Virus record (IMG/VR): IMGVR_UViG_3300035667_000108
Location: 1 to 40,266 of that record
Origin: a virus
DNA: 40,266 nt
Direction: 5' to 3' (one strand)
Shown: one piece after another, positions 1-40,266 of the stretch
How the letters are laid out: each line of letters begins with the position of its first letter
Position numbering within the stretch: position 1 is the stretch's first letter
Made by a program: the position numbers and the translations under genes
The notes under the pieces: model-generated
What the model saw: the letters and a program-made list of their open reading frames with translations, nothing else
Database searches by the model: none
Told to the model about the DNA's origin: nothing

Positions 1-492
1 TTATCGCCGCTTTAGCGCCGTGCCTTCGGCTGGAATCGGATATGCTGAACGGCTCATCAGGGCGTGGGTAGCGAGGACGATCTTTATTTGATGCAGCTGC
101 TCACTTTTCAGCAGCGCGAGGCATTCCTCTAAGCGGGGTCTCTCGCGTTTGGCGCGAGTCATCGCCCCGGCGCGCATCATTGCGGCGACCTGTTCGCTGT
201 GTGTCATACAGGCTGCAGCTTCCGGGCTGCTCGACGTGTCGAATTCCCAGCCCTTACCGGCGGCAAACTTGAATGGGCAGCGTGCCCGGTCCGGCCTCGA
301 GGCGGTTGAGAGCTGATAGCCGATGGACACGACGTTGCGGTCTATCCTTGCACTGATGCGGCGATAGTTCTCGAAGGGAACCTCGTAGAGCACCGTTCCT
401 TCGCAAGCGGCGATTGCAGGATCGTCGCTTGCCTGCACCGGCGCCGATACCGAGGCGAGCGCCAGGCCCACTGCGATCATCGCAAGCTTCAC
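1..492 (-). CDS. Small secreted protein co-transcribed with the phage repressor
   Basis: Encodes 163 aa from a GTG start. A hydrophobic signal peptide (about residues 1-21, ending in VQA) precedes a mature part with four cysteines, so export to the periplasm is likely. I do not recognise the family. The GTG is chosen because GGGAGGAA lies seven bases upstream and because the GTG overlaps the TGA of the repressor gene (sequence GTGA at 489-492), which is typical of translational coupling. An in-frame ATG seven codons upstream has no comparable ribosome site. Being coupled to the repressor, it should be made in the lysogen, so a lysogenic-conversion or superinfection-exclusion role is possible but only inferred. 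The stop codon is the first three bases of the window. Confidence 0.72.
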   Translation of the reverse strand: MKLAMIAVGLALASVSAPVQASDDPAIAACEGTVLYEVPFENYRRISARIDRNVVSIGYQLSTASRPDRARCPFKFAAGKGWEFDTSSSPEAAACMTHSEQVAAMMRAGAMTRAKRERPRLEECLALLKSEQLHQIKIVLATHALMSRSAYPIPAEGTALKRR

Positions 493-1310
493 GATACATT
501 CCTCCCGACCCACTTCACCTGGCCGTAGACGCGCATCTCGGATTCGGGCGGCACCTCTTCCGGCGGGAAAACGTCGCGGTTGTCCGAGACCATGATCACC
601 TTGCCGGCACTCCGCCGCAGCCGTTTCACGAACCCTTCGTCGCCGAGCGAGAATACGTAGATTTTGCCATCCACGATCGTGGCGGCGGCGGGCGACACGT
701 CGACCAGCATCAGGTCACCGTCATTTATGGTCGACTTCATACTATCGCCCGCCGCCTCCATCAACCGGGCGTTCGGCGGCGTGACGCCGGCATGCTGTAA
801 AACCGCGCGCGGAAACCGCACGTGCTCCGCCGTATCATCGAGCATCAATGCGCCGCGACCTGCGGCCATCTTAAAAGCAAGTTTCTGTACCGGGACATCG
901 TCAGTGTAGTTGTCGTGATTACCTGGAACCATCATCAGCAGCGGCAGCCGCCGCTCCATCGCCTTGCCCGACACGATCCAGTCCAGCGGAATCTCAGTCT
1001 CGGCAGCCAGCGCCGCCACCACGGTGAAGGGCACATCGACGTCGCCGCGCTCATAGCGTTTGACGTGCGAATCGGACTTGCCGAGCAACCTCTTGCGCTG
1101 GTCTGCGGGGACCAGCCGCAGCACGATTCCGAAGCGGTCGCCGATCGAAAGCTCGCTCCAGTCCGGCATCGGCGCACCGTCCGGCAGCGCCTCAAGCTTA
1201 TCGACATGCTCGCGTATCTGCTTAATTTCCAAGCTTTTTTTGCGCCCGCGGGCGAAATCGGACGCCGTATGGACCGTATCCGATCCTTTTCCACTTGATT
1301 TTTTAATCAT
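489..1310 (-). CDS. Phage repressor, HTH plus S24/LexA-type peptidase domain
   Basis: 273 aa. Residues about 55-115 look like a helix-turn-helix domain (ending in IPLDWIVSGK, typical of Xre-type phage repressors). Residues about 140-270 form an S24 domain: GDSM with candidate nucleophile Ser190, and candidate catalytic Lys229 in GFVKRL, 39 residues later. The AAGRGA stretch near 149-154 is a possible Ala-Gly self-cleavage site. In this family the repressor binds operators as a dimer and is inactivated by RecA-stimulated self-cleavage, so SOS induction is likely; Mu itself does not use such a repressor. It is divergent from the Ner-like gene. The ATG at 1310 has no obvious Shine-Dalgarno sequence. 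Confidence 0.9.
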   Translation of the reverse strand: MIKKSSGKGSDTVHTASDFARGRKKSLEIKQIREHVDKLEALPDGAPMPDWSELSIGDRFGIVLRLVPADQRKRLLGKSDSHVKRYERGDVDVPFTVVAALAAETEIPLDWIVSGKAMERRLPLLMMVPGNHDNYTDDVPVQKLAFKMAAGRGALMLDDTAEHVRFPRAVLQHAGVTPPNARLMEAAGDSMKSTINDGDLMLVDVSPAAATIVDGKIYVFSLGDEGFVKRLRRSAGKVIMVSDNRDVFPPEEVPPESEMRVYGQVKWVGRNVS

Positions 1311-1391
1311 TTACGATCAGTTTTGTAACGTTCGTTGCATATACGATCCAAAATATGCCGCCTGGGCACGGCGGCGACCGAAGCATCACCA
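1311..1391. promoter_or_regulatory. Divergent lysis/lysogeny control region
   Basis: This 81-base AT-rich gap separates the repressor from the early operon and must hold both promoters. It contains a near-perfect inverted repeat at 1324-1339, TGTAACG-TT-CGTTGCA, whose arms match at six of seven positions. The sequence TACGATC occurs on both sides, at 1312-1318 and 1342-1348, as a direct repeat. These are the best candidates for repressor and Ner operators. I could not assign convincing -35/-10 pairs. Confidence 0.6.
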
Positions 1392-1697
1392 ATGGCATTA
1401 AAGAACTGGCACCGGGCTGACATCGTGGCCGCCGTTCACCGGCGCGGCACGAACCTGACCCAACTGGCGAGGGCGAACAATCGCGCAGATTCGACGCTGC
1501 GCGCCGCGTTGTCCGACCCGCGCCTGCCCTCCAACAAGATCATTGCCGCCTTCCTCGGCAAACAGCTCCACGAGATATGGCCCGCCTGGTTTGATTCGCA
1601 GGGCCGGCAGATTGCTCGCAAGAGTAGCAGTTCACTCAATCGACGGTCGAGTCAGAAGAGTTCAAAGAAACTGATCTTGACGGGGGGCCGCGCATGA
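1392..1697 (+). CDS. ner: Ner-like (Nlp/Sfs1-type) DNA-binding regulator
   Basis: 101 aa from the ATG at 1392 (an upstream in-frame ATG at 1335 lies in the operator). The first 75 residues match the Ner family: MALKNWHRADIVAAVHRRG, then a helix-turn-helix with TNLTQLARANN, then the family-typical LHEIWPAWFD. Mu Ner is 75 aa and represses both early and repressor promoters after infection. The C-terminal 25 residues are a basic, serine-rich tail not present in Mu Ner. It is the first gene of the early operon and divergent from the repressor, exactly the Mu arrangement. Confidence 0.85.
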   Translation: MALKNWHRADIVAAVHRRGTNLTQLARANNRADSTLRAALSDPRLPSNKIIAAFLGKQLHEIWPAWFDSQGRQIARKSSSSLNRRSSQKSSKKLILTGGRA

Positions 1698-1909
1698 TAC
1701 AGCCGCGCCCCGCATTCTGCGACGACGTTGAACTCGCGGTCGACGTGATCGCGGTCAACCGTTTCTACCTGGTGGTGAAGAACCGCGCGACCGACCGGGA
1801 ACACAGCTTCTCCTACGACAACATCCTGATCGGCTCCAGCGCCAGCGGCGATTGCTACACGCTGACCATGCCGTCGTGGCTGGCTGCGATGGAAGGGCTG
1901 CAGCCATGA
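1694..1909 (+). CDS. Hypothetical early protein
   Basis: 71 aa. The ATG overlaps the stop of the Ner-like gene (ATGA at 1694-1697) and the gene ends in an ATGA overlap with the next one, so it is a translated link in the operon. No recognisable domain. The sequence alternates hydrophobic strands (VDVIAVNRFYLVV) with polar turns and is probably a small beta-rich protein. It may support transposition or host takeover by position only. Confidence 0.65.
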   Translation: MIQPRPAFCDDVELAVDVIAVNRFYLVVKNRATDREHSFSYDNILIGSSASGDCYTLTMPSWLAAMEGLQP

Positions 1910-2163
1910 CACTTGCAGTCGCCCGCATGAAGCGAGGGCAGCCACGGTTTTTCGACGGCCGCTATTGCGTCGGCGAGGCCGGCCTGAGCCTTTTGAAACC
2001 GTTGACGACGGGCGCGCCTGAGAAGGCGCGCACTTACAGTGACGACGACCGCATCGTCGCGCAGCTGGTGGTCGACTTCCTCAATGTGCTGGACGGCATC
2101 CATACCGGCGAGCGAACGCAGCCCTGGATCATCATGCCGCTGCCGGAGGCGTGGACATCATGA
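1906..2163 (+). CDS. Hypothetical early protein
   Basis: 85 aa from ATG 1906, chosen because it overlaps the preceding stop (ATGA). I recognise no family. The N-terminus is basic (ARMKRGQPRFFDGR) and the C-terminal half is acidic with a hydrophobic helix (IVAQLVVDFLNVLDGI). Its stop overlaps the ATG of the next gene. Confidence 0.6.
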   Translation: MTLAVARMKRGQPRFFDGRYCVGEAGLSLLKPLTTGAPEKARTYSDDDRIVAQLVVDFLNVLDGIHTGERTQPWIIMPLPEAWTS

Positions 2164-2621
2164 CCCGCCGCCGCGATCCCGACACCGTCGACCTGTTCGC
2201 CGAAACCGCGCCGCGGCCGGTGGTCGAGCGCTACGCGCCAGAGCGGGTCCGCGGCACGTCGACGGCGGCGATCATCAAGCGCGCGGTTTCCGAAGCCATT
2301 CGCGAGTGCGGCCGGCCGCGCAATGAGATCGCTGCCGCGATGTCTGACCAGCTCGGCGGCGAACGCATCACCGCCGGCATGCTGGATCAGTACACCTCGA
2401 CCGCCAATACCGGCCACAACATCCCAGCGCATCGCCTGGTCGCGCTGCTGGTGGTCACCGGCGACATAAGGCTCATCAACGCGCTGCTGTCCGACACCGG
2501 CGTGATCGCGCTGGCCGGAAAATACGAGGCGCTGATCAGCCGCGAACTTCTCAAGGAGCAACGCGCCAGGACCGAACGCGAGATCGCGGCGGCCGATGCG
2601 CAATGGAGGGCTGGACGATGA
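2160..2621 (+). CDS. Predicted phage CII/CP76-like regulatory DNA-binding protein
   Basis: 153 aa from ATG 2160 (ATGA overlap; a GTG three codons upstream is possible). The central part has the pattern I associate with a regulator family of transposable phages: IAAAMSDQLGGERITAGMLD, followed by QYTS, then HNIPAHRLVALLVVTGDIRL. This gives a helix-turn-helix-like unit around residues 50-110. A charged helix closes the protein. The likely role is transcriptional control early in infection. The family assignment is from memory of the motif and should be tested by profile search. Confidence 0.55.
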   Translation: MTRRRDPDTVDLFAETAPRPVVERYAPERVRGTSTAAIIKRAVSEAIRECGRPRNEIAAAMSDQLGGERITAGMLDQYTSTANTGHNIPAHRLVALLVVTGDIRLINALLSDTGVIALAGKYEALISRELLKEQRARTEREIAAADAQWRAGR

Positions 2622-2875
2622 AGTGGTCACCATCAACGCTTCAGCGCAGGGCTCTAGCAGATGCATATGCATTGAGGGGCCGGAAAGGGTTGCACAAGAC
2701 CGTTGCCGGCTGGAGTGATCCTAACAGCGTCATCGACTTCTATCCTGCGAGCACGATCCATTCACTCGTAGATCGTGGTCTGCTTCAATTTTGGGTGAGT
2801 GGCACTGTTGTCCATGTGACGGATCATGGGGCTGAGCTCCACGAAGCGCTTCTTGAACAGGAGCGCCGCCTATGA
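2618..2875 (+). CDS. Small winged-helix-like early protein
   Basis: 85 aa from ATG 2618 (ATGA overlap with the previous stop). No named family recognised. The arrangement STIHSLVDRGLLQFW, a short strand-turn-strand, then VTDHGAELHEALLEQE resembles the recognition helix and wing of small winged-helix proteins. A similar layout is seen in the gene at 3719. A DNA-binding role is inferred from this pattern only. Confidence 0.6.
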   Translation: MKWSPSTLQRRALADAYALRGRKGLHKTVAGWSDPNSVIDFYPASTIHSLVDRGLLQFWVSGTVVHVTDHGAELHEALLEQERRL

Positions 2876-3369
2876 ACGCGCCGCTCTCCTATGCCGTCCA
2901 CCTTCATCCGCCGGCGTATCCGGAAAAATGCCGGCCGTTTCGCTGCGAGCACGAACCGCAATTCGTGATGCAGCAGGCGGTGCACCTGGTGCCGCGCAAG
3001 CGCGGCGGCAAGTCGATCGAAATCGATCACGCGGTCTGTCTCGCCTGCGGGCTGCCGCGGCCGTGCACGGTCGGCGGCAATGTGCTGGTCGATCTCAACA
3101 TGCTGTGGGGCCATCTCGGCTGGCATGCGCAGATCGGCGCCCGGATCATCGAGCTGCGCGGGAAGTGGGGTCGGATAGCCAGCTATCTGTTCGGTCCGAA
3201 GGGCTGGAACGGCCGGCATGAGCGCATCGCGCGGCTGATCGATCCCAAGCTCACAATGAAGCTGCAGCTGCAGCGCATCAAGGGCCAGCCGCGCCGCGTC
3301 ACGCCAAACACAGTCCGCATGAGCGTCGTCAAATTCGATCGCTCCTATCTGCGCGAGGAGCTGCCATGA
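2872..3369 (+). CDS. Hypothetical early protein with cysteine pairs
   Basis: 165 aa; overlaps both neighbours by four bases. Cysteines occur at CRPFRC near residues 20-25 and CLACGLPRPC near 56-65, suggesting a zinc site or disulfides. The C-terminal third is rich in Lys and Arg. I do not recognise a family. Its place before the transposase suggests an accessory early function. Confidence 0.6.
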   Translation: MNAPLSYAVHLHPPAYPEKCRPFRCEHEPQFVMQQAVHLVPRKRGGKSIEIDHAVCLACGLPRPCTVGGNVLVDLNMLWGHLGWHAQIGARIIELRGKWGRIASYLFGPKGWNGRHERIARLIDPKLTMKLQLQRIKGQPRRVTPNTVRMSVVKFDRSYLREELP

Positions 3370-3719
3370 CGACGATGAAGCCCAGTGGTCAGGACGACGG
3401 CACCAACGCGATCGAGGCCTATCGCGCCGGGCGGTTGACAGGCGCGCTGCGCGTGATCGCGCACGGGCGAATCGATAATGGACGCCCGCTCAGTGGACCG
3501 AAGGCGCAAGAGATTGCGCAAGACGCGCTGTTCGACAGCGGTGATGGCTGGGGACTTAACGTGTTGCGGCCCGCGCCGGCGGCGTTGCTGCGCGCGCGGA
3601 TGCAGCGCTGCGCTGAAGCGCTCGACGGCTTTGCCGCGGCGCTTGACCACGCGGGCCTTAAGGAAAACGCCGCCTTCGCGCGCCAGCAGGCGGCGGTTCT
3701 GCGTGAGGAGACAGTCTGA
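3366..3719 (+). CDS. Hypothetical early protein
   Basis: 117 aa, predominantly helical. ATGA overlap upstream; its TGA shares a base with the next ATG (TGATG at 3717-3721). No domain recognised. The region RMQRCAEALDGFAAALDHAG suggests an amphipathic or coiled-coil helix. Confidence 0.58.
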   Translation: MTTMKPSGQDDGTNAIEAYRAGRLTGALRVIAHGRIDNGRPLSGPKAQEIAQDALFDSGDGWGLNVLRPAPAALLRARMQRCAEALDGFAAALDHAGLKENAAFARQQAAVLREETV

Positions 3720-4039
3720 TGGCATACGAAGCCGGCCGTACCACGGCCTTCGCGGTCCTTAGTACCCCGATGCGACTGGCGCTGATCGACATCGTCAATC
3801 GCGGTGGTTTGCTCCGTATCGCAGCTGGTTATGACGGCACGCGCTTACATGCGCGCACCACCGTCGTGGCCCTGGACAAGCGCGGCCTCTGCAGCATCAC
3901 GCCGAAGCTTGGGATGGGTGCGGCGGACCCGACGCCGGCTGGCATCAAGATAATTACCGACGAATTCCGTGGCGCCAAGCCGTCACTTGCGGACTGCGAC
4001 TATCTGGGCCGGCTTCTCGGCGCGCCCAGCTTGCGCTGA
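3719..4039 (+). CDS. Small winged-helix-like early protein
   Basis: 106 aa. The middle reads TTVVALDKRGLCSI followed by a short linker and PAGIKIITDEF, the same recognition-helix-plus-wing arrangement seen at 2618. No family name can be given. The start codon overlaps the preceding stop. The gene ends just before a small hairpin and a seven-T run, so it may be the last gene of a subgroup before the transposase. Confidence 0.6.
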   Translation: MAYEAGRTTAFAVLSTPMRLALIDIVNRGGLLRIAAGYDGTRLHARTTVVALDKRGLCSITPKLGMGAADPTPAGIKIITDEFRGAKPSLADCDYLGRLLGAPSLR

Positions 4040-4047
4040 CTTTTTTT
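4027..4047 (+). terminator. Weak hairpin plus T-run before the transposase gene
   Basis: CAGC-TTGC-GCTG forms a four-base-pair stem with a tetraloop at 4027-4038, followed two bases later by seven Ts at 4041-4047. It overlaps the end of the preceding gene. The stem is short, so it is at most an attenuator limiting read-through into the transposase gene. It is one of very few breaks in an otherwise overlapping operon. Confidence 0.25.
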
Positions 4048-4071
4048 GGAATGGGGCAAGGACACGTGAAG

Positions 4072-6228
4072 ATGTTTCTATCGGCCGCCGAGATCGCAGC
4101 GGAAATGCTGCCGGGGTTGCCCACCGTGGAACGCGCGGTGAAGCGCAACGCGGTCAAGGGTGGCTGGATCGCGCGGCCGCGCGCCGGCCGCGGCGGCGGG
4201 TTCGAATACGCGGTCGACTCGCTGCCGCCCGCGGCGCGCGCGGCCTATGTCGGCCGCCACATCGAGGCCATCGAGATTCCCGCCTCGATCGCGCGCGAGG
4301 CGGCGAGCGAACCGGACGCCGTCACCATCAATGGCAACGCCGCGTCGGCGCGCGACGCGCGGCTCGCCATCCTGGTACTGGCCGATCGCGTCGCGGAAAC
4401 CGCGAGGATCGGTCACAAGCGTGCCGACGCGCATTTCGCCGATCTCTACAACACGGGGGCCGTCGATATCGCGCCCTGGATCAAGGCCGAGGTCGGCACC
4501 GTTTCGCGCGCGTCATTGGCGCGCTGGCGCTCGTTCGCGAGGGCCGGCAAGAAATCCAAGCTAGCGGTCGACCGCTCGGCGGCGCGCAAGGGCACCGGCG
4601 TGCTCGATCGCGCCAATGACGGCGCGGTCAGGACCTTCATCCTGGCATTGATCGCCAAGCAGCCGCAGCTCACCGCGCATCATTTGCGCGCGCTAACCGC
4701 CGACCGGTTTCCGCAACTGGAGATCCGTGAACAGCCGAAAAGGCTGCCGCCGATACGGACCTTTCAACAGACCTTGAAGACATGGCGCGCCAGCTACCGG
4801 GTCGAGCTTGAATCGATCCGCAACCCGGACGGCTTCAAGAGCAGCATGCGCTTCTCCGCGCGGGTCGCCAACCCGGCAACGCGGCTCAATGAAGTCTGGC
4901 AGATCGATGCGTCGCCGGCCGACATGCTGACCACCGATGGGCGCCGGCCCACGATCTATGTCTGCCTCGATATCTTTTCGCGCCGCATGATCTCGCTGGT
5001 CACCGAAACCCCGCGCGCGGCGGCAGTCGGCCTGCTGATCCGCAAGGCGATTCTTGAGTGGGGCGTGCCGGAGCGGATCAAGACCGACAACGGCAGCGAC
5101 TTCATCTCGCACGCCACGCGGCGGCTGTTCGCAGCGCTCGGCATCGAGCACGAGAAATCCGCGCCGTTCTCGCCGGAGCAGAAGGGCCACATCGAGCGCT
5201 CGATCGGCACGCTGCAGCGCGGCCTGATGCGGACGCTGCCAGGCTTTGTCGGCCACTCGGTTGCCGACCGCAAGGTGATCGAGGGCCGCAAGGCGTTTTC
5301 GGCGCGATTGGGCGAAACGCCGGAGGATATGTTCCAGGTCGAGCTCTCCAATGCCGAGCTGCAGCAACGCTGCGATGCGTGGTGCAAGGATGTCTACGGC
5401 AACAAGGCGCATGCAAGTCTGAAGGGCCGGACGCCGTTCGCGGTGGCTGCGATGGCGCCGGGCAAGGTGCGGCGGATCGAGGATCTGCGCGCGCTCGACA
5501 TGCTGCTCGCCCCGGTCGCCGGCAAGGACGGACTGCGCACCGTCACCAAGACCGGGCTCCGCATCCACGGCGCGCATTACCTCGGCGGCTTCCTCAACGT
5601 CGGCGACACCGTGCTGGTGCGCATGGACGAATCCGACATGGGCCGCGCCTATGTGTTCGAAGCCGATGGCGAAAGCTTCCTCGGCGAAGTGATCTCGCCG
5701 GAGCTCGCCGGCATCGACCCGGCCGCCGCCATCGCTGCCGCGCGCGGCGCGCAGAAGCGGCTGATCAACGAGCGCATGGATGACGTGCGCAAGGAAGCGC
5801 GCAGGATCAAGGCCAAGGATTTTGCGCCCGCAATCCACCGCCAGGCGCTAATCGACGCCGGCACGCTGATCGAGTTTCCGAAACAGACCAGCGCGCACGA
5901 TACGCCGGCGCTGTCGGCCGCGCGCGATGTGCATACTCCGGACGTGGCCCGTCACTCCGATGCGGTGGTCGCGCTTGCAGAGCAGCTGCGCGCCGAGGAC
6001 GCCGCGCCCTCCGCGACCGTGAAGTCGCTGCGGACAACCGAGACCGCACACCAGCGCTGGAATCGCGCGCGCGCCATCGAGGCACGGGCCGCGCGCAAGG
6101 AATTCGTGGATGCCGATGAACTGATGTGGCTCGGCGCTTACCGCGAAGGTCATGAGTACCGCGGCTTTTTCGCCACCTACGGCGAAGCCGCTCAACCCGG
6201 CGAGGAATCCCGCGTCGGCGAAATCTAA
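4072..6228 (+). CDS. A: MuA-type DDE transposase
   Basis: 718 aa from ATG 4072, preferred because AAGGA lies nine bases upstream and the N-terminus then begins directly with the MuA DNA-binding domain (FLSAAEIAA...LPGLP); an ATG at 4051 is also in frame. Order: N-terminal winged helix (about 1-65), helix-turn-helix end-binding region (about 90-240), integrase core, beta-barrel (about 440-520), basic helical C-terminus. The catalytic triad is Asp279 (WQIDASP), Asp339 (KTDNGSDF) and Glu375 (KGHIERS). The 36-residue spacing from the second Asp to Glu is like retroviral integrases and shorter than the 56 in MuA. It would cut and join the phage ends for integration and replicative transposition, working with the MuB-like ATPase just downstream. 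Confidence 0.95.
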   Translation: MFLSAAEIAAEMLPGLPTVERAVKRNAVKGGWIARPRAGRGGGFEYAVDSLPPAARAAYVGRHIEAIEIPASIAREAASEPDAVTINGNAASARDARLAILVLADRVAETARIGHKRADAHFADLYNTGAVDIAPWIKAEVGTVSRASLARWRSFARAGKKSKLAVDRSAARKGTGVLDRANDGAVRTFILALIAKQPQLTAHHLRALTADRFPQLEIREQPKRLPPIRTFQQTLKTWRASYRVELESIRNPDGFKSSMRFSARVANPATRLNEVWQIDASPADMLTTDGRRPTIYVCLDIFSRRMISLVTETPRAAAVGLLIRKAILEWGVPERIKTDNGSDFISHATRRLFAALGIEHEKSAPFSPEQKGHIERSIGTLQRGLMRTLPGFVGHSVADRKVIEGRKAFSARLGETPEDMFQVELSNAELQQRCDAWCKDVYGNKAHASLKGRTPFAVAAMAPGKVRRIEDLRALDMLLAPVAGKDGLRTVTKTGLRIHGAHYLGGFLNVGDTVLVRMDESDMGRAYVFEADGESFLGEVISPELAGIDPAAAIAAARGAQKRLINERMDDVRKEARRIKAKDFAPAIHRQALIDAGTLIEFPKQTSAHDTPALSAARDVHTPDVARHSDAVVALAEQLRAEDAAPSATVKSLRTTETAHQRWNRARAIEARAARKEFVDADELMWLGAYREGHEYRGFFATYGEAAQPGEESRVGEI

Positions 6229-6248
6229 TCACGGAAGGTCAGGACTCC

Positions 6249-7034
6249 ATGAACAAGACTTCAAATCACATCGTCCAAGGTCCCGTTGCGCTCAAGAACG
6301 TCGCCGCCTTCATGTCGATGTCGACGCGACTGATCGAGCGTTCGCCGCATCTGCCCGGCTTCGGCGTCTGCCACGGGCCATCCGGCTACGGCAAGACCTA
6401 CGCCTCGATCTTTACCCAGAACAAGACCAAGGCGATCCGCGTCGAGGTCGGCGATAGCTGGACCCGCCGCACCTTGCTCCGCAACATCCTGCGCGAGTGC
6501 GGCGAAACGGTCAAAGAGAAGTGGCCGATCTCGGATTTGTCCGATCTCGCAAAGTCGGTGCTCGGCGAAGACCCGCGCCGGCCGCTGATCGTCGACGAAG
6601 CCGATAAGCTGGTCGACAAAGGCATGATCGAGATCATGCGCGAGCTGCAGGAATCGTCCGGCGCGCCGGTGATCCTGATCGGCGAGGAAAAGCTGCCGGC
6701 CAAGTTGCTCACGGTCGAGCGCATGCATAACCGCGTGCTGCACTGGTTTCCGGCGCAGCCCTGCGATCTCGATGACGCACGCGTTCTGGCGGATGCCTTC
6801 GCGCCGAAGGTAGAGATCAAGGACGATCTCTTGGAATCGATCCGCGCGCGCTCCGGCGGGCGGGCACGGCGCATCGTGGTCAATCTCGATCATGCCGCCG
6901 AGGTCGCGCGCAACAAGAGCCTGAAGACGCTCGATCTCAAGGCGTGGGGCGCCGAGGAATACTTCACCGGCGAGCCGCCGACAGCGCGCCATGTCGAGCA
7001 GTATTCGCGCGGCGCGACGAAGGCGGCCGCGTGA
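6249..7034 (+). CDS. B: MuB-like AAA+ target-selection ATPase
   Basis: 261 aa. Walker A is GPSGYGKT (residues 43-50) and Walker B is PLIVDEAD (112-118). The protein belongs to the MuB/TniB group, which forms ATP-dependent filaments on target DNA and delivers it to the transposase. It is shorter than Mu MuB (312 aa) and lacks room for the N-terminal helix-turn-helix of that protein, so it looks like the short form common in alphaproteobacterial Mu-like phages. GGAAGG precedes the start. It lies 20 bases after the transposase, one of the few non-overlapping junctions, and ends in TGATG with the next gene. Confidence 0.93.
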   Translation: MNKTSNHIVQGPVALKNVAAFMSMSTRLIERSPHLPGFGVCHGPSGYGKTYASIFTQNKTKAIRVEVGDSWTRRTLLRNILRECGETVKEKWPISDLSDLAKSVLGEDPRRPLIVDEADKLVDKGMIEIMRELQESSGAPVILIGEEKLPAKLLTVERMHNRVLHWFPAQPCDLDDARVLADAFAPKVEIKDDLLESIRARSGGRARRIVVNLDHAAEVARNKSLKTLDLKAWGAEEYFTGEPPTARHVEQYSRGATKAAA

Positions 7035-7432
7035 TGCGCGACCCTGAGTTTCACACAGCCGCACTATCGGTCCGCGTCGCGCGCGGACGCGAAGTCACGG
7101 GCCGGCCGGCGACGGCGAAGGAACCGCTGTGGGTCGCCATCCGCACGCTGAAATCCTTCGGGCTGAAGGAGCTGGTGTTCGCGGCCAGCACCGAGACCAG
7201 GATATCGCATGGCGCAGCATCGATGTTCCTGCACCGCCTGAAGCGTGCCGGCTATCTCACCGTCACGCGCAAGGCCGCCCCCGGCCGTAGCGCGATATGG
7301 CGTCTCAAGCCCGGCATGAACACGGGGCCGCGGCCTCCGGTGCTGCGCTCCGTACGTGCCACCATGCTGTGGGACCCGAACCTGAAGCAATTCGTCGGCG
7401 AGCCACCGATTGCGAAGGAGGCCTCGCGATGA
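7034..7432 (+). CDS. Winged-helix-like early phage protein
   Basis: 132 aa from ATG 7034 (TGATG with the MuB-like gene). The pattern EPLWVAIRTLKSFGLKELVF, then a helix, FLHRLKRAGYLTV and a wing ending AIWRLKPG, followed by GPRPPVLRS, is typical of small wing-helix proteins found next to A/B genes in Mu-like phages. It probably binds DNA, perhaps as a regulator; the exact role is unknown. Confidence 0.65.
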   Translation: MRDPEFHTAALSVRVARGREVTGRPATAKEPLWVAIRTLKSFGLKELVFAASTETRISHGAASMFLHRLKRAGYLTVTRKAAPGRSAIWRLKPGMNTGPRPPVLRSVRATMLWDPNLKQFVGEPPIAKEASR

Positions 7433-7815
7433 AGGTGAAGGTCGATTTTCTCGCCAAGGCAAAAGCGGCATGGGGAGCCGCGCTGCCGGACTGGGTCGAG
7501 ACGCTGGCCCTTGAGGCCAACCGTACCACGTCGGCGAAGGCCGCTAGACGCATCGGCTATTCCGGCGGTCTGCTCACCGGCGTATTCGGCAAGAAATACA
7601 ACGGCGACCTGGTGCGGGTCGAAGCCAAGGTCCGCGGCGCGCTGATGAGCGCGACTGTGGTGTGTCCGGTGGTCGGCGAGATCGGGCTCGATCGCTGCCT
7701 CAACGAACAGAAGATGGGCAACACCGGCGCGTCCTCGATCCGCGCCCGGCTGTATCGCGGCTGCCGCGGCGGCTGCCCGCATTCCCGCATCAGGACGGAG
7801 GGCGACGATGCTTAG
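7429..7815 (+). CDS. Xre-like HTH regulator
   Basis: 128 aa from ATG 7429 (ATGA overlap). The N-terminal half carries LPDWVETLALEANRTTSAKA, then ARRIGYSGGLLTGVFGKKY, a helix-turn-helix. The C-terminal half contains CPVVGEIGLDRCLNEQ and a further CRGGC, which may bind metal. This combination recurs in Mu-like phages as an Xre-type regulator of unknown target. Confidence 0.7.
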   Translation: MKVKVDFLAKAKAAWGAALPDWVETLALEANRTTSAKAARRIGYSGGLLTGVFGKKYNGDLVRVEAKVRGALMSATVVCPVVGEIGLDRCLNEQKMGNTGASSIRARLYRGCRGGCPHSRIRTEGDDA

Positions 7816-8062
7816 CGCCGAACTCGCGCGGTTGCGCGACACTATCGACGGCTGGTCGCGTGGCGAGCCGGTTACGGCGGACGCCTGGTGGCAATTCCGC
7901 AACAACCTCGGCGCCCTGGTCGAGAAGCTGGCGCTGCAGGAAGCCGGCGTTGATCTGGCGCTGATCAACGTCCTGATCCAGTCCAGCCGGCCCGACAGCA
8001 ATGTGGTGTTTCTGCCGCACGAACGTGCGAAGCGCACCGACGATATCGGGAGCTCGGCATGA
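7808..8062 (+). CDS. Hypothetical early protein
   Basis: 84 aa, mostly helical and acidic at the start, ending in a four-base overlap with the next gene. It overlaps the preceding gene by eight bases. No family recognised; the tight packing and continuous codon usage support it as a real gene. Confidence 0.6.
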   Translation: MLSAELARLRDTIDGWSRGEPVTADAWWQFRNNLGALVEKLALQEAGVDLALINVLIQSSRPDSNVVFLPHERAKRTDDIGSSA

Positions 8063-8475
8063 GCGACGACGGACTCCCAGGGGACGAAGGGCCGGAACTC
8101 ACGCCGGGCACCGTCGCGCCGGCGCCGGCACCGCCGACGCTCGCAGACCGGGTCGCGGCGATCGACGCCGTCGAGGTGGCGTCGCGCATCATCGCGCGCG
8201 GCACCCGCGCCGCGATCGGCGCGTCGGCGATCGAGATCATCGCCATGGCGCATCGGCTGATCCACCTCACGACGCTCGCCGATCTCACCTTCGACATGCT
8301 GCAGAGCGCCGACACCGCACAGGACGAAACACTGCCGGAGCAAAAGCGCCGGCTGCGCGCCGCGGTGCGGCTCAAGGTCGGCGATGTCGGCGCCGCGCTC
8401 GAAGAGCTCGGCTACGGACAACCAGAAACCACCATCAACCAAACGGAGAACCACGATGGCACCCGCCAAGACTAA
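8059..8475 (+). CDS. Hypothetical early protein
   Basis: 138 aa. A proline- and alanine-rich N-terminus (about 1-30) is followed by a helical body (ADRVAAIDAVEVASRIIARG and on). It overlaps the start of gam by 20 bases. No family recognised. Confidence 0.58.
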   Translation: MSDDGLPGDEGPELTPGTVAPAPAPPTLADRVAAIDAVEVASRIIARGTRAAIGASAIEIIAMAHRLIHLTTLADLTFDMLQSADTAQDETLPEQKRRLRAAVRLKVGDVGAALEELGYGQPETTINQTENHDGTRQD

Positions 8476-9001
8476 AGCAGTCAGCCTCCCGCAAAACCGC
8501 GAGCAGGCCAGCGCCGCGCTCGCCGAATATGCCGCCCTCGATCGCACCGTCGACCAGCTCGAAATCCTGATGAACGAGCAGATCGCCGCTATCAAGGCGG
8601 ACTACTTTCAGAAGGCGCTGCCGTTCCGGACCAGGTCCGAAGCGCTGGCGTCGGCGCTGCAATCTTACTGCGAAGCCAACCGCGACCAGCTCACCGACAA
8701 CCGAAGCAGCAAGACCGTCGATTTCGGCGTCGGCAAGGCGTCGTGGCGCAACACGCTGGCCACGGTTGCGATATCGGGCAAGGAAAAAGACCTGGTCGAC
8801 TACATCCAGCAGTCCGCAGACGAAGAACTGAAGCCGTTCCTGCGCGCGACCTTCGAGCTCAACCGCGTCGCGTTGCTGCGCAATCCCAACCTGGCGAAGT
8901 CGATCCCCGGCATCGATATTGTCGAAGCCGGCGAGACCTTCGCGATCAAGCCCGACACCGCCAAGATTCCGGAAGCGGCACCTGCGGAGGCTGCGGCATG
9001 A
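8456..9001 (+). CDS. gam: Gam-like host-nuclease inhibitor
   Basis: 181 aa from ATG 8456, with GGAGA eight bases upstream. The order is a long N-terminal helix (ALAEYAALDRTVDQLEILMN), a central stretch with KTVDFGVGKASWR that corresponds to the strand region of Gam, and LLRNPNLAKSIPGIDI near the end, which is highly typical of the family. Mu Gam (174 aa) is a Ku-like dimer that binds double-stranded DNA ends and blocks exonucleases such as RecBCD/AddAB. The alanine-rich C-terminal tail is extra. Confidence 0.9.
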   Translation: MAPAKTKAVSLPQNREQASAALAEYAALDRTVDQLEILMNEQIAAIKADYFQKALPFRTRSEALASALQSYCEANRDQLTDNRSSKTVDFGVGKASWRNTLATVAISGKEKDLVDYIQQSADEELKPFLRATFELNRVALLRNPNLAKSIPGIDIVEAGETFAIKPDTAKIPEAAPAEAAA

Positions 9002-9366
9002 CTCCCGAGCGCACAGGTCTCACGCCGGCGACGCGAAACTGCTTCAACGCGATCGAGGCTCACATCACCCGTCACGGCTGCAGTCCCTCCTTCGAGGAGA
9101 TCAAGCTGGCGATCGGCGTCAACTCCAAGGGCTTCGTGCATCGCCTGGTCACCGACCTGGTGTCGCGCGGCTGGATCACATACACGCCGGGCAAGAAGTG
9201 CTCGATCGTGATCGTGCCCGCACCGGCCGCGCCGCTGCAGCTGCCGGCCGCGCTTGAAACGGCATTGAAGCGCTACTGCGCGAACAGCGGTGCGTTGCCG
9301 AACGCCGTCATTGCCGGCGCCGTCGCGCGGCTTATCGGGTTTTCCGAATTGGACAAAGCAGCATGA
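8998..9366 (+). CDS. LexA-like winged-helix protein without peptidase domain
   Basis: 122 aa from ATG 8998 (ATGA overlap). Residues about 5-65 (LTPATRNCFNAIEAHITRHG, then SPSFEEIKLAIGVNS, then VTDLVSRGWI) match the LexA DNA-binding domain. There is no S24 domain, so it cannot self-cleave. The C-terminal half is a helical stretch of unknown role. It sits between gam and the DnaA-like gene and could modulate SOS-type or phage promoters. Confidence 0.75.
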   Translation: MTPERTGLTPATRNCFNAIEAHITRHGCSPSFEEIKLAIGVNSKGFVHRLVTDLVSRGWITYTPGKKCSIVIVPAPAAPLQLPAALETALKRYCANSGALPNAVIAGAVARLIGFSELDKAA

Positions 9367-10151
9367 CACCGCAGTACGATCGTTGGTTAGCTAGCCGCGT
9401 CCGTCAGCGGCTGCTGTCGCGCTTGGGCAGCCCGGTGTTCGGCGGCGCGCTCGCCGGCGTTTATCTTGACAGCCTCCGCGACGGCTATCTGCAGTTGTCG
9501 GTTCGGAACGAATTCGAGCGGTCGTTGCTGCAGTCGGAGTACATGCCGCGGCTGCTGAAATGCGTTGCCATTGAGACGTCCGACCCGATCGACCGGGTCT
9601 ACATCAGAGTACGTCGGCCGAGCGAAGTGGTGGCTCTAACCTTTCCGTCCGAGGAGGACAGCGTCGCGGACGATGAAATCAACGCCGCCACGGAGCCCGA
9701 AGCGCCCAAAGTTGATCCCGAAGTACCCAGGGAAATCGCCTCGATCGTAAGCCAGCTTGCGCGTGCGCGGGAGACTGGAGCGCTCGACGCCGCCGTCGAG
9801 GATTTGCTGGCGGCCTATGACCATAAACTCGGCCCCGACCCGTCAAAGACATTACGGATTGAGGACATCAAGCGCGCGGTGTGTCGCCGCTTCGGTGTCA
9901 GCCGCGTCGATCTGATCTCGTCACGGCGCACCTGGAATATCGTCCATCCTCGTCAGATGGCCATGTATCTCACCAAGGAACTGACGCCGTGGTCGCTGCC
10001 CGCGATCGGCAGGCAATTCGGAAATCGTGATCATACCACGGTGCTTCATGCCGTTCGCAGAGTCGCGGCCAAAGTCGTGCGCGATGCCGTGGTCGCCGAA
10101 CAGGCGCGGTCGTTAATTTCGGAACTAGCGGGAGCCCGGCCATGCGACTAA
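9363..10151 (+). CDS. DnaA-like protein with domains I and IV but no AAA+ domain
   Basis: 262 aa, about half the length of a bacterial DnaA. Residues about 1-85 resemble DnaA domain I (a Trp near the start, then YLQLSVRNEFERSLLQSEYM), which in DnaA binds the DnaB helicase and itself. Residues 90-160 are an acidic linker. Residues 166-240 are a clear domain IV: IEDIKRAVCRRFGVSRVDLI, then SSRRTWNIVHPRQMAMYL and the signature RDHTTVLHA at 222-230, which reads DnaA boxes. No Walker motifs are present, so it cannot act as an ATP-dependent initiator. It may recruit helicase to phage DNA, compete with host DnaA, or act as a transcription factor; these are inferences. It overlaps both neighbours. Confidence 0.85.
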   Translation: MTPQYDRWLASRVRQRLLSRLGSPVFGGALAGVYLDSLRDGYLQLSVRNEFERSLLQSEYMPRLLKCVAIETSDPIDRVYIRVRRPSEVVALTFPSEEDSVADDEINAATEPEAPKVDPEVPREIASIVSQLARARETGALDAAVEDLLAAYDHKLGPDPSKTLRIEDIKRAVCRRFGVSRVDLISSRRTWNIVHPRQMAMYLTKELTPWSLPAIGRQFGNRDHTTVLHAVRRVAAKVVRDAVVAEQARSLISELAGARPCD

Positions 10152-10834
10152 CGGAACACAAGGCAACGACCAGCATGATTGCGAAAATCCATGTCCTCAA
10201 GGCGCAGGCGGGCATGGACGATGACACCTATCGCGATTTTCTCGCGCGCGAGAGCGGCGGCAAGCGCTCTTCGAAAGAGCTTTCGGTGCGCGAGGCTACC
10301 CGCGTCATCGAGCGGATGAGCGACCTTGCCGGTGACAGCGGCGCGGCGACGGGCGCGGTCACCGGTCTCGACAGTCCGGTGGGGCGCAAGCTGCGCGCGT
10401 TGTGGATCGCCGGCTACGACCTCGCGATCGTGCGCAACCGCACCGACAAGGCGATGCTCAATTTTCTGGAGCGGCAGGTCGGCGTGTCGCATGTCCGGTT
10501 TCTGAAAGATGCCCGCGATGGCGCCTCGGCGATCGAGGGCTTGAAGTCCTGGCTCGCGCGTCAGGGCAAGGTCGCATGGCCGGCCGACACCTCCAACGTC
10601 ATCGCCAGCAAGCGCGCGGTGCTCGATGCGCAGTGGCGGCGGCTGATCGAGCTCGGCGAGGTCAAGGCGGTCGGCAGCGCGGTCGACCCGATGGAGGACC
10701 TGCAGTTCTACGCCGTCCGAATCGTGCGGCAGAACCGCTGGGACACCATGCAGGCCCACGACTACGACGAAGTCCAGGCCGCGCTCGGCCGCAAACTGCG
10801 CGGCGCGATGATGCGCCTCGAAGGAGGCAAGTGA
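10142..10834 (+). CDS. gemA: GemA-like regulatory protein (Mu gp16, DUF1018)
   Basis: 230 aa. The N-terminal sequence MIAKIHVLKAQAGMDDDTYR followed by DFLARESGGKRS is typical of GemA/gp16 proteins of Mu-like phages; translation may begin at ATG 10142 or at the internal Met12 where similarity starts. In Mu, GemA alters host gene expression and DNA gyrase-dependent supercoiling and appears to influence host cell division. Residues 80-130 (RKLRALWIAGYDLAIVRNRT) continue the family pattern. It lies between the DnaA-like and GcrA genes, overlapping both. Confidence 0.88.
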   Translation: MRLTEHKATTSMIAKIHVLKAQAGMDDDTYRDFLARESGGKRSSKELSVREATRVIERMSDLAGDSGAATGAVTGLDSPVGRKLRALWIAGYDLAIVRNRTDKAMLNFLERQVGVSHVRFLKDARDGASAIEGLKSWLARQGKVAWPADTSNVIASKRAVLDAQWRRLIELGEVKAVGSAVDPMEDLQFYAVRIVRQNRWDTMQAHDYDEVQAALGRKLRGAMMRLEGGK

Positions 10835-11352
10835 TGTTGACACAAGAGAACATGCGGACATGGTCCGACCCGCGCATCGCGACATTGAAGAGGATGTGGG
10901 AGGCCGGTTTTTCGGCCAGCCAAATTGCCGGCGAACTCGGCAACGTCACCCGCAATGGCGTGATCGGCAAAGTGCATCGGCTCGGCCTTTCCGGGCGGCA
11001 CAAGATACGAACTTCGGAGAGGCCGCAACGCGAGCGCAAGGCGCGCCCGGCGCGCTTTCTCGTGGAACCGCGACGTCCGACACGCGTCGCGGTCGCGCTG
11101 CTGGGAGCCGTTGCCATCGAGGCTGAGGCGCCGGTGATCTACGACAATGTGGTGCCGATCAGCCAGCGGCTTTCGTTGAACGATCTGACCGCGGCCACGT
11201 GTCATTTCCCGGTCGGTGATCCGACCTCTCCGGATTTTTTCTTCTGTGGCGGCAAAGCGCTGAAGGGCCTGCCGTACTGCGCGCACCATTCGCGGATCGC
11301 CTATGTGCCGGCCGCCGATCGCCGCAGGGTCGACGGCGGAGCGCAACAATGA
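10834..11352 (+). CDS. gcrA: GcrA-family cell-cycle regulator
   Basis: 172 aa from ATG 10834, preceded by AAGGAGG and overlapping the gemA stop (TGATG). The N-terminal helix-turn-helix has W10, GFSASQIAGELG and RNGVIGKVHRLGLS (40-53). The C-terminal domain has Cys123 (TCHFPVGDP), Cys138 (FFFCGG), Cys149 and the following His residues (YCAHH). Both halves of GcrA are therefore present and full length. In Caulobacter and relatives GcrA binds sigma70 and activates promoters carrying GANTC sites methylated by CcrM. A phage copy could redirect the host cell-cycle programme or drive phage promoters. Confidence 0.93.
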   Translation: MLTQENMRTWSDPRIATLKRMWEAGFSASQIAGELGNVTRNGVIGKVHRLGLSGRHKIRTSERPQRERKARPARFLVEPRRPTRVAVALLGAVAIEAEAPVIYDNVVPISQRLSLNDLTAATCHFPVGDPTSPDFFFCGGKALKGLPYCAHHSRIAYVPAADRRRVDGGAQQ

Positions 11353-11383
11353 CGGTGAGCAAACGCACCTGTCGGGGGGGGGT

Positions 11384-11545
11384 ATGTCGATAGCCGACTC
11401 CCTGCTCGCGGAATTGCGCGCGACCGACGATCTGTTGCGGGCGTTCGTGCTCGCAAGGATCGCTAACGACTACGGCGAAGGCTTCGCGCGCGCGTTGCGC
11501 GAGGAGTTCGATCGACAAGCCGAGCGGAGAGAAAAGGCACAATGA
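11384..11545 (+). CDS. Small hypothetical protein behind a nine-G run
   Basis: 53 aa from ATG 11384, helical, with no family recognised. A run of nine Gs (11374-11382) lies directly upstream and would serve as its ribosome site. An ATG at 11349 overlaps the gcrA stop in the ATGA manner used throughout the operon, but its frame ends after 14 codons at 11391. One extra G in the run would join the two into a 65-residue protein. The true start is therefore uncertain. The gene ends in an ATGA overlap with its neighbour. Confidence 0.55.
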   Translation: MSIADSLLAELRATDDLLRAFVLARIANDYGEGFARALREEFDRQAERREKAQ

Positions 11546-11838
11546 CACAGAGCAGCAAGAGAAAACCTGATCGAAGTCCGCGCGGACGAAACGAGCACCT
11601 CACGCATGATGAGATTGCCAGCATAAGGCTGCGCTTCAATGAGGGCGCGCCATCGACCGTCGTCGCGGGCGAGATGAGATGCACCATTCGAGTTGTTCAA
11701 AAATATTATGCAATGTTCCGCGGAAACGGCGTTCATCGGAAATCGCGGAGACTCGCGGCCCCTGCTCGCGTGAAAGATCGCGCGGAATTCGACGCCATAA
11801 AGCGCTTGCGGTTTTACACCTCTGATTTCGAACTCTGA
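11542..11838 (+). CDS. Small HTH protein
   Basis: 98 aa, strongly basic. LTHDEIASIRLRFNEGAPST, then VVAGEMRCTIRVVQKYYAMF reads as a simple helix-turn-helix of the resolvase/terminase type (G-x-x-x-x-VA-x-x-M-x-C). Likely a DNA-binding protein of the late early phase. ATGA overlap with the preceding gene. No closer assignment is possible. Confidence 0.6.
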   Translation: MTQSSKRKPDRSPRGRNEHLTHDEIASIRLRFNEGAPSTVVAGEMRCTIRVVQKYYAMFRGNGVHRKSRRLAAPARVKDRAEFDAIKRLRFYTSDFEL

Positions 11839-11849
11839 GCGTGGATATC

Positions 11850-12107
11850 ATGACCGCGCGCCGCCCCATCCGCGTCTGCGATCACGCACTGTTGCGCTTC
11901 ATCGAGCGCATCGGCGGTCTGGATACCGAGATGCTGCGCGCGAACCTTGAAGCCTCATTGCAGCGGTCGGTCACCGCCGCTGCGAAGATCGGCTGCAAAG
12001 AGCTGGTGGTGGTCGCGGACGGCAACAAATACGTCATCGTCAATGGCGTCGTGGTCACGGTGCTCGACGGCAAGATGGGCTTCAAACGGGTGAAGCCACG
12101 CCGATGA
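11850..12107 (+). CDS. Hypothetical phage protein
   Basis: 85 aa from ATG 11850; a GTG at 11841 is also in frame. The sequence ICDHALLRF-type start (RVCDHALLRFIERIGGLD) and the strand-rich end (KYVIVNGVVVTVLDGKMG) form a layout I have seen in small proteins of rhizobial phages and genomes, without a known function. It ends in ATGA with the Mor-like gene. Confidence 0.6.
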   Translation: MTARRPIRVCDHALLRFIERIGGLDTEMLRANLEASLQRSVTAAAKIGCKELVVVADGNKYVIVNGVVVTVLDGKMGFKRVKPRR

Positions 12108-12511
12108 CGGAAAAGCTGCCCGGCGTCTTGGCGGAAATCGCGGAGCTCGTTGGCGAGCAGGCCGCGCTCGCCATCGCCTCGCGCGCCGGCGGCACCCGGA
12201 TCTACTTCCCGGCCCATGCCGACGACAAGCACTGGCTGGTGGCGAGCATCGGCCGCGCCGCGGCCGACAAGGTCTGCGCGCATTTCACCGTCGACGAACG
12301 CCGCGGCCAGCGCATCGAGATTCCGCTTTATGTCGGCGGCACCTTTCAGCAGCTGGTGCGGGCCGTGGCCGCGCGCGTGCACAAGCTCGACGCGGAGGGC
12401 GCGTCCTCGACCGAGATCGTGCGCAAGGTTGGCATCACGCAGCGCTCGGTGCATCGTCACCGCGCCCGCCATCGCGGCAACAAGGACGGCAAGCAAGGCC
12501 GGCTGCTGTGA
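12104..12511 (+). CDS. Mor-like middle/late transcription activator
   Basis: 135 aa. The N-terminal part (LPGVLAEIAELVGEQAALAI, then RAGGTRIYFP) and the central strand (GQRIEIPLY) match the dimerisation part of Mor/C activators, and the end (SSTEIVRKVGITQRSVHRHR) is the helix-turn-helix. Mu Mor is 129 aa. Mor and C activate phage promoters that lack a proper -35 element by binding an inverted repeat upstream. Its position, last regulator of the early operon and just before the late genes, fits. The probable targets are the palindromes at 12625 and 21434. Confidence 0.78.
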   Translation: MTEKLPGVLAEIAELVGEQAALAIASRAGGTRIYFPAHADDKHWLVASIGRAAADKVCAHFTVDERRGQRIEIPLYVGGTFQQLVRAVAARVHKLDAEGASSTEIVRKVGITQRSVHRHRARHRGNKDGKQGRLL

Positions 12512-12588
12512 CCGAGTTCATCACCATCGTCGCTCAGCTGCTGTTCATCGGCGTGATCCTCGCGAGCATTCTTGTCGTCTCGCGATAG
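12508..12588 (+). CDS. Possible 26-residue membrane peptide
   Basis: A GTG at 12508 overlaps the stop of the Mor-like gene (GTGA), opening a 26-codon frame that encodes a single hydrophobic segment (FITIVAQLLFIGVILASILV) with a short VSR tail. The overlap style equals that of the rest of the operon, and the composition is membrane-like. It could be a small regulator of lysis or membrane function, or chance. It would be the last gene of the early operon. Confidence 0.4.
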   Translation: MTEFITIVAQLLFIGVILASILVVSR

Positions 12589-12624
12589 TGTGAAACAGGC
12601 GCTTCACGTGAAACACGCGCGGCA

Positions 12625-12646
12625 CTGACATCTGTCAGGGTTATCA
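12625..12646. promoter_or_regulatory. Palindromic candidate activator site of the first late block
   Basis: CTGACA-TC-TGTCAG (12625-12638) is a perfect six-base inverted repeat followed by GGTTATCAAT. The same arrangement, CTGACA-CC-TGTCAGGGTTA, recurs at 21434 before the second late block. A second short palindrome, TTCACGTGAA (12603-12612), and a GANTC site (GATTC, 12664-12668) are nearby. It sits 59 bases before the first late gene. The likely role is binding of the Mor-like activator; this is inference. Confidence 0.6.
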
Positions 12647-12696
12647 ATTTCGGGAAATTACGGGATTCATGCTCTTCGCTTTGGGGGTTGTGAGTC

Positions 12697-13092
12697 TTGC
12701 GTCGCTTCGTATTTTTCTGCGCGGTGGTCTGGTCGCTGTTCGCCGTTGCGGGCGTGATCGGCATCAAGGCCGCCCGCGCCGAGGTCGCGACCTGGTGGGG
12801 CGAGGATACCGATTTCGATGCCGCCGTTCTGGCTCGCGGGCGCGCTGATCCGCAGGCCTGCGCTGACTATCCTCAGGCAACCTGCACTTGCGCGCATTCC
12901 CGCTTCGCGCTCGGCACGCAACTGAAGGTCGCCTATCACGGCCGCAGCGTCGTCTGCCGCGTCAACGATATAAGGCCGTTCGCTTGGACCGATGCCGATA
13001 TCGTTCTCTCGTTCGGCGCCGCGCGCGCGCTGGGCATCGTCAACCCCGGTAACGCCCGCGTGTCGATCAAACGGATGGGTCGGCTCGAATGA
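12697..13092 (+). CDS. Exported RlpA-like double-psi beta-barrel protein
   Basis: 131 aa from TTG 12697; the frame is closed by a stop two codons upstream and no ATG gives a complete signal peptide. Residues 1-28 are a signal peptide (RRFVFF... ending AARA). The mature part has ATWWGE, then AHSRFALGTQLKVAYHGRSV and CRVNDIRPF, then a serine- and alanine-rich segment, the pattern of RlpA-like barrels that bind or cleave denuded peptidoglycan. Four cysteines may form disulfides. As first gene of the lysis block it probably assists cell-wall breakdown. Confidence 0.7.
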   Translation: MRRFVFFCAVVWSLFAVAGVIGIKAARAEVATWWGEDTDFDAAVLARGRADPQACADYPQATCTCAHSRFALGTQLKVAYHGRSVVCRVNDIRPFAWTDADIVLSFGAARALGIVNPGNARVSIKRMGRLE

Positions 13093-14009
13093 GGGGTGGC
13101 CTTGAAAGAGCGATGCCGATCGAGTTGCGCTACGAGGGCGGCTTCGCCGATCGCGGCAAGGCGGATCGCGGCGGACGCACCCTCGAAGGCGTGACGTGGC
13201 GGGTCTATGATGGCTACCGCGACCGCAAGGGTTTGCCGCGCCGGCAGTTGACGCCGCAGATGCGCAACACGCCGGAATGGATCGCCGAGCGCAACGAGAT
13301 CTACCGCTTTCAGTACTGGAACGCGGTGCGCGGCGACGAACTGCCTTCCGGTGTCGACCTCTTCATGTTCGATAGCGGCATCCTGTCCGGACCTTACCAG
13401 GCGACGCTTTGGTTGCAGCGCAGCCTCGCCGCGGCCGGCGTCTACCATGATGTGGTCGACGGCCATATCGGCGAAGGCACGCTGGCAGCACTTGAGGCAC
13501 ATCCCGACCACCGCGCACTGATCGCGGACATGGCGTCGCGCCGGCTCGGCATGATGCAGACGCTGGACACCTGGTCCGCGAACAAGGGCGGCTGGACCGC
13601 GCGGGTCGCCAACGTCAAGGGTATCGGTCAGGCCTGGGCCGCAAACGATCACGCGGCCGCGCCGGAGCCGGTCGACGCGCATGAGGACGGGCACGACAAG
13701 GCCTATGCCAGCGACGTGGCGCAGCCGGCGATCGACGCCGGCGACGCGGTCAAGGGCGGACTCGGCAGCGGCGGTGTCAGCCTCGCGATCGATGCCGCCA
13801 AGAATCAGATCGAGCCGCTTGCCTATTCGTCGGACTGGCTGATGCGAGTCTTCACAATCCTGACCATCGCGAGCGTCGTGATCGGAATGGGCGCGCTGGC
13901 CTATTCGCTGTGGGCGAACCGCAAGTCCAAAAAGGCGCGGCGCGCGCTCGACGGCGAGATCATGGCGACCGTGCCCGATACCTACATGCCGGAAGGGCAG
14001 CCCGCATGA
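13089..14009 (+). CDS. GH108-type endolysin with C-terminal membrane anchor
   Basis: 306 aa from ATG 13089 (ATGA overlap); an internal ATG eight codons later is also plausible. Residues 13-80 match the glycosyl hydrolase 108 muramidase family (LRYEGGFADRG, candidate catalytic Glu16, then DRGGRTLEGVT). Residues 85-180 match the accompanying peptidoglycan-binding domain (GPYQATLWLQRSL, DGHIGEGTLAAL). A single transmembrane helix at about 253-274 with a basic tail follows a linker. The membrane anchor is at the C-terminus rather than the N-terminus, so how it reaches the wall is unclear; release may depend on membrane collapse. Confidence 0.85.
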   Translation: MRGGLERAMPIELRYEGGFADRGKADRGGRTLEGVTWRVYDGYRDRKGLPRRQLTPQMRNTPEWIAERNEIYRFQYWNAVRGDELPSGVDLFMFDSGILSGPYQATLWLQRSLAAAGVYHDVVDGHIGEGTLAALEAHPDHRALIADMASRRLGMMQTLDTWSANKGGWTARVANVKGIGQAWAANDHAAAPEPVDAHEDGHDKAYASDVAQPAIDAGDAVKGGLGSGGVSLAIDAAKNQIEPLAYSSDWLMRVFTILTIASVVIGMGALAYSLWANRKSKKARRALDGEIMATVPDTYMPEGQPA

Positions 14010-14599
14010 TCTGGATGGATGCGATCGGACTCGGATGGCTGCGCGAAATGCTCGACGCGGCCAGCACGTTCGCCGGCGACGTGTTCTGGGATGTCGCCAC
14101 TTCGGTGCCGGTGCTGATCGTCATCGCCGCGATCGGCGTTGCGGCGTTCGTGGTCGCGCATGTGCCGTGGTGGGTCGAACGCTTCTTCCCCGCGGCCATT
14201 CCCTACACCAGGGCCGCGATGCTGGTGCAGTACCTCGCGGCCGCGGCCTTGTTCTTTCTCTTCGGCTTCAACGTCGCCGACGATCGCGCCGACCTGGCGC
14301 GGATCAAGAACGATCTGGCCTATTCAGAATTCATGCTCGATCAGCAGCGTCAGGTCGCCGATGATGCCGACAAGCTGAAGCGCGCGGCCGACGCGGAGGC
14401 GACTGTAGCGAAGGGACAGCTCGATGTGTATCGTCAGAAGTTCGGCCTCGATCCGGAGGCTGGCTGTCCTAAGCCTCCTGGTTACGACGACTGGCTGCAG
14501 CCTCTTCAGCGCCGACCGCGGCACGCCCGCGCCAGCGCCGACCGACCACAGCGTAACCTTGTCGCGCGAGTGCGAGCGCTTGCTGAAAAACGTCGATGA
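14006..14599 (+). CDS. Membrane protein with coiled coil, i-spanin (Rz)-like
   Basis: 197 aa from ATG 14006 (ATGA overlap). Two hydrophobic helices (VPVLIVIAAIGVAAFVVAHV and a second near AAMLVQYLAAAALFFLFGF) are followed by a long charged helix (ADLARIKNDLAYSEFMLDQQ and on), which suggests a periplasmic coiled coil. The gene for a small lipoprotein is embedded in its 3' part in another frame, the classic Rz/Rz1 arrangement. Two membrane segments rather than one suggest a fused holin-like and spanin-like function. The spanin pair would disrupt the outer membrane at lysis. Confidence 0.65.
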   Translation: MIWMDAIGLGWLREMLDAASTFAGDVFWDVATSVPVLIVIAAIGVAAFVVAHVPWWVERFFPAAIPYTRAAMLVQYLAAAALFFLFGFNVADDRADLARIKNDLAYSEFMLDQQRQVADDADKLKRAADAEATVAKGQLDVYRQKFGLDPEAGCPKPPGYDDWLQPLQRRPRHARASADRPQRNLVARVRALAEKRR

Positions 14600-14732
14600 T
14601 CCGCAGGTCGGCGCAGATCCATGGTACGCGGTCGGCGAATACGCCGTCGCGCTCGGCGAAGCCAACGGCAACATCGACGCGGGGCGGACGTGTCAGGAAA
14701 AACAGCGCAAGCGGCTGGCGAAGGGGAAGTGA
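14424..14732 (+). CDS. Rz1-like spanin lipoprotein, overlapping the i-spanin gene
   Basis: 102 aa from ATG 14424, which has AAGGGA ten bases upstream. A basic start (RSSASIRRL), hydrophobic core (AVLSLLVTTT) and GC at residues 24-25 form a lipoprotein signal with Cys25 as the lipidated residue. The mature part begins with a proline-rich stretch (TPAPAPTD), as in Rz1. The gene lies mostly inside the i-spanin gene in a different reading frame and extends past it. The product would span from the outer membrane to the inner-membrane partner. Its stop overlaps the next ATG. Confidence 0.72.
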   Translation: MCIVRSSASIRRLAVLSLLVTTTGCSLFSADRGTPAPAPTDHSVTLSRECERLLKNVDDPQVGADPWYAVGEYAVALGEANGNIDAGRTCQEKQRKRLAKGK

Positions 14733-15109
14733 TGATTTCGTGGGCTGATCTCGCGCCTTGGGCTGGCTTTGTCTTTTCGATCATTGTGTTGCTTCGATCG
14801 GAGTTCAACGGCCGATCTAAAAAGATCGAAGAGCGCTTCGTCTCGATCGAGACGTGGCTCGAAAGCAAGGCCAGCAAGGATCAATTCGGGTTTCTCGCCG
14901 GCAAGCTCGACATCGTAGAGGACAAGGTAACGATCGTTCAAAACGATTTTAAGCATCTCCCGGATAAGGAGACCACGCACCGGCTGGAGCTTTCGATCGG
15001 CGAAATGCGGACGGAAATGCGGGGTCTCTCGGAGCAGATGAAGCCTATCCGGGAAATGGTGGCCCGCGTGCAAGACGTGGTCCTCGAAAAGGTGATGGAA
15101 AAAACATGA
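14732..15109 (+). CDS. DUF2730-like protein (Mu gp25 position)
   Basis: 125 aa from ATG 14732 (TGATG with the lipoprotein gene; GAAGGGGAAG upstream). An N-terminal hydrophobic helix (APWAGFVFSIIVLLR) is followed by about 90 residues of predicted coiled coil (KKIEERFVSIETWL and on). This is the usual shape of DUF2730 proteins that precede the gp26/gp27 genes in Mu-like phages. Their function is unknown. Confidence 0.75.
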   Translation: MISWADLAPWAGFVFSIIVLLRSEFNGRSKKIEERFVSIETWLESKASKDQFGFLAGKLDIVEDKVTIVQNDFKHLPDKETTHRLELSIGEMRTEMRGLSEQMKPIREMVARVQDVVLEKVMEKT

Positions 15110-15399
15110 AGGATATCATTCGCCAGGACGCGCGGCTCATCATCCTGCGCGAACTCTACGCGCAGGCAAATTACTCGTTCAACGACGCGCTGCTGCAGGC
15201 GACACTGGAGGGCTTCGGCATCGCCAAGACGCGTGAATGGGTGCGCGAGGAGATCAACTACCTGGTCGAGGTTGGCGCGGTGACAAAGACGGCCGTTGGC
15301 TCCGTCGTCGTCGCGACCTTGCTTCCCAAAGGCGTTGAGCATGTCGAGCGCCGGCAACTGATCGAAGGTGTGAAGCGGCCGTCTCCGTTGGAGGGGTAA
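15106..15399 (+). CDS. Mu gp26-like (VpaChn25_0724-type) protein
   Basis: 97 aa. LIILRELYAQANYSFNDALL, then REWVREEINYLVEVGAVTKT and a C-terminal GVKRPSP match a small winged-helix family found in Mu-like phages upstream of the small terminase. In those phages the gene order gp25-gp26-gp27-gp28 is fixed, as here. A DNA-binding role in packaging is plausible. Confidence 0.8.
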   Translation: MKDIIRQDARLIILRELYAQANYSFNDALLQATLEGFGIAKTREWVREEINYLVEVGAVTKTAVGSVVVATLLPKGVEHVERRQLIEGVKRPSPLEG

Positions 15400-15403
15400 G
15401 CCG

Positions 15404-16030
15404 ATGGCGCGCGCCGACCACGAACGCCGCGGTCGCGGCCGTATCTCGGAAATTGATCGCCTGCCCGCCTGGGCCGATGAAGCCAGGACGTGGGCGTTCG
15501 AGCAGCTCAAAGAGCGCAAGCTCACCCAAGGTGAAATCCTCGACGGTTTTAATGCACGTTTAAAAGCAGCGTCGATGGCGGAAGATGCCAGCGCCGAACC
15601 GCCAATGATTTCCCGCTCGGCATTCAACCGCACCGCCATCCATATCGCGATCCACGGCCGCCGCCTGGCCGAGACCCGCGAGATCGCCGCGGTGCTGGCG
15701 CCGAAGCTCGACCAGGCCGGCGACAATTCGGTGACGTTGATGGTGGCGGAAACCATCAAGACGCTGATCTTCGAAATGCTCAGTAACGCCGGCGAGCTCG
15801 CGGCCGATGGCGACACCGCCGAAATGCTGATGATGACCGCGCGCGCGCTGACCGCGGCCGAGCAGGCCAAGAAGATTTCCAGCGAGACCCGCAAGAAGAT
15901 CGAGGCCGAGTTCAAGGACAAGGCGGCAAAGGCGGTGGACGTTGCCGCGAAGTCGGCCGGGCTGTCGGCAGATGTGGTCAACAAGATCAAGGCGGATATC
16001 CTCGGCATCAAGCCGGGAGCGAAGTCATGA
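15404..16030 (+). CDS. Small terminase subunit-like protein (DUF3486, Mu gp27)
   Basis: 208 aa. The start (RGRISEIDRLPAWADEART) and the block ILDGFNARLKA, followed by ISRSAFNRTAIHIA, are typical of DUF3486. The middle is helical and the end is basic and alanine-rich. In Mu gp27 is the presumed small terminase that recognises DNA for headful packaging. It precedes the large terminase, with one unusual gene between them. Confidence 0.83.
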   Translation: MARADHERRGRGRISEIDRLPAWADEARTWAFEQLKERKLTQGEILDGFNARLKAASMAEDASAEPPMISRSAFNRTAIHIAIHGRRLAETREIAAVLAPKLDQAGDNSVTLMVAETIKTLIFEMLSNAGELAADGDTAEMLMMTARALTAAEQAKKISSETRKKIEAEFKDKAAKAVDVAAKSAGLSADVVNKIKADILGIKPGAKS

Positions 16031-16674
16031 CGCATCAGTGTCCCGTCGGCAGCTGCGCGATCAGCGTCCCATCGCACATCTTCATGTGCGCACGGCATTG
16101 GCGGTTGGTGCCGAAGCCATTGCAGGCAGCGGTTTACGCATCCTACCGATCGACCGGACGGTTGAGCGAGAACCATCGTGAGGCGGTCCGCGTTGTCGAG
16201 CAAACGGAAGCTGGTCGGACTGCGTTGCAGCTGTCGTCCGGCATGAAGGCGCTGACGATCTGGCAGCCATGGGCGTCGCTTGTGATGATTGGTGCTAAGC
16301 CATTGGAATTTCGCAAGTGGAACTTTGCCGACAGGCCGCATCTAGCAAGGCTGATCGGGCAACGCATCGTGGTTCATGCCGGCGCGCGTCCGGTGCGCAC
16401 GTCTGAGTTGGCAGATGTGCTGGTTCGGATCGACGAAGGTGAAAGCGCGCTCGATGCCAGGATCGCACGGCCGTTCGGCGCGGCGCCGCTGGCGGCGGCG
16501 CTCGGCACGGCAATCCTGGGTGAGCCGCGAAGCTGCATGGACCTTTTCAAGGATGTGGTCGCCGACAGCGACCGAATTGACGAACACATGTACGGCTGGC
16601 CGCTGTCCGATGTGCAGCCGTTTGCACAGCCGATCCCGGCGAATGGCGCGCAAGGCTTCTGGAATTACACGTGA
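16027..16674 (+). CDS. Zinc-finger-like domain fused to an ASCH domain
   Basis: 215 aa. Residues 1-50 hold Cys5, Cys10, Cys21 and His24 (CPVGSC...CARHW), a small domain I know as a free-standing phage protein. From Met73 onward the protein reads as an ASCH (PUA-like) domain: ALTIWQPWASLVMIGAKPLE, then FRKW, and a C-terminal GAQGFWNYT. ASCH proteins bind RNA or modified nucleosides; some hydrolyse N4-acetylcytidine. The gene sits between the small and large terminase genes and overlaps both by four bases, so it is expressed with packaging. Its role there is unknown. Confidence 0.75.
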   Translation: MTHQCPVGSCAISVPSHIFMCARHWRLVPKPLQAAVYASYRSTGRLSENHREAVRVVEQTEAGRTALQLSSGMKALTIWQPWASLVMIGAKPLEFRKWNFADRPHLARLIGQRIVVHAGARPVRTSELADVLVRIDEGESALDARIARPFGAAPLAAALGTAILGEPRSCMDLFKDVVADSDRIDEHMYGWPLSDVQPFAQPIPANGAQGFWNYT

Positions 16675-18311
16675 CCGACGCGCGCGCCATTACCCAGGAG
16701 CAATGGGCCGATGTTCGCCGCGCGGGCATGCTGGCCGGCGCGCAGCTGGCGCAGCAGGGCGCCGGCATCGCGGACATCCTGCTCGGCTACCAGAAGCGCT
16801 TGCTGGCCTCGACCGCGACCAATGCGGTGACGGTGTGCGAGAAGTCGCGGCGCATCGGAGCGACTTGGGGCGTCGGCTCCGACGCGGTGCTGACCTCGGC
16901 GGCGGCCAAGTCCGCCGGCGGCATGGACACGTTCTACATCGGCTACAATCTCGACATGGCGCGCGAGTTCATCGACGTCTGCGGCATGTGGGCGCGATCG
17001 TTCAACCAGGCGATCACCGACGCCGGCATTCAGGAGTTCATGTTCGACGACGGCGATCCGGATTCCAAGATCAAGGCCTTCCGAATCAAGTTTGCCTCCG
17101 GCTTCGAAATCATCGCGCTGTCCTCGCGTCCGCGGTCGCTGCGCGGCATGCAGGGCTTTGTCATCCTCGACGAAGCCGCGTTCCATGACGATCTCGCCGG
17201 CATGATGAAGGCCGCGATCGCACTGCTGATGTGGGGCGGCAAGGTGCTTGTGATCTCGACCCACCTCGGCGACGCCAACCCCTTCAACAAGCTGATCCAG
17301 GACGTGCGCGGCGGGCGGCTGCCCTATCATGTCGAACGCTACACCTTGGACGACGCGCTGCACGACGGGTTGTATCAGCGGATTTGCCTGGTCACCGGCA
17401 AGACCTGGTCAGCGGAAGCGGAGGCGGAATGGCGCGCTTCTATTATCGCGTCCTACGGCGACGACGCCGACGAAGAGCTGTTCTGCATCCCCTCGCAAGG
17501 CGGCGGCATCTATCTGCCGCGGCCATTGATCGAAGGGCGCATGATCGGAGATCTCCGCGTGTTCCGCCTGGAGCGGCCGGCCGAGTTCACCTATCTGCCG
17601 AAAGAAGTTCGCGAAAGCGACATCCAGGCGTGGTGCGACGGGCACCTTAAAGAGGCCTTGAAGGCGCTCGACAAGGATCGACAGCATGGCTTCGGCCAGG
17701 ACTTCGCGCGCAACGTCGACCTTTCCGTCATCGCGCCGATCGAGATCGGCAAGACCTTGAAGCGGACGGTGCCGTTCGTGGTCGAGATGGGCAACATCCC
17801 GTTTGAACAGCAGCGCCAGGTGCTGTTCTACATCTGCGACCGGCTGCCGCGTTTCATCGGCGGCAAGATGGACGCCACCGGCAACGGCGCCTACCTGGCC
17901 GAAGTTGCAGCCCAGCGCTACGGCGCGGGGCGCATCGAGCAGGTCAAGATGACCGCGCAATGGTATCTGGAAAACTTCCCGCCGATGAAGGCGGCGTTCG
18001 AGGACGGCATGCTGTGGGTGCCGCAGGACGCCAACCTGCTCGACGATCTCTCGATCGTGACCACGGTGCGCGGCATTCCGCAGATCCCGGCATTGCGCAC
18101 CACCGGCACGGACGGCCGCAAGCGCCACGGCGATTTCGCAGTGGCGCTGGTGCTGGCCTATGCGCAGACCCGCGCCGGAATTGTCGAGTTCGGTTATCGG
18201 TCGGCGTCGACCGATGCGCGCCCGCGCGACGGCGGGCCGCCGGATGAGGACAGCGCCGGCCGCGACTGGTGGCGGCCGCCGCTCGGCGCGGGATTACGGG
18301 GGGGCATATGA
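16671..18311 (+). CDS. Large terminase subunit (Mu gp28-like)
   Basis: 546 aa from GTG 16671 (GTGA overlap). The ATPase domain has a Walker A-like KSRRIGAT (58-65) and Walker B GFVILDEAAF (Asp167, Glu168), followed by the coupling motif in VLVISTHLGDANPFNKL. The C-terminal nuclease domain shows GQDFARNVDLSVIAP and KMDATGNGAYLAE with the expected acidic residues. The protein powers headful DNA packaging into proheads and cuts the concatemer or host-flanked DNA. The downstream portal gene is its docking partner. Confidence 0.93.
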   Translation: MTDARAITQEQWADVRRAGMLAGAQLAQQGAGIADILLGYQKRLLASTATNAVTVCEKSRRIGATWGVGSDAVLTSAAAKSAGGMDTFYIGYNLDMAREFIDVCGMWARSFNQAITDAGIQEFMFDDGDPDSKIKAFRIKFASGFEIIALSSRPRSLRGMQGFVILDEAAFHDDLAGMMKAAIALLMWGGKVLVISTHLGDANPFNKLIQDVRGGRLPYHVERYTLDDALHDGLYQRICLVTGKTWSAEAEAEWRASIIASYGDDADEELFCIPSQGGGIYLPRPLIEGRMIGDLRVFRLERPAEFTYLPKEVRESDIQAWCDGHLKEALKALDKDRQHGFGQDFARNVDLSVIAPIEIGKTLKRTVPFVVEMGNIPFEQQRQVLFYICDRLPRFIGGKMDATGNGAYLAEVAAQRYGAGRIEQVKMTAQWYLENFPPMKAAFEDGMLWVPQDANLLDDLSIVTTVRGIPQIPALRTTGTDGRKRHGDFAVALVLAYAQTRAGIVEFGYRSASTDARPRDGGPPDEDSAGRDWWRPPLGAGLRGGI

Positions 18312-18529
18312 GCAACATCGATGACGCCGCTCTAGCTGGTGCGATCAAGAAGATGCGCAAGCTTCGTCTTGTCGATCATGTCCCGGTTAAGGACGCGCCG
18401 CCGCCTTCAATCACATTTCTATCGGTGATGAAGACCGGACTCGGTGGATGTTTTCAGGATGCTGCGCTCGAATACATCTTCCGACATTTCCTGAAATACT
18501 ACGAACAGGAACGCTCGAAAAATGGCTGA
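18308..18529 (+). CDS. Hypothetical small protein between terminase and portal
   Basis: 73 aa from ATG 18308 (ATGA overlap). It is helical and basic at the start (AIKKMRKLRLVDHV) with an aromatic C-terminus (YIFRHFLKYYEQERSK). It overlaps the portal gene by eight bases. No family recognised; AT content is slightly higher than in its neighbours, which hints at a later insertion. Confidence 0.6.
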   Translation: MSNIDDAALAGAIKKMRKLRLVDHVPVKDAPPPSITFLSVMKTGLGGCFQDAALEYIFRHFLKYYEQERSKNG

Positions 18530-20108
18530 CACCTATTCCCTGCTCGATCAGTACGGCAACCCGATCAAGCGCGAGCTGCTGACGACGGAAATCGCAGGCC
18601 CGACCATCACCGGCGTGCGCTCGCCGATCGCGGGCTATCCCGGCGACGGGCTCAATCCGCGCCGGCTCGCCAGCATCCTGCGCGATGCCGACCAGGGCAA
18701 CCCGCTGCGGTTCTTCGAACTGGCGGAAACGATCGAGGAGCGCGACCCGCATTACGCCGGCATTCTCGGTACCCGCAAGCGCAGCGTGGCGCAGCTCGAC
18801 ATCACGATAGAGGCCGCCGCCGAGACGCCGGAAGCGAAGACGCATGCCGACTGGATCGAGGCCATGCTCAAGCGTGATACGATTCAGGCGGAAGTGTTCG
18901 ACATGCTCGATGCGATCGGCAAGGGCATCAGCTTTGTCGAGATTATCTGGGACACTTCGGAAGGCGACTGGAATCTTGGCCAGCTGATCTGGCGCGACCC
19001 GCGCTGGTTCGAGTTCGATCGCCGCGACGGCACAACGCCGCTATTGCTCGGCGACTATGACAGCGCGGGCGTCGGCACAGTCATCAACAGCATGGGCCGG
19101 AATCCGCTGCCCGCATTCAAGTTCATCACCACGGTGATCCGCGCCAAGTCCGGCGTGCCGGTCCGCAGCGGCATCGCGCGGCTCGCCACCTGGCATTGGA
19201 TGTTCAAGGCATACGCACAGAAGGATTGGGCAATCTTCACCCAGACCTTCGGGCAGCCGGTGCGGGTCGGCAAATATCCGGCCGGCACCACGGAGGCCGA
19301 CAAGGACACGCTGTTCCGCGCGGTGGCCAACATCGGCGGCGATTGCGCCGCGATCATTCCGGAATCGATGCTGATCGAATTCGTCGAGGCCGCCAATGTC
19401 GGCGCCAGCCACACGCTCTACAAGGAACGCTGCGAATTTCTCGACCAGCAGATGTCGAAGGCGGTGCTGGGCCAGACCGCGACCACCGACGCCGTCGTCG
19501 GCGGGCTTGGCTCCGGCAAGGAACATCGCCAGGTGCAGGAGGATATCGAGCGCGCCGACGCTAAGGCGCTGGAGGCGATCCTCAATCGCGACCTGGTGCG
19601 TCCGGGGGTGCAGCTGCAGTTCGGTCCGCAGAAAAAATATCCGCGGCTCAAGATCGGCCGGCCGGAAGAAGCCAATGTCGAGCAGACCGTCAACGGCGTG
19701 GTGCGCCTGGTGCCATTCGGGCTGCAAGTCGAGAAGAGCTGGATGCGCGATCTGCTCGGCGTGCCGGAGCCGGCCGCGGGCGCCGAGCTGCTGACGGCGC
19801 CGGCCGCGACGCCGATGTTCGGTGGCGGATTTGGCGGCCCGCCGGCACTCCAATCGCAAGCGGTGCGGCGTACCGCCGATGATATCGCAGCACTTGCGGC
19901 CGAGGCCGAGCAGCTGGCGCAGCCGGCGTTCAACGACATCGTCGGCGAGATCCGCACCACGCTGCAGAGCGCGACCAGTTTTGACGACGTGCGCGCGCGG
20001 TTGAAATCGCTGAAGCTCAAGCCGGACAAGATGGCGAGCGCGTTGCGGCTGGCGCTGGTGATGGCCCAACTCTCCGGCCGCGCCGACATATCAGATGCTG
20101 CGACCTAA
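18522..20108 (+). CDS. Portal protein (DUF935, Mu gp29-like)
   Basis: 528 aa. Characteristic blocks are RDPHYAGILGTRKRSVAQLD, KGISFVEIIWD, IARLATWHWMFKAYAQKDWA and TFGQPVRVGKYPAG, followed by a helical C-terminal part. DUF935 is the portal family of Mu-like phages, forming the dodecameric ring at one capsid vertex through which DNA enters and to which the tail attaches. Length agrees with Mu gp29 (512 aa). It overlaps the next gene by 14 bases. Confidence 0.93.
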   Translation: MADTYSLLDQYGNPIKRELLTTEIAGPTITGVRSPIAGYPGDGLNPRRLASILRDADQGNPLRFFELAETIEERDPHYAGILGTRKRSVAQLDITIEAAAETPEAKTHADWIEAMLKRDTIQAEVFDMLDAIGKGISFVEIIWDTSEGDWNLGQLIWRDPRWFEFDRRDGTTPLLLGDYDSAGVGTVINSMGRNPLPAFKFITTVIRAKSGVPVRSGIARLATWHWMFKAYAQKDWAIFTQTFGQPVRVGKYPAGTTEADKDTLFRAVANIGGDCAAIIPESMLIEFVEAANVGASHTLYKERCEFLDQQMSKAVLGQTATTDAVVGGLGSGKEHRQVQEDIERADAKALEAILNRDLVRPGVQLQFGPQKKYPRLKIGRPEEANVEQTVNGVVRLVPFGLQVEKSWMRDLLGVPEPAAGAELLTAPAATPMFGGGFGGPPALQSQAVRRTADDIAALAAEAEQLAQPAFNDIVGEIRTTLQSATSFDDVRARLKSLKLKPDKMASALRLALVMAQLSGRADISDAAT

Positions 20109-20877
20109 GCTCATCCTTCCTTCCGATCTCCGCCTGCGGGGATGCTGTTGCGGCGCGCCACACACCGCGCTGCAAGCGGTCAACGTGAGAGCGTTCAACA
20201 CCGATCCGGTCGAGGCGATCGACTTCATCCGCAAGAAACTCGACGTGGGAACGTCGAGCTGGACGGATCTGTGGCAGCAACAGCATTCGGTCGCCTTCAG
20301 CGTCGCCGGCGCGCAGTCCGAGGCGTTGGTGAAAGATTTTCACGACGCGGTCGACAAGGCGATTGCACAAGGCGAAACGCTGGAGACGTTTCAAAAGGAC
20401 TTCGATCGCATCGTCGAGGATCACGGCTGGAGCTATAACGGATCGCGCGGCTTTCGCTCGCGCGTCATTTTCGACACCAACGTCAACACCGCCTATGCCG
20501 CCGGGCGCTGGGATCAGATACAGCGCGTCAAGGATCAGCGGCCGTATCTGCGCTACGTGCATCTCGAAGGCCAAAAGAATCCGCGGCCGGAGCATGAAGC
20601 GTGGGGGAACTACAACGGCACCGGAGTGATCCTGCCGGTCGACGACGAATGGTGGCTCACGCACTACCCGCCCAACGGCTGGTTCTGCCACTGCACGGTG
20701 CAAAGCCTGTCAGAGGATGACCTTCAACGTTACGGCTACACCGTGTCGGACGCCGCCCCGGACTCGCCGCTGGTCGCGCACCTGGTGGACGGCAAGACCG
20801 TGATGGCGCCGGAGGGCATCGATCCCGGCTTTGCCTACCGCCCGGGCGAGCAGCCGGTGGTCGATGGCGGCGAATAG
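20095..20877 (+). CDS. Minor head protein (Mu gp30/F-like)
   Basis: 260 aa. The conserved core of the family is present: FDTNVNTAYAAGRWDQIQRV, RPYLRYVHLEGQKNPRPEHE and PPNGWFCHCTVQSLSEDDLQ. Such proteins attach inside or at the portal vertex and act in head morphogenesis; Mu gp30 (437 aa) is longer, so this is a short version. The N-terminus contains a CCCG cluster. It is the last plus-strand gene before a break of about 600 bases. Confidence 0.88.
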   Translation: MLRPKLILPSDLRLRGCCCGAPHTALQAVNVRAFNTDPVEAIDFIRKKLDVGTSSWTDLWQQQHSVAFSVAGAQSEALVKDFHDAVDKAIAQGETLETFQKDFDRIVEDHGWSYNGSRGFRSRVIFDTNVNTAYAAGRWDQIQRVKDQRPYLRYVHLEGQKNPRPEHEAWGNYNGTGVILPVDDEWWLTHYPPNGWFCHCTVQSLSEDDLQRYGYTVSDAAPDSPLVAHLVDGKTVMAPEGIDPGFAYRPGEQPVVDGGE

Positions 20878-21108
20878 GGCATCCCCTGACAGGGTAAAAG
20901 CCGGAACCGGGAGTCCGGGCCACGGGAGGGCCTGACAGGGTTTGGACGCCCCGATGTCGCGCCCGGAGCCTTAAAACGTAAATTGAAGCACCTGTGGCCC
21001 GGCGTGGCGGGTTTTAACCCCACCGCCGGCGTCCCGAATCCCGCCCGGCCCCTGACAGGTTGTTTCACGGCGGAATCCCGTTTCACGGGAAACCGCGGCC
21101 GGACCGCC
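20878..21108. other. Structured non-coding stretch with CCTGACAGG repeats
   Basis: 231 bases with no convincing gene on either strand. CCTGACAGG occurs three times (20885-20893, 20931-20939, 21051-21059), the first within the palindrome CCCTG-A-CAGGG. GGGTT-TT-AACCC at about 21009-21020 is a further inverted repeat. The stretch separates the end of the head gene from the 3' end of the minus-strand gene and probably holds transcription terminators and possibly regulatory sites. Confidence 0.55.
21070..21096. terminator. Hairpin between convergent genes
   Basis: GCGG-AA-TCCCGT-TTC-ACGGGA-AA-CCGC forms a six-pair upper stem and a four-pair lower stem separated by a symmetric AA/AA internal loop. 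It lies 12 bases beyond the stop of the minus-strand gene and 190 bases after the plus-strand head gene, which suits a bidirectional terminator. There is no T-run on either side, so Rho-independent function is uncertain. Confidence 0.45.
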
Positions 21109-21408
21109 CTATACGTCCCTCTTCAGCTTGCGTTTGCGCCAGGACGGCAGCTTGCGGTCGGGGTCGAACTCCGGCTCGGCGTTGATGCCCTTGCGCAGGC
21201 CGAACGCCATCGCACGTTCCATCAGGAACATGCACCCACCTTTTTCACTAATCGGCTTTATGAGCGTGACGGCGGGCCACCAGTGGTCGGCACCGCGCTC
21301 GGCTCTGGGCAGGCTGGTCATGTAGCGGGCGGCGTCGAGCAGCGTCACCAGGGCCTTGCGTTTGCCGGGGACGGGAATCGGTTTGTAGAATTCCTGATCC
21401 CAGAACAA
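21109..21408 (-). CDS. Divergent accessory (moron-like) gene, DUF982-like small protein
   Basis: About 99 aa if read from TTG 21408; no ATG or GTG fits better and the exact start is uncertain. The frame continues far upstream antisense to the protease gene, but only this part has protein-like composition: FWDQEFYKPIPVPGKRKALV, TLLDAARYMTSLPRAERG, and a C-terminus PDRKLPSWRKRKLKRD. The layout recalls small DUF982-like proteins of rhizobia, and the basic end resembles a protein I remember from Bradyrhizobiaceae. The plus strand holds no gene here. Being opposite in direction to all late genes and bracketed by repeats, it looks like a cargo gene expressed in the lysogen. Confidence 0.6.
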   Translation of the reverse strand: MFWDQEFYKPIPVPGKRKALVTLLDAARYMTSLPRAERGADHWWPAVTLIKPISEKGGCMFLMERAMAFGLRKGINAEPEFDPDRKLPSWRKRKLKRDV

Positions 21409-21433
21409 CGATGCGGTTCCGATATCTGCGCCG

Positions 21434-21467
21434 CCCTGACACCTGTCAGGGTTACGAATCCTAACAT
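21434..21467. promoter_or_regulatory. Palindromic candidate promoter of the second late block
   Basis: CCCTGACA-CC-TGTCAGGG (21434-21451) is a perfect eight-base inverted repeat followed by TTACGAATCC and TAACAT (21462-21467), a possible -10 element. CTGACA-N2-TGTCAGGGTTA is shared with the site at 12625 before the first late block. It lies between the divergent minus-strand gene and the protease gene, so it could control both. GAATC (21456-21460) is a GANTC site. There is no -35 at proper spacing, as expected for activator-dependent phage promoters. Confidence 0.6.
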
Positions 21468-21486
21468 GTGCGGCGAGTGTAGCCGC

Positions 21487-22659
21487 ATGTCGGGGCAGAA
21501 TCCAAACAGCACAGCGTTGCAGGTCGCGCTTGGCGTCGGCGCGGAGATCGCGCTTAACGCCAACGGCAGCGGCGCGGCCGACTGGATCATGCTGTTGCCG
21601 ATCGCCGCCGGCGGCCTGGTCGCGACCGTCGACAGCCGCGGTCCCTATCGCGTGCGCGATGCCGCAAAGCTCGCGACCGACAGCCTGCAGCGCGCCGGCG
21701 GCCGGCTGCCGATCGACGAAAACCATTCCACCGATCTCGCCGCGCCTCGCGGCGAGCCCGCGCCGGCGCGCGGCTGGGCCACCGAACTGCAAGCGCGCGC
21801 GGATGGCATCTACGGCAAGGTCGAATGGTCGGCGCCCGGCGCCGCGCTGATGAGTGAGCGCGCCTATCGCTTCATTTCGCCGGTCATCACCCACGACGCC
21901 GCAGGCTACGTGCTGGCGATGCCGCGGGCGTCGCTGGTCAACACACCCAATCTGCGCGGCATGCCCGCGCTCAACTCGGAGAACGTCCCCATGGATCAAC
22001 TGCTCGCCGCCCTGCGCAAGCTGCTCAACCTTCCCGACACTGCCGACGAAGCCGCCGTGCTCGCCAAGGTGAAAGATGCGTGCGGCGGCGCCACCGCGAT
22101 GCAGTCGATCGCAAAGGCCGCCGGCCTTGCCGAGTCCGCCGACACCGCGACCGTTCTCTCCACCGTCGCCACCTTGAAGGCCGGCACCGCGCTGCAGTCG
22201 ATCGCCAAAGCGGCGGGCCTCAAGGATGATGCCGATGCGCCGTCGATCGTCACCGCCATCACCACGCTTGCGTCGGGCGCTGCCGGCGACGCGGCCAAGA
22301 CCATCGTGGCGCTGCAGTCGGAGCTCAAGGATATCGGCACCCGCTTGACCACCGTGCTGACCGCGGCTGCGACCAAGGACGCTACCGCCTTTGTCGATGG
22401 CGCGATCAAGGAAGGCCGTGTCGGCGTCAAGCCGATGCGCGAGCACTACATCTCGATGCATGCCGCGGACCCCGCGCGCGTGGAAAAGGAAATCAACGCA
22501 ATGCCGAAACTCGGCCCCTCCGGCGCGCTGCAGACCGCGCCGGAAGTCAAGGACGGCCAAGTTTCGCTCAATGCCGAGCAGCTCGCCATCGCGAAGCTGA
22601 TCGGGACCAGCCCCGAAGCCTACGCCAAGACGCTTGCGAGTGAACGGGCTTCGGCCTGA
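21487..22659 (+). CDS. Prohead protease/scaffold (Mu gpI-like)
   Basis: 390 aa from ATG 21487; an ATG at 21466 is also in frame but overlaps the proposed -10. The N-terminal half follows the Mu I protease family: DWIMLLPIAAGG, DSRGPYRVRD, LPIDENHSTDLAA and AYRFISPVITHD. The C-terminal half (from about residue 170) is alanine-rich and helical, corresponding to the scaffold part that is usually also made from an internal start; Met at MDQLLAALRK is a candidate for a separate scaffold product. It would shape the prohead and mature its proteins. Confidence 0.87.
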   Translation: MSGQNPNSTALQVALGVGAEIALNANGSGAADWIMLLPIAAGGLVATVDSRGPYRVRDAAKLATDSLQRAGGRLPIDENHSTDLAAPRGEPAPARGWATELQARADGIYGKVEWSAPGAALMSERAYRFISPVITHDAAGYVLAMPRASLVNTPNLRGMPALNSENVPMDQLLAALRKLLNLPDTADEAAVLAKVKDACGGATAMQSIAKAAGLAESADTATVLSTVATLKAGTALQSIAKAAGLKDDADAPSIVTAITTLASGAAGDAAKTIVALQSELKDIGTRLTTVLTAAATKDATAFVDGAIKEGRVGVKPMREHYISMHAADPARVEKEINAMPKLGPSGALQTAPEVKDGQVSLNAEQLAIAKLIGTSPEAYAKTLASERASA

Positions 22660-22715
22660 TCGCGCGCGCCCGCAAACACATCACGCGCGGCTGAGGCCGC
22701 AACCAGGAGACCATG

Positions 22716-23486
22716 ATGGCCTTGACTGCCGACCGCAACACCCCGCGCCTGGAAGGCGCCTTCAAATCGCTGCTGATGTCCGCCTCGAAGATTTTCGCGG
22801 GCGCGATCGTGATGCGCAACGCCACCGGTTACGCCACCAAGGGCGCCACCGCGCTGGCGCTGCATGGCGTCGGCATCGCCCAGGAGCAGATCGACAACTC
22901 AGGCGGCAGCGCCGGCGATCTGTCGATCAAGGTCCGCGAGGGCGTGTTCCGGGTCGCCAACTCCGCGGCGGCTGATCAGATTGTCGACGATGACATTGGC
23001 AGGCTCTGCTACGCGGTCGACGACGCGACCGTTGCCAAGACCAGCGGCAGCAACACCCGCTCCGTCGCCGGCATCGTCGCCGGCGTCGATGATCTCGGCG
23101 TGCACGTGCTGTTTACGGAAACCGCGCTCGCAGCCTATCTCGCCAACCGCCGCGTGTTCGTGCCGCTGCGGGTCGCGACCCTGGTCGGCGCCAACGTCTA
23201 CCGGCAGCTGTCGGTCCATGCCGGCCGCGTCGTCAAAATCTGGTCGGTGATCGAGGGCGTGCTGACCACCGGCGACGCCACGCTGACCCCCAAGATCAAC
23301 GGCGTCGCGATCACCACGGGCCTCCTCACCATCACCCAAGCCGGCTCGGCCGCGGGCGATATCGACACCGCGGTCCCGACCGCCGCCAACGTCGTCGCGG
23401 TCGGCGACGAACTGTCCGCCCTGGTCGGCGGCACCAACGCCACCGCCACCGTTTCCAACGTCATGTTCGAAATCGAGCGCGACTGA
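22716..23486 (+). CDS. Head decoration/cement protein
   Basis: 256 aa from ATG 22716, which is placed six bases after AGGAG; an ATG at 22713 is too close. The start MALTADRNTPRLEG and the segment with IFAGAIVMRNATGYATKGAT are the pattern of DUF2190-like and other capsid-cement proteins located between protease and capsid genes. The C-terminal half (VLTTGDATLTPKINGVAITT) is strand-rich, as in the head-fibre domains of lambdoid phages. It likely stabilises the capsid from outside. Confidence 0.75.
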   Translation: MALTADRNTPRLEGAFKSLLMSASKIFAGAIVMRNATGYATKGATALALHGVGIAQEQIDNSGGSAGDLSIKVREGVFRVANSAAADQIVDDDIGRLCYAVDDATVAKTSGSNTRSVAGIVAGVDDLGVHVLFTETALAAYLANRRVFVPLRVATLVGANVYRQLSVHAGRVVKIWSVIEGVLTTGDATLTPKINGVAITTGLLTITQAGSAAGDIDTAVPTAANVVAVGDELSALVGGTNATATVSNVMFEIERD

Positions 23487-23530
23487 TCGCGCTGCACACG
23501 TAACCACAGCCTCCAAAGGGGACCGCCACC

Positions 23531-24424
23531 ATGATGATCAATTCCTCCAACCTTGACGGCCTGCGCGTCGGCTTCAAGACCGAATTCCAGTCTGGTCTTG
23601 GCCTCTCGTCGTCCGAATACAAGGACGTTGCCACCGTCGTTCCCGCCAGCACCAAAACAGTGAAGTACGGCTGGCTCAAGAACCTGCCCGGCGTGCGTGA
23701 ATGGATCGGGCCACGCATGATCCAGAATCTCAGCCAGGGCGATTACGCAATCACCGAGAAGCCGTTCGAGCTGACCCTGGGCGTCGACCGCGACGATATC
23801 GAAACCGACAACCTCGGCATCTACGGCCCGATGTTCCAGATGATGGGCGAGTCGACGGGATCGAAGTGGGACGAGCTGACGTTCGGACTCTACAAGCTCG
23901 GCTTCTCGGTCAACTGTTTCGACGGCCAGTTCTTCTTCGATACCGATCATCCGATCACCGCCGCGGACGGCAGCGAGACCACCTACGCCAACACCGACGG
24001 CGGCGGCGGCACTCCATGGTTCCTGGCTTGCCTGTCGAAGGTGCTGAAGCCGGTCATCCTGCAGCGGCGCAAGGATTTCGATTTCGTCGCCAAGGACGAT
24101 CCGAAAGACGATCGCGTGTTCTTCAACAAGGAGTTCGTCTACGGCTCCGACGCGCGCGGCAATGTCGGCTTCAGCTTCCCGCAACTGTGCTGGGGGTCGA
24201 AGCAGACGCTCAACGCCGCGAACTACAAGATCGCGCTCGCCGGGATCGAAGGCATGAAGGGCGACGGCGGGCGTCCGCTCGGCTTGAAGGACTTCACCCT
24301 GGTGGTGCCGCCGAGCTTGCGCGAGGAAGGCCAGAAGCTGCTGGTCAGCGAGAACGATGCGGCCGGCGCGACCAACCCCTGGAAGGGCACGGCGAAGCTC
24401 AAAGTCACGCCCTGGCTCGCGTGA
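23531..24424 (+). CDS. Major capsid protein (Mu gpT-like)
   Basis: 297 aa. ATG 23531 and 23534 are both possible; AAAGGGGA lies upstream. The sequence follows the Mu T major head family: NLDGLRVGFKTEFQSGL, TKTVKYGWLKNLPGVREWIG, ITEKPFELTLGVDRDDIETD and FFDTDHP. Length equals Mu T (305 aa). It forms the HK97-fold capsid shell, with the protease and decoration protein encoded just before it. Confidence 0.94.
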   Translation: MMINSSNLDGLRVGFKTEFQSGLGLSSSEYKDVATVVPASTKTVKYGWLKNLPGVREWIGPRMIQNLSQGDYAITEKPFELTLGVDRDDIETDNLGIYGPMFQMMGESTGSKWDELTFGLYKLGFSVNCFDGQFFFDTDHPITAADGSETTYANTDGGGGTPWFLACLSKVLKPVILQRRKDFDFVAKDDPKDDRVFFNKEFVYGSDARGNVGFSFPQLCWGSKQTLNAANYKIALAGIEGMKGDGGRPLGLKDFTLVVPPSLREEGQKLLVSENDAAGATNPWKGTAKLKVTPWLA

Positions 24425-24433
24425 GCGTAAGCC

Positions 24434-24886
24434 ATGACGAAGAAAAAGACTGCCAAGGATTCAGCGCCGCAACAGACTGCCCAGGCAACTGGGCAGGCGG
24501 CAGGTGCGGTCGACACGAATGCGTCGATCGCCGGGGCCGGCGCAGAAGCGCCGGCCAACGATACGTTCCGCGGGCATGTGGCGACAACGGAGGCGGCGGA
24601 GACTATCGCCGCCGCCTCCGGGACTGCGGCGCTCGCGTCGACGCTCGCGGCCGCCGAATTCATCACGGTGTCGTTTCCGCTGCCGGCCGGCATTCCCGAC
24701 GTGATGTTGCAGGCCGCTTCAATCGTGGTGAAAGCAAAGTCGCCGCGCGGCCGGTGGCGCGCCGGCCGCCAGTTCACGCGCGAGGAGACGGCGATCCCTT
24801 ATCCCGATCTCAGTGCCGATCAGATCCTGGCGCTGACCGGCGATACCGAGCTCGTGGTCACGGTGCGATTGCCAAGACCGGGCTGA
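24434..24886 (+). CDS. Mu gp35-like head-region protein
   Basis: 150 aa. The first 70 residues are low-complexity (alanine, threonine, glutamine). The C-terminal part (FITVSFPLPAG, then RGRWRAGRQFTREETAIPYP, DLSADQILALTGDTELVVTV) follows the HI1506/Mu gp35 pattern seen directly after the capsid gene in Mu-like phages. The function is unknown. It ends ten bases before a tRNA. Confidence 0.68.
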   Translation: MTKKKTAKDSAPQQTAQATGQAAGAVDTNASIAGAGAEAPANDTFRGHVATTEAAETIAAASGTAALASTLAAAEFITVSFPLPAGIPDVMLQAASIVVKAKSPRGRWRAGRQFTREETAIPYPDLSADQILALTGDTELVVTVRLPRPG

Positions 24887-24896
24887 GAACAAATTT

Positions 24897-24974
24897 CGCG
24901 GGGTAGCGCAGCCCGGTTAGCGCGCGTGGCTCATAACCACGAGGTCACAGGTTCGAATCCTGTCCCCGCAACCA
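24897..24974 (+). tRNA. tRNA with anticodon CAT, initiator/elongator hybrid
   Basis: 78 bases with encoded CCA. The acceptor pairs CGCGGGG with CCCCGCA, leaving a C1-A72 mismatch, the mark of initiator tRNA. The D stem is GCGC/GCGC with C11-G24, which is elongator-like. The anticodon stem is CGTGG/CCACG, so pairs 29-31 are T-A, G-C, G-C instead of the three G-C pairs of initiators. The anticodon loop is CTCATAA (CAT at 24932-24934). The T arm is ACAGG-TTCGAAT-CCTGT, an elongator-type loop. All stems are intact. It lies inside the head operon, co-directional with it, so processing from the late transcript is likely. Confidence 0.93.
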
Positions 24975-24987
24975 GGTTTCTAAAATT

Positions 24988-25082
24988 CGCGCGGCGGCTC
25001 TCCGGGGTCCTGACAAGCCGCGCGGGTCGCGGCGCCAGAACGGCGCTTTCCCGGTCGCGGTTTCACGGACTCCGCGGCCGGG
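24988..25082 (+). terminator. Two hairpins after the tRNA
   Basis: CGCGCGGC (24988-24995) pairs with GCCGCGCG (25017-25024), an eight-pair stem around a 21-base loop. CCCGGTCGCGG (25050-25060) pairs with CCGCGGCCGGG (25072-25082), an 11-pair stem with one G-U pair and the loop TTTCACGGACT. No T-run follows. They could end or slow transcription, or guide processing of the tRNA 3' end. TTTCACGG also appears near 12603 (as TTCACGTG) and in the hairpin at 21070. Confidence 0.4.
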
Positions 25083-25104
25083 CCGCACGCAACCGAGGGA
25101 GCCA

Positions 25105-25278
25105 ATGGACGCGACGGCAGACCAGGCGAACAACGATCGAGGCCGCGCGCCGCGCTGGCCGCGGGAGGTCGTGGTCGAGCATGACGACGGCACGGTGTCG
25201 CTGCTCGCGGATGTCAGCGTCACGGCCGGCACGGTTCGCGCGCGCCGCGCTGGCGATCGTTTTCGTGAGGACAACTGA
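25105..25278 (+). CDS. Small hypothetical protein
   Basis: 57 aa from ATG 25105, with GAGGGA four bases upstream and a TGATG junction to the next gene. It reads WPREVVVEHDDGTVSLLADV in the middle, suggesting a small beta-strand protein. No family recognised. It is the first gene after the tRNA. Confidence 0.65.
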   Translation: MDATADQANNDRGRAPRWPREVVVEHDDGTVSLLADVSVTAGTVRARRAGDRFREDN

Positions 25279-25631
25279 TGGCGCTGTGGTCCACCGAACT
25301 TACCACCGGATGCTTCGCGCGCGCCGAAGCCGACGAACCGATGTTCGTGCTGCGCGCGCGCGACGCGCTGGCGCCGTGGCTGGTCCTTGCCTGGGCAATG
25401 CTGCGGACGCTGCAGATCTGGATCGGCACCAAGCCGGCGAGCGATTTCGAGCGCTGTGACGAAGCCCGCGCGCTGGCAAAGCAGATGCGCGCCTGGCGAA
25501 AGGCGAACCGCCCGAAGAAGCCGGCACCCGAGGTGTCGCCGAGCGCGGCGCCGGCCGCGATCGTGTGGCAGGAAGGGTTACCCATCGATTGGGACTGCGG
25601 ACCGGAGTCCACGTTGAGGGCCGGCCAATGA
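25278..25631 (+). CDS. Hypothetical protein of the head-completion cluster
   Basis: 117 aa. The block DEPMFVLRARDALAPWLVLA is similar to a segment I know from small proteins located before DUF1320 genes in rhizobial and rhodobacterial phages. A basic middle and an acidic end follow. It has no assigned function. ATGA overlap with the next gene. Confidence 0.62.
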   Translation: MALWSTELTTGCFARAEADEPMFVLRARDALAPWLVLAWAMLRTLQIWIGTKPASDFERCDEARALAKQMRAWRKANRPKKPAPEVSPSAAPAAIVWQEGLPIDWDCGPESTLRAGQ

Positions 25632-26056
25632 CCTACTCCTCGCAAGCCGACCTGGTCGAGCGCTACGGCGAGTCGGCGCTGATCGATTGCACCGATCGCG
25701 CGACGCCGGCGGCGGGCGCGATCGACGCCGCCGTGGTGACGCGCGCGCTCGACGATACCGATGCGATGATCGATGGCTATCTGTTCGGCCGCTACGCGCT
25801 GCCGCTGGCGGCGCCGCCGCCCGTGCTGCGCGATCTGGCGCAGGTCATCGCGATCTACAAGCTGCACCGCGACTCCGCGTCGGACAAAATCACCGCGGAT
25901 TATAACGGCGCGCTGAAGACGCTGGCACTTATCGCCAACGGCACCGTGCGTCTCAATGTCGCCGGCGTCGAGCCTGCATCGTCGGGCGCGTCCGGCGTGC
26001 GCACTACCGATCGGCCGCGGACCTTCACCGGCGATAGCCTGAAGGGCTTCATCTGA
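25628..26056 (+). CDS. Head-tail connector-like protein (DUF1320, Mu gp36)
   Basis: 142 aa from ATG 25628. TYSSQADLVERYGESALIDC, then DDTDAMIDGYLFGRYALPL and PVLRDLAQVIAIYKLHR are the family signature. Mu gp36 and relatives are thought to form the head-to-tail adaptor ring. The next gene, gpG-like, overlaps by one base (TGATG). Confidence 0.9.
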   Translation: MTYSSQADLVERYGESALIDCTDRATPAAGAIDAAVVTRALDDTDAMIDGYLFGRYALPLAAPPPVLRDLAQVIAIYKLHRDSASDKITADYNGALKTLALIANGTVRLNVAGVEPASSGASGVRTTDRPRTFTGDSLKGFI

Positions 26057-26610
26057 TGACCGGCATCCGCATGGAGCTCACCGGACAGGAGGCCGCGCTC
26101 GCCGAGCTCGGCGGCTACATCGCGCGTGCGCGCAACCCGCAGGGCCTATTCGAGAACATCGGCGCCATGCTGACCACCTCGACGCAACACCGCTTCGATA
26201 CCGGCGTCGGCGTCGACGGCTCGCCCTGGCCGCCAAGCTTGCGGGTGAAGAAGCACGGCGGCAAGACGCTGGTGTTGAGCGCGCGCCTATATCGTTCGTT
26301 CTCCTACCAGGCATCTGCCACCGGGCTCGAATTCGGCACCAACGTGATCTACGCCGCGCTGTTGAATTTCGGCGGCGATGTCGCGCACGCGGCGCGCAGT
26401 GCGGTGCTGCACTTCAAGACCAACAAGCGCACCGGGCAATCGCGCTTTGCGAAACCGGGCAAGGCCGATCGCGCGCAGAAGGTGGCGATCGGCGCGCACA
26501 GCGTTCACATGCCGGCGCGGCCGTTTGTCGGTCTCGATGATGATGACGATCGCTCCATCCTGCGCATCGCGGAATCGTGGCTATCAGGCGAAGCGGTGCC
26601 GCAGTCATGA
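26056..26610 (+). CDS. Virion morphogenesis protein (Mu gpG-like)
   Basis: 184 aa. Typical family blocks are LGGYIARARNPQGLFENIGA, TQHRFDTGVGVDGSPWPPSL, KTLVLSARLYRSF and PARPFVGLDDDD. Proteins of this family act in capsid or tail completion. It is directly after the DUF1320 gene, as in other Mu-like phages. Lysine-rich segments near residues 116-140 are unusual but not disruptive. Confidence 0.88.
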   Translation: MTGIRMELTGQEAALAELGGYIARARNPQGLFENIGAMLTTSTQHRFDTGVGVDGSPWPPSLRVKKHGGKTLVLSARLYRSFSYQASATGLEFGTNVIYAALLNFGGDVAHAARSAVLHFKTNKRTGQSRFAKPGKADRAQKVAIGAHSVHMPARPFVGLDDDDDRSILRIAESWLSGEAVPQS

Positions 26611-27068
26611 CCGCCGCAGCCAACGACATCACCCTGATCGACCTGGTCGCCGAGCGCATCGGCGGCCAGGTCGACGCGCTAGTCGGTTCAATCGAATTCA
26701 TTGCCGAGCTGCAGGCCTTGATGGACCAGGGCGGGCTGCCGCAGCGCGAGGTCGGCGCCTTCGTGGTCCCGCTCGGCTTCGACGATCGCGGCGGCGAGTC
26801 CGCAGTCGGCATGCACACGCAAATGCTGGCCGATGCCATCGGCGTGGTTCTCTACGTAAAATCCCGCGGCGATCTGAAGGCGAAGAAGGCGCTGCCCAGG
26901 ATCGAGCCGCTGATCAACCAGGTGGTCGACGCCGTCGCCGGCTGGACGCCCGGCAACACCTCCGGCGTGTTCCATGTCAAGCGCGGCCGACTCTTGCCGG
27001 GCGGCAACGGCATCATCGTCTACACCATCGATTTCGAACTGCTCGACCAGCTGAGGATTGCGACATGA
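26607..27068 (+). CDS. Tail terminator/completion-like protein
   Basis: 153 aa from ATG 26607 (ATGA overlap). DLVAERIGGQVDALVGSIEF, VGAFVVPLGFDDR and LKAKKALPRIEPLINQVVDA are the layout of phage tail terminator proteins (Mu gp37 position). It would cap the tail tube so the tail can join the head. Assigned mainly by order and general pattern. Confidence 0.68.
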   Translation: MTAAANDITLIDLVAERIGGQVDALVGSIEFIAELQALMDQGGLPQREVGAFVVPLGFDDRGGESAVGMHTQMLADAIGVVLYVKSRGDLKAKKALPRIEPLINQVVDAVAGWTPGNTSGVFHVKRGRLLPGGNGIIVYTIDFELLDQLRIAT

Positions 27069-27217
27069 CCGACCACGAACAGCCGCAGCATGGCGGCAGC
27101 TATATCCGCGACAAGGACGGCAAGTTGACGCGGGTCGAGGACGGCGCTGTGACAGCGCCCGCGGAGATGCCGGCGCCGGCCGATGCGAAGCCGGCTCGCA
27201 CGAAGAAGGAAAAGTAG
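27065..27217 (+). CDS. Small hypothetical protein before the tail tube gene
   Basis: 50 aa from ATG 27065 (ATGA overlap). The sequence begins with HGGSYIRDKDGKLTRVED, then proline/alanine and ends in KKEK. Similar short proteins, with a conserved GGSYIRD-like start, sit at this place in several transposable and siphovirus-type phages (Mu gp38 position). No function is known. Confidence 0.62.
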   Translation: MTDHEQPQHGGSYIRDKDGKLTRVEDGAVTAPAEMPAPADAKPARTKKEK

Positions 27218-27221
27218 ACCC

Positions 27222-28163
27222 ATGACCGATCCGATTTTTTATCGCCTGATGGTGCTGCTCGCAAAGATCGAGGGCACCTACGCGACCGACCCTACGCTCA
27301 CCGGCGCAGCCAACGGCATCCTCGCGCAGAACATCACGATCAAGCCGATGGAAGGCCAGGACGTACCGCGCAACCTGATCCAGGCCTATCTGTCCGGACA
27401 GGCCACCATTCCGGCCGGCCTCTACATCGATATCGACTTCGACACCGAATACGCCGGCTCCGGCACGGCCGGCGTTGCGCCCGGTTGGGGGATTTTCGCC
27501 CGCGCCGCGGGTTGCGCCCAGGTGATCGTTGCCGACACGTCGGTGACCTACACGCCGATCAGCGAAGCGATGGAAAGCGTCTATCTGAAGTACTGGCTCG
27601 GCAACACGCTGCACGCCATCAAAGGCGCACGCGCCGATGCAACGCTCGGCATCAATGCGCAGGGCATTCCATCGATCCGCTGGAGTGTCAGGGGACTGTT
27701 TGTCGACCCGGCCGAAACCGCACGTGCGACACCGACGCTCACCAGCTTCATCAAGCCGCTCATTGCCAACACTACCAACACGCCGGTCTTTACGGTGAAC
27801 GGCATCTCGCTGGTGGGGCGCAGCTATAATTTCAAGTTAGGCAACAAGCTCGAAACCCGGTTCCTGATCGGTAGCGACAACATCCCGATCGTCGATCGCG
27901 CGGAGTCGCTCGACCTGGTCTGCCAGGCCACACCGCTGACGACGATCGATCCCTACGGACTGGCCAAGGCGCAGACACGGGTCCCGGCCATCGTCACGCA
28001 CGGCATCACCGCCGGCAACATCATCACGCTGTCGGCGCCGACCAGCCAGGTCAAGCGGCCGAGCGGCTATCAGAACAACCAGGGCGTCGCCGAATGGCCG
28101 CTCGGCCTCTCGCCGCTGCCGACCGCGGCCGGCAACGACCAGTTTTCGATGGTGCTCACCTAA
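27222..28163 (+). CDS. Major tail tube protein
   Basis: 313 aa from ATG 27222, with AAGGAAAA upstream. The protein is strand-rich with features of siphovirus tail tubes: LLAKIEGTYATDPTLTGAAN, NITIKPMEGQDVPRNL and a long stretch of short strands ending QFSMVLT. No sheath gene accompanies it. It polymerises around the tape measure. It is followed by the chaperone pair, as in lambda-like tails. Confidence 0.82.
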   Translation: MTDPIFYRLMVLLAKIEGTYATDPTLTGAANGILAQNITIKPMEGQDVPRNLIQAYLSGQATIPAGLYIDIDFDTEYAGSGTAGVAPGWGIFARAAGCAQVIVADTSVTYTPISEAMESVYLKYWLGNTLHAIKGARADATLGINAQGIPSIRWSVRGLFVDPAETARATPTLTSFIKPLIANTTNTPVFTVNGISLVGRSYNFKLGNKLETRFLIGSDNIPIVDRAESLDLVCQATPLTTIDPYGLAKAQTRVPAIVTHGITAGNIITLSAPTSQVKRPSGYQNNQGVAEWPLGLSPLPTAAGNDQFSMVLT

Positions 28164-28217
28164 AGAGCGCCGATCGCTACCGCCACCCACCGCAACGACT
28201 GTCAGGAGCTGCATCAT

Positions 28218-28544
28218 ATGAAAATCGTCGAACGCCCGACATTCACTCACGACGTGCCGGTGGTGACGCCGACCGACAAAGGGTTTGAGGATGAAACGCT
28301 GAACACCACGTTCAACTATCTCGACGTGGACGCGATCGACAAATTCGATACCAAGACCCTCGAAGGCACCTCCGCTCTTCTGGAAGCCGCCGTCGTGAGG
28401 TTCAACGGGCTGACCGACAACAACGATCGGCCGCTCGCCTACAGCGAAGAACTGCGCGCGATCATCCTCAAGCGGCAGAACATTCGTCAGGCGCTCTGCA
28501 CCTATTACTTTGCCGCGCTGCTCAAGGTCAAATTGGGAAACTGA
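28218..28544 (+). CDS. Tail assembly chaperone, gpG-like
   Basis: 108 aa with AGGAG upstream. It is acidic and helical; the residues just before the stop are KVKLGN. The stop is preceded by the slippery heptamer GGGAAAC (28535-28541), so a fraction of ribosomes should shift to -1 and make the longer gpGT-type protein. The short and long forms together coat the tape measure during tail assembly. The same logic operates in lambda G/GT. Confidence 0.85.
   Translation: MKIVERPTFTHDVPVVTPTDKGFEDETLNTTFNYLDVDAIDKFDTKTLEGTSALLEAAVVRFNGLTDNNDRPLAYSEELRAIILKRQNIRQALCTYYFAALLKVKLGN
28535..28541 (+). promoter_or_regulatory. Programmed -1 frameshift site GGGAAAC
   Basis: The heptamer fits X XXY YYZ in the reading frame (codons TTG GGA AAC) and is followed at once by the TGA at 28542. 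After slippage the next codon is CTG at 28541, and the -1 frame stays open to 28984. Lambda uses GGGAAAG at the equivalent point. Confidence 0.85.
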
Positions 28545-28984
28545 CATGGGCCGCTCGGCAATGGGCGCGCGGCGCGCAGTCGGCGGCCCCGACAACCGAC
28601 GATGCGGCCCGCGTGATGGAGGATGCGCGCCGCTCCGGCATGGATGCGCAGTCGCTGGAGAACCTGCGCGCGACGCTGGACGCGCCGGCGCCGCTGGCCG
28701 CGAACGAATTCGGTTTCGAAGGCGTATGGCCGGAGAATGCTCCGATCGTCGAAGCGTTTTTCGCGGTGGCAACACAATGGCGAGTGGCGCCGATCGGTGG
28801 CGGCGGTTTTGCCGGGATGGGCGGCGCGGCGATTGCGCCGGCGCACCCGATGTTCATCGGCCTGGATTACAGCGCGGCCCGCGTGTGCCTGGACGCGCTG
28901 GCGATCGTCGTCACGCCGGAGCGGTGGCGGGGCCTGCAGATCATGGAATTCGCGGCCTGTGCCGCGCTCAACGAGGGGCGCTGA
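28541..28984 (+). CDS. gpGT-type extension (DUF1799-like), made by -1 frameshift
   Basis: 147 residues in the -1 frame, reached by shift at 28541; the full product joins 28218..28541 with 28541..28984 (255 aa). The extension starts LTWAARQWARGAQSAAP, which reads as real protein although it lies before any good start codon (first candidates GTG 28613 and ATG 28616 lack a ribosome site). LENLRATL, FEGVWPENAPIVEAFFAVAT and GLDYSAARVCLDAL resemble DUF1799, the T domain that binds the tail tube protein. Expression by frameshift is inference from the slippery site. Confidence 0.8.
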   Translation: MTWAARQWARGAQSAAPTTDDAARVMEDARRSGMDAQSLENLRATLDAPAPLAANEFGFEGVWPENAPIVEAFFAVATQWRVAPIGGGGFAGMGGAAIAPAHPMFIGLDYSAARVCLDALAIVVTPERWRGLQIMEFAACAALNEGR

Positions 28985-28991
28985 TCTAGGC

Positions 28992-31100
28992 ATGCGCGTC
29001 TCGCTGCAAATCGATGGCGATGCGTCCGGGGCCGCGAAGGCGGCCTCGGATGCGTCCGGTGCTGTTACCGACCTCGGCAAACAGACCGATGCAATTTCAC
29101 ACGCCATTGAAGACGGTTTCAAGAACTCGATCGAGGCGCTTGAAGCTCTGAAGAACAAGAGCCAGGCGGCGGGCGCCGCCAACGACAACACCGCGGGATC
29201 TGCGCTGGGTCTCGCCGGCAAGTTGAGCCAGGTCGCCGGCGCGGCGCTCGGCGCTGACAACGCGCTCGCCAAGGGCGCGTCGGGTGCGGTGAATTTCGCC
29301 AAGGGCGTCGGCGACGCCGTGCGCGCGGTCGGCACATTCAATGTCATCGGCGCGGTGCTCGGGCTCGCGGTCACCGCCGCGAGCACGTTTTATGGCGTGA
29401 TCAACAGCGGCAGCGGGGCGGCGTCGAAGGCGCTGGATGAACAGGCCCGCCAAGTCGGCATTGTGCGCGACGCCTATAGCGACGCGGCAAAGACGGCCGG
29501 CGAGTTCCTGACCCAAAGCAAGAATGTCACGCTGTTCCAGGCGCAGCAAAACCTGATCAGCCTGAAGGCCGAACAGCTCAAGCAGGTCACGCCGCTGGTC
29601 GCGGGCAATTCCTTCCAGCCGCAGATTCCGCAAGCGTTCGGTGGCGAGGCGGCGGGCGGCTTCGATTTTGCCAACGCCGCTAAAGACATCGGCCCGTTTC
29701 AGAAGGCGGTCGGCGACCTTTTTACCAGCATCGGGCTGGGGGCGCCGGAGCTTGCCAACGCCGCTGAAAACATCCGTCCGTTTCAGAAGGCGATCGACGA
29801 TCTCCATACCAGCATCGCGTTGGGGACGCCCGATTTTGCCGCCTATCAGGACGCCATCGCTGCGGTCGGCCGGGCCGCGCAGGGCGCGAACCCGGCGCTC
29901 GCGGCTCAGGCCGCTGAGCTTCTTAACAACGCGCAGAAAGCCGCGGATGCGTCCAACGCGGTAAAAAAACAAGAAGCGATGCTCGCGCAACTGAGCGGCA
30001 CCGCTACCGATGCGCAGAAGAAGTTGCTCGGCATCTCGACCGCGACCGACACCGGCGCCGGCTCGTTCGATCGGCTTTCCAGGGCGATGGACCGGCAGTC
30101 GGCCGCGCAGGCGGCCGAAGCGCAGACCGCCGGTCTGTCGGCCGGCGCGATTGCGCGATTGCGCGCCGAAGTTATTCTAGGCGAGGCGGCCAACCAATCC
30201 GGCGCCGGCGGCGCGGCCAAGTATGCCGCCGAGATCAAGGGGATCGCCGATCGCGCCGGCGAAGCCGCGCAGAAGTTGGCGCTGGCCAGGCTGCAATCGG
30301 ACGCTGCATTTAACCGCGACCAGATCGGCCGCACTGCGATCGATGCGTCGGTCGCTGATCAGCTGCGCGGCGCGGTCGGCAACAATGCCGACTTGAATGG
30401 CACTGAGGCCAGCGCGATCCGTCTCAACGAGACGATGAAGGAGCTGAAAGGGACGACGCAGGAAGTCGCGACGGGCGCGTTCCGCGACTTCCGCACGGAA
30501 CTGCAGAATGGCACGAACGTGTGGGAAGCTTTCGGCAAGGCCGGAGTCAACGCACTCAACCGCATCATCGACAAACTCGCTGATAAAGCATTCGACAAGC
30601 TGATCACAGGCGCCATTGGCAGCTTCCTCGGCGTCGGCGGTACCGGCACCGTCGCCAATGGCGGCATCGTGCTCGGAGGTGCCGGCGGCCCTGGCGTATT
30701 CGCCGCGGCGGGCGGCGGCAGCTTCGGTCCCGGCTGGGGCGTGGTCGGCGAGCAAGGCCCTGAGATCATCAAGGTCCACGCCGGCGGCGTCACGGTCTAT
30801 CCGCACCAGGTCAGCAAACCCTATCTGCCGGGCTTCGCGGACGGCGGCTCGCTTAGTCCGTGGGGTAACGTTTCGCGATTGCCGCGCGGCGGCCAGGATA
30901 ATCAGGCAAGCGGATCGCCGATGCAGCTGCAGGTATCGGTCGGTGTGACGGTCGACGAGAACGGCAACCTCAAAGCCTACGTCAAGAACGTCTCGACGCA
31001 GGCCGCGACCGACGGCATCAGCGACTTTGTCGGCAGCCAGGCCTTCGGTCATCACGTCGCTAACGCGGTGGTATCCGGCAAATCGGATGGTCTGATCTGA
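28992..31100 (+). CDS. Tail tape measure protein
   Basis: 702 aa from ATG 28992. The start (MRVSLQIDGDASGAAKAASD) and the long alanine-rich helical body are typical. A hydrophobic segment (FNVIGAVLGLAVTAASTFY) lies near residue 115. The C-terminal part follows the lambda-type family: FRDFRTELQNGTNVWEAFGK, LNRIIDKLADKAFD and VGEQGPEIIKVHAGGVTVYP. By the usual 0.15 nm per residue a tail of about 100 nm follows. Residues 227-282 hold a 28-residue tandem duplication. Confidence 0.92.
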   Translation: MRVSLQIDGDASGAAKAASDASGAVTDLGKQTDAISHAIEDGFKNSIEALEALKNKSQAAGAANDNTAGSALGLAGKLSQVAGAALGADNALAKGASGAVNFAKGVGDAVRAVGTFNVIGAVLGLAVTAASTFYGVINSGSGAASKALDEQARQVGIVRDAYSDAAKTAGEFLTQSKNVTLFQAQQNLISLKAEQLKQVTPLVAGNSFQPQIPQAFGGEAAGGFDFANAAKDIGPFQKAVGDLFTSIGLGAPELANAAENIRPFQKAIDDLHTSIALGTPDFAAYQDAIAAVGRAAQGANPALAAQAAELLNNAQKAADASNAVKKQEAMLAQLSGTATDAQKKLLGISTATDTGAGSFDRLSRAMDRQSAAQAAEAQTAGLSAGAIARLRAEVILGEAANQSGAGGAAKYAAEIKGIADRAGEAAQKLALARLQSDAAFNRDQIGRTAIDASVADQLRGAVGNNADLNGTEASAIRLNETMKELKGTTQEVATGAFRDFRTELQNGTNVWEAFGKAGVNALNRIIDKLADKAFDKLITGAIGSFLGVGGTGTVANGGIVLGGAGGPGVFAAAGGGSFGPGWGVVGEQGPEIIKVHAGGVTVYPHQVSKPYLPGFADGGSLSPWGNVSRLPRGGQDNQASGSPMQLQVSVGVTVDENGNLKAYVKNVSTQAATDGISDFVGSQAFGHHVANAVVSGKSDGLI
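29670..29837 (+). repeat. 84-base tandem duplication in the tape measure gene
   Basis: Two direct copies, 29670-29753 and 29754-29837, encode similar 28-residue units that begin ANAAKDIGPFQKAVGDL and ANAAENIRPFQKAIDDL. The DNA copies have diverged at about one base in four, many of them silent or conservative, so the duplication is old and kept under selection for frame and length. Confidence 0.8.
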
Positions 31101-31753
31101 TGACTGTCAGCTTTCCGCGCATCGACGTTCTTACCGCGGTCGGTTTCTCGCCGCCGTATTCGTTCGAGCCACTGCTGCGCCAGGAGCTGGGCATCCGGCA
31201 GGCGAACGGCGTGTCGATCGGCGTTGATTTTGGCTCCGCGCTGTGGGCTGCGGCCTACACAACGGAGGAGTTGCGCAATGATGACGCGCTCGATTACCAG
31301 GCGCTGCTGGCTTCGCTCAACGGCGTGGTCCATCCGTTCGAGGCGTGGGATCTGCGGCGGCCGGCGCCGCGGCTCTACCCGGGCGGTACCGCGGCGGCCA
31401 ACGGCGTACTCCATTCGGTCAACGCCAACAACAAAGCGCTCTCGCTGTCCGGCCTCAATGCCGGCCAAGTCGTTTCGCGCGGAGATTATCTCTCGTTCGA
31501 TTACCACGGCGAAGTCGATGGCGATTCCCGCGCGCTGCATCAGCTGGTGGAAACGATCGCAGCCAACGGCGCCGGCCTCACCGCCGAATTCGAGGTGCGC
31601 CCGCATCTGCGCGAGGGCTGGTCGCTCGGCGCGGCCGTCAACCTGAAAGCGCCGCGCGGTATCTTCACCATGCTTCCCGGCTCGATCGTTCCGAAGCAAA
31701 CGCGCGGCAGCTTCGGCGTCATCAGCTTCTCTGCGATCCAGTTCCTGCCATGA
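31100..31753 (+). CDS. Tail tip protein, distal-tail position
   Basis: 217 aa, strand-rich (YPGGTAAANGVLHSVNANN, then SRGDYLSFDYHGEVDGDSRA). It follows the tape measure, where siphoviruses encode the distal tail protein. I recognise no exact family; similar proteins occur in B3/RcapMu-like transposable siphophages. Its ATG shares a base with the preceding stop region (TGATG). Confidence 0.65.
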   Translation: MTVSFPRIDVLTAVGFSPPYSFEPLLRQELGIRQANGVSIGVDFGSALWAAAYTTEELRNDDALDYQALLASLNGVVHPFEAWDLRRPAPRLYPGGTAAANGVLHSVNANNKALSLSGLNAGQVVSRGDYLSFDYHGEVDGDSRALHQLVETIAANGAGLTAEFEVRPHLREGWSLGAAVNLKAPRGIFTMLPGSIVPKQTRGSFGVISFSAIQFLP

Positions 31754-32424
31754 CCCGCGCACTCGATTCAGACAATTACGACTTGCTCAAGCGCGGCCGC
31801 TTGGTCGCGCGCGACTTCGTCCGCTTCGTGGTGCGCGACCGCGGAACCGGCTTGCCGGTCGAGGACTGTTACTGGTCCGATGTCGGCCGCATCACTGCCG
31901 ACGTGATCGACCCCGGCACCGGCGGAATTCTTACACGGACTTGGCGGCCCGCGGGCGGGCTGATCACGATCTCCGATATTCCGTTGGTCTCAAACCTGAC
32001 GGTGCAGAAGGTCGAGATCACGTTGTCGCAGGCGTCGCCGCGGATCAACGACTTGCTCCGCACCTATGACTGCAAGCAGGGCGTCGCGCAGGTGTGGCGC
32101 GGGTTGTTCGACCAGGACAATTACCGGATGCGATCGGCGGGCTTCCCGCGCTTCAACGGCACCATCGATCAGGCGCCGATTACCACCGCGAAGGAGAACG
32201 ATCCAAGCGGCAATGCGAAGCTGACCTGTACGGCGAATACCCAAGAGCTGAAGCGCTCGAATCCGGATACCAGCTGCGATGCCTCGCAACGGTTGCGCAA
32301 TCCGACCGATGATTTCTTCGCCGATGTCGCGGTTGTCGGCAGCTGGCAGCAATTCTGGGGCAAGGCCGGCGGCGCGCTCCGCACCTCCACCGGCGGCTTC
32401 GGACTGCCGAGGCTGCTCAAATGA
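31750..32424 (+). CDS. Tail tip protein
   Basis: 224 aa from ATG 31750 (ATGA overlap). DFVRFVVRDRGTGLPVEDCY, then a run of strands and LLRTYDCKQGVAQVWRGLFD suggest a baseplate or hub-adaptor protein. The C-terminal ANTQELKRSNPDTSCDASQR holds a cysteine. No definite family. It ends in an ATGA overlap with an acetyltransferase-like gene. Confidence 0.62.
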   Translation: MTRALDSDNYDLLKRGRLVARDFVRFVVRDRGTGLPVEDCYWSDVGRITADVIDPGTGGILTRTWRPAGGLITISDIPLVSNLTVQKVEITLSQASPRINDLLRTYDCKQGVAQVWRGLFDQDNYRMRSAGFPRFNGTIDQAPITTAKENDPSGNAKLTCTANTQELKRSNPDTSCDASQRLRNPTDDFFADVAVVGSWQQFWGKAGGALRTSTGGFGLPRLLK

Positions 32425-32885
32425 TCCGGCTCGGCACAACGGATGATCTGTCGCGCGCGGTCGAAATGCTCCGCGATTCACGCGCGGGCGCGGGCTTCGA
32501 CGATCCGCAAGGTCCTAGCGGTTTTGTGTTCCCGTTCGTTCCGGCCTGCGCCGCGCGGTTGTTCGCCCGTTATGTCGACGCGCCGTCGATGCTGTGCCTG
32601 GTGTACGAGGTCGACGACGGCACTGTTCAAGGGCTGCTGCTGGCACACGCTTTCGAGCATGACTTCGGTCCGGTGCGGTTGGCGCAGGAGCGGGTGTGGT
32701 GGATTGATCCGACCTGGCGCGGCAACGCCGCGATGCGGATGCTCGATGCTTACGAGCGTTGGGCGAGAGTCGAGCATTGTGTGTTTGCCGGCATGGCGGG
32801 CATGGGCGACGATCCGGACGTGGCGGCGCTCTACCTTCGGCGCGGTTATAGAGCCGCCGAAAAGCACTTCTTGAAGGTGCTTTGA
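32421..32885 (+). CDS. GNAT-type N-acetyltransferase within the tail operon
   Basis: 154 aa. The order fits a GNAT fold: N-terminal LGTTDDLSRAVEMLRDSR, the central strand LCLVYEVDDGTVQGLLLAH, the acetyl-CoA-binding loop in WIDPTWRGNAAMRML and the C-terminal ALYLRRGYRAAEKHFLKVL. GNAT-like genes occur among virion genes of many phages, in some cases as structural or internal proteins. The substrate is unknown. It sits where other siphoviruses have a cell-wall peptidase. Confidence 0.8.
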   Translation: MIRLGTTDDLSRAVEMLRDSRAGAGFDDPQGPSGFVFPFVPACAARLFARYVDAPSMLCLVYEVDDGTVQGLLLAHAFEHDFGPVRLAQERVWWIDPTWRGNAAMRMLDAYERWARVEHCVFAGMAGMGDDPDVAALYLRRGYRAAEKHFLKVL

Positions 32886-32886
32886 A

Positions 32887-35800
32887 ATGGCGATTTTCAC
32901 CGCAGCCGCGACCTTCTTGCTTGCCGGAACGTTTCTCGCCGGCAGCGCGTTCGCGACCGGTGCGCTGGCAATCGGTCTTGGCTTCGCAGCGCAGTTCGGC
33001 CTCTCTTACGCGGTCAAGGCGATCGCCGGGAATCAGAACCAGCCTTCAGCTGCGACCGACAGCTTCGGCATTCAAGGCACGTTGCGTGCCGGCGGCGCGG
33101 TGCCGCGCTGCTTTCCGCTCGGCTGGACTGCGGACCCAGGTCAACTCGTCTACGCCAATTATTGGGGCGATCACGATCAGACCCCGAATGCCTATTTCAC
33201 CCAGGTCATCAAGGTATCTGACCTTCCGGGCTGCCAGCTGCTCAAGATCTGGGTCGGCGGCGAGCCATGCACCATCGACCTCGATCCGGCGCGCGAGCAC
33301 CCTTACGGCAATCCGCTGGTCGAATACCGCAAGGACAACGAGGATCATCTCTGGGTCAAGTATTACGACGGCACGCAGACCGCCGCCGATCCGTTCCTGG
33401 TCAGCGCCGTGTCGTCGGTCGATCGGCCTTATGCGGCAACGCGCGTCGGCACCGGCTGCGCCTATGCAATTCTCACGTCGCTGACCGCCGACACGCTATT
33501 TACCGGCTTCCCTGAATTCCTGTTCGAGCTGTCGTCGATCCCGCTCTATGATCCGTCGCAAGACGACACGGTCGGCGGCTCCGGGCCGCATCGCTATGAC
33601 GATCCGTCCACATGGGGCGGCGACGGCGACGGCTTCCCCGCGGTGCAGGCCTACAACGTGCTGCGCGGCATCCGCTATGAAGGCGCTTGGGTCTACGGCC
33701 TGCAAAACGCGACGGCCGGGACGCTGCCCGTGGCGAACTGGATCGCGCAAGTCGCGAAATGCCGCGCGCCGATCGACGGCGATGACGGGCCGGAGCCGAC
33801 CTATCGCTGCGGCGGCATGATCAACGTCAACACACAGCCGGCGAACGCGCTGGAGCCGATCCTGACGGCGTGCCAGGGCAAGATATCGGAGCTCGGCGGC
33901 TTCTTCAAACTCCGGCTTGGCGCGCCGGACAGCCCGACGTTCTCATTTACCGACGACGATCTGCTCTCGTCCGAACCGCAAGTCTTCAAACCGTTCCTTG
34001 CGCTCGCCGACTCGGTCAACGGCATCCAGGCGACCTATCCCGACCCGACGCAGGGCTGGACGTCGCCGGCGACGGCGCCGGCCTATTACCGCACCGATCT
34101 TGAAGTTAGGGACGGCAACCGCCGCCTGATGGCAAACCCGTTCTTTGCGCGCGTGCCGTATCCGGCGCAGGTGCAGCGGCTGCAGAAGTCGGCGATCGAG
34201 GCAGGCCAGCGCGCGCGCTCTCACATCGTGTCGTTTCCGCCGCGGTACTGGCCCTGGATCGAGCCCGGCGAAGTCGGGGCCTGGACCTCAGTGCGCAACG
34301 GCTATGTCGACAAGTCGATGATTATCGATGCGTCGGTCGACGCAGCGAATCTCTCGACCGGCGCCAATATCAGCGAAACCGATCCGGACGATTACGACTG
34401 GGATCACGCAACCGAATTCCGGCCGGTGGCTTCGGGGCCAACCAGCATTCCGCGGCCGTCGCCGCAGGGTGTGCTCGATTGGGCGGCCGATCCGTGGACA
34501 CTGCCGGATGCGGCGGGTATCGGCCGCCGCCCTGCGATCCGCCTTTCATGGGACGGCTCGCTGCCCGGCGTCGCCGGCGTGCAATACGAGGTGAGGCTGG
34601 CGGAAGACGGCTCCGATGTCACCAAGGGCCGCACCGACCAGCTTGCCGCCGGCGCGATCATCGTTTCGCAATCGCTGATCCCGGACGAGGACTATGAGGT
34701 TCGCGGCCAGTATTTGCCGAGCGCGCCGCGCGACATGCTGTGGTCGGCCTGGCTGCCGGTGACGACGCCGGACGTGCGGCTCGGTCTCGACGATTTCAAC
34801 GATGGCGTGCGATACCAAGCGACCAGCCTGCACCAGCAGAATGCGCAAAAGCTGGCCGATCTGGAATCGCTGGTCGCGGGCGCCTTGGTCGACGTGGCGG
34901 CACGATCGCACGAAAACAAGGAAATCCTCAATCAGCAGTCTTGGGACCACCGCATCGATCTGATCGACCGCATCACGGTCGGCGATTCCCTGGTTTCGGC
35001 GTCGGTCGAGATCGTCCGCACCGTTGCCATCAGCGCCACGGCGGCCATCGCGGCGCTGACTATCTCGGTCGGCTCCAGCTTCGCCACCGTCAATGACCGG
35101 CTGACCACGGCTGAATCAAATATCACGATCAACGCGACGGCGATCTCGACCGCCAACAGCGCGGTCGCCGCCTTAAGCGCAAGTGTCACGGCGTCGCTGG
35201 CCGCGACCAATGCAAACGTCACGGCCAACACCACGTCGATCGCGACCAACGCCTCCGCGATCGCATCGCTCAGTACGAGCGTCACCGCATCGATCGGGTC
35301 GATTACTTCGTCGGTATCGTCGAACACGACCGCGATCACGACCTTGAACGGCTATGCCGCCGCGCAAGTCACCGTCAAGACCAACGTCAACGGCTATATC
35401 GTCGGCACCAATCTCATCAATGGCGGTGCCGGCCTGTCGGCGTTCATCGTCCAGGCCGACAAGTTCCAGATTCAGCTTCCGGGCTACAACGGCAGCTCGC
35501 CGGTTTCAGTGTTCACGACGGGCACGGTCAACGGCGTCACCTCGATCGGCATCACCGGCAACGTGTTCCTCGACGGCACGCTGTACGGCAGCGCGATCCG
35601 CGTCGGTACGCTGAATGCCAATGCGATCGTGGCCGGCTCGATCGATGTCACCCGGCTCGCGGTCAACAGCGTCGACATCAACAACATCATCGCTGGTGCG
35701 GCAACCAAATACTATTTCACGACCTATAGCGCTCAGCCAACCGGCGTCACCGGTACATTTAATCCGGTCTCCGGGTTCGGCTGCACGATCTTGTCAGGCC

Positions 35801-36039
35801 TCGCCCTCGTCACGTTCAACCTCGGGGTCAATTGGCCGAGTCTCACAGCGGTTAACCTCATCGTCGATGGATCGACCGTCAAGACGTGGTCGCTCACCGG
35901 GACCTTCGCTGCGGCGCTGACGTGGTTCGTCAATGGCCTTTCGAGCGGGGCGCACACCTTCGGCTTGCAGTTTGTGACCGGCGCTTCGCCGGACACCTGG
36001 GAACTCGGGCAATTCTACGTTCAAGACTTGAGGCGATAG
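32887..36039 (+). CDS. Central tail hub/host-specificity protein (gpJ-like)
   Basis: 1050 aa. A hydrophobic N-terminal segment (about 1-50) is followed by SFGIQGTLRAGGAVPRCFPL and a large hub part. A fibronectin-like stretch (VQYEVRLAEDGSDVTKG and on) is near 570-640. Residues about 700-850 are threonine/alanine/asparagine repeats of coiled-coil type. Then DKFQIQLPGYNG and ITGNVFLDGTLYGSAIRVGT match the DUF1983/gpJ C-terminal domain, ending with a strand-rich head. It caps the tail tip and probably contacts the receptor. Confidence 0.85.
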   Translation: MAIFTAAATFLLAGTFLAGSAFATGALAIGLGFAAQFGLSYAVKAIAGNQNQPSAATDSFGIQGTLRAGGAVPRCFPLGWTADPGQLVYANYWGDHDQTPNAYFTQVIKVSDLPGCQLLKIWVGGEPCTIDLDPAREHPYGNPLVEYRKDNEDHLWVKYYDGTQTAADPFLVSAVSSVDRPYAATRVGTGCAYAILTSLTADTLFTGFPEFLFELSSIPLYDPSQDDTVGGSGPHRYDDPSTWGGDGDGFPAVQAYNVLRGIRYEGAWVYGLQNATAGTLPVANWIAQVAKCRAPIDGDDGPEPTYRCGGMINVNTQPANALEPILTACQGKISELGGFFKLRLGAPDSPTFSFTDDDLLSSEPQVFKPFLALADSVNGIQATYPDPTQGWTSPATAPAYYRTDLEVRDGNRRLMANPFFARVPYPAQVQRLQKSAIEAGQRARSHIVSFPPRYWPWIEPGEVGAWTSVRNGYVDKSMIIDASVDAANLSTGANISETDPDDYDWDHATEFRPVASGPTSIPRPSPQGVLDWAADPWTLPDAAGIGRRPAIRLSWDGSLPGVAGVQYEVRLAEDGSDVTKGRTDQLAAGAIIVSQSLIPDEDYEVRGQYLPSAPRDMLWSAWLPVTTPDVRLGLDDFNDGVRYQATSLHQQNAQKLADLESLVAGALVDVAARSHENKEILNQQSWDHRIDLIDRITVGDSLVSASVEIVRTVAISATAAIAALTISVGSSFATVNDRLTTAESNITINATAISTANSAVAALSASVTASLAATNANVTANTTSIATNASAIASLSTSVTASIGSITSSVSSNTTAITTLNGYAAAQVTVKTNVNGYIVGTNLINGGAGLSAFIVQADKFQIQLPGYNGSSPVSVFTTGTVNGVTSIGITGNVFLDGTLYGSAIRVGTLNANAIVAGSIDVTRLAVNSVDINNIIAGAATKYYFTTYSAQPTGVTGTFNPVSGFGCTILSGLALVTFNLGVNWPSLTAVNLIVDGSTVKTWSLTGTFAAALTWFVNGLSSGAHTFGLQFVTGASPDTWELGQFYVQDLRR

Positions 36040-36042
36040 CAG

Positions 36043-37623
36043 ATGGCGATAGTCCCAACTTATTCGACCGGCACGGTTTCGGTCGCCCACGGTGCCACTG
36101 TGGTCGCGGCGGCAAGCGGCAGTCCGGTCTGGACCATCAATGCATTCGCGAGCGACCCTCTTGTCATTGACGGTTTCGGCCCCGTCGAAATCATGGGTGT
36201 CACCGACGACGGTCATCTGACGATCGAAAAATGGCCGTATACCTCGGTGGTAGGCTCGACCTACAAAATCTTGCAGATCGGCACGCTGCGCTTCGCGCCG
36301 GCCGCGATGGCGGTGTCGGTCAATCGCCTGGTCTCCGCGCTCGATGCGGACGGCTTCTACATTTTCGTCAAATCGACGGCGACCGCGCCGGACACGTCGA
36401 AGGGCGATGACGGGCAATTCGCGCGGCAGCCGTCGACGAAAAAGGAATGGCTCAAGACCGCCGGCGTCTGGGTCTACCAGGGCATCTACGCCACCTCGAC
36501 CACCGGCCCGGACGGCACCGCCGCCGCGCCGCAATTCTCCTTTGCGGTCGACACCGACACCGGCATGTATCGCGTCGGCGACAACATCCTTGGACTGTCG
36601 GCCGGCGCGGCGTCGGTTCTGCAGCTCGACGGCTCGACGGCATCGAGCGCCACCGGCCTGAAGATCAAGTCGGCCGCGGTGGCGGCCGGGCTGGCGCTGT
36701 CAGTGCTTTCATCCGGCGCCAGCGAAGCCTTGACGATCGACGCCAAGGGCACGGGCACGATCACGATCGGCAGCGTTTCCACCGGCGTGATCGCGCTGGC
36801 GCGCAACACCGGCGTCACCGGCACCTTGAGCGCGTCCAGCGATTTCGCGATTGCTACCAATAAATTCACCGTCGCCGGCGCGAGCGGCAATACGGCTGTT
36901 GCCGGCACTCTCGCGGTTGCCGGCGTGAGCGCGTTGGCGGGCAACGTAACCATTGGTGCGGGCGGCGCTGCTGGCGTCCAAGCTGTCATCCTCCTTAATG
37001 GCGGCTCCGGCGCCGCTGGCGGCGGTGAAATTATTTTTCAAAACAACAACGTCACCAGTTGGGTCATCGCGCCGGACAGCGTCATTCAAGGCTCAGGGAC
37101 TTCGAAAAATCTGGATATCTTTGCAGCTGGAGTTGGGAATGCGGCGCAATTCAACGTGTCGAGTTTGGCTCTGTCGCTTTATTCCACTACGGCCTCCACC
37201 ACGACATCCACCGGCGCGGTCATAATCGGCAATGGCACGTTGGGCGGTCTCGGCGTCGGCGGCGATATCAACTGGACCGGCGCCGGGCTGACTTCGTATG
37301 CGCCGGCTACCCCGGTATCGACCGGCGGCGCGTTCACGACCGTATCGGCATCGATGGGCTTCAAGAAATTCGGCAAACTCACCTTCGTCGAGGGTGTTTT
37401 GACGATCACAACGCTCGGCTCGGCCACCGGCTTCGCGAGAATTGCGCTGCCCGTTACTCCGTTGGCTTCGATCGTTTTCGTTCTCGGCGCCTTTAACGGC
37501 AGCACGCAGTCGACGGTCAGCGCGACCGTCAACTTTGTGTCATCGAACGAAATGGCGATCGGCCTGACCGGGGCCGCAAACGGACAGTCGATCTACTACA
37601 GCGGCATATACTATTCCGCTTAA
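36043..37623 (+). CDS. Tail fibre / receptor-binding protein
   Basis: 526 aa. An N-terminal globular domain (about 1-115) is followed by a short collagen-free linker, then many short strands rich in Thr, Ser, Ala and Gly (SAGAASVLQLDGSTASSATG and on), the look of a trimeric beta-fibre. The C-terminal 120 residues (SMGFKKFGKLTFVEGVLTIT, then TPLASIVFVLGAFNG) look like a compact receptor-binding tip. It begins four bases after the hub gene. Fast evolution is expected here. Confidence 0.82.
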   Translation: MAIVPTYSTGTVSVAHGATVVAAASGSPVWTINAFASDPLVIDGFGPVEIMGVTDDGHLTIEKWPYTSVVGSTYKILQIGTLRFAPAAMAVSVNRLVSALDADGFYIFVKSTATAPDTSKGDDGQFARQPSTKKEWLKTAGVWVYQGIYATSTTGPDGTAAAPQFSFAVDTDTGMYRVGDNILGLSAGAASVLQLDGSTASSATGLKIKSAAVAAGLALSVLSSGASEALTIDAKGTGTITIGSVSTGVIALARNTGVTGTLSASSDFAIATNKFTVAGASGNTAVAGTLAVAGVSALAGNVTIGAGGAAGVQAVILLNGGSGAAGGGEIIFQNNNVTSWVIAPDSVIQGSGTSKNLDIFAAGVGNAAQFNVSSLALSLYSTTASTTTSTGAVIIGNGTLGGLGVGGDINWTGAGLTSYAPATPVSTGGAFTTVSASMGFKKFGKLTFVEGVLTITTLGSATGFARIALPVTPLASIVFVLGAFNGSTQSTVSATVNFVSSNEMAIGLTGAANGQSIYYSGIYYSA

Positions 37624-37643
37624 TCCGGAGGGAAGGAAGCATC

Positions 37644-38051
37644 ATGGCAATCGATCAAGGCACCGAAGTCATCGCCTTAACGTCGCAAGAGCGCACCTGG
37701 CGCATCAACATCGAGACGCCAAAGGGCGGGGAACCCGTGGTCACCGTGTGGCGCGAGACGGTGAAGACCGCTTCTGACGGTTCGATCATTTCACGCGAAG
37801 GCGTCGGCCGCCCCGTCGAGCGAAGCCTGTCGGCGATCGCCGGGCAGACCTACAACGTTGGCGGCAAGACCTACACGACGGCGGAGATCGCCGGGGCCAT
37901 CGCCGTCATCGCCGACGCGTGGCGGCAGGAAGATATCGCCGCGGCACAACTCGCGGCCGAACAGGCCGCAGCGGCTCAACTGGCCGCCGAGGAAGCAGCC
38001 GCCGCAGCGGCTCAACAGCAGTCCGACCAACAGCAGAACGAAGGAGAGTGA
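37644..38051 (+). CDS. Fibre-associated protein with alanine/glutamine helix
   Basis: 135 aa with GGAGGGAAGG upstream. The N-terminal 95 residues form a small strand-rich domain (ERTWRINIETPKGGEPVVTV). The C-terminal 40 residues are a repetitive helix (AAQLAAEQAAAAQLAAEEAA and on) with a Q/E-rich end. It could be a fibre assembly chaperone by position; no family recognised. Confidence 0.65.
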   Translation: MAIDQGTEVIALTSQERTWRINIETPKGGEPVVTVWRETVKTASDGSIISREGVGRPVERSLSAIAGQTYNVGGKTYTTAEIAGAIAVIADAWRQEDIAAAQLAAEQAAAAQLAAEEAAAAAAQQQSDQQQNEGE

Positions 38052-38057
38052 GGGCAC

Positions 38058-38525
38058 ATGACGATGAAAAGACTCAGTCTGGATATCAACGGACAGAACG
38101 CGCTGCACGCGGCATTCCTGCAACTCGACGGCTACGACGAAGTCGCAAAAGGCGTCGACAACGGTCCTCGCATCGTGCGGGTGCCGTACAAGCTCGGCGC
38201 TGTCAGGCGCTCGACCGTGAAAAATCTGAATATGCTGCGGGCGTCGCTGTTGAGCTACGAGGAAGCGCACAAAGCGTTGATGCGCGAGACCTGGCCCGAT
38301 GTCGAGGACGGTGCCGTGATCGAGAAGAAAGACGATCCGGAAAAGTTCAAGGCATTCCAGGCCGAGCAGAAGAAGATGCTGGAGGCCAAGGAAGAACTCG
38401 AATTGCATACCTTGCCTTTTGCGACGATGTATCCGGCTGACCCCAATGCGCGCGAATTTCCATCGACGGCGCTGGCGCCACTGGAACAGCACGGCCTGAT
38501 CGAGGAGCCGCCGGCGACGGCCTGA
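38058..38525 (+). CDS. Hypothetical protein after the tail fibre
   Basis: 155 aa from ATG 38058 or 38064. Segments such as LGAVRRSTVKNLNMLRASLL and EKKDDPEKFKAFQAEQKKML are helical and charged. No family recognised. A role with the fibre, or as the last virion gene, is possible by position. Confidence 0.62.
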   Translation: MTMKRLSLDINGQNALHAAFLQLDGYDEVAKGVDNGPRIVRVPYKLGAVRRSTVKNLNMLRASLLSYEEAHKALMRETWPDVEDGAVIEKKDDPEKFKAFQAEQKKMLEAKEELELHTLPFATMYPADPNAREFPSTALAPLEQHGLIEEPPATA

Positions 38526-38538
38526 ATTTTTCAAGACT

Positions 38539-38581
38539 GGTCCCTGCCGGAGTGGCGGGGGCCGCAGCGCGCAAACGCTGC
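38539..38581 (+). other. Two adjacent hairpins in a 182-base gap
   Basis: GGTCCCTGCC (38539-38548) pairs with GGCGGGGGCC (38554-38563), a ten-pair stem with two G-U pairs. Directly beside it GCAGCG (38564-38569) pairs with CGCTGC (38576-38581), a perfect six-pair stem. No T-run follows. The rest of the gap up to 38707 holds no clear gene. This could be the end of the late transcript or a small structured RNA. Because of G-U pairs the first stem is stronger as plus-strand RNA. Confidence 0.45.
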
Positions 38582-38707
38582 AAGCCGCGGGCCTGACTTG
38601 GCAGACTGACCCGCCCGACGAAGAGTAACCGTTCTCGCCGACCCGCCGCTGCTGCACAGGGACTGCACAGCACAGCGACGGTAGGCAGGCCGGAGTGTTT
38701 TGAGTAG

Positions 38708-39547
38708 ATGGCAACGAGAGTTCTCTACAGGCCCGTTGAGCCTGTGAAGCCGGCCGCGGGCTATATCGGCGGTAAGAAGCAACTGGCGAAGGCAATCATC
38801 GCGTGCATCGAGAAAATCCCGCACGAAACCTACGCGGAGCCGTTTGTCGGCATGGGCGGCGTTTTCCTGCGCCGGCGCCGCGCAGCGAAGGGCGAGATCA
38901 TCAACGACCGATCGGGCGACGTGGCGACGTTCTTTCGCATCCTGCAGCGGCACTACGTGCCGTTCATGGACATGCTGAAATGGCAGGTCACCGGCCGGCA
39001 GGAATTCGAACGCCTGAGGGCGGCCGACCCGGCGACGTTGACCGACCTGGAGCGCGCGGCGCGCTTCCTCTACCTGCAGCGCACGGCGTTCGGCGGCAAG
39101 GTGGCCGGCCGCAGCTTCGGCGTCGATCCTTTTGGCGGCCGGTTCAATGTCACCAAGCTGATGCCGATGCTCGACGATCTGCACGACCGGCTCGCCGGCG
39201 TCGTCATCGAGCGTCTGCCATGGGCGGAATTCATCGGGCGCTACGATCGGCCGGCAACGCTGTTCTATCTCGACCCGCCGTATTGGGGCGGCGAAGCCGA
39301 CTACGGCGTGGGGCTGTTCGATCGGGCGGAATACGATCAGATGGCGGACGTTTTAAGGGGCTTAAAAGGCCGCTTCATTCTGTCGATCAACGACGTGCCG
39401 GAGATCCGGCGGGCGTTCAAAGGATTTGCGTTGAAGCCGGTGCGGTTGAGCTACACGCTGGCAGGCGGCGACAAGGCGCGGCCGGCGCGCGAGCTGATCA
39501 TCACTGGGAGGCGATTGACACAACGCGATGACAAACAAAATCGCTAA
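38708..39547 (+). CDS. D12-class DNA adenine methyltransferase
   Basis: 279 aa. AAGYIGGKKQL (about 16-26) and AEPFVGMGGVFL (43-54) form the S-adenosylmethionine-binding motifs, and DPPY at 189-192 (FYLDPPYWGG) is the catalytic motif for N6-adenine transfer. A target-recognition part lies between. Many family members act on GATC, but the target cannot be read from the sequence. It sits near the right end of the phage, the place where Mu carries the mom modification gene, so protection of phage DNA from restriction is likely. Confidence 0.92.
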   Translation: MATRVLYRPVEPVKPAAGYIGGKKQLAKAIIACIEKIPHETYAEPFVGMGGVFLRRRRAAKGEIINDRSGDVATFFRILQRHYVPFMDMLKWQVTGRQEFERLRAADPATLTDLERAARFLYLQRTAFGGKVAGRSFGVDPFGGRFNVTKLMPMLDDLHDRLAGVVIERLPWAEFIGRYDRPATLFYLDPPYWGGEADYGVGLFDRAEYDQMADVLRGLKGRFILSINDVPEIRRAFKGFALKPVRLSYTLAGGDKARPARELIITGRRLTQRDDKQNR

Positions 39548-39686
39548 GGCCGCTCATTGTCCTGAATGCGGTGCACCGCCTGGCCGGGCCTGCCAAGCCC
39601 TCAATCCGGGCAAGAATCGCATTGTTCCAACGCATTCGGCTCGCCGCAAAGTTTACGAGCGGCTTCCGAAGGTCGCGTCGAAATGA
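39528..39686 (+). CDS. Small zinc-finger protein
   Basis: 52 aa from ATG 39528, overlapping the end of the methyltransferase gene by 20 bases. CPECGAPPGRAC, then HSARR gives a Cys-x2-Cys...Cys...His pattern typical of a widespread phage and actinobacterial zinc-finger family. It is basic throughout and probably binds nucleic acid. Coupled translation with the methyltransferase suggests a joint role. Confidence 0.72.
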   Translation: MTNKIAKAAHCPECGAPPGRACQALNPGKNRIVPTHSARRKVYERLPKVASK

Positions 39687-39768
39687 CCATGCGCAGTTGT
39701 TTCGGGATGCCTGATCCACAACATCTAGGACGATTTGCGCGGCCGTCGAGTTCAGTCTTTGATCGGGC

Positions 39769-40266
39769 ATGCCGCGCCCCATATTCACCCCGCTGTCAGG
39801 CCGGGACCGCCGCTTCGCCGCGCGGGAACTGGCCACGGCGCGCGAGTTCTACAAGGCGCGGATGCGGGCTTATGAGCAGGCGCGGGCCAGCGCCGATCGC
39901 ACCGCCGTCGCGGCCGGGGAAGCGCAGCTGGTCGCGGACCGCCTGTTCTGCGAAGCCTGGCACGCGGCGATGTTCTGCGGCGGGCCGGCCCAGCCGTCAC
40001 CGACGATCGCCATGGCGATCAACTGCGGCTTCGGCGTTCTCGACGTGCAATGCTCACGCTGCGGCGGCAACCGCGATGTCGATCTCGACCAGGTGCGGCG
40101 GCCGCGCGACGTGCCGCTGTGGAAGCTTGAAGCGTCGCTCAATTGCGACCGTTGCCGGACCGAAACCGGCCGCCGCACCCAGGCCTATATCATCGGCCTC
40201 AAGCGCAGCCAGCCAGACCCGGAACCACCGCCGGCGCTCGCCGCCAGGGCGGCGCGAGGCGGGTGA
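39769..40266 (+). CDS. Hypothetical protein with zinc ribbon
   Basis: 165 aa from ATG 39769. The N-terminal third is a basic helical segment. The C-terminal half has CSRCGG and CDRCRTETGRR, a four-cysteine zinc ribbon. Similar proteins recur in rhizobial genomes and phages without a known function. Its stop is the last codon of the window, so what follows is unknown. Confidence 0.65.
   Translation: MPRPIFTPLSGRDRRFAARELATAREFYKARMRAYEQARASADRTAVAAGEAQLVADRLFCEAWHAAMFCGGPAQPSPTIAMAINCGFGVLDVQCSRCGGNRDVDLDQVRRPRDVPLWKLEASLNCDRCRTETGRRTQAYIIGLKRSQPDPEPPPALAARAARGG

Follow-up and report, generated by a model that had tools for sequence, protein, structure and literature searches.

Host-type gcrA in a conserved gemA–mor slot and an AAA+-less DnaA-like gene among the early genes of a Mu-like phage

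A Mu-like phage has, in its early operon, a gcrA gene of host type in a slot between gemA and mor that is conserved among its relatives, and, directly before gemA, a gene for a DnaA-like protein that lacks the AAA+ domain. We use "the window" for the whole stretch of DNA analysed, a 40,266-base virus record with a Mu-like gene layout (Table 1). It is best explained as a Mu-like phage of soil Alphaproteobacteria of Nitrobacteraceae type, an assignment that identifies the host indirectly, the window being a virus record. We favour a reading, at a probability of about 0.5, in which the genes concerned belong to the early operon and do not form a dedicated trio, GcrA is a host-derived replacement that serves S phase and the DnaA-like protein acts on host DnaA sites.

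Table 1. Positions of the features discussed, in window coordinates.
Feature	Position	Strand	Basis or remark
S24-type repressor		−	
MuA-type transposase (TnpA)	4051-6228		
MuB/TniB-type ATPase (TnpB)	6249-7034		
LexA-like HTH protein gene	8998-9366	+	Pfam LexA_DNA_bind, 32.4 bits; next upstream of the DnaA-like gene
DnaA-like gene (262 aa)	9363-10151	+	Pfam, alignment, structure models, fold searches
DnaA domain I (residues 1-86)	9363-9620	+	Host domain I HMM, AF2, PDB match
Linker	9621-9842	+	About 70 residues replacing the AAA+ domain of about 245 residues; two helices predicted, low confidence
DnaA domain IV (DnaA-box-binding HTH)	9843-10148	+	Pfam, 1j1v fold match
gemA	10142-10834	+	Pfam GemA, 91.3 bits, cut-off 27
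gcrA, host-type copy	10834-11352	+	Pfam GcrA, 171 bits; AGGAGG ribosome-binding site just upstream
GcrA N-terminal DNA-binding domain	10858-10998	+	Recognition segment VTRNxVIGKVHRLGLSGR intact
GcrA C-terminal domain	11182-11319	+	Matches the part of Caulobacter GcrA solved as 5yix (chain B)
mor	12104-12511	+	Pfam Mor, 23.3 bits, just under the cut-off of 24.9; position conserved in relatives

After TnpB the genes run in the order Gam, LexA-like HTH protein, DnaA-like protein, GemA and GcrA, with Mor further on. An earlier reading made from the sequence alone had picked out the DnaA-like, gemA and gcrA genes; their positions and names stand, since all three score above the curated Pfam cut-offs. 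GemA is an ordinary member of its family: it has the Pfam domain, lies upstream of mor and is accompanied in the window by homologues of TnpA, TnpB, Gam and Mor. It shares family and position with GemA of Mu, and belongs to an alphaproteobacterial branch. Molecular characterization of the Mu gem operon itself is lacking (PMC12407980). The three genes had been described as joined by ATGA or TGATG overlaps. This was found to be so for gemA and gcrA (TGATG) and for the LexA-like HTH stop and the DnaA-like start (ATGA), but the DnaA-like and gemA genes overlap by 10 bases (10142-10151). Moreover, Gam and the LexA-like HTH gene also overlap, at 8998, so that the chain begins upstream of the DnaA-like gene, and further ATGA overlaps occur in the window, for example at 3366, 8059, 11542, 12104, 13089 and 16027. 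The overlaps are part of a longer early operon of overlapping genes and are common elsewhere, and so do not set these three genes apart as a unit. At the downstream end, mor forms the boundary of the gemA–gcrA–mor arrangement. For a 98-residue ORF downstream of gcrA (11542-11838), comparison with 18 loci of related phages gave no match, and a D12-class adenine methyltransferase gene lies near the right end of the window (38708-39547).

Gene neighbourhoods were compared in the 18 nearest Mu-like relatives with enough downstream sequence (L012-L029, a few of them near-duplicates). By the searches used, gcrA lies near gemA in 16 of these, the exceptions being L018 and L019. Besides the window, a DnaA-type gene stands directly before gemA in two of the 18, L018 and L021, and in both it encodes a DnaA domain IV without domain I. 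In the other relatives this slot is either empty or taken by a different gene, in some cases an unrelated one of HTH appearance; proteins that look by eye like HTH proteins precede gemA in L012, L020, L022, L025 and L027. All three genes are close together in a single relative, L021, where an extra gene separates gemA from gcrA. A scan from the GcrA side covered 77 viral contigs, and gemA lay within 2.1 kb of gcrA in all 15 that bear gemA, with mor usually just beyond; these 15 include near-duplicates, and since many of them were also in the GemA set, the two counts cannot be treated as independent. In the Mu-like contigs L035 (5152-6859) and L037 (1-1435), a DnaA domain IV is encoded by each of two ORFs lying side by side.

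The sequence-only reading had proposed an undescribed three-gene system and had named rare adjacency in related phages as refuting it. Rare adjacency is what we found (1/18, L021), and we reject a conserved DnaA–GemA–GcrA module. That the three products nonetheless act jointly, as a true cell-cycle takeover module, is largely refuted by the co-occurrence data and seems very unlikely: although the genes are adjacent and overlapping in the window, and domain IV genes neighbour GcrA-family genes in some non-Mu contigs as well, the first gene of the trio varies between unrelated proteins, and no gemA lies near the DnaA–GcrA pairs of the non-Mu contigs.

Genes for AAA+-less DnaA domain IV proteins are frequent in viral contigs. 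Among non-Mu contigs, such a gene neighbours a GcrA that passes the Pfam cut-off in L004, L137 (C-terminal part only), L147, L150, L165 and L182, and L144 has the same neighbourhood, with a GcrA recognized by iterated HMM and intact cysteines. Within the GcrA-side contigs that have no gemA, a DnaA domain IV match lies within 6 kb in 7 of 62 and is adjacent in 4, some of these matches being weak and two near-identical. This adjacency is no more than suggestive, since clustering of early regulatory genes is to be expected in phages in any case, and the counts are raw, with early-gene clustering and relatedness still contained in them. Iterated matches beside DnaA domain IV in L128, L145, L158 and L196 fell under the Pfam GcrA cut-off and were not counted as GcrA. 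Small HTH proteins beside domain IV genes (L128:6195-6704, L145:6249-6701, L150:647-1411 and L158:6018-6695) share a SKTSPEYRNKLPPAPEMTKTELRALLAQAVLNTT-like C-terminal stretch; they apparently represent an unnamed phage family with a GcrA-like N-terminus. Bradyrhizobium phage ppBeUSDA76-2 (L006:8791-10429) has a domain IV gene and, about 0.9 kb downstream of it, a gene of the DUF2312 family. We take DUF2312 to be the GapR family, which would make this copy another host chromosome-related gene in a phage. Full-length DnaA, with domains I, III and IV, is encoded in viral contigs L129, L130, L132, L134, L138 and L146, either as a phage gene or in host flank.

The GcrA protein of the window is complete. 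It matches Caulobacter GcrA (7ye1) with E=2.3e-33, its N-terminal HTH recognition segment is nearly identical in sequence to that of the Caulobacter protein, and C123, C138, C149 and H152 are invariant across 12 GcrAs. Judged at the level of sequence, the features for methylated-GANTC binding and for σ70 contact both appear to be present. The protein scores 136 bits with NCBIfam sig70cofacGcrA, below the equivalog cut-off of 280, and is therefore treated here as a GcrA-family member and not filed as an equivalog.

Several comparisons bear on the origin of this gene. Identity between the window GcrA and chromosomal GcrA is 70% for two Bradyrhizobium genomes and 69% for Nitrobacter. When the window is compared with its nearest phage relatives by transposase and GemA (L012-L016, L091 and L092, of which L091 is the prophage of Bradyrhizobium sp. 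BR 10289), identity is 70-74% for TnpA and 64-68% for GemA but just 34-38% for GcrA, these relatives having a different, phage-type gcrA in the slot. The group of Mu-phage GcrAs was set by gene position, prior to any tree. In a 36-row tree the window GcrA groups with host GcrAs of Bradyrhizobium, Nitrobacter and Rhodopseudomonas (support 90/89; 99 in another tree), and that of L099, a Rhodopseudomonas prophage, forms a pair with the GcrA from the chromosome of the same genome (98/99). A single origin of the Mu-phage GcrAs was rejected in the 36-row tree (p-AU 7.9e-6), so the gcrA slot has been refilled more than once. The simplest reading is that gcrA was replaced in place, more than once, by host-type genes. 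For L020 and L095 the link to a host is weaker than for L099 and the window, and their GcrA branch is long. A mixed GcrA alignment was too diverse to serve for scanning. There is scarcely any likelihood that the host-type gcrA and the DnaA-like gene are chance passengers under no selection. Neutral acquisitions are many in phages and the trio is rare, but gcrA has been held in one slot across the lineage and swapped for other gcrA copies, not lost, and despite 30% divergence the window's copy still has every functional segment intact.

GcrA has been reported from phages before, together with a proposed role (PMC3556154, PMC6630229). GcrA-family proteins are likewise carried by phiCbK-like Caulobacter phages and by Agrobacterium phage Atu_ph08 (PMC3556154, PMC6630229). 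The role proposed for phage GcrA is to enhance replication functions of the host (PMC3556154), and its acquisition by phages from their hosts has been suggested (PMC6630229). In contrast to these phages, the window phage is temperate and Mu-like, with gcrA in a fixed gemA–mor slot and a host-type replacement there, and its GcrA stands at 70% identity to host GcrA as against 31% to phiCbK GcrA.

The DnaA-like protein was aligned with seven chromosomal DnaAs from related host genomes. Its first 90 or so and last 100 or so residues match, and AAA+ domain III with its Walker motifs is absent; domains I and IV, their order and the DNA-contact residues are thus held in common with Nitrobacteraceae chromosomal DnaA, whereas domain III is not. 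The protein scores 25.1 bits with Pfam DnaA_N, narrowly over the cut-off of 24.6, and 99.5 bits with Bac_DnaA_C. With the TIGR00362 equivalog model it reaches 124.7 against a cut-off of 343.9. Since the AAA+ domain is absent and the score lies below the equivalog cut-off, we refer to the protein as DnaA-derived or DnaA-like and not as a DnaA initiator. A domain I HMM built from host sequences, with the window excluded, finds it at E=1.7e-9. The AF2 model of the N-terminal part alone (residues 1-103) has a mean pLDDT of 81.5 and the topology of DnaA domain I, and its best PDB match is DnaA domain I 4tps (TM-score 0.81 by target length), followed by the helicase loader DciA. Domain IV is modelled by AlphaFold with pLDDT above 90, is 43% identical to the protein in the 1j1v DnaA-box complex (TM-score 0.96 by target length) and is about 52-59% identical to chromosomal DnaAs; a tree of domain IV gave no resolved branching, having too few columns. 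In E. coli numbering, we take the DNA-contact residues of domain IV to be kept, and in domain I the equivalents of W6 and F46 to be kept and those of W25 and W50 to be lost. With the latter two gone, partner binding may be altered.

Among the domain IV ORFs without AAA+ in the fetched loci (about 97, some duplicated), domain I was detectable only in the window's protein. The domain IV-only HTH proteins of alphaproteobacterial phages (L018, L021, L006 and others) have the same DnaA-box-type HTH and likewise lack AAA+, but, unlike the window's protein, have no detectable domain I. One other protein with domains I and IV was found, on a Bosea megaplasmid. This protein, WP_083247352.1 of Bosea sp. 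RAC05 (pBSY19_1, L309:7896-8681, 261 aa), has DnaA_N and Bac_DnaA_C with no AAA+ found and is of similar length; it differs in being megaplasmid-borne, in its identity of 26% over the aligned part and in having no gemA or gcrA annotated nearby. It is annotated only as an HTH protein. No more such proteins were seen among the matches listed (best pieces) of 150 Hyphomicrobiales genomes, where chromosomal DnaA dominated.

A role as a phage replication factor, loading host DnaB on phage intermediates through domain I, is unlikely. The domain I fold would suit it, matching both DnaA domain I and DciA, but Mu loads DnaB by PriA-type restart, there is no phage DnaA-box cluster to bring the protein to phage DNA, and the other AAA+-less domain IV proteins of the fetched phage loci do without domain I. 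The kept F46 equivalent also speaks for DnaB loading, as F46 in E. coli binds DnaB and DiaA (PMC4776307).

We searched for sites on which the two regulators might act within the phage. The window contains one relaxed DnaA-box match, against 0.84 expected, and nine relatives contain none to two; a phage-borne DnaA-box origin was rejected on this chance-level match. GANTC was likewise rejected as a phage-specific signal, its 2.4-fold depletion in the window being equalled in host DNA (ratios 0.41 and 0.43). Just past mor, at 12625-12638, lies a palindrome, CTGACATCTGTCAG, that is conserved in many related phages and followed by a AATTTCGGG-type segment; this is probably the predicted Mor-activated promoter region. 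A conserved GANTC at this predicted Mor-dependent promoter was also rejected, as the first of the two sites in the window is GATTG in most aligned relatives. With no phage-borne target evident for either regulator, the host chromosome appears the likelier site of action. That the genes are aimed at host replication or the cell cycle, as had been proposed, is supported for gcrA by its conserved and refilled gemA–mor slot and host-type copies; for the DnaA-like protein it is plausible, given its domain architecture and a phage without a DnaA-box cluster.

It is possible, if clearly short of probable, that the DnaA-like protein is instead a transcription factor that binds DnaA boxes at host promoters or at unrecognized phage promoters, with domain I as an interaction handle and oriC unaffected. 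Other apparent DNA-binding proteins occupy the slot before gemA in relatives, domain IV-only DnaA genes are widespread in phages, and Caulobacter DnaA directly activates gcrA, ftsZ, mipZ and hdaA (PMC3193534). Such a protein would have no need of domain I if it were a simple DNA-binding regulator, however, and domain I is retained; moreover, DnaA-box matches in the phage are not above chance.

Under our preferred reading, of early-operon genes with a host-derived GcrA and a DnaA-like protein directed at host DnaA sites, we infer the biochemical actions and the benefit to the phage as follows. The slot between gemA and mor would be old, and a host-derived GcrA would have displaced an earlier phage version there. 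GcrA has been described as a cofactor of σ70 that works at methylated promoters (Haakonsen et al., 2015, cited in PMC6630229); by homology, the window's protein would bind CcrM-methylated GANTC promoters in this capacity and would switch on host S-phase genes, for replication and topology enzymes, in the service of replicative transposition. GemA would be the usual Mu accessory, and the DnaA-like protein an accessory in the variable slot before it. In Caulobacter, activation of gcrA and other cell-cycle promoters by DnaA is direct, and an AAA+ mutation can separate the initiator role of DnaA from its activator role (PMC3193534). The DnaA-like protein would still bind DnaA boxes and DnaA partners but would form no ATP filament to open oriC; given the absence of AAA+ domain III, neither an ATP-dependent oligomer nor origin opening is expected. 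Most likely it would occupy host DnaA sites, so that oriC fires less often during phage replication, which proceeds from transposition forks. Its site of action is probably the host chromosome, where it would block or rewire DnaA sites. Initiation is known to be lowered by a prophage protein that attaches to DnaA domain I (PMC4776307). E. coli prophage YfdR and lambda P are phage proteins that target DnaA and lower initiation, but they are not DnaA-derived and bind DnaA instead of competing for its boxes (PMC4776307). More tentatively, host DnaA sites might be blocked or redirected by the AAA+-less DnaA while the captured GcrA drives the next step of the host cell-cycle circuit, giving an S-phase-like state without oriC firing, and the pairs of DnaA domain IV and GcrA in unrelated alphaproteobacterial phages might then reflect the same strategy reached several times.

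The repeated uptake of gcrA at one spot suggests that steering the host replication programme pays off. If our reading is true, phages repeatedly place a master regulator of the host cell cycle at a single fixed position in the operon, and the question of which host programme a transposing phage needs becomes testable. Furthermore, the DnaA without AAA+ would offer a dominant-negative or separation-of-function initiator of natural origin, with which one could ask which of the functions of DnaA depend on the ATPase.

Follow-up and report, generated by a model that had tools for sequence, protein, structure and literature searches.

A full-length, host-type GcrA in the putative early operon of a Mu-like phage with a Bradyrhizobium-related host

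Introduction

GcrA acts as a sigma activator on methylated promoters (PMC7403470), and copies of it carried by phages are already known. In the phiCbK-like Caulobacter phages, GcrA (gp222) was proposed to move the host into a replicative state by acting on host promoters (PMC3556154). Host-like GcrA proteins also occur in phages of Rhizobiales, namely, Agrobacterium phage Atu_ph08 and the phiLM21-like prophages of Sinorhizobium (PMC6630229, PMC12429752). These are single or few cases, which are not described as transposable and for which no conserved slot has been reported. Among cultured Mu-like phages of alphaproteobacteria, the Rhodovulum/Rhodobacter phages RS1 and RC1 are available for comparison. 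In a literature search of incomplete coverage, no description of GcrA in transposable phages was found. Here, we describe such a gene in a virus of soil alphaproteobacteria, represented by an IMG/VR contig of 40,266 nucleotides (40.3 kb), the whole of which is referred to as the window, together with its counterparts in related phages and prophages.

Results and Discussion

The early region of a Mu-like phage. The window carries homologues of the MuA-type DDE transposase, MuB, GemA, and Mor in the order found in Mu (Table 1). On one strand, with overlapping genes, it encodes a Ner-like protein, MuA, and MuB; then, after several small genes, come a protein with a LexA domain, the DnaA-like protein, GemA, and GcrA, with three further small genes separating the last from Mor. 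The mor-like gene forms the downstream end of this operon, and gcrA sits shortly upstream of it. Because the gene order is that of the Mu early region, "early operon" is a fair description, and gcrA would be expressed early in infection. The earlier note on this DNA had placed a full-length GcrA with both domains intact in the early operon of a transposable phage, and the analysis bears out both parts of that description, the operon assignment by gene content and order.

Table 1. Positions of the features discussed in the window
Feature	Position	Strand	Remarks
MuA-type transposase	4051..6228	+	Homologues found
MuB-type transposition protein	6249..7034	+	Position after MuA; homologues
DnaA-like protein, 262 aa	9363..10151	+	Domains I and IV (DNA-binding), without AAA+; PF08299 99.5 bits, PF11638 25.1 bits
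gemA (Mu gp16-like)	10142..10834	+	PF06252 91 bits; phrog_286
Ribosome-binding site of gcrA, AAGGAGG	10821..10827	+	Within the gemA 3' end; read from the sequence
gcrA, 172 aa	10834..11352	+	DNA-binding domain ~residues 9-52, linker, sigma-interacting domain ~111-160
mor-like middle/late transcription activator	12104..12511	+	phrog_836 82 bits; PF08765 23.3 bits, just under cut-off
Perfect palindrome CTGACATCTGTCAG, then AATTTCGGGAAATTACGGGATTC	12625..12638		Proposed Mor operator of the lysis promoter
Second perfect copy, CTGACACCTGTCAG	21436..21449		Proposed Mor operator of the head operon

The start codon of gcrA (ATG at 10834) and its stop codon (TGA at 11350-11352) coincide exactly with the limits given in the earlier note. 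The gene shares one base with the gemA stop codon (TGA at 10832-10834), a sign of translational coupling, and the 3' end of its ribosome-binding site lies seven bases 5' of the start codon. A Dam-family adenine methylase of the D12 class, which is not CcrM-like, is encoded at 38708-39547; in some relatives it lies on the opposite strand, left of the repressor.

An intact two-domain GcrA. The protein matched Pfam PF07750 over profile positions 2-154 of 155, with 171 bits (E 2.9e-50) against a cut-off of 26.9. An AlphaFold model, built from 11 sequences of the window and the related loci, was confident for the DNA-binding part (residues 12-50) and the sigma-binding part (111-155). The N-terminal part superimposed on the Caulobacter DNA-binding domain bound to methylated DNA (5yiv; TM 0.96 on the target, rmsd 0.8 A, 67% identity), and the C-terminal part superimposed on the sigma-interacting domain in complex with sigma70 domain 2 (5yix; TM 0.84 on the target, rmsd 1.0 A, 42% identity). 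The Caulobacter GcrA structures were the only convincing matches in the PDB. C123, C138, C149, and H152 were invariant in an 11-sequence alignment including the window protein. The identification as GcrA is well beyond chance. With NCBIfam sig70cofacGcrA (NF050816), the protein scored 136 bits, under the strict equivalog cut-off of 280, and by this measure it does not rank as an ortholog of the cellular cell-cycle GcrA. The Pfam model also exceeded its cut-off in the control genome of Sulfolobus acidocaldarius, and cyanophages, too, encode GcrA-like proteins. Another viral GcrA-like protein (L016, 799-1707) has two GcrA-like DNA-binding stretches in tandem.

On the basis of the model, the window GcrA probably binds both sigma70 and DNA. 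A preference for promoters with m6A-GANTC is predicted from the recognition helix, which is kept. In the sigma-interacting domain, the near-invariant W125 of the C-x-W-P motif is replaced by F, which could weaken the sigma contact. The dN/dS ratio was ~0.25 in three pairs, namely, the window gcrA against the host gene and two pairs of phage copies, which indicates that the protein is functional. Purifying selection, intact domains, and position in the operon together argue for a working sigma cofactor.

A GcrA slot in one lineage of transposable phages. A scan with MuA yielded 24 viral loci. In addition, 248 genomes from the Bradyrhizobium family were searched, and 19 of them yielded prophages, from which 20 stretches were read. 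Among related transposable phages or prophages with MuA at least 60% identical, about 13 of 15 had GcrA in the slot between gemA and mor. This arrangement was found in the window, L102, L103/L107, L105, L108, L109, L110, L112, L113, L114, L120, L170, L171, L179, and L180; in L118/L123, GcrA lay upstream of gemA. Of the close relatives in which this interval could be read, only L104 and L106 lacked it. More distant relatives (MuA 42-52%) rarely had GcrA. Since the slot is filled in most close relatives and rarely in distant ones, GcrA can be regarded as a regular component of one transposable-phage lineage.

The described systems differ from this arrangement. The GcrA of phiCbK, a giant siphophage, resembles that of the window in being phage-encoded and in the host replicative shift proposed for it, but it is only ~31% identical, sits on a very long branch, and does not lie beside a Mor or GemA gene. 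Atu_ph08 and the phiLM21-like prophages, like the window, combine a host-like GcrA with a phage of Rhizobiales. RS1 and RC1 share the order from transposase to late activator, and their MuA is 43% identical to that of the window, but a match to the window GcrA was found in neither; immediately ahead of the late activator, they have a DNA methyltransferase gene. In Rhodovulum phage RS1 (L316, NC_020866), this gene (11592-12568) is near the position of GcrA in the lineage of the window. So far, neither a conserved GcrA slot in transposable phages, nor the exchange of its occupant, nor a neighboring DnaA without an ATPase domain appears to have been described.

A host-type occupant, probably exchanged. 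The best cellular matches of the window GcrA were the core chromosomal GcrA proteins of Bradyrhizobium, dozens of whose genomes encode one that is 69-70% identical; among the best-matching genomes in the wider Bradyrhizobium family, identity was 63-70%. Identity to Bradyrhizobium GcrA was 36/45 in the DNA-binding domain and 42/52 in the sigma-interacting domain, and the recognition stretch VTRNGVIGKVHRLGLSGR differed only by A to G. Both are full two-domain proteins with almost identical recognition helices; unlike the core protein, the window GcrA lies in a phage early operon without cell-cycle gene context, carries the F for W replacement, and has a branch clearly longer than those among host copies. 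The core gene is flanked by an ArgD-like gene on one side and phosphate-transport-like (pst-like) genes on the other, as named by eye from translations. The same neighborhood recurred in 73-79 of 79 other loci; apart from GcrA, nothing in it matched a protein of the window. Each of the Bradyrhizobium genomes G001-G003 encodes four to five members of the GcrA family, some of which are diverged paralogues or short forms that consist of the DNA-binding half alone.

Sister Mu-like phages (L102, L105, L109, L112, L113, L114, and L120) have GcrA in the same place and operon with a conserved sigma-binding domain. However, these proteins are only 38-45% identical to the window GcrA and carry an N-terminal extension before the Trp of the DNA-binding domain and a diverged recognition helix, neither of which is present in the window. 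L120 is the sister of the window by MuA (77%), whereas the two GcrA proteins are 38% identical. The GcrA and MuA trees do not show the agreement that vertical inheritance predicts. AU tests rejected grouping of the window GcrA with that of L120 (p 0.0016) and with those of L120, L113, and L114 (p 0.007). Because shared descent with the sister's GcrA is rejected, and because the extension and altered recognition helices of the sister copies are absent, the slot of the window phage has probably exchanged its occupant for a host-type gene.

The source would be either the host directly or another host-like phage copy. In a single tree, neither grouping with hosts (p 0.26) nor grouping with nine phage copies (p 0.39) was rejected; in the full 89-row set, the latter fitted slightly better. 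One origin of all phage GcrA copies was not rejected either (p 0.099). The GcrA proteins of L103, L107, and L170 are 54-56% identical to that of the window. A single tree was discarded as a means of deciding between fresh capture from the host and slow evolution within the phage clade, as both groupings are compatible with it and rejection was obtained only for grouping with the sister phage.

The earlier note had named, as an outcome against its reading, tight clustering with the host's own GcrA, as a copy made recently and lacking relatives in phages. The first part is borne out, in that the closest relatives are host core GcrA proteins at 70%. The rest is not, as phage relatives are plentiful in the gemA-mor slot and a dS of ~1.1 (dN 0.27) against the host gene argues that this is not a very recent copy. 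These results bear on a further explanation, a recently picked-up host gene carried as a passenger with no role in the phage. The host genes are indeed the closest relatives, but the translational overlap with gemA, the strong ribosome-binding site, the synonymous divergence and dN/dS of 0.25, and the occupation of the slot in most relatives all stand against it, and we consider it highly improbable.

Host or phage promoters as targets. The reading that we prefer, with about even confidence, is that the gene encodes a functional sigma70 cofactor which raises host S-phase genes. A slot normally holding a phage-adapted GcrA would here hold an exchanged-in host-type gene. The protein would be made early, together with the transposition proteins, and its C-terminal domain would bind domain 2 of the host sigma70. 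Through its nearly unchanged recognition helix, it would recruit RNA polymerase to methylated-GANTC promoters. Most likely, host S-phase genes (replication and nucleotide supply) would be raised while the phage replicates by transposition. Each host genome encodes one CcrM-type RAMA protein, and a RAMA-domain search of the phage records found no CcrM, the phage methylase being of the Dam-type D12 class; GANTC methylation would thus come from the host.

A serious rival is that GcrA acts with Mor as a co-activator of the phage's own middle and late promoters. Mor would bind the upstream CTGACAnnTGTCAG dyad, and GcrA would act on sigma domain 2 and on the -10 side (CGGGATW, sometimes GANTC), so that weak late promoters are opened. 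The constant place of gcrA directly upstream of mor could reflect such a service to the late switch. The CTGACAnnTGTCAG palindrome recurs 3' of mor in most relatives and again 5' of the head genes; it is probably the Mor operator and is conserved in many Mu-like phages. In all nine GcrA-bearing close relatives with the dyad, CGGGATW or CGGGAAT lies ~23 bases beyond it at a near-constant distance. In L104 and L106, the sub-lineage without gcrA, this element is absent and a second palindrome is found in its stead. This contrast is suggestive, but it comes from one lineage and counts as one evolutionary event. In addition, phages with host-type recognition helices and phages with diverged ones share one promoter element, so there is no sign of its co-evolution with the GcrA DNA-binding domain. 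There is a precedent in a 26-gene prophage operon of Brevundimonas, which depends on host GcrA (PMC7987155).

The distribution of GANTC was also considered. The window phage has 80 sites against 195 expected, and depletion is general in phages and host alike. The observed/expected ratio was 0.34 in GcrA-bearing phages and 0.20 in others (Mann-Whitney p 0.0002), as the co-activator explanation would have it, but independent pairs did not support the difference (median p 1, only 5 pairs). GANTC counts were therefore rejected as a pointer to phage targets, since the host is depleted too and the density contrast is lost once kinship is allowed for. GANTC was present in 6 of 9 lysis promoters with the Mor operator; its occurrence at Mor-operator promoters was not above local dinucleotide shuffles (P 0.17 and 0.11) and was rejected as a GcrA-site signal. 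The alternative raised in the earlier note, that GcrA serves the phage's own promoters, thus receives no significant support from GANTC. Given the depletion in the phage and the lack of significant enrichment of GANTC at these promoters, we lean toward host promoters as the main target. The depletion may also be compatible with a few functional phage sites, as the host is depleted too. On the whole, co-activation with Mor is possible, if on balance doubtful.

The phage GcrA might instead be a competitor of the host GcrA, either for sigma70 or at GANTC promoters, blocking or distorting the host cell cycle, with arrest rather than promotion as the outcome. Diverged DNA-binding domains beside conserved sigma-binding domains in the sister phages would fit, as would the F for W replacement in the window. 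The DNA-binding domain of the window protein, however, is almost unchanged from that of the host, and the protein is under purifying selection. This explanation is unlikely.

A DnaA-like neighbor. The DnaA-like protein upstream of gemA is 56-58% identical to host DnaA in domain IV and 34% identical in domain I, and its model matched domain IV in 1j1v. In many related phages or prophages, the interval from MuB to Mor likewise holds a DnaA protein, but one reduced to domain IV; of the DnaA-like proteins seen, that of the window alone has a recognizable domain I. No DnaA box (TTWTNCACA) was found in the window, against 0.5 expected. In another viral contig (L100, 3072-4099), in which no MuA was detected, the genes for a GcrA and a DnaA domain-IV protein lie side by side with a four-base overlap, a pairing of two cell-cycle regulators as in the window. 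As a broader and more tentative proposal, which we think rather unlikely, alphaproteobacterial transposable phages would carry an early cell-cycle cassette of GcrA and ATPase-less DnaA. This cassette would couple replication and the lytic switch to the methylation-clocked host cycle. On a change of host, the slot would be refilled by host-type genes, matching promoter reading to the new host.

If the preferred reading, action on host S-phase promoters, is true, takeover of the GcrA/CcrM cell-cycle circuit would be an established strategy throughout a lineage of temperate transposable phages rather than a curiosity of phiCbK. Moreover, host-type and phage-type GcrA proteins in one genomic slot provide natural pairs for testing selection on the DNA-binding domain.
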